NCBI GenBank assembly: GCA_022446795.1
Contig: JAKVBX010000021.1
Location: 1-52,841, forward strand
Length of the DNA: 52,841 bases
Direction of reading: 5' to 3'
Source of the DNA: Phycisphaerales bacterium
GTDB taxonomy: Bacteria > Planctomycetota > Phycisphaerae > Phycisphaerales > SM1A02
Shown here: positions 1 through 52,841 of the stretch, piece after piece
How the letters are laid out: each line of letters begins with the position of its first letter
Numbering within the stretch: position 1 is the stretch's first letter
Notes under the pieces: model-generated
Told to the model about the DNA's origin: nothing
Databases searched by the model: none
The model's input: the letters and a program-made list of their open reading frames with translations, nothing else
Translations under genes and position numbers: made by a program

Positions 1-57
1 GTCGCCATCGGAGGCGGCATCGAGCAATCGTGTGACATCCCCGGGGGCAGAGATCAA
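1..57 (-). CDS. ECF-type sigma factor, N-terminal fragment (cut by left edge)
   Basis: Only the first 19 codons lie in the window; the frame stays open to base 1. The encoded start reads MISAPGDVTRLLDAASDGD, which resembles the 'DVTRLL.AAS.GD' opening of the large planctomycete ECF sigma-factor family. I chose the TTG at 55-57 because an AGGGAG Shine-Dalgarno motif sits 7 bases upstream on the minus strand; a GTG at 112-114 in the same frame has no such motif. It is divergent from the dockerin gene, so 58-333 should hold both promoters, but I see no convincing -35/-10 pair there. Identity rests on a very short peptide and is tentative. Confidence 0.45.
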   Translation of the reverse strand, partial: MISAPGDVTRLLDAASDGD

Positions 58-333
58 GCGTGGACTCCCTTGTTGGCGGTCGACGGTCCGTGAACGTGTC
101 CGGTCACTTTTCACTCGAAAGCAGCAGAACAACGTTGCGCTGTCGATCTGAATTTTCGCACATGCACACGTCGGTGATTCAGTGTGCTGCTGTTTTGCCT
201 CCGGTGAGTGGCCGGGCAGGCAAACGGACGCAGATTCACCGGCTGTACGAGCCTGGTTTCAGACAGTTCAACGTTTTTTGAAGTACATCCCGATGCCCCT
301 CGCAGTGATGTGCGAAAGAAGGAGGACAGCAAG

Positions 334-1434
334 ATGAGGTATCCAATCACAACATCCATGGCCATCGCGTCAACAGTGGTGATGTCCGCGGCCGCCCTGG
401 CCGGGGGCTCGGGCGGCGTTCGGAACGGCAGCTTTGCCGAGGCGTCCAATGGCGACTGGCAGTACACCGGGTTGAAGTCCAACTCCTTTTCCTTTGATGT
501 CGACGTGCTCGCCGATCTCGATGCCGGACGTGATGCGTTCGTCCGGCTTGACCTGAGCCGCATGGCCGGGGTGACCGAGGACGCTTTCCCGGGCGAAAGC
601 CCAGGGCTCTACCAGGAGAACATCCAACTGGTTGATTGCCGGGATGCCAGCGTGTTCATGCTTCAATTCGACTACCGGGCAACGGCCGTGACCGGGTTCT
701 ATGCCCTGCGAGTCACCTTTGACGCCAAGCTCGGGAACAACGTCATCGCTTCGACGACGGCCCCACTCCTGGGAATGGGAGCAGACGAGGTCGCCGCCGA
801 CCCATTCCTGGGCTGGACCACCACCCAACTGACCATCGAATTGGACGAAGAGGTCGACCCATCGGCGTACAACTTCGATGTCAGGTTCGAGGTGCTGGCC
901 TGGGGTGCTGATACCTCTCAGCCGGTCTGTGGCGTCGCGTTCCCGGTCATCGACCTGGACCAGGTCAGCATCATGCCGGTGGCTGCCGCGGGCGAATCCG
1001 TTCCGGATTGGGAGCCGATCTGTGGCGATGCCTGGGCGGCGATGGTCATGGTCGACTTCTTCGACGCGTCGCTGGTGACCGAGGCCGTGGATGAACGGGC
1101 GATCGATCCGATCTACCGTCACCGGACCGTCAACCCACTGGAAATCATCGAGTGTGGCCCCGGCGGCTGGCCGGAGACGCCGTGCCTCTTCCACCTTCCG
1201 ACGATGGGCGTGTCATATGATCCGGCCGAGGAGATCTGCCGGGCGGACTTCAACGGCGACGGCTTGGTCAATGGCGCCGACCTCAGCCTGCTCCTGGCCT
1301 ACTGGAACGCGACAGACTCGATCGCGGACCTCAACTGCAGTGGACTTGTCGACGGCGGAGATCTCTCCATCCTGCTCGGTGAATGGGGCTTCTGCACCCG
1401 GTCCGAGGGCCTCATTGCCCCGCCGAACCTGTAG
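334..1434 (+). CDS. secreted dockerin-domain protein
   Basis: A 366-residue exported protein. The ATG at 334 follows an AAGGAGG ribosome site at 319-325 and opens a signal peptide (basic start, hydrophobic stretch to about residue 21, then Ala-Leu-Ala-Gly). The middle is a predicted beta-rich, acidic secreted domain without a motif I recognise. The C-terminus holds two Ca2+-binding dockerin/EF-hand loops, 'DFNGDGLVNGADL' and 'DLNCSGLVDGGDL', each followed by a hydrophobic helix. Dockerin ends of this kind are common on secreted Phycisphaerae proteins and are thought to attach them to partners or to the cell surface. The gene stands alone, with a strong terminator downstream. Substrate or partner is unknown. 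Confidence 0.85.
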   Translation: MRYPITTSMAIASTVVMSAAALAGGSGGVRNGSFAEASNGDWQYTGLKSNSFSFDVDVLADLDAGRDAFVRLDLSRMAGVTEDAFPGESPGLYQENIQLVDCRDASVFMLQFDYRATAVTGFYALRVTFDAKLGNNVIASTTAPLLGMGADEVAADPFLGWTTTQLTIELDEEVDPSAYNFDVRFEVLAWGADTSQPVCGVAFPVIDLDQVSIMPVAAAGESVPDWEPICGDAWAAMVMVDFFDASLVTEAVDERAIDPIYRHRTVNPLEIIECGPGGWPETPCLFHLPTMGVSYDPAEEICRADFNGDGLVNGADLSLLLAYWNATDSIADLNCSGLVDGGDLSILLGEWGFCTRSEGLIAPPNL

Positions 1435-1459
1435 CTCAACCTGTCACTCACCTCATCGG

Positions 1460-1497
1460 GAGCGCGGTTGCCATGCGGTAACCGTGCTCTCGTTTTT
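1460..1497 (+). terminator. intrinsic terminator after the dockerin gene
   Basis: GAGCGCGGTTGCC (1460-1472) pairs with GGTAACCGTGCTC (1477-1489) over 13 base pairs including two G-U wobbles, with a 4-base ATGC loop. It is followed by TCG and five T residues (1493-1497). This is a textbook Rho-independent terminator for plus-strand transcription 26 bases after the stop codon. Confidence 0.8.
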
Positions 1498-1521
1498 GCA
1501 GCATGCGGGAATCGAGGCGAC

Positions 1522-2229
1522 TCAGCGGATCGCGGTGGTGAACCCACCATCGGCGCAGATCGATTCGCCGGTGACGTACCGGCTCGCCGACGAGCACAGG
1601 AAGGACACGATGTCCGCAATCTCGCCAGTCGTGGCGGGGCGGCCAACCGGGATCTGTGCCGCGAGTTCCGGTGGCACGTCATAGGAATCGACGTATCCCG
1701 GCAGCACGGCATTGATCCGGACATCGGGGGCCCATTGTCGAGCGGCCAGGCGGATCATTCCGCTGAGTCCCGCGCGAAGCACCGTCGAGACCGGGAACTT
1801 GTCCATGACCTCGCGGGCGGCGGCACCGGAGATGCAGACGATCGACCCCTCGGCCTGGCACGCACGCATGGCCGGAACAGCGGCGCGGGCCAGGCGCATC
1901 ACGCTCAGGATCACCAGGTCCAGGCCAGCCTGCCAATCATCGTCGGTCAAGTCGAGCAAGGCGCCCTGGGGAAGGTGACCCGTGCTGAGTGCGACGGCAT
2001 CCAGTCGGCCGTAGTGCTCCACGGTCGTGGCGACGACCCGTTCCATGTCGTCGGCCTTGGTGACGTCACCCTGGATGGCGATTCCACCGACCTCGTCGGC
2101 AACGGCCTGCACGGCATCGCTGCGACTCATGACGGCGACTCGGAAACCGTCAGCCGCGAGATGACGGGCACAGGCGGCCCCGATCCCCTTGCTGGCAGCG
2201 GTCACGATGGCAACTGGCGAAGTGGTCAT
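1522..2229 (-). CDS. SDR-family oxidoreductase-like protein with altered active site
   Basis: A 235-residue Rossmann-fold protein of the short-chain dehydrogenase/reductase family. The N-terminal cofactor motif TAASKGIG (residues 10-17) and the later NAVLPG and C-terminal 'TGESICADGG' segment are clear. The catalytic Tyr-x-x-x-Lys is not: the aligned stretch reads STVLRAGL, giving Ser and Arg in place of Tyr and Lys. A subgroup of FabG-like SDRs with imperfect catalytic residues is known, so it may bind NAD(P) but act differently or not as a classical reductase. It lies 17 bases downstream of the glycosyltransferase gene on the same strand, and a TACAAT box only 7 bases before its ATG suggests an additional, possibly leaderless, promoter. 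Confidence 0.8.
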   Translation of the reverse strand: MTTSPVAIVTAASKGIGAACARHLAADGFRVAVMSRSDAVQAVADEVGGIAIQGDVTKADDMERVVATTVEHYGRLDAVALSTGHLPQGALLDLTDDDWQAGLDLVILSVMRLARAAVPAMRACQAEGSIVCISGAAAREVMDKFPVSTVLRAGLSGMIRLAARQWAPDVRINAVLPGYVDSYDVPPELAAQIPVGRPATTGEIADIVSFLCSSASRYVTGESICADGGFTTAIR

Positions 2230-2236
2230 GGGCGGG

Positions 2237-2242
2237 ATTGTA
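2237..2242 (-). promoter_or_regulatory. -10 box immediately upstream of the SDR gene
   Basis: On the minus strand TACAAT ends 7 bases before the ATG at 2229, so transcription would start at or next to the initiation codon. No good -35 is visible and no Shine-Dalgarno lies between. A leaderless message is the simplest reading. Confidence 0.35.
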
Positions 2243-2246
2243 GGGA

Positions 2247-3410
2247 CTAGAGATGGACGCGTTCGCCCTCGCGGGCCGAGTCAAGGGTGTGGGTGTCGCC
2301 ACGCCATCGAACATCACCCCGGACAATGGCCAACCACAGGGAACGCTGCCCGACCAGCAGCGTCAGGAACAGCCCGACCGGGAGGATGCCCGTCCAGGTC
2401 CAGGGCAGGCCGAAACGCAACGCCGAGATGAGCCCGGTGCCGATGGCGATCAGGCAACTGATCACGGCAAGCGCGCCTACGGCCGTCGGCAGCAGGTTCC
2501 ACAGTGCAAGCAGGGCAAAGGGAACCAGGAGCACCAGGGTCAGCAGGAGGATCAGCAGTGACCGCAGGAAGAGGCCCATTCGCCCACCTCCCTTGGCGGC
2601 ACCCTTTTCCATGCCCTGGAGAAAGTCGCGGGTCGATCGATACCACGCGACAGACAGTCGATCGGTCGCCACGGCCAGTCGTGACCGTCCCCCGGATTCG
2701 CGGATGATGGTCCCGATGCCGACGTCATCGGCGATCTCCATTCGAAGCTGTTCCATCCCGCCGGCCTTCTGCAGCGCGGATCGCCTGACCAGGTTGAAGG
2801 CGCCGACACCCATGGCTCGATCGGCCTTGTCGTCATTGGCCTTCCACAACCTCGTGGCGGCGACCAGCACGATCATCATGACGGCCAGGCAGACCCGCAT
2901 CAGCCAGGGACCGCGAGCGATGCGGGGAATGAGCGCGACGTGATCGGCCCCCTGTTCAGCCGCCCAGGTCATCGCGTCGGACATGAGACCCGGCTGGAGA
3001 TGGACATCCGCATCGGAAAACAGGATCCACTCACCCGAAGCCACCTCAAGGGCCTTGTGCTGGGCATGGACCTTGCCCAGCCAGCCATCGGGCAACTCCT
3101 GGACATGAAGCACCTGGACGCGTGAGTCTTCCCTGGCCAGTTGATCCATGATCGCCCCGGTGGCATCCGTCGACCGGTCATTGACCAGGATGAACTCCAG
3201 GTCAGTGGACGGATCGGCCAGGCGGCTTCGCATGGCGGATTCCAGTTCATCCGCTTCGTCGCGGGCGGGACAGATCACGCTGACCAGGGGATGTTCCGTA
3301 CGGGTGGCGCGTGGCAGGGCGCGCACATGCCGGCTGGTCCTGATCAGCATGAAGCAGAGTGCCGTCCAGGGGAGCAAGCCGCAGAAGAGGAGGATCCAGG
3401 CCCAGGTCAT
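2247..3410 (-). CDS. membrane glycosyltransferase, family 2
   Basis: A 387-residue inner-membrane glycosyltransferase. A membrane helix (residues 3-22) precedes a GT-A domain starting 'PLVSVICPARDE'; 'LVNDRSTDAT' and the DAD metal/nucleotide-sugar motif at 133-135 (FSDADVHL) are typical of GT2. Another hydrophobic stretch lies near 168-188 and several helices lie at 285-375. The 'LPDGWLGK' segment resembles carotenoid/hopanoid-associated GT2 enzymes (CruC/HpnB-like), so a lipid acceptor is possible but not shown. It probably leads a two-gene unit with the SDR gene 17 bases downstream. ATG start at 3408-3410. Confidence 0.85.
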   Translation of the reverse strand: MTWAWILLFCGLLPWTALCFMLIRTSRHVRALPRATRTEHPLVSVICPARDEADELESAMRSRLADPSTDLEFILVNDRSTDATGAIMDQLAREDSRVQVLHVQELPDGWLGKVHAQHKALEVASGEWILFSDADVHLQPGLMSDAMTWAAEQGADHVALIPRIARGPWLMRVCLAVMMIVLVAATRLWKANDDKADRAMGVGAFNLVRRSALQKAGGMEQLRMEIADDVGIGTIIRESGGRSRLAVATDRLSVAWYRSTRDFLQGMEKGAAKGGGRMGLFLRSLLILLLTLVLLVPFALLALWNLLPTAVGALAVISCLIAIGTGLISALRFGLPWTWTGILPVGLFLTLLVGQRSLWLAIVRGDVRWRGDTHTLDSAREGERVHL

Positions 3411-3430
3411 GTGGGAAGCCTATCCGCTCT

Positions 3431-3468
3431 TCAAAACAGACACGGGCGACGCCGAAGCGTCGCCCGTG
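3431..3468 (-). terminator. intrinsic terminator of xerC with UUCG tetraloop
   Basis: A perfect 12-bp stem (3441-3452 with 3457-3468). Read on the minus strand the loop is C(TTCG)G, the extra-stable RNA tetraloop, and it is followed by TCTGTTTTGA. It sits 60 bases after the xerC stop codon and between two minus-strand genes. Confidence 0.8.
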
Positions 3469-3527
3469 CACATTCCTGACCTTCCGAGCGTCGGGAGGAA
3501 GAGGACGGAAGGGAGAGGCGGGCCCGA

Positions 3528-4541
3528 TCAGCCGGCCTCGGCTCGCGGATGCGCCTCGCTGTAGGCCTCCTGCATCCGGCGAGTCGTGAGATGGGTGTAG
3601 ACCTGGGTCGTCGACAGGCTCTGGTGTCCCAGCAGTTCCTGGACGCTTCGCAGGTCGGCTCCGTTGTCCAGCAGGTGCGTGGCGAAGCTGTGGCGGAGCG
3701 TGTGGGGAGAAATCTCGGGATCGAGTCCGGCTTCCTTGAGGTACTTGGTGACCTTGCGGCGGACCGAGCGGGCGCTGATGCGGCCATCACCCTTGTTGAT
3801 GAAGACCGGCTCTTCGCCGGGCAGTTCGTGGTTCAGCCGGCGACGCATCTGCAGGTAGTGCTGCAGGGCGGCCATGGCGTGGGACCCCAGGGGGACGATC
3901 CGCTCGCGGCGTCCCTTGCCGCGGACGATGAGGGCCTGGCCGACTTCATCGATGTCGCAGACATCCATGCCGACCAACTCGCTGACGCGGATGCCGGTGG
4001 AGTAGAGGGTCTCGAGCATCGCGCGGTCCCGGGCACCCAGCAGGGTCTGGACATCCGGTGCGGCCAGGAGCTTCTCGACGTCCTGGACACCGATGGCCTT
4101 GGGCAGCCGCTTGGCCTGCCGGGGGGTCCGGATGAGCGCCATCGGATTGCCCTGGATCACGCCGCGGCGTTCCAGCCAGCGGTAGAACGACCGCATGGTC
4201 GCGATCTTGCGAGCCATCGTGGCGGGGGAGTAGTCGAACGTATCGAGGTGCGCGAGGTACTCGCGGACGGAGGCCGTATCCGCTTCGACGACCAGCGTGG
4301 TCAAGGTTGCGGGGCCAACCTTTCCGACGACGTCACTGGTGCCATCGGCGGCACAGCAGCGGCTCCAGGCCGTGGCCTCGGAGGTGGAGTCGATCGTGAG
4401 GTTGTGCTCGTCAGAGAGGTACTCGACGTACTGCCGCAGATCGACGCCATAGCACTTGGCGGTGTAGGGACTGAAGGCGCGTTCGTCGAGGAGGTAGGTG
4501 AGGAAGTCACCGAAGATGGGAAGGGTGTTGTTGTGGCTCAT
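3528..4541 (-). CDS. xerC: tyrosine recombinase XerC/XerD-type
   Basis: A 337-residue site-specific recombinase, normally acting at dif to resolve chromosome dimers. The N-terminal SAM-like core-binding domain is followed by the catalytic domain with the full set R175 (TGIRVSEL), K199 (VRGKGRRERIVPL), H270 and R273 (HTLRH), H296 (LGHQSLSTT) and nucleophile Y305 (VYTHL). It is about 35 residues longer than usual XerC/D because of an acidic/polar insertion near residues 47-85 in the core-binding domain. The context is housekeeping (no attachment-site duplication, no cargo), so a chromosomal Xer rather than an integrase is likely. XerC versus XerD cannot be told here. A strong UUCG terminator follows. 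Confidence 0.9.
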   Translation of the reverse strand: MSHNNTLPIFGDFLTYLLDERAFSPYTAKCYGVDLRQYVEYLSDEHNLTIDSTSEATAWSRCCAADGTSDVVGKVGPATLTTLVVEADTASVREYLAHLDTFDYSPATMARKIATMRSFYRWLERRGVIQGNPMALIRTPRQAKRLPKAIGVQDVEKLLAAPDVQTLLGARDRAMLETLYSTGIRVSELVGMDVCDIDEVGQALIVRGKGRRERIVPLGSHAMAALQHYLQMRRRLNHELPGEEPVFINKGDGRISARSVRRKVTKYLKEAGLDPEISPHTLRHSFATHLLDNGADLRSVQELLGHQSLSTTQVYTHLTTRRMQEAYSEAHPRAEAG

Positions 4542-4605
4542 GGTTCTTCTTGCCGCGTCGGCGTGTGACCGTTATGGAGAATGGGTTACAGCGAGGGTTG
4601 TTTTT

Positions 4606-4641
4606 GGCCCAGTGCCGGGAATCCCGGTATTTGGGTGGGCC
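4606..4641. other. nested inverted repeat between small gene and xerC
   Basis: An outer stem GGCCCA/TGGGCC (4606-4611 with 4636-4641) encloses an inner stem CCGGGA/TCCCGG (4615-4620 with 4622-4627). It lies just after the stop of the 74-residue gene and 65 bases before the xerC start. There is no U-tract on the downstream side in minus-strand sense, so it looks more like a folded intercistronic RNA than a terminator. Confidence 0.4.
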
Positions 4642-4651
4642 TGGGGGGTCT

Positions 4652-4876
4652 TTATGGGTCGGGGACGGCCTGGAGCATCTGCTGGCGGACCATGGCGACG
4701 TCGAACCAGTCCAGTGGCACTCGTTCGTCGGCGGCCAGTTCCGCAACGGCTTCGACGAGGGCGTCCTCATCGCCGGCGGACCATTGGAAGGTCCATCGCG
4801 ATCGGCCCTTGTAGAGGCTGATCCGGAAGGAACCAGTGTCGCCGGTGGGGGGAGGGAGTTGTGAGTCGTAAGTCAT
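4652..4876 (-). CDS. small hypothetical protein
   Basis: A 74-residue soluble, acidic protein of unknown function. Third codon positions are strongly GC as in neighbouring genes, and it fits the minus-strand series with 33 bases to the upstream lipoprotein gene, so I take it as real. The sequence shows two Trp-containing strands (SRWTFQW) followed by an amphipathic acidic helix and 'PLDWFDVAMV'. No cysteine, signal peptide or membrane segment is present. Confidence 0.65.
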   Translation of the reverse strand: MTYDSQLPPPTGDTGSFRISLYKGRSRWTFQWSAGDEDALVEAVAELAADERVPLDWFDVAMVRQQMLQAVPDP

Positions 4877-4909
4877 GCCTGGTCCTCGGTCGCCAGGCAG
4901 ACACCTGGC

Positions 4910-5659
4910 TCAGTATTCGGTCAGTCCGGCCAACCTCTGGTGCTCGTTCGACAGAAGTCGAGCGAGCAGCTGGTGGGCCACGAACTTCGTGTACAGATCC
5001 ATCTTCACGAGGTAGATGTCGGTGCCGTATGCGGAGGTCGGATGGGTCCGGCCAGTGGCAAACACGGCGAGCGTCTCAAGCGTGGCGTGGTCGGAGGCAT
5101 CGAAGATGCCTGCCGCCTGTGCCGCGGCGCTGGGGCCCGCCCTGGTATGTGTAGTGGATTGATCGAGGAGCGAGTCCGTCCCTGGACTGCTCGAGCGATC
5201 GTGTTGAACAAACAATTGCAGGGCGAGCCCCAGCGTCGGGGGCGTATAGGGATCCCAGGCGGTCACCGTTCCGACGATGAGCCCGTCCACGCCGAGCGTG
5301 TCCATGAGGCTCCTGGCATCGTCGATGGTGGTCACCGCGCTCATTCGGAGCCGGTGCATGACGGCCAGCGTTCGAGTCACGGGTACCGTGTTGATCCCCT
5401 GGACCTGTTGGAGTTCCTCGGTCAGGAGGTCGGTGATTCGGATGGTGTCGGCGGCCGTCGTCCCGGATTCGTTCACCAGGGGTGCGATGGCCCAGAGGGC
5501 CGTCTGGCCATAGGGGGCGACCAGTCGATCGGGTCGGTGAAGGCCCTGGGAGCCCTGGCAGGCCCCGAGCAACAGCAGGGCTGCCAGCATCGAGAGCCGC
5601 AGGGAGCCGCCGACGCCGCGGAGGCGCCTGAGGGGTGAGATGGACTGTGCACTTGTCAT
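4910..5659 (-). CDS. lipoprotein, CsgG/LpoB-like fold suspected
   Basis: A 249-residue predicted lipoprotein. The start at 5659 places an Arg-rich N-terminus and hydrophobic stretch before the lipobox LLGAC (Cys34). After it, 'LWAIAPLVNESGT.....RITDLLTEELQQV' and 'VGTVTAWDPY' resemble the periplasmic CsgG/LpoB-type alpha/beta domain that begins with a conserved 'VAV.PF.N.SG' strand; this fold call is an inference. An upstream in-frame start would add 23 residues without improving the signal. A short GC hairpin (5675-5691) lies in its 5' untranslated region. Role unknown; envelope biogenesis is plausible. Confidence 0.7.
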   Translation of the reverse strand: MTSAQSISPLRRLRGVGGSLRLSMLAALLLLGACQGSQGLHRPDRLVAPYGQTALWAIAPLVNESGTTAADTIRITDLLTEELQQVQGINTVPVTRTLAVMHRLRMSAVTTIDDARSLMDTLGVDGLIVGTVTAWDPYTPPTLGLALQLFVQHDRSSSPGTDSLLDQSTTHTRAGPSAAAQAAGIFDASDHATLETLAVFATGRTHPTSAYGTDIYLVKMDLYTKFVAHQLLARLLSNEHQRLAGLTEY

Positions 5660-5981
5660 GGCATCCTGCCCGGAGGCGGGCTCCGCCCGCCGTTCGTCCC
5701 GCGTCCGTGCGGGAGACCAGGACCCCAAAAACGGGGTTCCTGGGCCCGAAAATAGCCATCTTGGCGATCTCCGGCACCCCTAGATCGACCATGACCCCCG
5801 GGCTCGGACAATTATTCTCGGAACTCCCCGGTGGATCCCCGGGGGCGTCTCGATGGCCGCTGGAGGCCCCTTGGGGCTGGGCATCCGGACCGCCCCGGCA
5901 AGGCGATCCAGGGGGCAACCCACCCGGCTGGCGGAACGAGGCTCCGGGCATCAAGAAGCCCTGGCACCTCGGGAGACAGCT

Positions 5982-5999
5982 TGTGGACAGCTGTCCACA
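5982..5999. repeat. perfect 18-base palindrome TGTGGACAGCTGTCCACA
   Basis: TGTGGACAG (5982-5990) is exactly mirrored by CTGTCCACA (5991-5999). It ends 54 bases before the tRNA and 38 bases before its -10 box. The half-site ends in CCACA, like a DnaA box (TTWTNCACA) but with mismatches at its 5' end. It looks like a dimeric repressor/activator site or a paired weak DnaA site. Confidence 0.5.
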
Positions 6000-6036
6000 G
6001 ATCGTTCCAACCCCCCGACTCACAAGGGGATTGCCG

Positions 6037-6042
6037 TACAAT
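6037..6042 (+). promoter_or_regulatory. -10 box of the tRNA-Lys promoter
   Basis: TACAAT ends 11 bases before the mature tRNA 5' end, the expected place for a tRNA promoter. No clear -35 hexamer is seen 16-18 bases upstream. Confidence 0.45.
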
Positions 6043-6053
6043 ACGACGTTCTC

Positions 6054-6126
6054 GATCGCGTAGCTCAGTTGGTAGAGCAACCGCCTTTTAAGCGGTAGGT
6101 CCTGGGTTCGAGCCCCAGCGCGATCA
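6054..6126 (+). tRNA. tRNA-Lys (anticodon UUU)
   Basis: A complete cloverleaf of 73 nt: acceptor GATCGCG pairs with CGCGATC; D-arm GCTC/GAGC; anticodon stem ACCGC/GCGGT with loop CTTTTAA giving anticodon TTT; T-arm CTGGG/CCCAG with TTCGAGC loop; discriminator A at 6126. The 3' CCA is not encoded. Confidence 0.97.
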
Positions 6127-6173
6127 CTGGATGTCTCGTCGTGTCACGACGACCGGCCGGAGGGGCTCTGAAC

Positions 6174-9100
6174 GTGTTGCATGCCAACTGGAGCGATGGC
6201 AGCCTGGTCGTTTGGGCCGAATCGCTTCGTCGCTTCCTTTTGCTGTCCGACTCGCAGGGTGAGTCGGCAGGTGATGGGGAAGTCACAGAGCACCCGTTTG
6301 CCACCCCGCCAGATGAGCTGAGGGCGATGTTCCGGGAGCAGCTTCCGGATGCCGTTCAGTGGTTGGGGCCGGACACGTCGATTCGCATCCGGTTGCCACG
6401 CGATCTTCTCGGTCCCTGGCCCAGCGATACGCTGGCCAACCTCGTGGGTGGCGTGGAAACCTCCGAAGGGCCTTCCCTGGGTGAATTCACCGTCCCCGGT
6501 GTGGCCATCCAACCAACGGACATCATCCAGTTCATGATGATGACAGGGCGTGTCTCGCGGCAGGCGCACCTGGGGCCGACGATGGACTGGTGGCGGGCGG
6601 TTGGCCTGTTTGCCCTCGACCTCTTGACGGACCAGCGGTTCATCCCGTCGGTCCGGCAGGACGAGCGGGCAGTCCTCTATGCCTCGTGGCGGCCGTGGTT
6701 GCACGATGAAGAAGTCTGCCGTCGGTTGGCGTCCGTGCTGGCGTCCATGCCGCCGGTCGTTCGGGCCGCGGTCGATGATCTCGGAGAAGGGGCCTGGCCT
6801 CGGCTGGAGTCCGCCCTGACGGCGATCATCGATGGACACATCCGCCAGTTGCTGATTGCTGATGACTTCGGCGAGGCACTGGATGATCGTGATCCTTCCG
6901 ATCCCCACGTGGCCTGGTTGTCGGGACTCCTGGCAGCCGGTGATCGCGTCGCCTGTGATGGTGAGGCGGGGCGTGGACTCTTCCGGGACGCTCGGCAGTG
7001 GATCGGTCGGCTGGACGACATCGGTGCAGACCTGGAATACCGGCTTTGGCTCAACCTGCAGTCTCCGCCGGAGGGTGAGTCCGAGCCATGGCAACTGGAC
7101 GTCGGTCTTCATTCCGACACGGATCCGAACCATCGGCTGTCCGCCGAGGAAGTCTGGACGCAGTCCCCGGAGTCGCTCGGTAGTGCACATGGCAGCGGGG
7201 CGGAACCACAGGACATCCTGGTCACGGAACTGGGACGCGCCGCACGGCTCTACCCCGTGCTGGAACCACTTCTGGCCGAGGCAGCGCCGGCCGGACTGAC
7301 CCTCGATACGGCAACCGCTGCTCACTTCCTGTCCGAGTTCAAACCACTCCTGGAAGAAGCCGGTTGCATCGTGTCAGCACCTTCCTGGTGGGGATCAACC
7401 GACGGCACCCTGGGTCTTCGACTGGCCGTTGAGACGGATGACATCGATCTGTCCGCGGGTGGTGCCGGTTCCCTGGCAGGACTCAACACGATGGTGGCGT
7501 ACCGCTGGCAGGTTGCCGTGGGTGACCAGCCGCTGTCGCTGGAGGAACTTCGTCGGCTGGGCATGCAGCGACTGCCGCTGGTACAGGTCCACGGCAAGTG
7601 GGTCGAGATCGATCCAGACCAGGTGGCACGGGCGGTCGCGTTCCTGGAGCAGTCTGAAACCGGCGAGCGTTCGATGCGACTGCTCGATGCGTTGCGAATG
7701 GCCGCTGGTGGAAAGGATGAAGAGACGGGCCTCGCGATCACCGGCATGGAATCCACTGGTTGGGTTTCGGACCTGCTGGGCGATGGCGGGGGTTCGGTCA
7801 TGGACCAGGTGGTTCAACCGGACCTCTTCGCCGGGGAGCTTCGTCCCTACCAGTTGCGAGGCCTGGCCTGGCTCTCGTTTCTCGATCGGCTCGGGCTGGG
7901 CGCCTGCCTGGCGGATGACATGGGCCTCGGTAAGACGATCCAGTTGATCGTGCTCCTGCAGTGGGAACGGTCGCGGGCCAGCGGCGAGCAGTTGGCGCCC
8001 ACCTTGCTGGTCGTGCCGACCTCGGTGATTGGCAACTGGAAGCGTGAACTGGAGCGATTCGCACCGGAGTTGACTGTCCGGGTGCACCACGGCCCCGGTC
8101 GTCCTGTCGGCGACGCCTTCGTCGAGGAAGTCACCGGCACCGACGTCGTGATCACGACCTATGCCCTCGTCAGCCGCGACCAGGAATCGCTGCAGGCCCA
8201 GCCCTGGCATCGCGTCGTGCTGGACGAGGCGCAGTACATCAAGAACCCGCCCACCAAGCAGACCTCCGCCATCCGCGCCCTGGAAACGGAACGTCGCATC
8301 GCCTTGACCGGCACACCCGTCGAGAACCGGCTGAGCGAACTCTGGTCGATCATGGAGTTCTGCAATCCCGGGTACCTCGGTGATGCCGCGGACTTCCGGC
8401 GACAGTACGCCCGTCCGATCGAGCGCCATCGAGACAGCCGCCAGGCAGACCAGCTCAAGCGACTGGTCCAGCCGTTCGTCCTGCGACGGCTCAAGACCGA
8501 CCGGAACGTGATCAGTGACCTGCCGGACTGTGTCGAGACGCGGGAATTCGCGACCCTGTCACGCGAGCAGGTGATGCTGTACGAGCGGGTCGTTGACGGC
8601 ATGCTTGGGAAGGTTGATCGAACCGACGGTATCCAGCGACGTGGCCTGATCCTGGCCATGCTCGGCAAGCTCAAGCAGATCTGCGATCACCCGGCGTTGG
8701 CGGAGAGTGGTGACGACCTGGCCCACCTGGTTCGACCCGATGGCGATGACCTCCGCAGCCTCTCGTCACGCTCGGGCAAGGCCAAGCGGATGATGACCCT
8801 GCTGGAGGAAGTGCTGGCGGCCGGAGAGCGGGCCCTGGTGTTCACCCAGTATCGCCGCATGGGCAAGCTGCTCACCGCGATGATCGAGCACGACCTGGGC
8901 ACCGAGTCACTCTTCCTGCACGGCGGCACACCGGTCGCCAAGCGGCAGAAGATGATCGATGGATTCCAGTCCGAGCAGTGCAACACGCCCGTGTTCGTGC
9001 TGTCACTCAAGGCGGGTGGACTGGGCCTGAACCTGACCGCGGCCAATCATGTCTTCCACTTCGATCGCTGGTGGAATCCAGCAGTCGAGCGACAGGCGAC

Positions 9101-9320
9101 TGACCGGGCCTTCCGTATCGGCCAGAGTCGGACGGTTCACGTGCACAAGTTCGTCTGCCTCGGCACCCTCGAGGAACGGATCGACCAGATGATCCAGGAG
9201 AAGACGGCGCTGGCTGAGAACATCATCGGTTCCGGTGATGATTGGTTGACGGAGCTGAGCACCGGGCAACTCCGCGAGGTCCTGATGCTCCGTGCGGATG
9301 CCATGGAGGTGGACGCATGA
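6174..9320 (+). CDS. SNF2-family DEAD/DEAH-box helicase (Snf2/Rad54 type)
   Basis: A 1048-residue ATP-dependent DNA translocase. The N-terminal half (to about 540) is the helicase-associated region of bacterial SNF2 proteins, beginning 'LHANW'. The motor follows: GLGKT Walker A near residue 585, DEAQ box at 684-687, 'TGTPVENR' near 711 and the C-terminal lobe with 'LSLKAGGLGLNLT' and 'QATDRAFRIGQ' near 975. I chose GTG 6174 because a GGAGGG motif lies 9 bases upstream and the family usually starts here; a GTG at 6141 would add 11 residues. The stop overlaps the next gene's ATG (ATGA), so the two are translationally coupled. Bacterial SNF2 proteins of this class usually pair with a SWIM-domain protein; the cellular role is poorly defined. 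Confidence 0.93.
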   Translation: MLHANWSDGSLVVWAESLRRFLLLSDSQGESAGDGEVTEHPFATPPDELRAMFREQLPDAVQWLGPDTSIRIRLPRDLLGPWPSDTLANLVGGVETSEGPSLGEFTVPGVAIQPTDIIQFMMMTGRVSRQAHLGPTMDWWRAVGLFALDLLTDQRFIPSVRQDERAVLYASWRPWLHDEEVCRRLASVLASMPPVVRAAVDDLGEGAWPRLESALTAIIDGHIRQLLIADDFGEALDDRDPSDPHVAWLSGLLAAGDRVACDGEAGRGLFRDARQWIGRLDDIGADLEYRLWLNLQSPPEGESEPWQLDVGLHSDTDPNHRLSAEEVWTQSPESLGSAHGSGAEPQDILVTELGRAARLYPVLEPLLAEAAPAGLTLDTATAAHFLSEFKPLLEEAGCIVSAPSWWGSTDGTLGLRLAVETDDIDLSAGGAGSLAGLNTMVAYRWQVAVGDQPLSLEELRRLGMQRLPLVQVHGKWVEIDPDQVARAVAFLEQSETGERSMRLLDALRMAAGGKDEETGLAITGMESTGWVSDLLGDGGGSVMDQVVQPDLFAGELRPYQLRGLAWLSFLDRLGLGACLADDMGLGKTIQLIVLLQWERSRASGEQLAPTLLVVPTSVIGNWKRELERFAPELTVRVHHGPGRPVGDAFVEEVTGTDVVITTYALVSRDQESLQAQPWHRVVLDEAQYIKNPPTKQTSAIRALETERRIALTGTPVENRLSELWSIMEFCNPGYLGDAADFRRQYARPIERHRDSRQADQLKRLVQPFVLRRLKTDRNVISDLPDCVETREFATLSREQVMLYERVVDGMLGKVDRTDGIQRRGLILAMLGKLKQICDHPALAESGDDLAHLVRPDGDDLRSLSSRSGKAKRMMTLLEEVLAAGERALVFTQYRRMGKLLTAMIEHDLGTESLFLHGGTPVAKRQKMIDGFQSEQCNTPVFVLSLKAGGLGLNLTAANHVFHFDRWWNPAVERQATDRAFRIGQSRTVHVHKFVCLGTLEERIDQMIQEKTALAENIIGSGDDWLTELSTGQLREVLMLRADAMEVDA

Positions 9321-10210
9321 GTCGTTCCCGAACCGAGCAGATGCCCTCGACATCACCTCGTCGCAAGCCGGCACGCGGCGCGAAGTTCGAGTCGGACGTC
9401 ACGGCACTCGAGGGCGCGCCGATCGCCGGTGCGTGGCTGGGACGGCTGCGCGAGGAGTTCTCCAGCGACTCGATGGCACGTGGCCTCGAGGCCGCTCGCG
9501 CCGGCAAGGTCCGCCGGATCGAGATCAAGCCCGGTCGGATCTCCGCCCAGGTTCGTTCCGAACCGGGTGACACCCGCCGCGTGTCGATTCACACGTCGCT
9601 GATCGACGACCTGTCCTGGGACCGGGTTGTGGAAGCCATGTCCGGTGAGGCCATGTATGCCGCCTGCCTGCTGGAGCGCCAATGGCCCCAGGGCTTCGAC
9701 GGGCTGTTCGCGAAATACGGCATGCCACTGGTTCCCGCTGACAGCGAGCCACTGGAGGTGAAGTGGGATGGTCGTGGTCACCCCGAGCACTGGCGGGCCG
9801 CGGCGATCGGCTGGTTGGCCGCGGAACAGCTCGCCGCGGATCCACTGCTGATGCTCGAGATCCGGGGCCATTCCATCGAGGGCCTGTCGGATCGACTTCG
9901 ACAGCATCGGACCCTGATGACCCGGGGCGGCGCCTCGGCACATCCGGATCCCCCGTTGGATTCCGAGACGCTCGCGGGTCCGTCACTCTCCGAGTGTGCC
10001 GAGCGGTTCTGGCGATTGGGGCCGGACTTCGACGATGCCCGTCGTCCGACCGAACTGGACCACATCCCGCATGCGCTGCTGCGGCGGCTGGGCCCCAGCA
10101 CGATGCAGTCGGGGCGATTCCCGCTGGCGGGTCTGCTGGCGACGATCTATGACACGGTCGCTGATGACGCGCGGCGTCTCCAGGAAGATCCTGCCGACGA
10201 CGCGAGTTGA
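9317..10210 (+). CDS. SWIM-protein homologue lacking zinc ligands, helicase partner
   Basis: A 297-residue protein with a basic N-terminus. 'GKVRRIEIKPGRISAQV' and the following 'W.RVVEAM' match the N-terminal beta domain of SWIM zinc-finger proteins encoded beside bacterial SNF2 helicases. The region that should hold the CxCx(n)CxH finger can be followed (EHWRAAAIGWLAAEQLAADP, residues 157-176, is like the usual 'CKHIAAV.YLLAE.LD.DP'), but Glu157 and Trp159 stand where Cys and His are expected, and no CxC precedes it. The finger thus appears degenerate, though the fold seems kept. The start overlaps the helicase stop by 4 bases, pointing to a complex with it. The alignment is by eye. Confidence 0.7.
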   Translation: MSRSRTEQMPSTSPRRKPARGAKFESDVTALEGAPIAGAWLGRLREEFSSDSMARGLEAARAGKVRRIEIKPGRISAQVRSEPGDTRRVSIHTSLIDDLSWDRVVEAMSGEAMYAACLLERQWPQGFDGLFAKYGMPLVPADSEPLEVKWDGRGHPEHWRAAAIGWLAAEQLAADPLLMLEIRGHSIEGLSDRLRQHRTLMTRGGASAHPDPPLDSETLAGPSLSECAERFWRLGPDFDDARRPTELDHIPHALLRRLGPSTMQSGRFPLAGLLATIYDTVADDARRLQEDPADDAS

Positions 10211-10225
10211 TCGTTCGAGTATTCC

Positions 10226-10603
10226 TCAGCTCACGTGCTTGAGACCGCGACGCTGATCACGCAGGCGTCGAGCCTTGCCAACACGATTGCGGAGGAAGTA
10301 GAGCTTGGCCCGGCGGGCATCACCGCGACGGACGACCTCGATCTTCGCGATGCGGGGCGAGTGGAGCGGGAAGACACGCTCGACACCTTCGTTGGCGACG
10401 ATGCGCCGAACGGTAATGGTGCGATTGATGCCACGGCCCTTGTCCGCGATCAGGACACCCTGGAAGATCTGGATGCGTTCCTTGTCGCCCTCGATGATGC
10501 GCACGTGCACGTCGATCGTGTCACCGACGCTGAAGTTCGTGAGCTCGTCTTCGGGCTTCAGCTGGTCTTTCGTGACGTGTTCAAGGATCTGCTGTTGATA
10601 CAT
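10226..10603 (-). CDS. rplS: 50S ribosomal protein L19
   Basis: A 125-residue L19, which sits at the 30S-50S interface. 'FSVGDTIDVHVRIIEGDKERIQIFQGVLIA' and 'VFPLHSPRIAKIEVVRRGDARRAKLYFLR' are hallmark L19 segments. It is last in the rpsP-trmD-rplS unit, 56 bases after trmD. Its end faces the SWIM-like gene with 15 bases between. Confidence 0.97.
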   Translation of the reverse strand: MYQQQILEHVTKDQLKPEDELTNFSVGDTIDVHVRIIEGDKERIQIFQGVLIADKGRGINRTITVRRIVANEGVERVFPLHSPRIAKIEVVRRGDARRAKLYFLRNRVGKARRLRDQRRGLKHVS

Positions 10604-10659
10604 CTGTCTTCTCCGGGCTCTTGGTGGCCATCAGCGACATGGGTCATGGTGCCCAGGGG

Positions 10660-11367
10660 TCATTGGTTCTCGGTGTCCAGCAGATCGGGTCGTCGATCCC
10701 TGGTTCGCTGTTCCATCTCTGCTCGTCTCCAGGCGTCCACGGCGCCGTGGTCTCCGCTGATGAGGACTTCCGGTACCGGCCGTTCCCGCCAGACCCGTGG
10801 CCTGGTGTAGTGGGGGGCGTCCAGCAATCGGTTGCCGTCAGCGGTGTGAATCGTGAAGGAGTCCTCGGATGCCGAATCCTCGTGCCCGAGGGCACCGGGA
10901 ACCAGTCTCGTGACGGCGTCGGCCAGGGCCATGGCGGGGAGCTCACCGCCGCTGACAACGTAGTCGCCGATGCTGATTTCCCGTGGTTTCAGTTCCTCGA
11001 TCACCCGTTCGTCGATGCCCTCGTATCGTCCCGCGATCAGCAGGAGCCGGGGGTGGGTGGCGAGTTCCTCCACGATAGCCTGGTCGAGTCTCCTTCCCTG
11101 TGGCGAGAGCAGGATGCGCTCCGCCGGTTGTTCGTCCATCTTCTCGACGGCCAGCACGGCGTCATACAACGGCTGGCACATCATCACCATTCCAGGTCCA
11201 CCCCCGAAGGGCCGATCATCCACCCGGTCGTGCCGGTCGGTGCTCCACTGGCGAATGTCGTGAACGTTGTAGGACACGAGTCCGCTTCGGGCCGCCCGGC
11301 CCGGGATGCTCGTGGTGAAGACACCGTCGAACATCTCGGGAAACAGGGTCAGGATGTCAAACCGCAT
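10660..11367 (-). CDS. trmD: tRNA (guanine-37-N1) methyltransferase
   Basis: A SPOUT-class enzyme that methylates G37 next to the anticodon with S-adenosylmethionine, preventing +1 frameshifts. 'MRFDILTLFPEMF' is the standard N-terminus and 'LIAGRYEGIDERV' plus 'ISIGDYVVSGGELPAM' form the trefoil-knot cofactor site. I start at the ATG of that N-terminus (11367, 235 residues); a GTG at 11391 overlapping the rpsP stop (GTGA) would add 8 residues and cannot be excluded. It lies between rpsP and rplS; the usual rimM is missing. Confidence 0.96.
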   Translation of the reverse strand: MRFDILTLFPEMFDGVFTTSIPGRAARSGLVSYNVHDIRQWSTDRHDRVDDRPFGGGPGMVMMCQPLYDAVLAVEKMDEQPAERILLSPQGRRLDQAIVEELATHPRLLLIAGRYEGIDERVIEELKPREISIGDYVVSGGELPAMALADAVTRLVPGALGHEDSASEDSFTIHTADGNRLLDAPHYTRPRVWRERPVPEVLISGDHGAVDAWRRAEMEQRTRDRRPDLLDTENQ

Positions 11368-11387
11368 GACGGGGGAACCCGTTTCGA

Positions 11388-11663
11388 TCACGCGGTTCCA
11401 GCGGTCTTCTTCCCGGGTGTCGGGTCGATACCGCTGCGCTTCAGGAGCGTCCGGACCGTGTCGCTGGGCTGGGCGCCGACGCTCAGCCAGTACTCGATCC
11501 GCTCGTTCTTCAGCGAGAGTTGCTTGTCATCGGGTGCCACGGGATCAAACCAACCGAGTTCCTCGATGACTCGACCATTCCGCGGGGCCCGCTTGTCCAT
11601 TGCGTTGAGCCGGTAGAACGGACGATGTCGCCGTCCCATTCGCTTCAATCGAAGCACGACCAT
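11388..11663 (-). CDS. rpsP: 30S ribosomal protein S16
   Basis: A 91-residue S16 starting 'MVVLRLKRMGRRHRPFYRL', with 'DKRAPRNGRVIEELGWFDP' and 'WLSVGAQPSDTV' as in the family. The ATG at 11663 has GGAGGAG 7 bases upstream, so the longer in-frame opening is rejected. It is the first gene of the minus-strand unit with trmD and rplS and has a good promoter 140 bases upstream. Confidence 0.97.
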   Translation of the reverse strand: MVVLRLKRMGRRHRPFYRLNAMDKRAPRNGRVIEELGWFDPVAPDDKQLSLKNERIEYWLSVGAQPSDTVRTLLKRSGIDPTPGKKTAGTA

Positions 11664-11801
11664 GAGTGGCTCCTCCTGCGTTGGCACGCGACTCGGTGCG
11701 TTGCCGACTCGTGTCGGCTGGGAACGCCCGGCCATCCCGGGATCCGATTGGAGCCATCCATCGGACGTGGGGGATCGACTTCGCCGCGTGGCGAATCCGG
11801 G

Positions 11802-11829
11802 ATTGTAGTGGATCCAGGCCGTGATTCAA
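11802..11829 (-). promoter_or_regulatory. promoter of the rpsP-trmD-rplS operon
   Basis: On the minus strand TTGAAT (11829-11824), a 16-base spacer and TACAAT (11807-11802) form a good sigma-70-type promoter. The leader to the rpsP ATG is about 130 bases and may carry control elements. Confidence 0.6.
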
Positions 11830-11864
11830 GGCTCACCCGGCCCCGGGCCGGCCCCAGGGGGCCC

Positions 11865-12542
11865 TCAGCCGCCCACGAGGCCCTGGATGAAGCTGCTGTA
11901 GGCCAGGGCCACCCGCATCGTGCCATCCAGGACGCCATCAGCGAGACCGGCGTAGATGATGATCATGAACAGGACCAGGCCCGCCATCTGGGCCTGGGGC
12001 TGCATGTAGACCTCCCGGAGTTTCCAGGAGAAGGCGGCCAGGATCCGTGATCCATCCAGGGGTGGAACCGGGATCAGGTTCAGCAGGAAGAGCACGATGT
12101 TGATCCAACCACCCACCAGCAGGAAGGTCGCCACGGAGACCAGCCAGTCCGGATCCGGACTTCCGGCCGGCGGTGCGGCCAGTCCGGTGATCAGGCCCAG
12201 GGCCGTCAGGCAGACGAGGATCAGGGCGAGATTCATCGCAGGACCGGCCAGGGCCACGATGGCCTCTCCCCAGCGGTGATGCCGGAAGCGGCTGGGATTG
12301 ACCGGCATGAGTCCGAACGCGAAGCCGATGATGGCGAAGATCACCATGGAGATCGGCCCCATGTGAACGTAGGGGTTGGCCGTCATGTGACCGGTATCGC
12401 GCGGTGTCGTATCGCCTTCCCACATCGCGGCCCAGCCGTGCGCCAGTTCGTGCAGCGTGATGGAAAGCAGGACCCAGAAGATCCAACTCACCAGGTAGAT
12501 CGGCCCCTGGGCGTGATAGACGTCCGAAACCCACCAACTCAT
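11865..12542 (-). CDS. site-2 protease-type membrane metallopeptidase (M50)
   Basis: A 225-residue polytopic zinc protease. HELAH (H31, E32, H35) in the first membrane segment and the distal 'NLIPVPPLDGSRIL' (third ligand Asp) are the paired M50 motifs, with about five or six hydrophobic segments. It lacks PDZ or CBS domains, so it belongs to the small rhomboid-like S2P group with no known substrate. It follows hpnH by 25 bases on the same strand, so co-transcription is likely. Confidence 0.9.
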   Translation of the reverse strand: MSWWVSDVYHAQGPIYLVSWIFWVLLSITLHELAHGWAAMWEGDTTPRDTGHMTANPYVHMGPISMVIFAIIGFAFGLMPVNPSRFRHHRWGEAIVALAGPAMNLALILVCLTALGLITGLAAPPAGSPDPDWLVSVATFLLVGGWINIVLFLLNLIPVPPLDGSRILAAFSWKLREVYMQPQAQMAGLVLFMIIIYAGLADGVLDGTMRVALAYSSFIQGLVGG

Positions 12543-12567
12543 GCGTGGAGACCTTGCCCGCGGGGCG

Positions 12568-13707
12568 TCATGCGGCGCCGGCGCGCTGTCCGGATTTGAG
12601 GTCGATGCCCAGTTGCACGAGATGCGCCTCGGGCCCGTGGGGCTTGCCTTTCTCTTCCTCGAGTCGCTTCATGGCACCCGGGTTGGCGTAGCGGTTGAAG
12701 ATCATCGCCTTCACCGTGCCCCAGATCCCGCCGAAGCTCGAGAACGTGTGATCGACCGCGGTGGCCTCGTAGCCCGAGTGGACCATGCAGTCCCGGCACT
12801 TGGGGTTGCCTGAGCCATGGCCGTATTCCTCCCAGGGCGTCTCATCGAGAAGCTCCTGGAAGCTGTTGAAGTAGCCTTCCTGCAGCAGGTAGCAGGGCTT
12901 CTGCCATCCGAAGATGTTGTAGGTGGGGTTGCCCCAGGGCGTGCAGTCGTATTCCCGTGTTCCCATGAGGAAGTCCAGGAACAGGGGGGACTGGTTGAAC
13001 TTCCATCGCTTCTTGCGATTCGAGAGGATCATCTCGAAGAGATTGTTCGTCTCGCGGCGATGCAGGAAGTTCGACTGGTCGGGCGCCTTGTCATAGGCGT
13101 AGCCCGGGCTGACCATCATGCCCTCCACGCCGACGTCCATCATGATGTCGAAGAACTCGCGGACCGCATTGGGATCAGTTCCCTCGAAGAGGGTGGTATT
13201 CGTCGTGACCCGGTACCCCTGCTCGACCGCGTGCTTGATGCCCTCCAGCGCCTTGTCGTAGGTGCCCTCGCGGCACACCGCGAAGTCGTGTTCATCTCGG
13301 CGGCCATCCATGTGGATGGAGAAGGTCAGGTACTTGGAGGGTGTGAACGTTCCCGCGTCGAGTGCCTTCTTCAGGAGAATCGCGTTGGTGCAGAGGTAGA
13401 TGTACTTCTTCCGCTTGACCAGTTCGCGGACCAGTTCGGCGATGTGTGGGTACAGGAGCGGCTCGCCACCGGGGATCGACACCATCGGGGCGCCGCATTC
13501 ATCGACAGCCTTCAGGGCATCATCCAGGGGCATGTCCTGCTTCAGGATGTGAGCCGGGTACTGGATCTTGCCGCAGCCGGCACAGGCCAGGTTGCAGCGG
13601 AACAGGGGCTCGAGCATGAGCACCAGAGGGTATTGCTTGCGGCGTCGCAACTTCTGCTTCACCACGTAGCTGGCCACGGTCCACATCTGTGAAATTGGAA
13701 CGCCCAC
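12568..13707 (-). CDS. hpnH: adenosyl-hopene transferase HpnH (radical SAM)
   Basis: A 379-residue radical-SAM enzyme that joins an adenosyl group to diploptene, the first step towards C35 extended hopanoids. 'YPLVLMLEPLFRCNLACAGCGKI' region carries the [4Fe-4S] Cys at 38, 42 and 45 (CxxxCxxC). 'PMVSIPGGEPLLYP', 'TFSIHMDG' and the C-terminal 'CRDCMVHSGYEATAV' are characteristic of HpnH. The GTG at 13707 has an AGGAG motif about 6 bases upstream and gives the usual 'VPISQMWTVASYVVKQ' start; a longer frame is not supported. No other clear hpn gene is adjacent. Confidence 0.93.
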   Translation of the reverse strand: MGVPISQMWTVASYVVKQKLRRRKQYPLVLMLEPLFRCNLACAGCGKIQYPAHILKQDMPLDDALKAVDECGAPMVSIPGGEPLLYPHIAELVRELVKRKKYIYLCTNAILLKKALDAGTFTPSKYLTFSIHMDGRRDEHDFAVCREGTYDKALEGIKHAVEQGYRVTTNTTLFEGTDPNAVREFFDIMMDVGVEGMMVSPGYAYDKAPDQSNFLHRRETNNLFEMILSNRKKRWKFNQSPLFLDFLMGTREYDCTPWGNPTYNIFGWQKPCYLLQEGYFNSFQELLDETPWEEYGHGSGNPKCRDCMVHSGYEATAVDHTFSSFGGIWGTVKAMIFNRYANPGAMKRLEEEKGKPHGPEAHLVQLGIDLKSGQRAGAA

Positions 13708-13779
13708 GGGGTCTCCTGCCGGGTCTGCGCCAAGGCGTCCGGCCGCCTGGCTGGGGGCCCTCGGGCCCAATGGGGAGGC

Positions 13780-13788
13780 ATGGTAGCA
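13780..13788 (-). promoter_or_regulatory. extended -10 upstream of hpnH
   Basis: Minus-strand TGCTACCAT has the TGn extension plus TACCAT hexamer, 73 bases before the hpnH GTG. No matching -35. Confidence 0.35.
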
Positions 13789-13941
13789 GGCAGGTGTTCA
13801 AATGGGCCCCGGCAGGGGGCCCGGGAGCCGATCCGGGAAGGGGCCTCCAAGCCGGATCAGGGCCCAATGAGGTCTCATAATCGACCGCTGAGGCAAAAAA
13901 CTCCGTCTCCCGGGCTGACCGGCCGAACCTAGTGCATCCAG

Positions 13942-13955
13942 GCTGGGTACCCAGC
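13942..13955. repeat. perfect 14-base palindrome GCTGGGTACCCAGC
   Basis: It lies in the divergent hpnH / ECF-sigma region, two bases before an ATG at 13958. It may be an operator; there is only one copy in this interval. Confidence 0.35.
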
Positions 13956-14104
13956 GTATGGCAACTGCTGCGCTGCATCTTGAAGGCCCGCTCTCCGCGG
14001 GCGAGGAAGGGTGTTCCGGGTCGGGTATCATCGCTCGCTTGCGAGGCTGGTACACCGGCTCCGCAGCGTTGCGACGGGCCCGATCCGAGGCCGCGGCCGA
14101 TCGG

Positions 14105-14728
14105 ATGGACCAGGAGACCGTGTTGGACGAACGAACGGACGAGGCCCTGCTGGCAACCCACCTCTCAGGTGAGGATGACTCCGCGTTCGAACAGCTCGTG
14201 GGTCGCTATGCCGATGAGATGGTCCCGTTCCTGACCCGGCTGACCGGATCGCGTGCGGCGGCAGAGGATGTGTTCCAGGAGACTTTCCTCCAGGTCCACC
14301 AGTCCGCCGGCACCTTCGACCAGAGTCGTCGATTCCGACCGTGGCTCTACACGATCGCCGTGAACAAGGGCCGGGACTGGCACCGACGGAATGCCCGTCG
14401 CAAGGCCCTGTCACTCTCCGTGAACCTGGGTCCTGACGAGGACGGCACCCGCATTTCCGACATGCTGTCCGACGATGGACCGGCGCCCGGTGCCGCCATG
14501 GAATCCTCCGAGCGGGTCGGTGCGGTCAAGACCGTTGTTGACCAGATGCCGGATCATCTTCGAGAAATCCTGTTGCTGAGCTATTTTCAGCGTATGAGTT
14601 ATAACCAGATCGCTGACGCCTTGGAGATCCCGCTGGGAACCGTCAAGAGTCGTCTGCACTCCGCCGTTGCATCGTTTGGGAGAGCGTGGCAACAGTTCCA
14701 GGCGGGGGGAAAGGGAGAAGTGGCCTGA
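14105..14728 (+). CDS. ECF-family RNA polymerase sigma factor
   Basis: A 207-residue sigma factor of the SigE/RpoE type. Region 2 runs from 'DSAFEQLVGRYADEMVPFLTRLTGS' through 'AEDVFQETFLQVH' to 'FRPWLYTIAVNKGRDWHRR', and region 4 from 'MPDHLREILLLSYFQRMSYNQIADAL' to 'GTVKSRLHSAV'. The ATG at 14105 gives a typical length but has no clear ribosome site; the frame is open back to an ATG at 13958. The stop TGA abuts the next ATG directly (TGAATG), so it is coupled with the membrane protein that probably acts as its anti-sigma factor. Confidence 0.9.
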   Translation: MDQETVLDERTDEALLATHLSGEDDSAFEQLVGRYADEMVPFLTRLTGSRAAAEDVFQETFLQVHQSAGTFDQSRRFRPWLYTIAVNKGRDWHRRNARRKALSLSVNLGPDEDGTRISDMLSDDGPAPGAAMESSERVGAVKTVVDQMPDHLREILLLSYFQRMSYNQIADALEIPLGTVKSRLHSAVASFGRAWQQFQAGGKGEVA

Positions 14729-15685
14729 ATGGAAGGCTATGACGCACAGCAGGACCCCGGAGGGGTACTTGATCCCCGGGACGCTGAGCTCTTTGATCAA
14801 CTGGTCGAGGTTGACTTCGATGTGAAGGCCCTGCCCGACCTGGACGCTTCGACCCGCAACCGGGCCGAGCGTCTTGTTGCCATGATGGGTCTCCTGGACG
14901 ACTACCCGGTGGAACCGGTGACGGCCGAGGATCGTGACGTCCTGGTCAGCGCGACATTGGCCCGCATCAACCGGGCCGAGGATGAGCAGCGGGATCGCAT
15001 GCGAATCGACACCCCTGGTGTCCGAGCACGCTTCCGAATCCGCGAGTTCGTCGCGGTCGCAGCGGTCGTCCTCCTGGGACTGGCCGTCGTGATTCCGATG
15101 ATGCGGAACACCGCTCATCTCAAGGGCGTCGAGGGCAGTCATGCCCGGTTGCTGGACCTGGGTGCCGCCCTGTCGAGCTTTGCCGGCGACAACAATGGCG
15201 AGGCGCCGTCGGCCCTGGCCGACCACGACGCCTATCCGGAGGTCGTGGGCTACCGGCCAACGACATTTTCACTCGCGCCATTGGCCGCCTACGGCATCTC
15301 GGCGGAGAGCCTGAACAATCCCATGCGGCCGGATCAGCCCGGTGCGGGGTTCAGCTTCCACAGCCAGCGAGGTCCGCGGATCCACCTCATCGGGATCAAG
15401 GCCGGAACGGTCATCATCTCCGACCGGAACCTGTACCTGGAGCAGTTGCTCTCGGGCCAGGCCCCCGCGCTCAAGGACGATGTCAAGGCCTGCGTCCTGC
15501 TCAGCGATATCTCGGTCAGCCAATGCACCACATCGAGGGATGGTGACCACATCTGGGACTGCGACCGGCAGCGTATTCACGGACCCAGTGCCTCGGAGAT
15601 CTTCCTGATCCACGGGGCCACCCGCCCGGCCACGGAAACCGGCCAGCAGGCCGCGCCAGGGGCGAAACCAGCCTCGGCGGATTGA
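14729..15685 (+). CDS. single-pass membrane protein, probable anti-sigma partner
   Basis: A 318-residue protein. An acidic cytoplasmic N-terminus (about 100 residues, no HxxxCxxC zinc motif) leads to one membrane helix at 107-123 and a 190-residue outer domain. The outer part ('LLDLGAALSSFAGDNNGEAPSALAD') looks like the pilin-like/DUF1559-style 'ALRLYANDN.G.YP' segments common in planctomycetes. It starts right at the end of the sigma gene, and topology fits an anti-sigma factor with a sensing domain outside. This function is inferred from position and topology only. Confidence 0.7.
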   Translation: MEGYDAQQDPGGVLDPRDAELFDQLVEVDFDVKALPDLDASTRNRAERLVAMMGLLDDYPVEPVTAEDRDVLVSATLARINRAEDEQRDRMRIDTPGVRARFRIREFVAVAAVVLLGLAVVIPMMRNTAHLKGVEGSHARLLDLGAALSSFAGDNNGEAPSALADHDAYPEVVGYRPTTFSLAPLAAYGISAESLNNPMRPDQPGAGFSFHSQRGPRIHLIGIKAGTVIISDRNLYLEQLLSGQAPALKDDVKACVLLSDISVSQCTTSRDGDHIWDCDRQRIHGPSASEIFLIHGATRPATETGQQAAPGAKPASAD

Positions 15686-15709
15686 CACCGCTCGCGGAAC
15701 CGATATCCT
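15682..15709 (+). promoter_or_regulatory. promoter of rpmI-rplT
   Basis: A consensus -35 TTGACA (15682-15687), 16-base spacer and TATCCT (15704-15709). The -35 overlaps the stop codon of the preceding membrane-protein gene. Transcription would begin near 15716, leaving a leader of about 75 bases before rpmI. Confidence 0.65.
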
Positions 15710-15718
15710 CATGGACTT

Positions 15719-15775
15719 GGCTGACCCCCCGGGGAACGGGGTGTCGGCCGTCTCGTCGTCATTGGCTTCAGCCAG
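15719..15775 (+). promoter_or_regulatory. structured 5' leader of rpmI
   Basis: Two hairpins follow the predicted start. The first pairs 15719-15730 with 15738-15749 (11 pairs, one mismatch, 7-base loop). The second pairs TGGC (15763-15766) with GCCA (15771-15774). Ribosomal-protein leaders of rpmI-rplT operons are bound by L20 in other phyla; whether this one is, is inference. Confidence 0.45.
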
Positions 15776-15791
15776 AGCCCCGGAGTGTGTC

Positions 15792-16037
15792 ATGCCCAAG
15801 AACAAGCCCAACAAAGGTCTGCTCAAGAGGATCCGCCTCACGAAGTCAGGCAAGGTGAAGTTCACTCGCGCCTTCGGTCGCCATAAGCGAAGCCACAAGT
15901 CCGGCAAGCTGCTGCGGTCGTATCACCGACCGGCCTTCGCCCACTCGGCGGATCGTCGTCGCGTGTCGGCCATGCTGCACCAGCGCATCAGCTCGGCCGC
16001 AAAGCCGTCTACCGAGACCAGCGAGTCCACGGACTGA
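15792..16037 (+). CDS. rpmI: 50S ribosomal protein L35
   Basis: An 81-residue L35. 'MPKNKPNKGLLKRIRLTKSGKVKFTRAFGRH' carries the usual basic N-terminus and the rest is Lys/Arg/Ser rich; a Ser/Thr-rich tail of about 15 residues is extra. GGAG lies about 7 bases before the ATG at 15792, and the longer frame is rejected on that basis. It is followed by rplT after 90 bases; infC is not upstream. Confidence 0.93.
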   Translation: MPKNKPNKGLLKRIRLTKSGKVKFTRAFGRHKRSHKSGKLLRSYHRPAFAHSADRRRVSAMLHQRISSAAKPSTETSESTD

Positions 16038-16127
16038 TCGACGAGATGATTTGAAGGATTCCTCCCGGGCGGGACCCAAGCGTTCGACTTCTCGAACCTC
16101 CGAAGCCGGGACAGAAGGAGAGGCGTC

Positions 16128-16502
16128 ATGCCCCGCGTCCGCAAAGGTGCTGCCAAGAACCGTCAACGCAAGAGGATTCTCCGAGCCGCTCGTGGCTACT
16201 GGGGAACCAAGAGCCGCCATAAGCAACAGGCCAAGGTCGCGCTGATCCGCGCCGGCCAGTATTCCTATCGCGATCGTCGGAATCGTCGTCGCGAGTTCCG
16301 TCGCCTGTGGATCACGCGGATCTCAGCCGCTTGCCGCATGCGTGACACCCGCTACAGCGTCCTGATCAACGGTCTCTCCCGAGCCGGGATCAAGCTCAAT
16401 CGCAAGATGCTGTCCCAGATCGCCATCGAGGATCCCGCCACGTTCGACGCCCTGGTCGAGCAGGCGAAGGCCTCCACGACGGCAACCGTTTCGGCCAGCT
16501 GA
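16128..16502 (+). CDS. rplT: 50S ribosomal protein L20
   Basis: A 124-residue L20, needed for early 50S assembly. 'MPRVRKGAAKNRQRKRILRAARGYWG' and 'RDRRNRRREFRRLWITRISAACR' are family hallmarks, as is 'LINGLSRAGIKLNRKMLSQIA'. GAAGGAG precedes the ATG at the right distance. The dehydrogenase gene follows 14 bases later on the same strand. Confidence 0.98.
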   Translation: MPRVRKGAAKNRQRKRILRAARGYWGTKSRHKQQAKVALIRAGQYSYRDRRNRRREFRRLWITRISAACRMRDTRYSVLINGLSRAGIKLNRKMLSQIAIEDPATFDALVEQAKASTTATVSAS

Positions 16503-16516
16503 TCGGAGCGGTCACG

Positions 16517-17734
16517 ATGTCAGACGGGATCGCCCAAGCGGATTTTCGTCGAACGCTGGAGTCACTGGAATCGCAGTTCAGCGCGCTGTCCCCGGAGCTG
16601 CAGCTGATCGTGCGCGATCCGGCCATGGGCCTGGAGGGATACGTGACCGTCTGGTCGACGCTCAATGCGGTCGGTGGACCGCTGGGCCGAGTCGGCAAGG
16701 GTGGAACACGCATCACCCCGACCGTGACCCAGGGCGAGATTGACCGGTTGGCCCGCACGCAGTCTTTGAAGAACGCCGCCGCGGGCCTGGCCCTTGGTGG
16801 TGCCAAGTCCGGGCTTCGGGCTGATCCGAGGGCACCGGGATTCGAACAGATCTATCGACGCTTCGTCGAACTGGTGTCGCCGGTGCTCTACGTCAACGGC
16901 GGTCCGTGGGGCGGCCTGGGGTTCGACCTGGGCGGACAGCCCATTCACGTGTCCTGGGCCTGTGACCAGGCGGGGCATACGCGATGCATCACCGGCAAGC
17001 CGGTCGACATGGGCGGCACGGATTACGACAAGGAAGGCATTGCCGGCCTGGGCGTGGCCGTGGCGGCGCAAACCATGCTGCAGCATGCCGGCCATGACAT
17101 TTCCACGACGACGGCGGCGATCCAGGGCGTTGGGGCCATGGGCGCTGCCGTGGCCAAGAACTTCGCGGCGCACGGTGGACTGGTCGTCATGATCAGTGAT
17201 CCGCGGCTCGAGGGCTCCTGGCTGCTCAAGGAACCCCTGTGTGGTCCGTTGCTTGATGCCATCGCCGAGATGGACTTCACGGCAGCACGCGAACATCTCG
17301 AGTCCGATGGTCACGAGCGACTGCCGCTGGACGATGTCCTCTTCCATGATGTGGATGTGTTGTTCCCCTGTGCCGTGGGAGATGTCATTGATTCGTCCAA
17401 TGCACCACGGGTGCGAGCCAGTGCCGTGGTCGAAGGGGCCAACTTCCCCTGCACCAATTCCGCCCGCGAGGCGCTTCACGAGCGAGGCGTCACGTTGATT
17501 CCCGACTTCATTGCCAATCCCGGTGGTGCGATCGCCGCTTTCGTCGAGATGACCAGTTCGGTCAGTGATGAGGAGAACGCGTCGACCGCGGCCAAGGTCG
17601 TCGAGGCGAAGGAGACCACCGAGCGGATGGTGGAAGCCAATGTCCGCGAGGTTCTTGAGATGTCGTCGTCCAATGCCGTCTCACCCATGGATGCAGGACT
17701 GCTCCTGGCCTATCGCCGCATTCTCGAGCGATGA
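16517..17734 (+). CDS. Glu/Leu/Phe/Val dehydrogenase family protein
   Basis: A 405-residue NAD(P)-dependent amino-acid dehydrogenase. The substrate-binding half holds 'LALGGAKSGL' with catalytic Lys97; the catalytic Asp is probably D138 in 'GFDLGG', though the usual 'PAPDxGT' motif is much altered. The Rossmann half has GVGAMG (205-210), and 'ADVIDS.NA...ASAVVEGANFP' and 'LIPDFIANPGG' are recognisable. Altered substrate preference is possible. It starts 14 bases after rplT and its stop overlaps the next gene by 4 bases, so it forms a unit with the PLP dehydratase. Confidence 0.85.
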   Translation: MSDGIAQADFRRTLESLESQFSALSPELQLIVRDPAMGLEGYVTVWSTLNAVGGPLGRVGKGGTRITPTVTQGEIDRLARTQSLKNAAAGLALGGAKSGLRADPRAPGFEQIYRRFVELVSPVLYVNGGPWGGLGFDLGGQPIHVSWACDQAGHTRCITGKPVDMGGTDYDKEGIAGLGVAVAAQTMLQHAGHDISTTTAAIQGVGAMGAAVAKNFAAHGGLVVMISDPRLEGSWLLKEPLCGPLLDAIAEMDFTAAREHLESDGHERLPLDDVLFHDVDVLFPCAVGDVIDSSNAPRVRASAVVEGANFPCTNSAREALHERGVTLIPDFIANPGGAIAAFVEMTSSVSDEENASTAAKVVEAKETTERMVEANVREVLEMSSSNAVSPMDAGLLLAYRRILER

Positions 17735-18696
17735 CCCGGTACGCCGCCACACTTGATGAGGTCCAGCAGGCTGCTGCGCGGATCGACGGTCTGGTCCATC
17801 GAACCCCGGTGATCACCTGTGACACGCTGGATCAACGCAGCGGTCATCGCCTGTTCATCAAGTGTGAAAACCTGCAGCGAGTCGGCGCCTTCAAGTTCCG
17901 CGGCGCCAGCAATGCTGTTCGATCATTGGGAGACGGGCTGGCCAGGCAGGGCGTCTGCACGCACAGCAGTGGCAATCATGCCCAGGCGCTGGCTCGGGCG
18001 GCGCGAGCGATGGAGATCCCGGCATGGATCGTGATGCCAACCAGTGCACCGGCGGTGAAGCGGCGTGCGGTGGAGGGCTACGGGGCCACGGTCGTGCCAT
18101 GTGAACCGAATCTCCAGGCGCGGGAAACCACGGCAGCCGAGGTCATGGCCGACACTGGATCCACGATGATTCATCCCTACGATGACCCACGGATCATCGC
18201 GGGACAGGGCACCGCGGCCCTGGAACTGCTCGATGAAGTCGGTGAACTTGATGCGTTGGTTGCCCCCGTCGGTGGTGGTGGACTCATGTCCGGCAGTTGC
18301 ATCACGATGCGGGGATTGAGTCCTTCCACGAGGTTGATCGCAGCGGAACCAGCCGGCGCAGATGATGCGGCCCGTTCGCTGGCCGCGGGCCAGTTGATTC
18401 CGCAGGAGTCACCGAACACGATCTGTGACGGGCTGCTCACCAGCCTGGGTGAACTGACGTGGCCGATCCTCCGCGATCATCTCGAGACGATCGTGACGGT
18501 TGATGACGACGAGGTCATGCTGGCGATGCGGTTGCTCTGGGAACGCGCCAAGACCGTCGTGGAGCCCAGCGGCGCCACGCCGCTGGCCGCGGTGATGAGC
18601 AAGCAGTTTCCGCTGCCGCCGGGCAGCCGGATCGGCGTGATCCTCAGTGGTGGCAACGTCGACCTGGACCGACTGCCATGGGTGGTTGGCCGCTAG
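17731..18696 (+). CDS. PLP-dependent threonine/serine dehydratase-type enzyme
   Basis: A 321-residue fold-type II PLP enzyme (short threonine dehydratase / serine racemase group, no ACT domain). The Schiff-base lysine is K55 in 'GAFKFRGA'; SSGNH (79-83) contacts the cofactor, GGGGL (181-185) holds the phosphate, and 'VVEPSGA' precedes the C-terminus. It would deaminate Thr/Ser to keto acids, or racemise Ser or hydroxy-Asp. ATGA overlap with the dehydrogenase suggests a joint amino-acid deamination function. It ends 8 bases from the convergent lipoprotein gene. Confidence 0.9.
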   Translation: MTRYAATLDEVQQAAARIDGLVHRTPVITCDTLDQRSGHRLFIKCENLQRVGAFKFRGASNAVRSLGDGLARQGVCTHSSGNHAQALARAARAMEIPAWIVMPTSAPAVKRRAVEGYGATVVPCEPNLQARETTAAEVMADTGSTMIHPYDDPRIIAGQGTAALELLDEVGELDALVAPVGGGGLMSGSCITMRGLSPSTRLIAAEPAGADDAARSLAAGQLIPQESPNTICDGLLTSLGELTWPILRDHLETIVTVDDDEVMLAMRLLWERAKTVVEPSGATPLAAVMSKQFPLPPGSRIGVILSGGNVDLDRLPWVVGR

Positions 18697-18704
18697 GTTC
18701 CAGC

Positions 18705-19289
18705 CTACGGGGTCATGCTGCCGGCGGTGGGATTGTCCCGCGTGGGCTTGCCACCGACCCAGACCTGCCGTGCATCGACCAGGAACATGCCATCGTCATT
18801 GCGCTCGCGAACGGTGCCTTCGACCACGATGAACTTCAACGACTCCAGGCCACCGGCGCCTTTTGCAGAGCTGCCCAGCGGGCGTCCGGAAGAATCGACG
18901 AACTGTACCGTCGCCATGCCGGCGCGAAGCGCCTCCGGGTCCTCGCAGCAGTAGTCCTGGGGAACCGTGCAGTGATCGTCCTCGCCCATGAGTTCACAGG
19001 AGACCAGTCCGGGATCGGCTGCCAGGAAGATGGCATGCGAGTCGACGAAGGGATTGGCCTTTCCACCGACCCGTGCCAGGAAGACGACATCATCACCCTT
19101 CTGGGCAGTCTTCTTCACGTCGGCCAGGTTCTTCACATCCGTTGGCCGACTTGTCGTGAAGTGACTGGCCGGGATGGCGCTTACGCTGGTTTCCTTGGCC
19201 GGCTCAGGGGTTTCCTTCTTGCCGCTGTCACCACATCCGGCGATCAGCAGGGTGGCACACAGGCAGGTGGCAGTGATGATCAAACGCAT
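18705..19289 (-). CDS. lipoprotein with DHCxVPxxYCC cysteine motif
   Basis: A 194-residue predicted lipoprotein: basic start, hydrophobic core and lipobox LIAGC (Cys19), then a Lys/Glu/Pro linker. The globular part contains 'CELMGEDDHCTVPQDYCCEDPE' region with Cys at 98, 107, 114 and 115 plus His106, and ends in 'VEGTVRERNDDGMFLVDARQVWV', which resembles an OB-fold strand pattern. The Cys/His cluster could bind a metal or form disulfides. It lies 43 bases after the second permease gene on the same strand and is probably the last gene of the export operon. Function unknown. Confidence 0.75.
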   Translation of the reverse strand: MRLIITATCLCATLLIAGCGDSGKKETPEPAKETSVSAIPASHFTTSRPTDVKNLADVKKTAQKGDDVVFLARVGGKANPFVDSHAIFLAADPGLVSCELMGEDDHCTVPQDYCCEDPEALRAGMATVQFVDSSGRPLGSSAKGAGGLESLKFIVVEGTVRERNDDGMFLVDARQVWVGGKPTRDNPTAGSMTP

Positions 19290-19332
19290 GGTTCATTCTC
19301 CATTTATCCAAGAAGCAGTCATGGTAGTCGTG

Positions 19333-20514
19333 TCATTCCGCGGCTCGAAGCGCCTCGGGGATGGGTTTTCTGAGACATCGCCAGGCCGGCACCGCGGCTC
19401 CGAAAATGCCCAGGAGCAATCCGGCAAGCAGGCCCAGGGCCAGGACGGCGGACGTGATGGTCACGCCGAAGGCTCCCATTGAGAATCGGACGACAAAGCC
19501 GTCGAGCAGCACCGCGCCGATCACGCAGCCCAGGATGGCACCGATGGCGGATGCCAGCACGGACTCCTGCACGAGTGAGATGACGATGGCGGCCCGGGAA
19601 TACCCGAGTGTCTGCAGGGAGCCGATCTCCCGGACGCGACTGGCGAAGGCGGCGTACATCGTGTTGAGTCCGCCAAGAACCCCACCAAGCGCGATCAGCA
19701 CAGCGGTGATGATCACCATGGCTTCAACCGGCCGGAAGAATCGGGCCAGGTCCTCGTAGTACTCGATCTCGGACATGCTCACCAGTTCCAGGTCGAGCCG
19801 TTGTGCGGCGAAGGCTGACAGGTCGGACAAGGCGGCGGTATCACGGCTGACGACGACGCAGGACAGGGAATCCCGTTGCGCGGTGACCTGGAGATCAGTG
19901 AGCGGTGTCCAGAACTCCGCTTCAATGACACCGCCCGCGGCGGCCAGGATGCCGACCACCTCGTAGGTCTCATCATCAAGGCGAAACGACTGGCCGACAA
20001 TCGACTCAGGCGGCTGGAAGCCCAGTCCGATGGCCGCGAGTCGGCCCGCAACCAGTTCATTTCGTCCGCGTTCCGGAAGTCGACCATGGCTGATGCTGGC
20101 ATCCTCGTGAACGAGGAAGGCTTCGGGGAGAACACCTCGAATGACCACCAGTTGGCCTGGCTCGTTGGCCGGGGCATCCGAGGGGGCCAGCGGCATGGCG
20201 AGGTGAATCTCCGGACTGACCGCATCGATGCCGGCCCGGGACCGCAGTCCGGCCACGCTGGCGGCCACGATGCCCGAGGCACGCATGGGAATCTCACTGC
20301 GTTCGATGCTCTCCTCGCTTCCCGTGCCCAGGAGAATCACGTTCTGCTCGTCGCCACTGATGTGCAGGGACGAACGCATCCCCTGCACGAATCCAGCCGC
20401 GGCGAGTACCAGCAGGACGACCAGCATGCTGCCACCCACGCTCAGCGCGAGACGCAGCGGGGAGCGACCGAGGTTGCGTGCGGCATATTCAAAGGGGAGC
20501 AGTTTCATGGTCAT
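19333..20514 (-). CDS. ABC transporter permease, FtsX/MacB type (second)
   Basis: A 393-residue permease: one N-terminal membrane helix ('LALSVGGSMLVVLLVLAAAGF'), a 200-residue periplasmic MacB-like domain ('LPEAFLVHEDASISHGRLPERG'), then three C-terminal helices with the FtsX core 'AAFASRVREIGSLQTLGYSRAAIVISLVQES'. The start at 20514 lies 4 bases after the upstream permease stop. Together with that gene it supplies two distinct permease subunits to one ATPase. Confidence 0.9.
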   Translation of the reverse strand: MTMKLLPFEYAARNLGRSPLRLALSVGGSMLVVLLVLAAAGFVQGMRSSLHISGDEQNVILLGTGSEESIERSEIPMRASGIVAASVAGLRSRAGIDAVSPEIHLAMPLAPSDAPANEPGQLVVIRGVLPEAFLVHEDASISHGRLPERGRNELVAGRLAAIGLGFQPPESIVGQSFRLDDETYEVVGILAAAGGVIEAEFWTPLTDLQVTAQRDSLSCVVVSRDTAALSDLSAFAAQRLDLELVSMSEIEYYEDLARFFRPVEAMVIITAVLIALGGVLGGLNTMYAAFASRVREIGSLQTLGYSRAAIVISLVQESVLASAIGAILGCVIGAVLLDGFVVRFSMGAFGVTITSAVLALGLLAGLLLGIFGAAVPAWRCLRKPIPEALRAAE

Positions 20515-20518
20515 GTTC

Positions 20519-21679
20519 TCACACCGCTCGGAAGGAAGCGGCGATGTCCCGTCTCGCCAGTCGGGCCGCGGGAACGATGCCGGCAAGCAGGCCCAGGAGG
20601 ATGGCGGCCACGATTCCCAGGACGGGAGCAATCCAACCGGTAGCAACCTCGATATTCAGGCCCTCCATCGTCAGGCTGAAGTTCCCCAGCGTGACCGTCA
20701 GCCACGCCGCCAGGGCGCCGACGATTCCGCCGACCAGGCCCAGCAGGGTGCCTTCGATCAGCACCATCCAGCCGATGAGGCCGCCGGTGTATCCGAGGGT
20801 CTGCAGCACGGCGTGATCACGCACCCGGTCCCGCATGGCGAGCACGATGGCGTTGGCCACCAGGGTGAAGACGGCCGCGAGGGCGCCCCACGCCAGGATG
20901 CCGGCAAAGTCAACGAGTTGAACGATGTCCTTGGCGGCCTGGCCGACGAATGCCTTCTCCGGTCGCGTGGCGGTGGGATGTTCGTCATGCGCGAAGGCGG
21001 TGTCAATCCGGCGGGCGACATCTTCCAGTTCCTTCGGATCGTTCACGGTCACGTTGAACTGTGTCACGATCGAACCCGTGCCACCTCGGCGAGCCGCTTC
21101 CTGGAGGAACGGCAGGTGAACCCAGGCGGCATTCCGATCCTGGGGATGATCACTCTGGAGAATTCCGGCGACGAACACGGTGATACCGGCGGCACTGAAG
21201 CGATCGCCGACATCAATACCTCGCCGGGCAGCAAGTGATTCGCCGACGAGGGCGCCATCGCCTCGAGATCGCCAGGCGTCACTGGTGCCCTTCACGATCA
21301 GGCTGTCCCGATCCAGGGCGGCTTCCAGGTCATCCCGTGGAACGCCTCGGAAGGTGACGACATCCAGCGAAGCGCGACAGTTGGAGACGAGAATCTGCAT
21401 GGGGACGACGTCACGAACACCATCAATGCGATCGATACGCTCGCCATAGAACTGTGGAAGCCGACTGGAAAACGGGCAGAACCGATTTTCCCGGTAGACC
21501 ACGAGGGTGGCGTCGCCCGCCTGCACCTCGGTGGCCTCCCGGACACCGTCACGCATGGCCTCGACCATGACGAAGAGGTACATCGCGACAGCGATGCCGG
21601 TGATCGTGAGTCCACTTCGGACCGGGCTTCGTGTGATCTGCTTGATCACGACCGGGATCAACAGGAGTCGACGGCTCAT
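20519..21679 (-). CDS. ABC transporter permease, FtsX/MacB type (first)
   Basis: A 386-residue permease with the same plan as its neighbour: N-terminal helix ('GLTITGIAVAMYLFVMVEAM'), large periplasmic domain, and C-terminal helices holding 'LAMRDRVRDHAVLQTLGYTGGLIGWMVLIEG'. The sequence is clearly different from the second permease, so this is not a recent duplication. Its ATG overlaps the ATPase stop (ATGA). Confidence 0.9.
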   Translation of the reverse strand: MSRRLLLIPVVIKQITRSPVRSGLTITGIAVAMYLFVMVEAMRDGVREATEVQAGDATLVVYRENRFCPFSSRLPQFYGERIDRIDGVRDVVPMQILVSNCRASLDVVTFRGVPRDDLEAALDRDSLIVKGTSDAWRSRGDGALVGESLAARRGIDVGDRFSAAGITVFVAGILQSDHPQDRNAAWVHLPFLQEAARRGGTGSIVTQFNVTVNDPKELEDVARRIDTAFAHDEHPTATRPEKAFVGQAAKDIVQLVDFAGILAWGALAAVFTLVANAIVLAMRDRVRDHAVLQTLGYTGGLIGWMVLIEGTLLGLVGGIVGALAAWLTVTLGNFSLTMEGLNIEVATGWIAPVLGIVAAILLGLLAGIVPAARLARRDIAASFRAV

Positions 21680-22368
21680 GCGGGCACTCCCTCGTTCTGT
21701 TCGACCAGTTGGCCCTTTTCCAGGTGGAGGGTCGTCTTGGCCCAGTCCGTGGTCCTGGGATCGTGGGTCACCATGATGATCGTGCGGCCTTGCTCGCGAT
21801 TGAGCCGGGCCAGGAGATCCATGATGGCGGTTCCCGTCTCGCGATCGAGGTCACCGGTCGGTTCGTCGGCCAGCAGGATGGTCGGCTCGGTCACGATGGC
21901 CCGAGCAATGGCCACGCGTTGTTCCTGGCCGCCACTGAGCTGTCGCGGGTAGTGCGCATGTCGATCCGAGATGCCGACAGCGTCCAGGGCGGCAGCGACG
22001 CGTTCATGTCGTTCGCGGCGTGTGAGCTTGTGCAGCAGGAGCGGAAGCTCGATGTTCTCGTAGGCGGTCAGGACCGGGACAAGGTTGTAGAGCTGGAAGA
22101 TGTAGCCCACGTTTCTTGCTCGCCAGGTGGCCAGGGCGCCGCGGGATCGATCGTGGATGGGTGTTCCATCGATCACGAGGGAACCGGCGGTGGGGCGGTC
22201 GATGCCAGCCAGGAGATTCAGCAGCGTGGTCTTGCCCGATCCGGATGGTCCCATGAGGGCCACGAATCCGCCGGCTTCGATGTCGAGATCGAGATTCTCC
22301 AGCGGAGTGATCTTCTCCGTTCCGCGGCGGTAGGTCCGTGTCAGTTGACGGCATTCAATCATGGCCAT
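21676..22368 (-). CDS. ABC transporter ATP-binding protein (LolD/MacB type)
   Basis: A 230-residue ATPase: Walker A GPSGSGKT (40-47), Q-loop 'YIFQLYNLVP', signature LSGGQ (144-148), Walker B LLADE (165-169) and H-loop 'MVTHDP'. These are the hallmarks of the MacB/LolD class that works with FtsX-type permeases in mechanotransmission export rather than import. I start at ATG 22368, which has GGAGG 9 bases upstream; ATGs at 22377 and 22362 are alternatives. It sits between adaptor and permease genes with overlaps on both sides. Confidence 0.95.
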   Translation of the reverse strand: MAMIECRQLTRTYRRGTEKITPLENLDLDIEAGGFVALMGPSGSGKTTLLNLLAGIDRPTAGSLVIDGTPIHDRSRGALATWRARNVGYIFQLYNLVPVLTAYENIELPLLLHKLTRRERHERVAAALDAVGISDRHAHYPRQLSGGQEQRVAIARAIVTEPTILLADEPTGDLDRETGTAIMDLLARLNREQGRTIIMVTHDPRTTDWAKTTLHLEKGQLVEQNEGVPA

Positions 22369-22369
22369 G

Positions 22370-23683
22370 TCATTCATCCTCCACGCGGACGAGCGTGCCG
22401 TCGGCAATCTCGTCGAGCACGATGCGATCGCCGGGTGAGAGCCCGGACCGGATCTCGATCCACCCATCGATCTCCGTCGTGCCGATATCGACGGCGCGAC
22501 GTTGCGTTGTTCCCCGGCCATCGTTCAACGATTCAATCACCATGACCTCGCCATTCCCATTGACGGAATCGCGGGGAACGAAGACGCGCGAGATGCGTCG
22601 TGTACCGGCCGCGGAGTCAGTGGCCTTTGGCTGCAGGATCCGGACCCGGGCCAGCATGTCCGGCTTGAGCAGATCGGAGGGGTCGTTGATGCGGACCTTG
22701 GCCTCCACCGTGTTCTTCTGCAGGTCGGCCTTGTGAACGAATCGTGTGACCTCGCCCGTGAACGTGGTTCCCGGCAGCACATCGACGATGATCTCTGCAG
22801 GATGTCCCACGCCGACCTGGGCCGCCTGGGCCAGCGGTACGTCTGCTCGGACCTGGAGCTTCCGTGGGTCATAGAGATGAACGATGTGGGAACCGTGATC
22901 TCCATTGCCGAAGTTCACCACGCTTCCGGGCGCCGTCAATCGTTCGATCACGACGCCATCCATGGGACTCCGGACGATCATTCGATCAAGTCGGAGCTGG
23001 GCTTCGTCCCGCTGTGCCTGGCCCTCCGCCAGGAGCGCCTTGGCATCCATGACATGCGCTTCCAGTTCCTGCTGTTCAATGCGCAACTGTCGGATCCGGG
23101 CCTCGCTGGCCTCGACCTTCAGTTTCAGTCGCTCGACGGGACCCGCGGCAACGGCACCACTCTCCAGCAGTGTCGTCTTCCGCTTGACCTCGTCCTGGAG
23201 AGCCATCAGGTTGGACGTGGCCTCGGCGATCTTCTGTGGCACCTTGGACAGTTGAACCTTCTTGATGGCCAGGTCGGCTTCCAGGTGCTGAACGAAAGCC
23301 TCGGCACGCTCAAGCGCCAGGCGGGCATCGTCATCGACGAGCGTGGCGACCGGCTGGTTGCGATTGACCGGGTCGCCTTCCAGGACGAGAACTTCCTTGA
23401 CCACACCCTCGGCGAGCGCGGCGGCATAGACGCTGTAGGGGTCCGCTTCGACCCAGCCGGGCGCCTGCACGACGGAACCGGTGGTCTCGTCGATGGTCGG
23501 GTCGACGGGTTCATCGGTCTCGATCTCACGGATCACGACGGGGACCGCACGGACCGCCGTTGCCGGTTGAAGTGCCGACCAACTGGCGACCACCAGCAGC
23601 GCAGCGGCGGCCAACAGGATGGTGATGGGAAGACCGATTCGCAGCAACCACTTTCGAGCGGGCATGGGGACGTACTCGGTCAT
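22370..23683 (-). CDS. HlyD/MacA-type periplasmic adaptor
   Basis: A 437-residue membrane-fusion protein. One membrane helix (16-35) anchors it; 'ALAEGVVKEVLVLEGDPVNRNQPVATL' starts the lipoyl half, a coiled coil spans roughly residues 115-235, and 'RMIVRSPMDGVVIERL' closes the lipoyl domain, followed by beta-barrel and membrane-proximal domains. GGAGG lies 8 bases before the ATG, and the start overlaps the TolC-like stop (ATGA). It should link the ABC pump with the outer-membrane channel. Confidence 0.93.
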   Translation of the reverse strand: MTEYVPMPARKWLLRIGLPITILLAAAALLVVASWSALQPATAVRAVPVVIREIETDEPVDPTIDETTGSVVQAPGWVEADPYSVYAAALAEGVVKEVLVLEGDPVNRNQPVATLVDDDARLALERAEAFVQHLEADLAIKKVQLSKVPQKIAEATSNLMALQDEVKRKTTLLESGAVAAGPVERLKLKVEASEARIRQLRIEQQELEAHVMDAKALLAEGQAQRDEAQLRLDRMIVRSPMDGVVIERLTAPGSVVNFGNGDHGSHIVHLYDPRKLQVRADVPLAQAAQVGVGHPAEIIVDVLPGTTFTGEVTRFVHKADLQKNTVEAKVRINDPSDLLKPDMLARVRILQPKATDSAAGTRRISRVFVPRDSVNGNGEVMVIESLNDGRGTTQRRAVDIGTTEIDGWIEIRSGLSPGDRIVLDEIADGTLVRVEDE

Positions 23684-25149
23684 GACAGGTCCTCCTCGCC
23701 GTCATCGCGGGCCTGCTTTTCGATCTCGAATTCCGGCACGTCGTTGAGAACGGGGTCAAAGCTGCCGCCGACGGCCTGTCGCAACTGGCACATGGCCTGC
23801 ATGGTTGCGAACTCCTGCTGGACCAGTCGGCGTTCCACTTCGATGCGCTGTCGCTGGGTCATGAGCAGCGTGTTGAGATCGACTTCACCTTCTGCGTACG
23901 CGGCGTCGCTGCGCTCCTGGGCGGCGATGGCCGCCTCAAGCTGACCCCTCCGGATCACCTGGACCCGGCTGCGTGCTTCCAGCAGCTTGTTCAAGCTCAC
24001 GCGGACTTCACGCTGCGCGACTTCACTGGCGGCGAGGTAGTTCATTCGAGCCTGTTGCAGCTTGGCGTTCTGCATGGCGATCGCGGGCTCGCCATTATCG
24101 AGAATTGGAATCGTGATCTCGCCACCACCAAGGACGCCTTCCCGCCCCGAGAAGCTGTCCCGGTACTGCACCATGAGACCGACCTCCGGGAAGCGACGGG
24201 TTTCGGCGAGTCCCAGGTCAGCCTCGATCTTCCGGACCTGCTCCCAGGAAGCGGCCACGTCGAGTCGGCCGGTTGCGGCGAGTGCCAGCAGTTCATTTTC
24301 ATCCTTGGGAATCTGCCATGTCGGAGGCAGGTCACCGACGGCCACCCAGTCGATGGTGGCATCCGGTCGACCCATGGTCCCCAGCAGGGTGAGCTTGGCG
24401 GTGATCAACGCATGCTGACTGGCAATCATCGAGGAGACGGCTTCCTCGTGATCGACAATCGCGCGGTCCAGGTCCAGCTGCGCCAGCTCGCCAGCCACCT
24501 GCATTTCTCGAACGAGGTCGACGGTCTTCTGCGTGATCTCGACGTAGCGCTCATCAAGCGAGAGCGTCTCCTGGGCCGCCAGCACGGCGGCCAACTCGGT
24601 TCGAGTCTTCGCCATGATCGTCACGCACTGTTCACCTGCCGTGTAGACCGCGGCACGCAGTTCCGCTTCCGCGGCCTCGACCCGCCACGGGTTCTTCCAG
24701 ATCCAACTGAGGGCCTGGAGCCCCTGGACGAACAGTGGGGCGCCGGACAGACCATCGACGGCCGCACCAATGCCGAAGGCAATGGTGGGATTGGGTGGCA
24801 GGCCTTCCTGGACGTACCAGGCTCGCTTTTCCACGATGACTGCGAGTGCTGATCGCAGGGTGGGATCGCCCTGGAGCGCGACCGAGACGGCGGCGTCATA
24901 GCCCAGCGGGGCGACGCCATCCCATGCGGGGCTTTCACCCTGGACTGGGAGTGACCAGGCGTCTGCCGGGTCGAGAGTGCCAGTGACGCGGCGGGCGGTG
25001 GCGGCCGTGATGTCCAGTTCCCGGTCAGCGTCAAGCGTGGCGCAGCCCGGTGTTGCCAGCAGGGCCGCTGCCAGGAGGAACCGGGCGACGGGGCGTGGCC
25101 ACGTACCGCTTCCGGGATCGATGTGAATGGTCTGGTTGTGCAGGTGCAT
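23680..25149 (-). CDS. TolC-family outer-membrane efflux lipoprotein
   Basis: A 489-residue protein from the ATG at 25149; a TTG at 25179 in frame is a weaker alternative. A signal stretch ends in the lipobox TPGC (Cys36). The body shows the two long helical repeats of TolC/NodT proteins ('AEAELRAAVYTAGEQCVTIMAKTRTELAA' and 'AKLQQARMNYLAASEVAQREVRVSLNKL'), each about 200 residues. It would form the outer-membrane channel of the tripartite exporter encoded by the overlapping genes behind it. A 22-base palindrome lies in its upstream gap. Confidence 0.9.
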   Translation of the reverse strand: MHLHNQTIHIDPGSGTWPRPVARFLLAAALLATPGCATLDADRELDITAATARRVTGTLDPADAWSLPVQGESPAWDGVAPLGYDAAVSVALQGDPTLRSALAVIVEKRAWYVQEGLPPNPTIAFGIGAAVDGLSGAPLFVQGLQALSWIWKNPWRVEAAEAELRAAVYTAGEQCVTIMAKTRTELAAVLAAQETLSLDERYVEITQKTVDLVREMQVAGELAQLDLDRAIVDHEEAVSSMIASQHALITAKLTLLGTMGRPDATIDWVAVGDLPPTWQIPKDENELLALAATGRLDVAASWEQVRKIEADLGLAETRRFPEVGLMVQYRDSFSGREGVLGGGEITIPILDNGEPAIAMQNAKLQQARMNYLAASEVAQREVRVSLNKLLEARSRVQVIRRGQLEAAIAAQERSDAAYAEGEVDLNTLLMTQRQRIEVERRLVQQEFATMQAMCQLRQAVGGSFDPVLNDVPEFEIEKQARDDGEEDLS

Positions 25150-25183
25150 GTGCAGGTGTCCGATCAAGGTTCGTGACAAAGCC

Positions 25184-25205
25184 CGCGCACGTGATCACGT
25201 GCGCG
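25184..25205. repeat. perfect 22-base palindrome between Cys-rich and TolC genes
   Basis: The two 11-base halves CGCGCACGTGA and TCACGTGCGCG are exact mirror images. In RNA it would be a compact hairpin, with only a weak GGCTTT behind it on the minus strand. As DNA it fits a dimeric regulator site 35 bases before the TolC-like gene start. Confidence 0.55.
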
Positions 25206-25232
25206 ACTCAGAACAAGAACGATGATCGAGAT

Positions 25233-25667
25233 CTAGACCTGCAGGACCACGTGCCCCCGGAGATTCTCCGGGTCGTCTGGCCGTGGTGGCGGATCTGCCC
25301 AGCCGCACCTGTTCGGTGTGGTGTCCACGCGATCCGTGATGGACACGGTGATCGGCGTGCACGGCGGCATCGGGGTACCGATGGTGTCGACGGGGGGAGT
25401 CCAGTCGAAGGTCGTCGACGGGGCCTTCAGGCAGCAGAGGCAGTCGGAGTCACCACAGGGCGTGGGCTCCGGTGTCGCCTCGGTGTCCACTTCGGCGTGG
25501 CAGGCGGAACCGCTGCAGCATGACGGCGCGACTTCCGTCACGACTTCCGCGGGCGTGCAGCAGGAAACCCCGGCGGCGGCATTCATGATGCAGCAGCACA
25601 GTGGCATCGCCACCACCAGGATCATGGCGGTGAGTCGATGCAACAGGCCTCGTCGCGGGTTTCTCAT
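25233..25667 (-). CDS. small cysteine-rich exported protein
   Basis: A 144-residue protein with Arg-rich start and hydrophobic signal segment containing CCC, then a short mature region with many Cys: 'GVSCCTP', 'PSCCSGSACHAEV' and 'TPCGDSDCLCCLK' (14 Cys in all), followed by a Pro/Thr-rich tail. No known domain is recognised. Cys spacing and position at the head of an exporter operon suggest metal or thiol binding outside the cytoplasm; this is inference. Its promoter (TTGCCC-17-TAGAGT) is just upstream and the TolC-like gene follows after 83 bases. Confidence 0.7.
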   Translation of the reverse strand: MRNPRRGLLHRLTAMILVVAMPLCCCIMNAAAGVSCCTPAEVVTEVAPSCCSGSACHAEVDTEATPEPTPCGDSDCLCCLKAPSTTFDWTPPVDTIGTPMPPCTPITVSITDRVDTTPNRCGWADPPPRPDDPENLRGHVVLQV

Positions 25668-25676
25668 ACCGCATTC

Positions 25677-25705
25677 ACTCTACGGTGAGCCTTGGACCCG
25701 GGCAA
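25677..25705 (-). promoter_or_regulatory. promoter at the head of the export operon
   Basis: Minus-strand TTGCCC (25705-25700), a 17-base spacer and TAGAGT (25682-25677). The start point would fall a few bases before the ATG at 25667, giving a very short leader. Confidence 0.45.
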
Positions 25706-25776
25706 GAACGAGTTCGTGGATACGCCATGCAGGGCCTTGTGGCGACGTGTTACCGGCCCTGGAGGTACCGGGGGTG

Positions 25777-26884
25777 CTATTCCCGTTCCGCTCGTCGACG
25801 CTGGAGTTCGGCGTCGATGAACCCGTCGAGATCACCGTCAAGCACGGTCTGTGGGTTGCCAACCTCGTGGTTGGTCCGGTGGTCCTTCACCCGGTTGTCA
25901 TAGATGACATAGGAACGGATCTGCGTCCCCCAGCCTCGATCCACCTTGCCGCCCGTGGCAGCATCCAGTTCCGCCTGGCGGCGTTCTTCTTCCAGTTGCT
26001 CGAGCTTGGACTGGAGAATCTGCATCGACTGTCGGCGATTCTGTCCCTGGTCCCGGAAGGTCGAGGACACGACCATGATGCCCGTTGGCTTGTGGACCAG
26101 GCGGACGGCGGAGGCGACCTTGTTCACGTTCTGGCCACCGGGTCCGGATGATCGCGCGAAGGTCGTGATCTCCAGTTCGTTCTCATCGATGTTGACGTCG
26201 GACTCCTCGAACTCGGGAATCACGTCAACCGTGCAGAAGGACGTCTGTCGCTTGCCCTGGGAGTTGAACGGACTGACTCTCGCCAGGCGGTGCGTTCCTC
26301 GTTCGCAGGACATGTAGCCGAAGGCCAGTGGTCCCTTGAGGTGGTACGAGACTTCCGAGATCCCGACCTCGGAGCCATGGACCTGGGAGATCTGTTCGTA
26401 CTTCCAACCCTGCTGGTCCCACCAGTAGCGGTACATCCGGTCCAGCATCGATGCCCAGTCGTCGGCGTCGTTGCCGCCGTCACCAGCCTGGATGGCCACG
26501 AAGCAGTCCCGGTGGTCATGTTTGCCCGAGAGCAGCGACTGCAACTCGACCTTCTCCATCCGGCGAGTGAGCTGGAAGAGCGACTCATCGATTTCAGTAA
26601 GCAGTTCTTCGTCCTGGGCCTCGCGGGCCAGTTCGTACCCGACCTGGGCGTCTTCGAAGTCGGAGATGACGCCGGCCAGGCCGTCCGTCTGGGCCTTGAG
26701 GAGTTTGAATTCGGTGATGACTTTCTGGGCGGCCTCCTGGCTGTTCCAGAAGTCCGCCTGGTTCATCTGTTCCTGCAGCTGATCGCGCTGCTCGATCTTG
26801 CCATCGTAGTCAAAGAGAGTCACGGATCGTTACGATCCGCGCCTCAAGATCATCGATTACCGGTTGGTGTGCGTCGAAGTGCAT
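25777..26884 (-). CDS. prfB: peptide chain release factor 2, with programmed +1 frameshift
   Basis: RF2 recognises UGA and UAA stops. The first 24 codons (ATG at 26884 to CTT at 26813) read into an in-frame TGA at 26812-26810; shifting +1 at CTT-TGA-C joins DYDGKIEQ in the main frame, giving 368 residues, close to the usual 365. The joined 'IRDSLDYDGK' matches the conserved RF2 junction. The main part has the peptidyl-hydrolysis loop 'SSGPGGQNVN' and 'STFRDQGQNRRQ'. An annotation from the GTG at 26823 alone would lose the N-terminal helix. No Shine-Dalgarno is seen before the ATG; the -10 box is only 10 bases away. It is divergent from the aminotransferase gene. Confidence 0.93.
26809..26815 (-). 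other. RF2 programmed frameshift site CTTTGAC
   Basis: On the minus strand CTT TGA C: Leu codon 24 followed by an in-frame UGA. This is the same slippery heptamer as in E. coli prfB, where low RF2 slows termination and lets the ribosome slip +1. The AGGGGG spacer-positioned Shine-Dalgarno-like stimulator of E. coli is not present upstream. Confidence 0.92.
26823..26839 (-). repeat. hairpin 5' of the prfB slip site
   Basis: CGGATCG/CGATCCG (26833-26839 with 26823-26829) with a 3-base loop. In mRNA order it ends 7 bases before the CTT slip codon, within the 24-codon leader frame. Confidence 0.5.
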
Positions 26885-26894
26885 GTGGTGGACA

Positions 26895-26900
26895 AGTGTA
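26895..26900 (-). promoter_or_regulatory. -10 box of prfB
   Basis: Minus-strand TACACT ends 10 bases before the prfB ATG (26884), predicting a leader of only a few bases. No -35 recognised. Confidence 0.4.
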
Positions 26901-26955
26901 GCGTCACCGACGTCCCCTCGCGTACTGGCGGTATGCTCCCGTCATGGAGACCACG

Positions 26956-28179
26956 ATGAGAAAACCACTGGAGCTTTCAAAGCGGGCCCAGGGTGTTCCC
27001 GCCTCGCCGACCCTGGCCATCACGGCTCGTGTCAAGGAACTGAAGGCCGCCGGTGAGGACATCATCGGATTCGGCGCCGGGGAGCCGGACTTCGGGACGC
27101 CCGAGGTCATCGCCGACGCGGCTGTCGAGAGCCTTCGAGCGGGTCAGACCCGGTATGCCCCGACGCCGGGGACCCCGGAGGCCCGTGAGGCGATCGCTCA
27201 CAAGTTGCGGACCGAGAATGGAATCGACTGCTCGGCTGGCGACATCATCATCAACAATGGTGCCAAGTTCACGGTCTACCTGGCGCTGCAGGCCATCGTG
27301 AATCCCGGGGACGTCGTGTTGCTGCCGACCCCGGCCTGGGTGAGCTACAAGCCGATGATCGAACTGGCCGGTGGCGTGGTCCGGGAGATCCCGGCGGGCC
27401 CGACCTGTGACTTCAAGATGACCCCTGCAGACCTCGCGGCGCACCTCGATGGCGATGTCCGCGCCATCATCCTGAACAGCCCGTCGAATCCATGTGGGAC
27501 GACCTATACCCCCGAGGAGATCCGCGGTCTGGCCGACGTTCTCTCGAAGCATCCTCACGTGGCCGTCATCGCGGACGAGATCTACGAACGACTGACCTAT
27601 ACCCAGGAGCCGTACCTTTCGATGGCGGCTGTTCCGGGCATGGCCGAGCAGACCATCACGATCAACGGGCTCAGCAAGACCTTTGCCATGACGGGCTGGC
27701 GGATCGGGTACGCCTGTGCCACCGGCAGCGGCGGGGCAGTCATCAAGGCGATGACCAGGATGCAGAGCCAGATGACCTCATCGATCACCAGCTTCCTGAT
27801 GCCGTCGATCCCGGTGGCCCTTGAGCAGGCCATGGGGGAGGTCGAGAAGATGCGGCAGACCTTTGCCGCCCGTGCGGAGATGATCCACGGCCGGATCAGC
27901 CAGTGGCCGGGGGTCACCTGCCCGCGACCGACGGGGGCCTTCTATGTCTTCCCTGACGTTTCCGGGACCTTTGGGCGGACCTCCCGGGGTGGCGTCGTCA
28001 TCAACGGGGCCATGGACTTTGCGTCGGCCCTCCTGGATGAGGCCAGGGTGGCCGTGGTGCCTGGAGAGGGCTTCCTGGGCTGTGGGCCCAATCACGTCCG
28101 GTTGTCCTTCGCCTGTTCAGAGGCCGATATTACCGAGGGATGCCGCCGAATCGAGGAGTGGCTGGGCCAGCTGACCTGA
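26956..28179 (+). CDS. class I aminotransferase, aspartate aminotransferase-like
   Basis: A 407-residue fold-type I PLP enzyme of the AspC / prephenate-aspartate aminotransferase (1-beta) group. 'IIGFGAGEPDFGTP' at the N-terminus, 'ILNSPSNPCGT', 'IADEIYERLTY', the PLP lysine in 'NGLSKTFAMTGWRIGY' and 'RLSFACS' with the carboxylate-binding Arg are all present. I start at ATG 26956 because GGAG lies 6 bases upstream; an ATG at 26944 adds four residues and follows a TATGCT box by six bases, so a leaderless longer form is possible. It moves amino groups between Asp/Glu and keto acids. Confidence 0.92.
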   Translation: MRKPLELSKRAQGVPASPTLAITARVKELKAAGEDIIGFGAGEPDFGTPEVIADAAVESLRAGQTRYAPTPGTPEAREAIAHKLRTENGIDCSAGDIIINNGAKFTVYLALQAIVNPGDVVLLPTPAWVSYKPMIELAGGVVREIPAGPTCDFKMTPADLAAHLDGDVRAIILNSPSNPCGTTYTPEEIRGLADVLSKHPHVAVIADEIYERLTYTQEPYLSMAAVPGMAEQTITINGLSKTFAMTGWRIGYACATGSGGAVIKAMTRMQSQMTSSITSFLMPSIPVALEQAMGEVEKMRQTFAARAEMIHGRISQWPGVTCPRPTGAFYVFPDVSGTFGRTSRGGVVINGAMDFASALLDEARVAVVPGEGFLGCGPNHVRLSFACSEADITEGCRRIEEWLGQLT

Positions 28180-28285
28180 TCCCAGTGCTCCGGCAATCCC
28201 CCTGGGGGCCCTCCGAGGCCGGATCTCGAATGGCTCCAGCGGCCCTCGGCCTGGAAGCAGGCCCTCGCATCGGCCCCCGGGTCCT

Positions 28286-28293
28286 GCTACACT
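28286..28293 (+). promoter_or_regulatory. extended -10 of rpsO
   Basis: TGCTACACT (TG at 28286-28287... TACACT 28288-28293) 60 bases before the rpsO ATG. No matching -35. Confidence 0.45.
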
Positions 28294-28325
28294 CCGTGAT
28301 TCAATTCAAGACCCCAGATTTGGAG

Positions 28326-28342
28326 GGGGCCGCGGTGGCCCC
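28326..28342 (+). promoter_or_regulatory. hairpin in the rpsO leader
   Basis: GGGGCC (28326-28331) pairs with GGCCCC (28337-28342) around a GCGGT loop, ending 11 bases before the start codon and close to the GAGG ribosome site. S15 represses its own mRNA through leader structures in several phyla, so this is a candidate S15 target. Confidence 0.4.
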
Positions 28343-28353
28343 ACGAGGAACTC

Positions 28354-28623
28354 ATGAGCCTCACCATCGAACAGAAGAAAGAGATCGTGAACGAGCATCG
28401 TCGCGGCGACAGTGACACGGGTTCCCCCGAGGTCCAGGTCGCGATCATGACGACGCGGATTCAGCAACTCACCGAGCATCTCAAGACCGCGAAGAAGGAT
28501 CACTCCTCACGTCGCGGACTGCTCATGCTCGTGGGCAAGCGAACGCGCCTGCTGCGATATCTTTCCCGCACGCGACCGGCCGACTACCGGGCGCTCATCA
28601 AGAAGCTCGGACTCCGCAAGTAG
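28354..28623 (+). CDS. rpsO: 30S ribosomal protein S15
   Basis: An 89-residue S15 of standard length. '[36 protein letters not shown]' and '[22 protein letters not shown]' are the family signatures that bind the 16S rRNA central three-way junction. It is followed by pnp, the classic rpsO-pnp arrangement. Confidence 0.98.
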
Positions 28624-28664
28624 CGGAGACGAGTTGGGGTCCAGGGCCGGGCCGCCAGCGCAGC

Positions 28665-28721
28665 CAGTCGGCAGTGGACAAGCGACAGTCAGCAGACTGC
28701 CTCCTGTCTTCTGCCCTCTGC
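28665..28721. repeat. inverted pair of heptad CAGNNNN repeats, rpsO-pnp spacer
   Basis: The left arm is four consecutive 7-base units each opening CA(G/A): CAGTCGG, CAGTGGA, CAAGCGA, CAGTCAG (28665-28692). The right arm, read on the other strand, is CAGAGGG, CAGAAGA, CAGGAGG, CAGT (28721-28697). The arms can fold imperfectly. Heptad-periodic intergenic repeats exist in other bacteria, but no second copy is visible in this window. Confidence 0.55.
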
Positions 28722-28815
28722 ATAGCAGGCCAACGGTCCAATCATGCTGTTCGCGCGGGCTTCGGCCATGCTGCGGATGTTGATTGCCGGCAGGATCGGC
28801 AGGAGAAACTGAACA

Positions 28816-30996
28816 ATGAACGAATGTCATGTCGAACGGGAGATCGGCGGTCGCACGATGCGCATCGAGACTGGCGTGGTCGCCAAGCTGGCCAATGCCG
28901 CGGTCTTGATCAGCCATGGAGACTCGACCGTCCTCTGTACCGCCATGCGGGCCAACCCCCGCCCGGGCCTCGACTTCTTCCCGCTGCAGTGTGACTACCG
29001 CGAGCGGACGTCCGCCGGCGGCAAGTTCCCCGGTGGTTTCCGGAAGCGCGAGGGTGCACCCAATGAGAAGGAAGTGCTCACGATGCGGATGATCGATCGT
29101 CCGATCCGTCCGCTCTTCCCGGATGGGTTCATCGATGAGGTCCAGTTGCAGTGCTGGGTCATGAGCCATGACGGCCAGAATGACACCGACGTGATTGCCT
29201 GCGTCGGTGCGGCCGCCGCGCTGCACCTGACAGACGCGCCCTTCGAAGGCCCGGTGGCCACGGTCCGCATCGGTCGGATCACCACCGACCAGGGTGAGCA
29301 GTTCGTGCTCAATCCCACGCAGGCCCAGATGGAGTACTCGGATCTCGACCTGGTGTTGTCCGGCCATGCTGACGGCATCAACATGATCGAGGTCGGCGCT
29401 GCCGAGGTTCCCGATGAAGAGGTCCTCAAGGCCATCGAGTTCGGGTACGAGGAAGGCATCAAGCCCATCCTCGAGATGATCAACGAGCTGCGTGATAAGG
29501 CTGACGCTCCGGAGAAGCGCGTGGGCGAGCTGTCACTGCCGCCGGCCGACGTCGTCGATGCGGTCAAGGCTGCTGCTGGTGACGAGATGACGCGGGTCCG
29601 CAAGATCCCCGGCAAGGCCGAGCGGAGCGAGGCGGTCGACGCCCTGCGGACGAAGGTGCTCGAAGAGCACTTCGCGATTCCGGAGAACGCGTCCTACAGC
29701 GAGCATCGTGCCGCCGAGGATCGCCAGAAGTGGGCTCGCGAGGCCTTCCGTCAGCTGGAGAAGAAGACGACACGTCGGCTCATCGTCGAAGAGCAGATCC
29801 GGGCTGATGGCCGTGACTACACGTCGATCCGCCCGCTGCGGATCGAGACGGGCTACTTCGCCCGAACGCATGGTTCGTCGCTCTTCCAGCGTGGAGAGAC
29901 CCAGAGCCTCGTGACCTGCACCCTGGGTACCGGTCGCGACGAGCAGATCGTCGATGGCCTGATGCCCGAGTACGCCAAGAAGTTCTACCTGCACTACAAC
30001 TTCCCGCCGTTCTGCGTCGGTGAAGCGGGTCGCATCATGGGTCCTGGTCGTCGTGAGATCGGCCACGGTGCCCTGGCCGAGCGTTCACTGCTGGGCGTGC
30101 TGCCCGACGTCGAGGACTTCCCCTACACCGTCCGGCTCGTGAGTGACATCACCGAGTCCAACGGTTCCTCGTCGATGGCTTCCGTCTGCGGTGGCTGCAT
30201 GGCATTGATGGATGCCGGTGTTCCGATCAAGAACACCTGTGCCGGCATCTCCATCGGTCGCTTCAGCAACGACGAAGGCAAGATCGTCCACGTGACCGAC
30301 ATCATCGGTGAAGAGGACTTCTTCGGTGACATGGACTTCAAGGTCTCCGGAACCCGCGACGGGATCACCGGCATCCAGTTGGACCTCAAGGCCCGCGGCC
30401 TGTGGTTCGATGAGATCCGCACGATCTTCGCCCAGGTCCGTGACGGCCGCCTGTGGCTGATCGACGAGATGGAGAAGGCCCTGAACGGCCCGCGCGACAG
30501 CATCTCCCAGCATGCTCCGCGGATCATCCAGCTCACCATCGATCCGGACAAGATCGGCAAGCTCATCGGTCCCGGCGGCAAGACGATCCGCGGCATCCAG
30601 GAAAGCACTGGTGCCAACATCGACGTCGACGACGACGGCACCGTCACCATCTCCTCCACGGACGGCGTTTCGGGCGAGAAGGCCCGGGCCGAGGTCGAGG
30701 CCATCGCGGCCGAGATCCGCGTTGGCTCCGTCTACGAGGGCAAGGTTGTTTCGATCAAGGACTTTGGCGCGTTCATCGAGATCGCCACGGGGACGGATGG
30801 CATGTGCCACATCTCCGAGCTGGCGGACGGCTACGTGAAGAACGTCGAGGACGAGGTCAAGATCGGTGATGTCGTCAAGGTCAAGGTGATCAACGTCGAT
30901 CCCACCGGCCGGATCAAGCTGTCACGCAAGGCCATCCTCGTGGAGGAAGCCCAGGGTGACGGCGAGGAGGCCAAGGAGACCGTCGAGGCCTCGTGA
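28816..30996 (+). CDS. pnp: polyribonucleotide nucleotidyltransferase (PNPase)
   Basis: A 726-residue phosphorolytic 3'-5' exoribonuclease. Two RNase PH domains (about 1-215 and 310-545) flank a helical linker; 'RTSAGGKFPGGFRKREG' and 'FFGDMDFKVSGTRDGITGIQLDLK' are signatures. A KH domain ('IDPDKIGKLIGPGGKTIRGIQ') and a C-terminal S1 domain ('GSVYEGKVVSIKDFGAFIEI') complete the family plan. AGGAG lies about 11 bases before the ATG. It follows rpsO after 192 bases, and the spacer holds a folded repeat that could serve processing or autoregulation. Confidence 0.98.
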   Translation: MNECHVEREIGGRTMRIETGVVAKLANAAVLISHGDSTVLCTAMRANPRPGLDFFPLQCDYRERTSAGGKFPGGFRKREGAPNEKEVLTMRMIDRPIRPLFPDGFIDEVQLQCWVMSHDGQNDTDVIACVGAAAALHLTDAPFEGPVATVRIGRITTDQGEQFVLNPTQAQMEYSDLDLVLSGHADGINMIEVGAAEVPDEEVLKAIEFGYEEGIKPILEMINELRDKADAPEKRVGELSLPPADVVDAVKAAAGDEMTRVRKIPGKAERSEAVDALRTKVLEEHFAIPENASYSEHRAAEDRQKWAREAFRQLEKKTTRRLIVEEQIRADGRDYTSIRPLRIETGYFARTHGSSLFQRGETQSLVTCTLGTGRDEQIVDGLMPEYAKKFYLHYNFPPFCVGEAGRIMGPGRREIGHGALAERSLLGVLPDVEDFPYTVRLVSDITESNGSSSMASVCGGCMALMDAGVPIKNTCAGISIGRFSNDEGKIVHVTDIIGEEDFFGDMDFKVSGTRDGITGIQLDLKARGLWFDEIRTIFAQVRDGRLWLIDEMEKALNGPRDSISQHAPRIIQLTIDPDKIGKLIGPGGKTIRGIQESTGANIDVDDDGTVTISSTDGVSGEKARAEVEAIAAEIRVGSVYEGKVVSIKDFGAFIEIATGTDGMCHISELADGYVKNVEDEVKIGDVVKVKVINVDPTGRIKLSRKAILVEEAQGDGEEAKETVEAS

Positions 30997-31022
30997 TCGC
31001 TGCTGTTACTGGAGGACCGGGT

Positions 31023-31850
31023 ATGGATACGACCTGGTTCATCATCGGAATCGGAGCGGGCATGGTTGCGACCGTGCCCGTTCTGCTGTGGTTGCTTCGC
31101 CGTGCCACCACCCGGGCACGCGAGGCCGAGGGTGAGGCCCGCCACAGCCAGCGACTGGCCGAACTGGGCGCCATGACCGGTGGACTGGCGCACGAGATCA
31201 AGAATCCCCTGTCGACGGTGGGTCTCAATGCCGAGTTGCTCCAGGAAGACCTGGCGCAACTGGACATCGATGCGGACGAACGGGATCGACTGGTGCGTCG
31301 GGTGGAGACCCTGCATCGCGAGGTCGATCGCCTGCGCGGCATTCTCACGGACTTCCTGGAATTCGCCGGCCGTATCAAGCTCGACATCCACCGGCAGGAT
31401 GTCCGCGGCATCGTCGAGGACCTGGGTGACTTCTATCACCCGCAGTGCGACCAGGCCGGTGTCCTGTTGCGTTCGGACCTCTGTGATTCGCCGGCCTGGG
31501 CCAATGTCGACGAGGGCATGCTCAAGCAGGCGCTGCTCAATCTCATGCTGAACGCGGTCCAGGCCATGTCAGCATCGGATGACGAAGGTCGCCCGTCGGA
31601 GTTGATCATGCGGGTGCAGGTCAACGATGACCAGGTCGAGATCCAGGTGGTGGATACCGGGCCAGGCATCCCGGCGGATGCCCGGGAGGAGATCTTCCAT
31701 CCCTACGTTTCTGGTCGGAAGGGTGGGACCGGCCTGGGCCTGCCCACGGCACGCCGAATCGTCGAGGAACATGGTGGACGACTGTCCGTCGAATCGGAAC
31801 CCGGGCGGGGGACCGCCTTCACGATCCGGCTGCCGATGGTCAACGCCTGA
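31023..31850 (+). CDS. membrane-anchored sensor histidine kinase
   Basis: A 275-residue kinase: one N-terminal membrane helix (5-25), a short coiled linker, the dimerisation/phosphoacceptor box 'GGLAHEIKNPLSTV' (His57) and the ATPase domain with N box 'LLNLMLNAVQAM', G1 'DTGPGIP' and G2 'GGTGLGLPTARRIVEEHGG'. There is no recognisable sensor domain. ATG 31023 has GGAGG 8 bases upstream; a GTG at 30993 overlapping the pnp stop is less likely. It ends 9 bases from the convergent ANTAR regulator, a possible partner though not co-transcribed. Confidence 0.92.
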   Translation: MDTTWFIIGIGAGMVATVPVLLWLLRRATTRAREAEGEARHSQRLAELGAMTGGLAHEIKNPLSTVGLNAELLQEDLAQLDIDADERDRLVRRVETLHREVDRLRGILTDFLEFAGRIKLDIHRQDVRGIVEDLGDFYHPQCDQAGVLLRSDLCDSPAWANVDEGMLKQALLNLMLNAVQAMSASDDEGRPSELIMRVQVNDDQVEIQVVDTGPGIPADAREEIFHPYVSGRKGGTGLGLPTARRIVEEHGGRLSVESEPGRGTAFTIRLPMVNA

Positions 31851-31859
31851 ATGATGGTG

Positions 31860-32492
31860 CTATTCGCCGAGCAGGGTGTCGCTGTCGACCACGGCCTGGG
31901 CGACCTCGATCAGTGACTTGCGGTTGTTCCGGGCCTGTCGTTGCAGCATCTGCATCGCCTCGGGCTCCGGGACGTTCTTCCGCTTGACGATGATCCACTT
32001 GGCCTGCTCGATCGTCTTGCGTTGCTCGAGCCGGACCTTCAACTGCTGTGCTTCTTCATTCTGCGCCAGCCAGTCCCGGTACCTCGCCCAGGCGACCTCG
32101 ATGCCAACCCGGAGTTGGTTCTTGGTAACCGGCTTGAGCAGGTAGCCGAAGATCCCGATCCGGTTGCCGGCCTGGACGTACTCGGGGTCGGCATAGGCAG
32201 ACAGGATGACGACTGGTATCCCCAGTTCACCGAAGATGGCGCTGGCGGCTTCCAGGCCATCGGCCCGGGGCATCCGGATGTCCAGCAGGGCCAGGTCGGG
32301 CTTGGTGTCCCGGCACAGTTGCACGGCTGCGTTGCCGTCACTGGCGGGGCCGACCACCTCGTACCCGAGTTCCTCGAGGTTCGAGGTCATGCCAGTGGCC
32401 ACGAGATGTTCGTCATCGGCCACCAGGACACGGCACGGCTGAAGCACGGCAGCATCCTCATCATGATTCGAATTGGCCTTGGTCACGGTCAT
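31860..32492 (-). CDS. response regulator with ANTAR RNA-binding output
   Basis: A 210-residue regulator. The receiver domain has the acidic pocket DDE (26-28), phosphoacceptor D71 (LLDIRMP) and the conserved Lys in 'YLLKPV'. A coiled linker leads to an ANTAR domain ('RKTIEQAKWIIVKRKNVPEPEAMQMLQRQARNNRKSLIEVAQAV'), which in other bacteria binds dual-hexaloop RNAs to prevent termination. I chose ATG 32492: a TGTTAGAAT extended -10 at 32570-32562 puts the RNA start near 32555, ruling out upstream starts. Likely phosphodonor is the neighbouring kinase or another one. Confidence 0.92.
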   Translation of the reverse strand: MTVTKANSNHDEDAAVLQPCRVLVADDEHLVATGMTSNLEELGYEVVGPASDGNAAVQLCRDTKPDLALLDIRMPRADGLEAASAIFGELGIPVVILSAYADPEYVQAGNRIGIFGYLLKPVTKNQLRVGIEVAWARYRDWLAQNEEAQQLKVRLEQRKTIEQAKWIIVKRKNVPEPEAMQMLQRQARNNRKSLIEVAQAVVDSDTLLGE

Positions 32493-32561
32493 CGTGGACA
32501 CCGGGTCGGCATGCTCGTGGGGCGACGTGGCGAGGATCTCATCCGGGAGATCCAACGCTTC

Positions 32562-32570
32562 ATTCTAACA
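32562..32570 (-). promoter_or_regulatory. extended -10 of the ANTAR regulator gene
   Basis: Minus-strand TGTTAGAAT (TGn plus TAGAAT), about 70 bases upstream of the chosen ATG. No matching -35. Confidence 0.45.
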
Positions 32571-32670
32571 TTGCCGGGCTCGTGAGCGGCCGCCGGTATT
32601 CTCAATTCACCCGTCGCTGAAATGGCCTGCAGGGGCCCCGCAGGGCGATGGACCAATAATCCCGCGTGCC

Positions 32671-33870
32671 TCAATCCAGGAAGTCGGCGGCCTGGAGACG
32701 CTCGGGGACATAGACCTCCGAGACGTAGGAGATGTCCTTGGTGATCAGGGACTCCACCTCCATCTTGAAACCGTTGGCGAGCATCTTCCGGATCTCGATC
32801 TGCCACGGCTTGCGATCCAGGAACCAGGGATAGTCGGCGATCTGCTTGGCCCGGGCGATGTCCCGCTCATTGAGGGCGATGCGGACATCCGGCGACAGTT
32901 CGCAGTCGTCGTAGTCGCCGGCACGAATCCCGATGAACTTCGCCTCGGGGACGGCCATGCGTTTGCTCTCGAAGGCCAGGTTGATCGAGCCCTGCTTGAT
33001 CACGCTGTAGATGTAGTGCCCCCAGGGGTCGCAATCGAGCAGGCAATACACGGGCAGGCCGAGTTCCTGGTTCAACCGGGCCAGCAACCGGCGGACGCCC
33101 CGGGGCGGTTGCCCGGATCCCTCGGTCAGGATGCAGTTGTGCTGTTCCCAGAAGCGGTCCTCGTTGAACCGGCTCCACACCGTGTCCTTCTCGACGTGGA
33201 GGACGAAGTCAGCCTCGCACTTCTCGAACTGGATCACGCTGGGTTCGCAGATACTGGGGATGGCATAGCCGCCGGTCCCCATGCGTCGGCAGTCGATCTC
33301 GTCGCCGTTGTCCCGGATGGTGATGTTGCCCACCATCGTGCCACGCTTCTTGGCGAAGACATGCAGTTCCTCGCGAAGACCGTCGAGAGTGACCTCGAGG
33401 TCCTCCAGGATGCCGTCGGACTCGGACTGGTCGTTGAACGTCTTCTCGTTCGTGCCCTCGATGGTGTGCAGCGACATGTAGTACATGCCACGAAGGCTGA
33501 GCGTCTTGTCGGCCTGGATGAGCTCGCGGCAGCCCTTGGACAGCAGGATGCTCTGCATGAACTTGCGGGCCTGGCCGACATTGAACAGCGTCCGTCGCTG
33601 GGTGTTGTCGCCCATCTCCAGGATCCGCTCGCGGTGGTTGAACTTCATGTTCGACACCGAGCGGATGGGGATATCGAGGAAGGGGTCCTTCTGGGCCAGG
33701 CTCGACTTGACGACGGTCGTGCAGAGCTTCTCGATCTTCCCAGTGGTTTCCTTGTCCCGCTTGGCGGACACGGTTCGACCGGTCGTCTTCTTGCGGGAAG
33801 GGGACTTCCTGGTCGTCTTCTTCGTGGCCTTCTTTGCCGCGGTCTTGCGGGCCGTCTTCTTGGTGGCCAT
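32671..33870 (-). CDS. top6A: DNA topoisomerase VI subunit A
   Basis: A 399-residue Spo11/TopVIA protein, the DNA-cleaving subunit of a type IIB topoisomerase. A winged-helix domain holds the catalytic tyrosine in 'LSLRGMYYMS' (Tyr130/131), and the Toprim domain has 'CLLDCDPWGHYIY' with the DxD metal motif. Ahead of it lies an unusual 45-residue Lys/Ala/Thr-rich tail (TKKTARKTAAKKATKK...) like histone H1 C-termini. ATG 33870 has GGAG 7 bases upstream. The gene follows subunit B after 20 bases on the same strand. Topoisomerase VI is typically archaeal and plant, with sporadic bacterial holders. Confidence 0.93.
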   Translation of the reverse strand: MATKKTARKTAAKKATKKTTRKSPSRKKTTGRTVSAKRDKETTGKIEKLCTTVVKSSLAQKDPFLDIPIRSVSNMKFNHRERILEMGDNTQRRTLFNVGQARKFMQSILLSKGCRELIQADKTLSLRGMYYMSLHTIEGTNEKTFNDQSESDGILEDLEVTLDGLREELHVFAKKRGTMVGNITIRDNGDEIDCRRMGTGGYAIPSICEPSVIQFEKCEADFVLHVEKDTVWSRFNEDRFWEQHNCILTEGSGQPPRGVRRLLARLNQELGLPVYCLLDCDPWGHYIYSVIKQGSINLAFESKRMAVPEAKFIGIRAGDYDDCELSPDVRIALNERDIARAKQIADYPWFLDRKPWQIEIRKMLANGFKMEVESLITKDISYVSEVYVPERLQAADFLD

Positions 33871-33890
33871 CTGGCAACTCCGATCGGGAC

Positions 33891-35801
33891 TCAACGGGTC
33901 TTGCGACTGGTCTTCCTGGTCTTCTTCTTCGAGGCTTTCTTCGCGGTCTTCTTCCGGCTGGACTTCTTGCCTGGGTCGCGGCGGAGCCGGGACCGAGCGT
34001 CACCGAACAGGTCATCGGTGGCCTCGTCGTCGTCGATCGCGGGAATGGCGTCTTCGACAATGATGACCTGCTCGTCATCATCCAGGCGGCTGGTCTTGCG
34101 GACGACTTGGCCGTCCTCGTCGAGCTTGTTGTCTGCTTCAGCGGTCTTCTTGGCCGCCTGTTTCTGCAGCGCGTCGTAGATCTTCTTGGCGTCCGAGCCG
34201 GTGACGGCCTCGCATGCCGTGGCAATCTCACCGATGTACCGCTCGAAGATGCTGCGACGTTCGGCTTCCTTCTTCATCCGGGATCGGCGGCGGAGATAGA
34301 TGCCGAGCTTGCGGCCGCATTCCTGCAGCGCCAGCCTCATTTCCTTCCGGATCTCGTCGTAGTCGGCGATGGCTTCCTTGGATTCGCTGGTAAAGGGCAC
34401 CCACACGCTGGCCATGTGAATCAGCACGACCAGTGGTCCAGTCGGCAGGGCATTGCGAGGCTGCGCCAGTCCATAGTTCTTCCAGGACGTTTCCATCACG
34501 GCCTTGAAGGACGAGCAGGCGGACTGCTGATACAGCAGCGGCACCCGGTTGGCGAAACGCAGGACCCGGGCGGATTCATCAGAGGACAGTTGCCCGCCAT
34601 AGGCGATGGCGACCTCGATCTGGAAGGGGTTCCCGCGGTAGACCGCCGGTGGACGGGTTGCCGCGGAGAAGAACTCGGCTTTCACTTCCTTGAGCAGTCC
34701 GGCCAGCATGGCCCGCGAGCCGATCGGCACCAGGCAGTCGGTGGGGGGCGCCGTGATCCGCGTGTCCTGGATCGCCTTGTACAGGGCCTCCGCTTCGGAA
34801 TGTCCCATCTTGCTGACGTAGGTCTGCGGACCCTTGAGGTTGGAGTTTGGCGCCGTCTTTGCAGCGGTCTTGCACAGTTCGCTGGCCTTCTGCTGACCGA
34901 CGCGGCAGAAGTCGTTCTGGAGGAATCCCCCGAGCTTGGTGGACTCCGTCCGCTCGATCATCTGGATCAGCGTCCCCAACTCGATTCCCTTGGGATGGGG
35001 CTTGATCTCCTTGGCCTCTTCGGGCAGTTCATCCATGCCCCGGGGAAACTCGATCGTTTCGTTGGCCGGGTTGATGTAGACGAACCACGCGTGGGGATTG
35101 GCGATCGCGGTCTGCTCGAGGTATTCGTCGACCGACTGCTTGCCCTTCTGGTACCGGCCTTCCATCTCGATGGTGACCATCGTGCCGTGGCCCTCGGGGA
35201 AGTACTTGTCCGCGTCTGGACTCTCCCGGTCGGTCACGACCTCGGGCCGGTTCTTGGACGTGTCGATCTTGAGCGTGACCTCGTGGGCGGGCTTCCGCTT
35301 GGTCTTGGAGATGATCTTGACCGGCTTGCCGGTGGTCATGAGGCCATACATGCCGGCCGCGGAGATCCCGATGCCCTGCTGGCCACGGGACATCTTCATG
35401 CGGTGGAACTTGGACCCGTAGAGCAGCTTGCCGAAGATGTTGTCGATCTGCTTGCGGACGATGCCCGGGCCGTTGTCTCGGACGGTGACCTTGAACCGGG
35501 TCTCCTCCAGTTGCAGGAGCTTGACCTCGATCTCGGGGAGCACGCCGCCTTCCTCGCAGGCGTCCAACGCGTTGTCCACGGCTTCCTTGATCGTCGTCAG
35601 CAGGGCCTTGCGGGGATTATCGAAGCCCAGCAGGTGGCGGTTCTTGGCGAAGAACTCGCTGACGGAGATTTCCCGCTGCCGAGCCGCCATTTCTTCGGCG
35701 CTGGCACGGGACCTGGATTTCGTCTTCTTTTTCGCTGCGGCCTTTGCCATGTTCTTACGGCCCGTCCCTGGGCCCCCCGTAGGAGCCGTGGCGATGCTCA
35801 T
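33891..35801 (-). CDS. top6B: DNA topoisomerase VI subunit B
   Basis: A 636-residue ATPase subunit. The GHKL fold shows 'TTIKEAVDNALDACEE', 'VRDNGPGI' and 'GQQGIGISAAGMYG'; the H2TH and transducer segments follow ('PTDCLVPIGSRAMLAGLL', 'NRVPLLYQQSACSSFKAV'). Both ends carry extra charged tails: 'MAKAAAKKKTKSRSRAS' near the start and an acidic stretch followed by a Lys/Arg/Ser-rich tail of about 30 residues at the end. The start at 35801 has GGAGG 8 bases upstream. It is the first gene of the top6B-top6A operon and pairs with subunit A to relax and decatenate DNA. Confidence 0.94.
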   Translation of the reverse strand: MSIATAPTGGPGTGRKNMAKAAAKKKTKSRSRASAEEMAARQREISVSEFFAKNRHLLGFDNPRKALLTTIKEAVDNALDACEEGGVLPEIEVKLLQLEETRFKVTVRDNGPGIVRKQIDNIFGKLLYGSKFHRMKMSRGQQGIGISAAGMYGLMTTGKPVKIISKTKRKPAHEVTLKIDTSKNRPEVVTDRESPDADKYFPEGHGTMVTIEMEGRYQKGKQSVDEYLEQTAIANPHAWFVYINPANETIEFPRGMDELPEEAKEIKPHPKGIELGTLIQMIERTESTKLGGFLQNDFCRVGQQKASELCKTAAKTAPNSNLKGPQTYVSKMGHSEAEALYKAIQDTRITAPPTDCLVPIGSRAMLAGLLKEVKAEFFSAATRPPAVYRGNPFQIEVAIAYGGQLSSDESARVLRFANRVPLLYQQSACSSFKAVMETSWKNYGLAQPRNALPTGPLVVLIHMASVWVPFTSESKEAIADYDEIRKEMRLALQECGRKLGIYLRRRSRMKKEAERRSIFERYIGEIATACEAVTGSDAKKIYDALQKQAAKKTAEADNKLDEDGQVVRKTSRLDDDEQVIIVEDAIPAIDDDEATDDLFGDARSRLRRDPGKKSSRKKTAKKASKKKTRKTSRKTR

Positions 35802-35843
35802 TGGTGCCTCCTCGGACTTCCCTGTCCGATCCGCTGCCGGCTC

Positions 35844-35852
35844 ACTGTACCA
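35844..35852 (-). promoter_or_regulatory. extended -10 of the topoisomerase VI operon
   Basis: Minus-strand TGGTACAGT (TGn plus TACAGT), 43 bases before the top6B start; -35 not evident. Confidence 0.45.
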
Positions 35853-35921
35853 AGCTGGCCCCATGGGGCGGGGTTACGTGGTTTCCCCGTGGACAAGGGG
35901 GCCGCCGGGGCGTGATTTCGC

Positions 35922-35927
35922 TAGAAT
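35922..35927 (+). promoter_or_regulatory. -10 box of ndk
   Basis: TAGAAT 63 bases upstream of the ndk start, the only -10-like hexamer in the GC-rich gap. No -35. Confidence 0.35.
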
Positions 35928-35990
35928 CCGCCCCCCTTGCCGGGCGGTGCCCGGCCTTCCCGAACCTGGCCGAGCCAACTGGAGCCCCAC

Positions 35991-36461
35991 ATGGAGACCA
36001 CCCTCATCATTCTCAAGCCAGACGCCGTTCAGCGGGGTCTGATGGGTCGCATCATCTCTCGATTCGAGGACAAGGGAATCCAGGTCGTCGGGGCCCGGAT
36101 GATGAAGATCTCTCCCGAGCTGGCGGCCACCCATTACGAGTCGCACCACGGCAAGCCGTTCTACGACGGCCTGGTCAACTTCATGACGTCCTCGCCGGTC
36201 CTCGTCCTGGCCCTTCGGGGCGTCGGAGCGATTGCCATCTGCCGGAAGATGATGGGTGCGACCTTCGGATCCTCCGCCGACGCGGGGACGATTCGGGGCG
36301 ACTTCGGGGTGTCCAACAGCTTCAACCTGATCCATGGCAGCGACAGTCCCGAGGCAGCCGAGCGGGAGCTGGGCCTGTTCTTCAAGTCCGAGGAAATCTT
36401 GGAATGGGACCGTGCGTCGGAAGGCTGGGTCTATGACCTCTCCGGCGACGAGCCGGAGTGA
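35991..36461 (+). CDS. ndk: nucleoside diphosphate kinase
   Basis: A 156-residue NDK that balances nucleoside triphosphates through a phospho-His intermediate. 'TTLIILKPDAVQRG' at the start and the active-site His115 in 'NLIHGSDSPE' are diagnostic. A 10- to 15-residue acidic tail is slightly longer than usual. GGAG lies 6 bases before ATG 35991, so the longer frame is rejected. It is divergent from the topoisomerase VI operon. Confidence 0.97.
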   Translation: METTLIILKPDAVQRGLMGRIISRFEDKGIQVVGARMMKISPELAATHYESHHGKPFYDGLVNFMTSSPVLVLALRGVGAIAICRKMMGATFGSSADAGTIRGDFGVSNSFNLIHGSDSPEAAERELGLFFKSEEILEWDRASEGWVYDLSGDEPE

Positions 36462-36472
36462 GCCGACTTTTT
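36440..36472 (+). terminator. probable intrinsic terminator at the end of ndk
   Basis: CTCCGGC (36440-36446) pairs with GCCGGAG (36452-36458), and a run of five T follows at 36468-36472. The stem lies inside the last ndk codons. The 9-base gap between stem and T-run is longer than ideal. Confidence 0.45.
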
Positions 36473-36743
36473 CCGCGCTGATGGGGGGCTTGTGAGGTCT
36501 GTCACAGGCCCCTGGGGGGCTATCTACGGCTCCAATCAGGGTTTGGGGGAAGGAAAAAGGGCTTCGTTCGAACAATCCACCGTGACGGGCGTTCTATTGG
36601 TGGCGGGCAACCCCAACCTCGGTTGGGGAGGGTGTCGTGACCGACTCGTGATGTCATTCACGCCGCGGCCCCTGGTCCGCCGAAGCGTCCCCTGAGTGTG
36701 GGGGGCGATGTCGTACCCCGCCCACCGGGAGCCTCCTCGCGTC
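36462..36743 (+). other. non-coding gap with hairpin before sigma factor
   Basis: About 280 bases between ndk and the sigma gene. It contains the end of the ndk terminator, an 8-base inverted repeat CCCCAACC/GGTTGGGG (36611-36628) and G-rich runs. No promoter is obvious. In-frame starts upstream of 36744 (GTG 36696, ATG 36708) reach into this gap. Confidence 0.4.
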
Positions 36744-37772
36744 ATGGCCAAGCAACAGACCCCTCGATCCCCCAAGCCAACAACTCCAACCCGCCCGCGT
36801 CGGCCCTCCTCAGCCAAGCGGAAACCCCGCCGACGGCGAATCACCGCCGCCGATCGTCGCCACGTGATGACGATGCTGTCCGAGCCGGTCCAGTACATGG
36901 ACGCGGCCGCCTTCCAGGAACCCGATGCCTGCCGGGCCATCTTCGACGATGCCCCCGAGGTGAAGATGCCCGATACGGCCTGGTACCACCCGCTGGTTCA
37001 CCAGGCGGCCGATCAGCCTGCCCGGACGACCACCAGCCAGGTCCTGACAGCGGCCGAGGAGCGGGTGCTTTTCCTCCAGTACAACTTTGCTCGGTTCCGA
37101 CTGGATCAGCTTCGCGAGGAGATCGGCGATGCCCGGCCTCGTGATACCCAGGTCCGCGAGGCCATGCAGTGGCAGGATCGAGCCCGGGCCCTCCGGACCC
37201 AGATTGCCGAGAGCAACCTTGCGCTCGTGCTGGCCATGGCCAAGCGGATGCGCGGATCGGACGTTGATTTCGGTGACCTGGTCAGCGAGGGCAACATGGC
37301 CCTGCTGCGAAGCATCGACAAGTTCGACATCGAGCGTGGCTTCAAGTTCTCGACCTACGCCTGCCGGGCCATTCTCAAGGCCTTCTCCCGGATCGGGATG
37401 AAGCAGAGTCGGTACCGCCAGCGATTCCCGACGGAATTCGATCCCGCGCTCGAGAAGTCCAACGAGGCGGCTGAGCGTCGTCGCGAGGACGAAATGGAAC
37501 GCGCGGCGGAGGCCGTACATGTCATGGTCACCAACGGAGCGGACCTCACGGATATCGAGCAGGAAGTGCTGCATCATCGCTTCGGAATCGATGCCGGTGC
37601 CCATGGACGGCGACTGACGCTGGCCCAGGTCGGTTCGCTGATCGGATTGACCAAGGAACGCGTTCGCCAGATCCAGAACCGGGCGCTCGAAAAGCTCCGC
37701 GACACGCTGACGAGCCGGTACTTGCCGGCGGCGGATCCCGATGGAACGGATTCCATGGTGATGGCCAACTGA
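36744..37772 (+). CDS. sigma-70 family RNA polymerase sigma factor
   Basis: A 342-residue sigma factor. A strongly basic, Pro-rich N-terminus (about 35 residues) is followed by 'LTAAEERVLFLQYNFARFRLDQL', an opening seen in a planctomycete group of sigma factors, then region 2 ('SNLALVLAMAKRMRGSDVDFGDLVSEGNMALLRSIDKFD' and 'GFKFSTYACRAILKAF') and region 4 ('LTDIEQEVLHHRFGI' to 'GLTKERVRQIQNRALEKLRD'). Region 3 is reduced. The start codon is uncertain: ATG 36744 has GGGAG 12 bases upstream, while ATG 36708 follows a G-run closely. It is not the primary RpoD, judging by the missing region 1.1 and 3. Confidence 0.88.
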   Translation: MAKQQTPRSPKPTTPTRPRRPSSAKRKPRRRRITAADRRHVMTMLSEPVQYMDAAAFQEPDACRAIFDDAPEVKMPDTAWYHPLVHQAADQPARTTTSQVLTAAEERVLFLQYNFARFRLDQLREEIGDARPRDTQVREAMQWQDRARALRTQIAESNLALVLAMAKRMRGSDVDFGDLVSEGNMALLRSIDKFDIERGFKFSTYACRAILKAFSRIGMKQSRYRQRFPTEFDPALEKSNEAAERRREDEMERAAEAVHVMVTNGADLTDIEQEVLHHRFGIDAGAHGRRLTLAQVGSLIGLTKERVRQIQNRALEKLRDTLTSRYLPAADPDGTDSMVMAN

Positions 37773-37826
37773 CCACCCGTCTGCCAGGTTCGGAACCGAG
37801 ACTCTCCCCTGTGGCGCCTTGCCGTG

Positions 37827-37855
37827 TTGATTCGCGGCGGGGCGCCGCGTAGCAT
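37827..37855 (+). promoter_or_regulatory. promoter of the polyferredoxin-TPR gene
   Basis: TTGATT (37827-37832), 17-base spacer, TAGCAT (37850-37855); start about 36 bases before the ATG. GGCGCC repeats at 37813-37818 and 37841-37846 flank the -35 region and could form a stem. Confidence 0.5.
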
Positions 37856-37897
37856 CGGGGTCGGGTCACGACGCAACGGGACCGGAGAGGCATCAGC

Positions 37898-39901
37898 ATG
37901 GCGGAGTCAACGGGTCGACCGGAGCCATCACCGCCCTGCACGAGCGGGTCGGTATCCCTCCCCGTCGTCGACGGTGCCCAGCGGGTCGTCAAGAACACCC
38001 GCATGGGTCGACGTCGGGCGATTGTCCTGGGGCTGGTGCAACTGGCCATCATCGTGCACGTGGTGATCTGGCTGCTGAGTCGCGAGTACGGCTGGTTCGG
38101 TGGCCGGACCGTGACGCCGATCGAGCCCTCCGAGAGCATGGAGTTCGCCAAGAACGGCGTGATCAACGCGGGGTTGATCTTCTTCGTCCTGGCCCTGCTG
38201 TCGACGCTCATCCTGGGTCGCTGGTTCTGCGGCTGGGGCTGTCACGTCGTCATGCTGCAGGACTTCTGCCTGTGGCTCATGCAGCGCTTCAAGATCAAGC
38301 CCAAGCCATTCCGGTCCCGGCTGCTCCTGTGGGCGCCGTTGATCCTGGCCATCTACATGTTCATCTGGCCGGTTTTCTATCGGTTCGTGATCGCCCCGTT
38401 TACCCGTCCGGACCTGGAAGGGTGGAGCATGTCGCTGCACCTGACGACTTCCGACTTCTGGGCCACCTTCCCCGGTGTCACCGTGGCGATCATCTTCCTG
38501 GGCATCTGTGGCTTTGCAACGGTCTACGTGCTGGGGGCCAAGGGCTTCTGCACCTACGGCTGCCCGTACGGCGGGTTCTTCGCACCCATCGACAAGGCGG
38601 CTCCAATGCGTGTCCGCGTCACCGATGCCTGCCAGGGCTGTGGCCATTGCACGGCCGTGTGCACCTCCAACGTTCGCGTTCACGAGGAAGTCCGCACCTG
38701 GGGCATGGTGACTGATCCGGGCTGCATGAAGACCATGGACTGCGTGACGAACTGTCCATCGGACGCGCTGTACATCGGATTCGGCAAGTCGGCGCTCAAG
38801 CGGACCTCCGTACAGCGGGCGGAGCCACGCCCACGCAAGTGGGACCTCTCGATGGCCGAGGAGATCGTCCTGGCGGTCCTCTGTCTCATCCTGTTCTGGT
38901 CGTGGCGTGGCCTGTATGCCTCGATCCCGATGCTGATGGCCATCGGACTGGCGACGGTGCTGACCTGGGTCTTCTGGACGGGCTGGCGGCTGGTTCGTCA
39001 GCCGAATGTCAGCCTGCATCACTGGCGCATGAAGTTTCACGGCCGCCTCCGTCTCCCTGGATACGTCTTCGGCCTCGTGACCGTCATCCTGCTGGCCCTG
39101 TCCGTTCAGGCCCTGGTGATCCGCGGGGCGACGTGGAACGGAGATCGGCTGACCCAGCAGGTTGACATGCCGGTCCAGATGGCACTGGACCCCTCGCGGC
39201 CGCCGCTTGATGAATCATCGCGGGAGACCATCGAGGCGGCCCTGGACTCGTATCGCCTGGCCTCCCGGATCAGCGTGGGTGGGATCGGGTTCGCGGATGA
39301 TCCGAATGTTCAACTGGCCTCGGCCCGGTTGCACGTGATCAAGGGCGAGCGTCCCGAGGCGCTGCGGATCCTCCAGGATGTGCGCGGCGCCGTCGACGCG
39401 AGCCAGTCGGTTGATCGGGTGTACCTGCTGGTCCTGGCCGCAACGGAATCGCCTCCGGCCGTCAAACAGTTCGTTGATGAGGTTCTCGAGGCGCACCCCG
39501 GGTGGATCCAGTTCCGCGTCACCGCCTCCGACCTGGCCTTGTCCCGTGGTGACATGGAACGGGGACGGTCATTGCTCCAGGCCGGATTGGCGGAGACGCC
39601 TGATGCACTGCCATTGCTCCAGCGTGAGTCCATCATGCTGCTTCAGTCCGGACAGGTCGATGCCGGGATCGCCATGATGAGGCGCTATGTCGAATTGGCG
39701 CCGCGTGATGGCCTGGCCTGGGCCACGCTCGGGCAGGCGCTGGCCATCAACAACCAGGTGACCGAGGGTGATGCCGCCATGGCAGAAGCCGTGAAGGTTG
39801 CCCCGAACAGTCCACCCGTCCTCCTGGAAGCCATCCGGTACTACCGACAGACCGGTCGCAGTGCGCTCGCGAACGAATTGCAGTCTCGGCTGCCCCGATG
39901 A
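37898..39901 (+). CDS. NapH/NosR-like polyferredoxin membrane protein fused to TPR domain
   Basis: A 667-residue protein. Membrane helices (about 41-61, 88-108, 140-165, 188-212) carry two CxxxC pairs (C111/C115 'FCGWGC' and C218/C222 'FCTYGCP') of the NapH/NosR/CcoG type. Two ferredoxin clusters follow: CxxCxxCxxxC at 245-255 and C276/C282/C286 (CVTNCP). Two or three more helices come before 425, and the last 240 residues are helical TPR-like repeats ending 'DGLAWATLGQALAINNQVTEGDAAMAEAVKVAP'. GGAGAGG lies 8 bases before the ATG. It probably passes electrons across the membrane; the partner is unknown and no nos or nap gene is nearby. Confidence 0.85.
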   Translation: MAESTGRPEPSPPCTSGSVSLPVVDGAQRVVKNTRMGRRRAIVLGLVQLAIIVHVVIWLLSREYGWFGGRTVTPIEPSESMEFAKNGVINAGLIFFVLALLSTLILGRWFCGWGCHVVMLQDFCLWLMQRFKIKPKPFRSRLLLWAPLILAIYMFIWPVFYRFVIAPFTRPDLEGWSMSLHLTTSDFWATFPGVTVAIIFLGICGFATVYVLGAKGFCTYGCPYGGFFAPIDKAAPMRVRVTDACQGCGHCTAVCTSNVRVHEEVRTWGMVTDPGCMKTMDCVTNCPSDALYIGFGKSALKRTSVQRAEPRPRKWDLSMAEEIVLAVLCLILFWSWRGLYASIPMLMAIGLATVLTWVFWTGWRLVRQPNVSLHHWRMKFHGRLRLPGYVFGLVTVILLALSVQALVIRGATWNGDRLTQQVDMPVQMALDPSRPPLDESSRETIEAALDSYRLASRISVGGIGFADDPNVQLASARLHVIKGERPEALRILQDVRGAVDASQSVDRVYLLVLAATESPPAVKQFVDEVLEAHPGWIQFRVTASDLALSRGDMERGRSLLQAGLAETPDALPLLQRESIMLLQSGQVDAGIAMMRRYVELAPRDGLAWATLGQALAINNQVTEGDAAMAEAVKVAPNSPPVLLEAIRYYRQTGRSALANELQSRLPR

Positions 39902-39919
39902 CCTGGAGGGGATCCCGGG

Positions 39920-40381
39920 TCACGCATTGGCGAGCGCGGATCGGAACAACTCACTGAGTTCCTCCGGACTGCCCGCTGCAAAGGCGCTTCGCCGGAAACC
40001 GGCGTCCGCCATCAGTCGACTGATGCCGCCCAGTACCTGGATGTGATCACTGATGGCATCCGGTGGCGACAGGACCAGGACCACGAACTGAACGGGCTTG
40101 CGGTCGAAGGACTGGAAGTCGACGGGCTTGCTCGGTACGCCCAGCGCGATCGCCAGTTCCTTCAGCGTGGGACAGCGTCCGTGGGGCACGGCCAGGCCCT
40201 CGCCGATGCCGGTGGTGCGCTGCATCTCGCGTTCCCAGACGACGTCGGTGATGCCGTCTACATCGTCCACCAGGCCGAGACCGGCCAGGTGCGCCACCAG
40301 TTCGCGAATCACGCCTCGGCGATCATCGACCTCGATGGGGACTCGGCAGACGTCCGGTGAGATGAGCTTGAGAAGATCCAT
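39920..40381 (-). CDS. ptsN: PTS EIIA (fructose/nitrogen-type) domain protein
   Basis: A 153-residue EIIA-Fru/Ntr domain with the phosphorylated His67 in 'GIGEGLAVPHGRC'. 'FVVLVLSPPDAISDHIQVLGGISRLM' is also typical. It stands alone without EIIB/EIIC or HPr genes, so a regulatory PtsN role is more likely than sugar uptake. A TACACT box at 40413-40408 lies 27 bases before ATG 40381, excluding a longer TTG-started form. The symbol is a best guess. Confidence 0.88.
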   Translation of the reverse strand: MDLLKLISPDVCRVPIEVDDRRGVIRELVAHLAGLGLVDDVDGITDVVWEREMQRTTGIGEGLAVPHGRCPTLKELAIALGVPSKPVDFQSFDRKPVQFVVLVLSPPDAISDHIQVLGGISRLMADAGFRRSAFAAGSPEELSELFRSALANA

Positions 40382-40407
40382 GGCCTGTATCCGCGGGAAA
40401 GCGGGGG

Positions 40408-40413
40408 AGTGTA
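40408..40413 (-). promoter_or_regulatory. -10 box of the EIIA gene
   Basis: Minus-strand TACACT; predicted start about 20 bases before the ATG. No clear -35. Confidence 0.35.
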
Positions 40414-40444
40414 GCAACCGCGCCCCGCTCGTGGGCGTGACGGG

Positions 40445-41755
40445 CTAGCGCCCCAGGAGGACGTGATAGCTGCCGTCGTGATAGGTGGAGGGAGCGTCCC
40501 CGGGGAGTCCTGCCGGGCTCATCAGGTGCTCGGTCTCGATATTGAACCGGTGCCAGTGCATGAGCCACTGGGCCTGTTCGGTGTTCTCAGCCGGATCGAG
40601 ACTGCACGTCGAGTAGAGAATCCGCCCGTCGGTGCGGAGAAGCGGCAGGGCATCCGCGAGGATCTGCCGTTGTCGGGACACGAGGCTGGCCAGGGCTTCA
40701 TCGGTGAAGCGGTACCGGGCCTCGGGCCGCCTCGCGAGGACACCCGTATTGCTGCAGGGTACGTCCAGCACCAGCAGGTCAACCTGCTCACGCAGGTCAT
40801 CGAACTGTCCGAACGGACGGAACTCCACGTTCCCGCAGTTGGCGGTCGATGTGCGAAGGTCATCATGGAGTGCCCGGTCGAAGTCGGTTGTGATGATCCG
40901 GCTGCCGGGATGTTGGCGAGACAGCAGTCGGGTCTTGGTGCCACGACCCGCGCAGAGATCGAGAATGCAGGTGGGTTCGAGCCCCAGCGTGGCCCGAATC
41001 GGTTCGGCCGAGGCGGGGTCCTGGACGACCACACCGGGATTGGCCTCGAGCACTTCGGCCAGCGACTGGCCGGGCTTGAGCACGCGGAACCCGGGCAGAT
41101 CATGCGGGTCCGTCACGTCGGCGAGGGCCTCGTGCTCACCCCCGGAAAGGATCAGCGGTGCTTCGGCAATGCCGTGCAGGGCCAATCGCCTGGCCTCGGC
41201 TGCGCCGAAACACTTCTTCCAGTGATCGAACAGGGCCGCGGGGCAACTGGTCTGTTGCTGCAGTCGCGTGTCCGGATCCGACGCGAGGATCTCGCGGGAC
41301 AACTGGATGCCGCTGCCGTCGGAACGCAGAACGATGTCCCGTCGATCGGGATCGGGTGACTCGACCTTCTCCTGTCGTAGTTCACAGATCCGGCGCAGGA
41401 CGGCATTCACCAGGCCTGCGGCGCGAGGCTGCGAACTCGACTTGATCCACTCCACCGTCTCGTTGAGGACCGCATGATGCGGGACGCGGTCCATCAGGAT
41501 GAGTTGGGCCGCACCACCCAGCAGGGCGGCTCGCACGACGGGCTTGAGCCCGATCCAGTTCTGCTTGAGATGGGGCTCCACCAGCGACTGCAGGGTCAAC
41601 CATCGCAGCGCGACCTGGTGATCGATCGCGGCGGCGAGGCGGGCATCGCGCGGCGGCAGGTCCGCCCGGTCAAGAACCCGGCGGTGCAATTCGGGATAGG
41701 CTTCCACGCGTTCGCTCAGCGCGGTATATGCCACGGCCCGGGCCGTCATGACCAT
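40445..41755 (-). CDS. rsmB: 16S rRNA (cytosine-967-C5) methyltransferase
   Basis: A 436-residue RsmB. The N-terminal NusB-like RNA-binding domain (to about 140) is followed by the Rossmann methyltransferase with 'ILDLCAGRGTKT' SAM site and the two catalytic cysteines in 'LDVPCSNTGVLARRPEARYR' and 'YSTCSLDPAENTEQ'. The domain order and length fit RsmB rather than RsmF. The ATG at 41755 lies 17 bases after the metK stop, so the two may be co-transcribed. Confidence 0.93.
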   Translation of the reverse strand: MVMTARAVAYTALSERVEAYPELHRRVLDRADLPPRDARLAAAIDHQVALRWLTLQSLVEPHLKQNWIGLKPVVRAALLGGAAQLILMDRVPHHAVLNETVEWIKSSSQPRAAGLVNAVLRRICELRQEKVESPDPDRRDIVLRSDGSGIQLSREILASDPDTRLQQQTSCPAALFDHWKKCFGAAEARRLALHGIAEAPLILSGGEHEALADVTDPHDLPGFRVLKPGQSLAEVLEANPGVVVQDPASAEPIRATLGLEPTCILDLCAGRGTKTRLLSRQHPGSRIITTDFDRALHDDLRTSTANCGNVEFRPFGQFDDLREQVDLLVLDVPCSNTGVLARRPEARYRFTDEALASLVSRQRQILADALPLLRTDGRILYSTCSLDPAENTEQAQWLMHWHRFNIETEHLMSPAGLPGDAPSTYHDGSYHVLLGR

Positions 41756-41772
41756 CGGCTTTCAGATCCCAC

Positions 41773-42975
41773 TCAGACGCTCGCAGCACACCGCTCGACC
41801 GCGGCCTTGAGATCGGCCACGCGATCCGTCCGCTCCCAGGAGAACGTGCCCGGACCACACTCGTCCGCCGCCCGGCCGAAGTGACCATGTGCGGCGGTCG
41901 GGGTGTAGATGGGTCGACAGAGGTCCAGCGTGTCGATGATGCCCTTCGGTGTCAGGGCGAAGACCTCGCGAACCGCTGCGGCAATGGCTGCTTCGCTGAC
42001 CGTGGCCGTGCCCTGGCAGTCGACATGGATCGACGTGGGCTCCGGAACACCGATGGCGTAGGACAACTGCACTTCACAGGAGTCCGCCAACTCGGCCGCC
42101 ACGATGTTCTTCGCGATGTAGCGAGCCATGTAGGCCGCGCTGCGATCGACCTTGGAGGGATCCTTGCCGGAGAAGGCGCCGCCGCCATGTCGGCCGCGGC
42201 CACCATAGGTGTCGACAATGATCTTCCGGCCGGTGAGGCCGCAGTCACCCAGTGGGCCGCCGACCTCGAACTTGCCGGTGGGATTGACATGCACGGTGAT
42301 GTCGTCATTCCACCATTCGCCCAGGACGGGCTTGATGATCATCTCGATGACATCGTCACGCAGTTGGTCCTGCTGGTCATTCCACTCGGGGCCGTGCTGG
42401 GTGGAGAGGACGACCGTGTCGACCGCCTCCGGCGTGAGCCCGTTGTAGCGGACGGTGACCTGGGACTTCGCATCGGGACGCAGGTGGGGGATCGTTCCCG
42501 CCTCGCGGATCTCGGCATGCTTGGCGACGAGCAGGTGCGAGAGTTCGATGGGCAGCGGCATGAGGTTCTCGGTTTCGCGGCAGGCGAAGCCGAACATCAG
42601 GCCCTGGTCACCAGCGCCCTGTTCCGTGTGCAGGCCTTCGCCCTCGGAGACGCCCTGGGAGATATCCGGGGACTGCTTGTCCAGGGAGACCAGTACGGCA
42701 CAGGAGTCGGCGTCGAAGCCCATCGCGGCATCGATGTATCCGATCCGGCGGACCGTCTTGCGAACGGTCGAGGCGATATCCACGTATCCGTCGCAGGTGA
42801 CCTCACCGGCGATCACGGCCATGCCAGTGGTCACCATGGTCTCGCAGGCGACGCGGGCTCCCGGGTCCTCCGCCAGCATGGCATCGAGGATGGCATCCGA
42901 GATCTGGTCGGCCATCTTGTCGGGGTGTCCCATGGACACCGACTCGGACGTGAACAGGTACGTGTGATCAGTCAT
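41773..42975 (-). CDS. metK: S-adenosylmethionine synthetase
   Basis: A 400-residue MAT that makes SAM from Met and ATP. '[24 protein letters not shown]', '[13 protein letters not shown]', '[28 protein letters not shown]' and 'RTDRVADLK' near the C-terminus are all family signatures. The start '[12 protein letters not shown]' at 42975 is standard; the open frame extends upstream but is not coding-like. It has its own promoter and precedes rsmB, which uses SAM. Confidence 0.97.
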
Positions 42976-43022
42976 GTGTTCGAATTCCCTGGGGCGATTG
43001 GCGGAGGCCCCTGAACCTGCGA

Positions 43023-43051
43023 ATTGTAGTGATTTGCGGGTCATCCAACAA
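43023..43051 (-). promoter_or_regulatory. promoter of metK
   Basis: Minus-strand TTGTTG (43051-43046), 17-base spacer, TACAAT (43028-43023), with a leader of about 40 bases. No SAM-riboswitch fold fits in so short a leader. Confidence 0.6.
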
Positions 43052-43123
43052 TGGACGCGGAGGCACGGGCGGGCGGCGGGGCAGTACCATGCCCGGGGCC
43101 GGATGGGCCGGCTGGAGACGCTC

Positions 43124-43609
43124 ATGGACGTCCGAATGGAACTGTCTCGCATCTTCATTCGTGAGCTGGAGGATCTGCAGATCATCGAGCTCAAGGAGGT
43201 CGATGGCGAGCGATCATTTCCGATCGTGGTTGGGATCCACGAGGCGTTCGCCATCGAGCGGCGGCTCAAGGGCGTTTCGATCCCCCGGCCGCAGACCCAC
43301 GAGTTGCTTGACTCGGTCCTCCAGACCCTTGGCGGGACCCTCGAGCGGATCGTGATCCACGAGCTCAGCGAGGGGACGTTCTACGCGATGCTGTGCATTC
43401 GCCAGGGTGACCAGGAACTCCAGGTCGATGCCCGCCCCTCGGATGCGATTGCCCTCGGTGTGGCCAGCAGCGTTCCCATCCTCGTGAGCGAACACGTCCT
43501 CGAGCAGGTCGAAAAGGACAATGCCATCCCCCCGGGCTTCCTCGAAGATGAGGGTGAGGCCGAGGGCGAGGACGAGGACGAGGACGAGGAAGGACTCGAC
43601 TGGACGTGA
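43124..43609 (+). CDS. bifunctional nuclease family (DUF151) protein
   Basis: A 161-residue protein of the BFN/DUF151 family. '[37 protein letters not shown]' and '[32 protein letters not shown]' with '[25 protein letters not shown]' match well. Homologues show DNase/RNase activity or act in stress; the mechanism is unclear. A very acidic tail (EDEDEDEE) ends it. ATG 43124 has GGAG 6 bases upstream. Its stop overlaps the truD GTG (GTGA). Confidence 0.9.
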
Positions 43610-44904
43610 CCAATACCGGAACGGGATTCGATCTGGCCCAGATCCCGGATCCCCGGTCGGGGACCCGGGCGACTACGGAGCCGGGACTCGGCGGTCGTTT
43701 TCGAGCGCATAACGACGAGTTCCAGGTCGAGGAGATCTCGCTGTTTGAACCCTCGGGGAGCGGGGAACACCTGTACCTGCTCATCCGGAAGACCGGTGTC
43801 TCGCACCGGGCCATGATCCGCCGGTTGTCCGAGGCCTTCAATGTGTCGGAGACCGCCATCGGTTTCGCGGGCATGAAGGACCGTCGGGCCGTGACCACGC
43901 AGACGGTCTCCATCCAGGTCGAGGGGGATTCGATCCCGGACATCGAGGGCGAGGGCCTGGTCCTGCTGGGCGTGGAACGCCATGATCACAAGCTCCGCCG
44001 GGGACAGTTGAAGGGCAATCGCTTTTCCATCCGGATCCGTGACGTTGATCCGCTGGAGGTGCCTCGGGCCTGGCGGATCCTCCAGCAGTTGGAACGCGAG
44101 GGTCTGCCCAACGCCTACATGAGCCAGCGATTCGGGACCCGGTTGAACAACCACAAGCTCGGTGCCGCCTGGTTGGCGGGAGAGTGGAAGGCCCTCCTGG
44201 ACGAATGGCTTGGGAGTTCCGGCAGTGTCTTCCCGCCGTCGGAGGAGAGGTCCCGAGTGGACTATGACGCCGGTCGATACAAGCAGGCCATCCACCGCAG
44301 CGGTCGCGAGTGGTGGGCGGAGCGGGCAGCGCTCCAGGCACTGGACGAGGGCGCCTCGCCGCGTCGGGCCTGCAGCGTGGTGCCGAGGTTGACCTGGCAA
44401 CTCTGGGTCGATGCCGTCCAGGGAACCATCTTCAACCATGTGCTGTCCCAGCGTCTTCGGGACGGGACGATGACGAGCCTGCTCCCGGGCGACATCCCGT
44501 GGGATCACGGCACTGGCCGGTGGTTTCGTCTCGATGATGGTGGCCACGAGGATCCGGAACTGTTGAAGCGCATCGAGACGATTGATGTTTCGCCGAGCGG
44601 TCCATTGCCAGGTCGGCGAATGCCGTCGGCCGGGGATGAGGTCACCGCGTTGGAGCGGGCCGCGGCGTGCGAGGCGGGCGTCGATTTCGATCTGCTGGTG
44701 TCCAACGGCGGTGCTCGTCGTGGGAGCCGGCGACCGCTGCGCGTTCCTGTTCGTCACATCGACATGGCCTCGGGAACGGACGAACGGGGGCCGTACATCA
44801 CGGTAGCCTTCGACCTGCCACCGGGGGCCTATGCCACTGGCGTCCTGAGCGAGATCATGGGGGCCGAGGCCATCGAGGAGCGGGGTTGGTTGACGCCCAC
44901 CTAG
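43606..44904 (+). CDS. truD: tRNA pseudouridine-13 synthase
   Basis: A 432-residue TruD, which makes pseudouridine at tRNA position 13. The catalytic Asp92 lies in 'GFAGMKDRRAVTTQ', and 'NAYMSQRFG' and 'LKGNRFSIRIRDV' are TruD motifs (the usual NYFG/QRFG is slightly altered). GTG start overlaps the upstream stop by 4 bases. Its TAG stop overlaps the convergent tadA stop by 4 bases (CTAG). It is longer than E. coli TruD (349 aa) because of a larger insertion domain. Confidence 0.92.
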   Translation: MTNTGTGFDLAQIPDPRSGTRATTEPGLGGRFRAHNDEFQVEEISLFEPSGSGEHLYLLIRKTGVSHRAMIRRLSEAFNVSETAIGFAGMKDRRAVTTQTVSIQVEGDSIPDIEGEGLVLLGVERHDHKLRRGQLKGNRFSIRIRDVDPLEVPRAWRILQQLEREGLPNAYMSQRFGTRLNNHKLGAAWLAGEWKALLDEWLGSSGSVFPPSEERSRVDYDAGRYKQAIHRSGREWWAERAALQALDEGASPRRACSVVPRLTWQLWVDAVQGTIFNHVLSQRLRDGTMTSLLPGDIPWDHGTGRWFRLDDGGHEDPELLKRIETIDVSPSGPLPGRRMPSAGDEVTALERAAACEAGVDFDLLVSNGGARRGSRRPLRVPVRHIDMASGTDERGPYITVAFDLPPGAYATGVLSEIMGAEAIEERGWLTPT

Positions 44905-45383
44905 CGCCGGGCCTGGAAGAAATCCCGAAGCAGCGCGACGCAGTCATCCGCCAACACGCCACCGATGACCTGCAGGCGGTGATTGAGTCGCGTATCGGTC
45001 GGAATCTCATAGAGCGTCCGGCAGGCGCCCGCCTTGGGATCATCGGCCCCGTAGATCAGCCGATCGAGTCGAGCATTGACGAGGGCGCCGGCACACATCG
45101 GGCAGGGTTCCAGCGTGACGGCCATGGACAGGCCGTGGAGACGCCAGTGTCCGAGTTGCGTACCGGCGTTCCGGATGGCGACGATCTCCGCGTGGGCGGA
45201 GGCATCGTGATCCGTCTCCCGGCGGTTCCAGCCTTCCGCGATGCAGGTCTCACCGTCGTAGATCACGGCGGCGATCGGCACCTCGCCGTCCTCTGCGGCT
45301 CGTCGTCCCAGTTCGATGGCCCGCCGCATCATGGCGAGGTCGATCTCGCTGGCCTGGTCGGCGCCCGGTTGGTGCGACGTCAT
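44901..45383 (-). CDS. tadA: tRNA-specific adenosine deaminase (TadA-type)
   Basis: A 160-residue zinc deaminase that converts A34 of tRNA-Arg to inosine. 'ASAHAEIVAI' (His64, Glu66) and 'LEPCPMCAGAL' (Cys94, Cys97) form the active site, and 'GADDPKAGACRTLYEI' follows as in TadA; guanine deaminases lack this. ATGA overlap with tatC on the upstream side of its own start, so its translation is linked to tatC's downstream unit order tadA then tatC reading minus from 46366: tatC first, tadA second. Convergent overlap with truD. Confidence 0.9.
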   Translation of the reverse strand: MTSHQPGADQASEIDLAMMRRAIELGRRAAEDGEVPIAAVIYDGETCIAEGWNRRETDHDASAHAEIVAIRNAGTQLGHWRLHGLSMAVTLEPCPMCAGALVNARLDRLIYGADDPKAGACRTLYEIPTDTRLNHRLQVIGGVLADDCVALLRDFFQARR

Positions 45384-46366
45384 GGTTGTCGTTCGATGTC
45401 GCCGGCGACCCTGGAGGCGGGAAGGACGCGCAGCAGAAGGATGCCCAGTTCATACAGCAGGTAGAGGGGAATCAGCATCAGGAACATCGAGACCACATCG
45501 GCGGGCGTGGTGATGGCCGCCAGCAGCGCGCAGACCAGCAGGGCGTACTTGCGGTTCCGGGACAGCCACTCGTGTGTCACGATCCCGATCCACCCCAGCA
45601 ACAGGATCACCAGGGGCATCTGGAACGCGATCGTGATGCCCAGCAGGAGCAGCAGGACGAAGTTGATGTAGGAGGTCAGGCGGAAGACCTGGGCGACCAC
45701 CGAAGCACCTTGCAGCGGGATGTTGAGAATGCGGTGCGATGCGGGGTCCTCGGAACTCACCGCCATCCGGAGCGTTGCTGTTCCCGGGTCGATCCAGGCC
45801 TGGCCCAGTTGGACGGCTTCCGGAGGTGACTCGAGGATTGGAATCGTCGCGACGGTGGAGTCCACTTCACCTGGTGGCACCATCGGGATCAACTCCTCCG
45901 GCGCGTTGATACCCGACGTGATGGACATCAGTACGAACAGCATGATCGGCAGCATGACCACGTACATGATCAGGATGCCCGCGACGGTGAGGATGATGCT
46001 GCCCGGGAAGAGGATATGGATGAACCGTCTCTCCCACGGGTAGAGCCCCGGGGCCGTGAACAGCCAGACCTGGAGGATGATCCAGGGAACCGAGATCACG
46101 ATCGCGAAGATGATGCTGAGCTTGATCTTCATGATCAGGAACTCGGGCGGACTCAGGACCTGGACCTGCTGCGGATACCCACCGTTGCGCTGGACGTCCT
46201 GGAGGGGTTCCAGCAGGAGTTCGACCAGTCCATCACTGAAGGTGAACAGCACCAGGGCCAGTGGTATGGGGATCAGCAGGGCCAGGATGAGTCGCTTGCG
46301 CAACTCGTCCAGGTGATCACCCAGCGGCATGGTGAAGGACTTGGGATCGTGTGGAAGGTCAAACAT
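45380..46366 (-). CDS. tatC: Sec-independent protein translocase TatC with long periplasmic loop
   Basis: A 328-residue TatC, the twin-arginine signal receptor. 'MPLGDHLDELRKRL' at the N-terminus, 'LSPPEFLIMKIKLS' and 'GLYPWERR' are canonical. About 70 extra residues (152-222) sit in the loop between helices 3 and 4, including 'LGQAWIDPGTATLRM'; a similar insert is, as far as I recall, typical of planctomycete TatC. Six membrane helices remain. It is followed by tadA with ATGA overlap. A short leader is likely (TACGAT 15 bases upstream). Confidence 0.93.
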   Translation of the reverse strand: MFDLPHDPKSFTMPLGDHLDELRKRLILALLIPIPLALVLFTFSDGLVELLLEPLQDVQRNGGYPQQVQVLSPPEFLIMKIKLSIIFAIVISVPWIILQVWLFTAPGLYPWERRFIHILFPGSIILTVAGILIMYVVMLPIMLFVLMSITSGINAPEELIPMVPPGEVDSTVATIPILESPPEAVQLGQAWIDPGTATLRMAVSSEDPASHRILNIPLQGASVVAQVFRLTSYINFVLLLLLGITIAFQMPLVILLLGWIGIVTHEWLSRNRKYALLVCALLAAITTPADVVSMFLMLIPLYLLYELGILLLRVLPASRVAGDIERQP

Positions 46367-46414
46367 GACGGTTCGCGCCCATCGTACCCCGCCTCACCCC
46401 GCGGGTCGGGTTCG

Positions 46415-46420
46415 TATACT
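46415..46420 (+). promoter_or_regulatory. -10 box of the dnaJ-like gene
   Basis: TATACT in the tatC/dnaJ divergent gap, 38 bases before the ATG. No -35 recognised. Confidence 0.45.
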
Positions 46421-46458
46421 GCACGGCCCCGTTCAAGCCCCACGGGAGCACGACTGTC

Positions 46459-47382
46459 ATGGCTGCGGACAAGGACTATTACGACATTCTCGGCGTCGGT
46501 CGCTCGGCGACCGACGATGAGATCCGGTCCGCCTTCCGGGCCCTGGCTCGCCAGCATCATCCCGATGTGAGCAAGGAACCCGATGCCGAGAAGCGGTTTG
46601 CCGAGGTCCAGGAGGCCTACGAGGTCCTGTCGGATGCAGAAAAGCGCCAGGCCTACGATCGCTTCGGTCGAGCGGGTGTCGGCGCGGCGTCCGGCACGCC
46701 CGGTGGCGGTGGATGGGAATACCGAACGAGTGGTGGACGACAGGTCGACCCGGCTGACTTCCAGGACATCTTCGAGGAGATGTTCCAGGGTGGTGGCGGT
46801 GGTCGATCTCCGTTCTCCGGTGGCACGCCCAGGCCTCGGCGGGGAGCCGACCTGAGCCGCAGCATGACGGTGACGTTCATGACGGCGGCGCTTGGTGGCG
46901 AGGAGACACTCAAGCTCGATGATGGAACCACGGTATCGATCCGCATCCCGGCCGGTATCGAGGATGGGGGTCGACTTCGTGTTCGTGACAAGGGTGAGCC
47001 CGGCCCGGGTGGTGGATCGCGTGGCGATCTGATCGTGACAGTGCGGGTCGGCGGGCACCCGGTGTTCCGGCGGTCCGGTCTCGACCTGAGCGTTGACGTT
47101 CCCGTCACCGCGGTCGAGGCGATCCGCGGCACCTCCGTATCCGTTCCGCTCCTCTCGGGCCAGGTCGACCTGCGCATTCCGCCGGGCTCTTCCAGTGGCC
47201 GTCGGTTGCGGATCACGGGCAAGGGCATCGTCGATGCCGCGGGACACGAGGGAGATTTCTACGCGGTGGTCCAGATCCGTGTTCCGGAGGGAGACAGCCT
47301 TCCGGAAGCGGCACAGGATGCCCTGGACCGTCTCGCGTGCGACCTGCCCAACCCACGGGATGGCCTTGAGGGCTTCTCCTGA
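46459..47382 (+). CDS. DnaJ/CbpA-type co-chaperone without zinc finger
   Basis: A 307-residue J-domain protein. The J domain (1-70) has the HPD motif at 34-36; a Gly-rich linker with '[12 protein letters not shown]' follows, then two beta-barrel client domains ('[22 protein letters not shown]' and '[23 protein letters not shown]'). The CxxCxGxG zinc repeats of full DnaJ are absent, so it is a CbpA/type-B member that stimulates DnaK ATPase. DnaK is not in the window. Confidence 0.92.
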
Positions 47383-47499
47383 GCCGTGTCTGGGCCCCTC
47401 TGGGGCCACCTTGGCCGGGGGATTGAATCCACGGCTGGTGATTGCGACAATTCCGCGTCAACGGCCCGCCACTGGGTCGGAACCGAGGCCCCACGGATC

Positions 47500-48930
47500 A
47501 TGCTTCGAGAACGCCACCAGATCTTCCTGAGCCTGTTCGTCGCCAGCGATGCCGTCATTGCCACGGCGGCGACCTGGGGTGCCTGGTGGGTCCGCTTCCG
47601 CCTGCTGGAAGGTTTCAAGCCCTACGGCCAGTTGGTCGACTCGACCATGATCCCGTTCTGGTCGGCGGCCCCGGTCATCCTGATCGTGGCGGCGCTCCTT
47701 CGCCTGTACAAGCCCCGGCGGGATGAGCACTTCGTCCGCGAGTTCAAGGCCATCCTCAGGACAGTGGTCGTGGCCAGCATCTCGCTGGTGACGCTGTTGA
47801 CACTGTTCCGAAATGAACTGACCGGCGGGGTCGTGCTCAACAACCTCCAGTTCGTGATCTTCGGACTGGTCCTCCTGGTGGGGATGACGGCCAATCACTA
47901 CATCCTGCGGCGGATCCTGAGATGGGCCCGGACGCGTGGGCTGAACATCCGGCCGGTGGCGATCATCGGGACGGGTCCGACTGGTCAGCAGATCTGCCGA
48001 ACGCTTCGCTCCAACAGTTGGACCGGTATTCATCCGTCGTTCTTCATCTCGCATGATGCCGAGAATCCACCCGAGGCCTGCGAGGGGCTGCCGGTCCGGG
48101 GAACACTCGAGAGCCTGGAAACGGTGCTGCACTCCGAGTCGCCGTCCGGTGTCTTCATCGCCTTGCCCAATGCCATGGCCTCGCAGATCGAGGAACTCAT
48201 GGCGACGCTGGGCAACTACCCGGTCGATGTCCGCGTGGTACCGGACCTGTCCTTCCGCTTCATCATGAACATGAAGACCAGCGACCTGGACGGGGTTCCG
48301 ATCCTGTCGGTGCGTGAGTCGCCACTCAATGGGTGGGGCGGGATCGTCAAGAGAGGTTTCGACATCGTGGGTTCCGCCATGGCCCTGGTCATCCTCGCCA
48401 TACCGATGCTCCTGGCCGCGATCCTGGTCCGGTGTTCCGGTCCCGGTCCGATCTTCTTTCGGCAGCAGCGGCATACGGCCAATGGGCGCGAGTTCTCGAT
48501 CCTGAAGTTCCGGACCATGCGGGTGCTCACGGCGCAGCAGGCCCAGGCCGAAGAAGAGTCGGGCCAGTGGCAGCGTGGTGATACGGCACGCGTCACGGGG
48601 ATCGGTCGCTTCCTTCGCCGCACCAGTCTCGATGAACTGCCGCAGCTCTTCAACGTGCTTCGTGGTGAGATGTCACTGGTCGGTCCTCGTCCCCTGGCGG
48701 CCGGTGAGGTGGCCGACGCTCGAGACAACTGGAACGGGTTCATGCTTCGGCAGAACGTGCGATCCGGCATCACCGGATGGGCCCAGGTGCATGGCCTCCG
48801 CGGGGAAGCGAGCAACCGGATTCGCATGATCTATGACCTGCACTACATCCGGAACTGGTCGGTATGGCTGGACTTCTGGATCATCATGCTCACCGTCAAG
48901 CGGATCTTCCGGGATCCGAGCGCCGAATGA
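47500..48930 (+). CDS. polyprenyl glycosylphosphotransferase (WcaJ/PssY-like)
   Basis: A 476-residue membrane enzyme that moves a sugar phosphate to undecaprenyl phosphate, starting an exopolysaccharide unit. Four N-terminal helices and a CoA-binding-like Rossmann domain ('VAIIGTGPTGQQI') precede a fifth helix and the catalytic bacterial sugar-transferase domain with 'KRGFDIVGS', 'FSILKFRTM', 'RRTSLDELPQLFNVLRGEMSLVGPRP' and 'SGITGWAQVHGLRG'. Start at ATG 47500 gives the typical N-terminus; ribosome site weak. ATGA overlap with queC is functional coincidence or coupling. Confidence 0.92.
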   Translation: MLRERHQIFLSLFVASDAVIATAATWGAWWVRFRLLEGFKPYGQLVDSTMIPFWSAAPVILIVAALLRLYKPRRDEHFVREFKAILRTVVVASISLVTLLTLFRNELTGGVVLNNLQFVIFGLVLLVGMTANHYILRRILRWARTRGLNIRPVAIIGTGPTGQQICRTLRSNSWTGIHPSFFISHDAENPPEACEGLPVRGTLESLETVLHSESPSGVFIALPNAMASQIEELMATLGNYPVDVRVVPDLSFRFIMNMKTSDLDGVPILSVRESPLNGWGGIVKRGFDIVGSAMALVILAIPMLLAAILVRCSGPGPIFFRQQRHTANGREFSILKFRTMRVLTAQQAQAEEESGQWQRGDTARVTGIGRFLRRTSLDELPQLFNVLRGEMSLVGPRPLAAGEVADARDNWNGFMLRQNVRSGITGWAQVHGLRGEASNRIRMIYDLHYIRNWSVWLDFWIIMLTVKRIFRDPSAE

Positions 48931-49622
48931 TGACGACGCATCGATCCGCGGTGGTCCTGGTCTCAGGCGGACTGGATTCGGCGACGGTCCTGGCGCTGGC
49001 CCGCGAGTCGGGGTACGAGCTCCATGCGCTGAGCTTCGACTATGGGCAGCGACATCGACATGAACTGGACTGCGCCGTCCGCGTGGCCGAGGCCATGGGG
49101 GCCGTGCACCGCATCATCACGGTTGATCCGGCGCCGTTCCGCGGTTCGGCCCTGACGGACGGTGGTGAGGTTCCCATGGACCGGTCCGAGGAGTCGATGT
49201 CGGAGTCGATTCCGGACACCTACGTCCCGGCCCGGAACATGATCATGCTGGCTCACGCGGCCGGCTACGCCGAGGGGATCGGTAGTCGTGACCTCTTCAT
49301 CGGCGTCAATGCCGTGGACTATTCGGGCTACCCGGACTGTCGCCCGGCGTTCATCGAGGCCTTCGAGGACCTGGTGAACCTGGCGACGCGCAGCGGTGTC
49401 GAAGGTGATTCGTTCCGCGTCCATGCGCCATTGCTTCACCTGGACAAGGCCACCATCATCCGCCGCGGCCTGGCGCTCCAGGTCGACTATGGCCTGACCT
49501 CGACCTGCTATGCCCCTGGCCCCGGCGGGGCGCCATGCGGGCGATGCGATGCCTGCCAGCTTCGGGCGAAGGGGTTCGCCGAAGCGGGAGCGGTTGATCC
49601 ACTGGTCTCTGCCGGCGCTTGA
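48927..49622 (+). CDS. queC: 7-cyano-7-deazaguanine synthase
   Basis: A 231-residue QueC of the queuosine pathway, turning CDG into preQ0 with ATP and ammonia. PP-loop SGGLDSAT (13-20), 'SFDYGQRHRHEL', 'YVPARNMIMLAHAAGYAE' and the zinc site 'CYAPGPGGAPCGRCDAC' are diagnostic. ATG 48927 overlaps the preceding stop. It ends one base from the convergent gyrB stop. No queD/E/F is nearby. Confidence 0.96.
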   Translation: MMTTHRSAVVLVSGGLDSATVLALARESGYELHALSFDYGQRHRHELDCAVRVAEAMGAVHRIITVDPAPFRGSALTDGGEVPMDRSEESMSESIPDTYVPARNMIMLAHAAGYAEGIGSRDLFIGVNAVDYSGYPDCRPAFIEAFEDLVNLATRSGVEGDSFRVHAPLLHLDKATIIRRGLALQVDYGLTSTCYAPGPGGAPCGRCDACQLRAKGFAEAGAVDPLVSAGA

Positions 49623-49623
49623 T

Positions 49624-52217
<2,594 letters not shown>

Positions 52218-52322
52218 CCTTGAAAGGGGGTCCAACAGGCCGTCCGGAGCGACTCTTCCACACCTCATTCAGCGCCCTGGAACAGGGCCTCGGGACCGCC
52301 CCGGACGGCGTCAGAACCGGGG

Positions 52323-52328
52323 TATACT
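52323..52328 (+). promoter_or_regulatory. -10 box of the amidase gene
   Basis: TATACT 67 bases before the ATG at 52396. A GCCCTG-GAA-CAGGGC hairpin lies at 52274-52288 further upstream. Confidence 0.4.
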
Positions 52329-52395
52329 TCAGCCGGTCCGCCTCCCGAGTCGATAAGCTCCCGGACCCGACTGCCGGATGGAGCGGCCCCGCGCC

Positions 52396-52841
52396 ATGGA
52401 TACACCACAACGGACACCGCACGCCGACGACGACCACCGTGGGGCGACCAGTCGCCGCCTGTTCGTCCTCGCTGGAGCGGCGGCCTTTCTGACTGGCTGT
52501 GCGAGCACCTCCACCAAGGTTGCGTCCGGGCTGCCCGGGCCCTGGTGGACGACACCCACGCTGCCACCGCCTCGGCCGGAACCCGTGAAGCCCGCGACCC
52601 CGGCACCCACCGGCGTGGTGGCCCGGTCCAGTTGGGCCAAGGGCAACCCCGTCCCGACCCGGATGGACTCCGCCCGCCGCACGACCCGGATCACCGTGCA
52701 TCACGACGGCATGAAGCCCTTCACCGACACGGGCTGGTCGGCCGCTGCCAATCGGCTGGAATCCATCCGCCGAGCCCACCTGCGTCGCAAGCCCCAGCGG
52801 TTCGGTGACATCGGTTACCACTATGCGATCGATCCGGCCGG
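52396..52841 (+). CDS. Tat-type lipoprotein N-acetylmuramoyl-L-alanine amidase (partial)
   Basis: The frame is open to the right edge; 148 complete codons are seen. The N-terminus has a twin-arginine motif (TSRRLFVLAG) and lipobox LTGC (Cys34 region), then a Pro-rich linker (PPPRPEPVKPATPAP), then the start of an amidase_2/PGRP domain: 'RSSWAKG', 'RITVHHDGM' with the zinc His, 'RLESIRRAHLRR' and 'FGDIGYHYAIDPAG'. It would cleave the peptide stem from peptidoglycan at the cell envelope. Divergent from gyrB. The C-terminus is missing. Confidence 0.85.
   Translation, partial: MDTPQRTPHADDDHRGATSRRLFVLAGAAAFLTGCASTSTKVASGLPGPWWTTPTLPPPRPEPVKPATPAPTGVVARSSWAKGNPVPTRMDSARRTTRITVHHDGMKPFTDTGWSAAANRLESIRRAHLRRKPQRFGDIGYHYAIDPA

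Follow-up and report, generated by a model that had tools for sequence, protein, structure and literature searches.

The operon at positions 32671–35801 (minus strand) of the window, the whole analyzed stretch of 52,841 nucleotides, is an intact top6B-top6A pair of a Phycisphaerales-type planctomycete. In planctomycetes, topoisomerase VI (TopVI) and topoisomerase IV mostly stand in for one another. Both TopVI subunits carry lysine-rich tails that are predicted to be disordered, and the C-terminal tail of TopVIB contains a conserved non-basic motif, LF. On balance, with moderate confidence, we favor a reading in which TopVI would serve beside gyrase as a dedicated decatenase in the place of topoisomerase IV, with the tails tethering it to DNA and the LF motif docking a partner.

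The topoisomerase VI operon

The top6B gene (33891–35801, minus strand) encodes a subunit B of 636 residues, comprising GHKL ATPase, H2TH, transducer and stalk regions and a C-terminal extension. Its stop is separated by a gap of 20 nt from the start of top6A (32671–33870, minus strand), which encodes a subunit A of 399 residues with a Toprim domain and a winged-helix domain that carries the catalytic tyrosine. TopVIB matched the Pfam families Topo-VIb_trans (2.8e-60) and HATPase_c, and TopVIA matched TOP6A-Spo11_Toprim (2e-56), TP6A_N and Topo_VI_alpha. In NCBIfam, TopVIB gave a full-length top6B equivalog match to PRK04184 (TopVI subunit B; 689 bits, cut-off 274), and TopVIA scored 527 bits against PRK04342.1-2 (cut-off 465), an entry that the library labels 'topoisomerase IV subunit A'. 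Together with the catalytic residues described below, these matches bear out the original prediction of a complete pair.

The good ribosome-binding sites claimed for both genes are present for TopVIB, with a GAGGAGG Shine-Dalgarno sequence (35807–35813, minus strand) 5 nt upstream of Met1, whereas TopVIA Met1 is preceded at 7 nt by a GGAG of moderate quality only. The operon's own promoter, also predicted, found no support in a sigma-70-type scan, which gave no minus-strand site; planctomycete promoters may deviate from that consensus. An antisense open reading frame longer than TopVIB overlaps the TopVIB frame. The neighborhood is stable: among near relatives, 63 loci extend far enough upstream, and in 57 of them the divergent gene ndk lies nearby.

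TopVIA residues Y131, E227, D279 and D281 are invariant in an alignment of 62 sequences, so the loss of catalytic Tyr or Toprim residues, which would have counted against the assignment, did not occur. By their place in the family, we take these to be the catalytic tyrosine (Tyr131, codon at 33478–33480, minus strand, assigned by the Spo11/TopVIA motif) and the acidic Toprim residues. In TopVIB, E73, N77, D109, G111, G143 and K475 are invariant among 60 aligned sequences, as are W440 and Y443 of the stalk motif WKNY at 440; the basic loop at 219 reads KGKQ and is thus of the KGRR type in kind, not in letter. The AF2 models have mean pLDDT values of 90.8 (TopVIA) and 81.8 (TopVIB). In Foldseek searches, the best matches of TopVIB were M. 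mazei TopVI-B chains (507 columns, 48% identity), and the H2TH domain was judged from this whole-chain match. Eight TopVI-A chains (29–37% identity) headed the list for TopVIA, outranking the Spo11 chains at ranks 9–10 (16–18%) and setting the pair apart from Spo11/TopoVIBL. By sequence and model, the operon is predicted to encode an intact, working type IIB topoisomerase.

The archaeal enzymes of M. mazei and S. shibatae match this pair in domain order and catalytic residues, and they share with it the WKxY stalk motif and a KGRR-like loop; the window's TopVIA is nearer to S. shibatae and its TopVIB to M. mazei. Topoisomerase VIII is described as a type IIB enzyme carried on plasmids, whether free or integrated (PMC11302465), and the stable ndk neighborhood and full-length equivalog match set the operon apart from that description. 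A phage origin was rejected, as a search of a phage collection gave no TopVI match; one IMG/VR contig has a related TopVI pair and may be host DNA. Apparent B-A gene fusions at three loci (L076, L078, L101) were artefacts in which the TopVIA match began inside the TopVIB frame; these loci did not enter the trees, and what the tail comparison lists as their TopVIA is void.

Alternation with topoisomerase IV and subunit ancestry

A gyrB gene for a DNA gyrase subunit B of 838 aa (49624–52140, minus strand; Pfam DNA_gyraseB, DNA_gyraseB_C, Toprim and HATPase_c) lies in the same window, confirming that the cell holds both type IIA and type IIB enzymes. A search of the genome, which is 95.96% complete, for type IIA A subunits found a single PF00521 (GyrA/ParC) gene, bearing GyrA boxes, and none without a GyrA box, as would be expected of the A subunit of topoisomerase IV.

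We extended this count to 292 planctomycete genomes, 157 with and 135 without TopVI. PF00521 genes numbered one in 140, two or more in 16 and none in 1 of the genomes with TopVI; the corresponding numbers for genomes lacking it were 52, 81 and 2. Fifteen of the 81 were inspected: 14 have one protein with a GyrA box and one without, and the fifteenth (G368) has a split gene, which can inflate such counts. Twenty of the 140 single-copy TopVI loci were likewise inspected, and a GyrA box was found in 19; the other (L286) gave no GyrA/ParC open reading frame by the search pattern. The association at genome level is inflated by shared ancestry; a family-majority test gave p = 1.7e-5, with families that are not fully independent. 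Both states adjoin inside single families (f19, f35, f62 and partly f74). Within the window's own order, family f4 lacks TopVI and has two copies in 7/7 genomes, and families f1, f3 and f5 have TopVI and one copy. The genomes with TopVI and two or more PF00521 genes include all six TopVI-bearing members of f54 and all of those in f24, f30 and f39. Since 52 genomes without TopVI have a single PF00521 gene, gyrase alone can suffice.

In a published survey of bacterial TopVI, we recognize five families as planctomycete. That survey (Allen and Maxwell, 2024; PMC11302465) covered 17 bacterial species with TopVI, compared with our 292 planctomycete genomes, and gives these five families gyrase and TopVI without topoisomerase IV, as found here. 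It reports TopVI coexisting with topoisomerase IV in 7/17 bacteria, all outside the planctomycetes, proposes at least two transfers from archaea and suggests a decatenase role. In its main text, which contains no words starting with planctomycet, lysine or tail, the combination of gyrase, topoisomerase IV and TopVI is confined to Pseudomonadota and Terrabacteria, whereas 16 planctomycete genomes with TopVI have at least two GyrA/ParC-family genes here (mostly a family-level assignment).

The two subunits differ in their histories. The TopVIA tree has two deep lineages, and a single planctomycete clade was rejected (p-AU 0.0018), whereas TopVIB was compatible with a single origin in the constraint test and looks like one family. 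A simple single transfer into the phylum, which a phylogeny had been proposed to examine, therefore does not suit TopVIA, whereas TopVIB is compatible with it. These trees include few archaeal references and leave out near-duplicates (80%) as well as loci with no TopVIA close by; clade I was reduced to 23 rows in the clade tests. Within this sparse archaeal sampling, TopVIA and TopVIB may be mosaic in origin. A possible but tentative history is that the window's lineage exchanged its A subunit for one from a different archaeal-type lineage while keeping B, and that the rebuilt enzyme then replaced topoisomerase IV in chromosome decatenation and gained DNA-tethering tails and a motif for docking a replication or segregation partner.

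Basic tails and C-terminal motifs

The lysine-rich start noted in TopVIA (residues 1–45; 33736–33870, minus strand) contains 18 K/R (13 K, 5 R) along with 11 T and 6 A; pLDDT is below 50 at residues 1–3 and 5–19, and the model helix begins at residue 36. The three TopVIB elements originally described were recovered too: a basic N-terminal patch at about residues 15–33 (35703–35759, minus strand; pLDDT below 50 at residues 8–33), an acidic stretch at about 583–597 and a lysine/arginine-rich C-terminal tail at residues 607–636 (33894–33983, minus strand; block pLDDT 44–49), with 17 K/R in the last 30 residues. Compared with the M. mazei and S. shibatae enzymes, such basic tails, predicted to be disordered, set the window's enzyme apart. 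Alignment to two PDB TopVIA chains begins at chain residue 31 versus residue 57 of the window's TopVIA (P0002). In a thin comparison, the N-termini of haloarchaeal TopVIB (two species) and TopVIA (one) are acidic and lysine-poor.

Mapping the tails across relatives showed that they recur, so the absence from all close relatives that would have counted against them did not occur either. At least one is present in 52/80 non-redundant planctomycete complexes, at three sites (the TopVIA N-terminus and the TopVIB N- and C-termini); 41/80 TopVIA N-tails and 31/48 clade I TopVIB C-tails are basic. For this count, the over-long TopVIA tail of L179 was shortened to 60 residues, and a further manual trim to a chosen Met was applied to 13 TopVIA N-termini. 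A strongly basic segment is absent from the other 28/80 complexes. TopVI thus functions without one, and the tails are no adaptation to the nucleoid that planctomycetes share in general.

The C-terminal extension of the window's TopVIB lies past the region that aligns with M. mazei TopVI-B. It contains a strand in the AF2 model, VII (residues 579–581; 34059–34067, minus strand; block pLDDT 84–88); V-[IVL]-[IVL] triplets occur in 40/50 non-redundant C-tails (shuffled mean 4.7). The LF short linear motif (residues 598–599; 34005–34010, minus strand), in the acidic stretch ...DDDEATDDLFGD, is conserved in 43/50 (shuffled mean 3.5, maximum 13 in 500 shuffles). Both counts exclude sequences with X, near-duplicates at 85% core identity and any C-tail shorter than 40 aa. 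As Gln stands three residues before Leu in just 6/43, we do not claim clamp binding for LF. One relative's TopVIB (L190) terminates in QLQMF, and a ParC-like tail (L268) contains QLQLF. Lineage-specific C-terminal additions are likewise described for Top6B of gyrase-bearing archaea (PMC9348778); there the addition is a globular domain, immunoglobulin-like in Euryarchaeal group II, whereas the one found here combines a short strand with a linear motif and a basic tail.

Proposed role and alternatives

The mechanism that we infer would have TopVI work in vivo beside gyrase as a dedicated decatenase, where most bacteria use topoisomerase IV; M. mazei TopVI is reported to decatenate preferentially and with limited processivity (PMC8837201), and to have a stalk that binds DNA (PMC5922973). 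By analogy, the lysine-rich tails probably help the enzyme grip DNA. As non-specific electrostatic tethers, they would keep TopVI on the DNA to either side of the bent G-segment, with the TopVIB C-tail exiting from the putatively DNA-binding stalk, and longer residence would raise processivity and the capture of crossings. The model is actinobacterial TopA, which likewise bears an H1-like lysine-rich extension and whose lysine repeats give processivity (PMC7398561). TopA differs in being no type II enzyme and in having the extension at its C-terminus only, and processivity was measured for TopA, whereas for TopVI it is extrapolated. The LF motif may be a docking site for a putative partner that targets or regulates the enzyme. 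The TopA of this genome, also inspected, is without a lysine tail.

The tails might instead act mainly other than as DNA tethers, through autoinhibitory pairing with the TopVIB acidic stretch, binding of RNA or polyphosphate, or docking to nucleoid proteins. We regard this as unlikely, yet as deserving real weight: acidic, LF and basic elements adjoin in the TopVIB C-tail, and terminal acidic residues of TopA are proposed to work with its lysine repeats (PMC7398561). However, many basic TopVIA tails have no neighboring acidic element, and clade II complexes such as those of L129 and L131 combine very basic TopVIA tails with no TopVIB C-extension.

Functionless low-complexity drift would account for tails that vary in length and order, can hardly be aligned and are not strongly basic in 28 complexes, but it is improbable given how rare such segments are elsewhere. 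Among 250 other open reading frames with a minimum of 150 aa in 392 kb (11%) of this genome, chosen as the longest that do not overlap and not from gene annotation, an equally basic 20-aa segment occurs in 5/250 (first 45 aa) and 6/250 (last 88 aa), far below the proportions in TopVI tails, and in 1/250 when at least 20% lysine is also required; this baseline is from a single genome, with tail lengths unlike those of TopVI. Lysine is also retained despite 64% GC, all 13 lysines of the TopVIA tail being coded AAG. Nor does GC explain the tails: basicity shows no increase with locus GC (Spearman -0.16), and among clade I loci the TopVIA tail even loses net charge as GC rises (rho -0.30, p 0.04). 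A genome-wide habit of lysine tails was rejected, with few other cases in an every-frame scan of the 392 kb (including L35, LepA and a 91-aa open reading frame). One HU-family protein of the genome bears a lysine tail.

It is very improbable that TopVI makes programmed recombination breaks as Spo11 does and is no decatenase; TopVIA is homologous to Spo11, but Spo11 structures are the weaker fold matches behind TopVI, TopVIB is kept in full, its ATPase and transducer intact, and the gene alternates with topoisomerase IV. Mis-called starts scarcely merit consideration: TopVIB Met18 is an alternative start and the TopVIB start varies among relatives, but Met18 would retain most of the basic N-patch, the C-tail is independent of start choice, and in many relatives a TopVIA ATG near the TopVIB stop opens MAKKK..., MAKKT... 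or MATKK....

The role of TopVI in bacteria is unsettled, and planctomycetes offer repeated natural swaps between TopVI and topoisomerase IV within single families, which make the decatenase hypothesis directly testable. A mosaic origin, if true, would mean that TopVIA and TopVIB are separately exchangeable, which bears on how eukaryotic Spo11 came to work with a TopVIB-like partner that has diverged. Both the LF motif and the tails provide concrete handles on how an archaeal enzyme may be fitted to a gyrase-bearing bacterial chromosome.

The topoisomerase VI operon and the ancestry of its subunits

The operon comprises top6B (33891–35801, minus strand; 636 aa), encoding the ATPase subunit TopVIB, and top6A (32671–33870, minus strand; 399 aa), encoding the DNA cleavage subunit TopVIA. 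The genes are separated by 20 nt and both products exceed the Pfam and NCBIfam cut-offs. In agreement with the original prediction of a complete pair, the catalytic Tyr131 and the Toprim acids E227, D279, and D281 of TopVIA are invariant across 62 aligned proteins. In TopVIB, the ATPase residues, the transducer Lys475, and the WKxY pair Trp440/Tyr443 are invariant across 60; we assign the functional roles of these residues in both subunits from family knowledge. AlphaFold models had mean pLDDT values of 81.8 (TopVIB) and 90.8 (TopVIA), and the structures closest to both were archaeal TopVI, with that of M. mazei first. The source genome is 3.54 Mb in 78 contigs and 95.96% complete. Among the best 80 of 287 matches, Phycisphaerales/Phycisphaerae MAGs were the nearest named relatives, and a divergent ndk gene lies near top6 in 57 of the 63 loci with enough upstream DNA.

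Some loci were unusual. For long TopVIB proteins of the window's family (loci L195, L196, L198, and others; frames of ~670–850 aa, with one reaching 1048), the alignment to the query is fragmented and interrupted near residues 197–250, suggesting lineage-specific inserts. In genome G032, partial TopVIB matches (L201, L202) lie ~50 kb apart on opposite strands of one 3.94 Mb contig, pointing to either gene disruption or misassembly. An IMG/VR contig (L285:420–4164), either virus or host DNA, carries related top6B and top6A genes with a small ORF between them.

Planctomycete TopVIA proteins fall into two deep lineages, clade I (containing the TopVIA of the window) and clade II. Against a small set of archaeal references that does not include M. 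jannaschii TopVIB, the best BLAST match was S. shibatae for clade I TopVIA (45/45), M. jannaschii for clade II TopVIA (23/23), and M. mazei for TopVIB (68/68; mean identity 47.5% in both clades). The phmmer scores were in agreement: the window TopVIA scored 253 bits against S. shibatae vs 164 against M. mazei, and its TopVIB 511 bits against M. mazei vs 292 against S. shibatae. For one clade II complex, TopVIA scored 365 bits against M. jannaschii vs 159 against S. shibatae, and TopVIB 507 against M. mazei vs 318 against S. shibatae.

Topology tests used four archaeal rows each and quick trees with long branches, and the groups were defined once a first tree had been built. Forcing the 46 planctomycete TopVIA together lowered the log-likelihood by 73.8 (p-AU 0.0018), so a simple single transfer into the phylum, as raised earlier, does not fit this subunit; it is compatible with TopVIB, for which the matching 46 proteins form one side of a branch, albeit with a support of 87 that is not strong. 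Holding TopVIB clade I with S. shibatae, a very long row, was not rejected (p = 0.55; held tree slightly better), and the TopVIB tree taken alone would therefore be compatible with a second transfer. The subunits may therefore be of mosaic origin. Separate replacement of TopVIA is feasible, since TopVIA stands apart from TopVIB in several lineages, yet there is one TopVIA per genome in 15/15 genomes checked, including that of the window. An archaeal donor already carrying both clade I TopVIA and this TopVIB would also fit.

Basic tails and the TopVIB C-terminal extension

AlphaFold pLDDT fell below 50 at TopVIB residues 1–6, 8–33, 36–43, and much of 595–636, and at TopVIA residues 1–3 and 5–19. 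Relatives at least 80% identical usually have TopVIA starting MAKKK..., MAKKT..., or MATKK..., with 31–44% K/R in the tail. We surveyed 80 non-redundant complexes across the phylum (TopVIB alignment identity <80%; 68 tree complexes plus 12), defining a basic tail by a K/R content of 40% or more over 20 residues; N-tail lengths are estimates, with start sites picked by a simple rule. Such segments were present in the TopVIA N-tail of 41 complexes, the TopVIB N-tail of 15, and the TopVIB C-tail of 31. The predicted tails thus recur in relatives (at least one in 52/80) and are absent from 28/80, i.e., 13/48 in clade I and 15/32 in clade II. The tails are not accounted for by GC content (Spearman −0.16, p = 0.16, 80 complexes).

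As a baseline, among other ORFs of the window's own genome, basic segments occurred in the first 45 aa of 5/250 and the last 88 aa of 6/250, falling to 1/250 if the segment must also be lysine-rich. In the 392 kb examined, which include the window and make up 11% of the genome, lysine-rich segments of 35 aa were confined to TopVIA, TopVIB, one 91-aa ORF, and two proteins that we take to be ribosomal L35 and LepA (C-terminus). Two HU-family proteins were found in this genome: L231:1498–1857 (minus strand) has a lysine-rich N-tail, MAKKKSRKKTTKKRASATEMK..., similar to the TopVI tails, and L230:1477–1791 has none; no such tail was seen in its TopA. TopVIA tails reach 85–119 aa (net +29 to +51) in the clade II-type loci L112, L128, L129, L131, L132, and L136, which belong to genomes of families f54/f24 that also have at least two GyrA/ParC-family matches. 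Leaving aside artefact rows in which the TopVIA match began inside the TopVIB frame (L076, L078, L101), the longest basic TopVIA tails (85–119 aa) are all from f54/f24, except those of clade I loci L061 and L071 (103 aa).

Two hydrophobic motifs are enriched in the TopVIB C-terminus. Of 50 non-redundant C-tails of at least 40 aa, 43 contained LF, compared with a mean of 3.5 and at most 13 when each tail was shuffled 500 times. For V-[IVL]-[IVL] the count was 40, compared with a mean of 4.7 and at most 11; other hydrophobic pairs, as a control, were close to chance (20 vs 17.2 expected). Shared descent contributes to the conservation of LF. The order of LF and the basic patch changes among lineages (patch after or before LF, with LF sometimes forming the extreme C-terminus), and this favours two elements conserved independently of each other. 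The C-extension is missing from clade II TopVIB, in which the counted part spans 9–16 aa and is basic in 0/32. The sequences EQLQLFD, near the end of a ParC-like protein from a TopVI-less genome (L268), and QLQMF, ending the TopVIB of L190, resemble the sliding-clamp binding motif.

M. mazei TopVI is reported to unlink braids in short bursts, dissociating in between (PMC8837201), and its stalk/WKxY region to bind DNA along the bent G-segment (PMC5922973). By analogy with the lysine repeats of TopA, reported to act in this way (PMC7398561), we infer that a basic tail from the TopVIB stalk and one at the TopVIA N-terminus would keep TopVI close to its substrate from one strand passage to the next. 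TopVIB C-terminal additions are reported in at least three lineages of gyrase-bearing archaea and read there as adaptation to gyrase (PMC9348778); the planctomycete extension, with its different structure, may be another example. Clade II also has gyrase, yet lacks the extension. For bacterial TopVI, the titles and abstracts listed by searches of the open PMC literature, which mostly excludes subscription papers, describe neither basic tails nor an LF motif nor an exchange of subunits.

Distribution of topoisomerases VI and IV across the phylum

TopVIB matches were found in 98/101 sampled genomes of the window's family (G024 marginal, E = 9.4e-4; G032 partial). Across the phylum, a match was present in 157 of 292 genomes with a completeness of 85% or more. 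These 292 were also searched for GyrA/ParC genes: the 157 TopVI-positive genomes had one (140), two or more (16), or none (1), and the 135 TopVI-negative genomes one (52), two or more (81), or none (2). This difference gave a Fisher p of 2e-20 with genomes that are not independent; by family majority, TopVI-positive families were single in 38 cases and multiple in 5, and TopVI-negative families single in 14 and multiple in 20 (p = 1.7e-5). Within the window's order, family f4 lacks TopVI and has two GyrA/ParC genes (7/7), and f1 (10), f3 (3), f5 (2), and f2 (7/8, the eighth having neither) combine TopVI with one. Opposite states occur together within each of f19, f35, and f62. Family f74 is mixed in part: a split gene occurs in one of its two TopVI-negative genomes, and two matches occur in one TopVI-positive genome. 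Exceptions to the alternation are f13 and f54, and TopVI accompanies at least two GyrA/ParC matches in f24, f30, f39, and 2/3 f61 genomes.

GyrA/ParC-family (PF00521) proteins were typed as gyrase A or ParC-like by presence or absence of the GyrA box. In 14 of 15 typed TopVI-negative multiple genomes (of 81), one protein was boxed and one was not, the fifteenth having a split gene. The box was present in 19 of 20 typed TopVI-positive single genomes (of 140, drawn from those with listed gene positions); one gave no ORF by the pattern used. A single GyrA, with GyrA boxes, was found in the window's genome. Five of the 16 TopVI-positive multiple genomes were examined: G205 has two boxed proteins, the one protein read is unboxed in each of G243 and G254 and boxed in G263, and one of two loci is boxed in G329, the other giving no ORF. 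From gene counts and GyrA-box typing, therefore, TopVI is found mostly in genomes that lack topo IV.

All sampled f27 (12), f36 (2), and f56 (2) genomes and 17/22 of f45 lack both TopVI and a second GyrA/ParC gene, and five f45 genomes have a second PF00521 match; gyrase alone may act as decatenase in these four families. Paralogous DNA topoisomerase subunits, not named in the source, are reported as essential in Planctopirus limnophila (PMC10632474). Gyrase and topo VI without topo IV were described in a few planctomycete families, with a suggested decatenase role, in a report that stresses topo VI alongside topo IV in other phyla (PMC11302465). The present analysis adds to that report a swap of TopVI and topo IV at the scale of the phylum.
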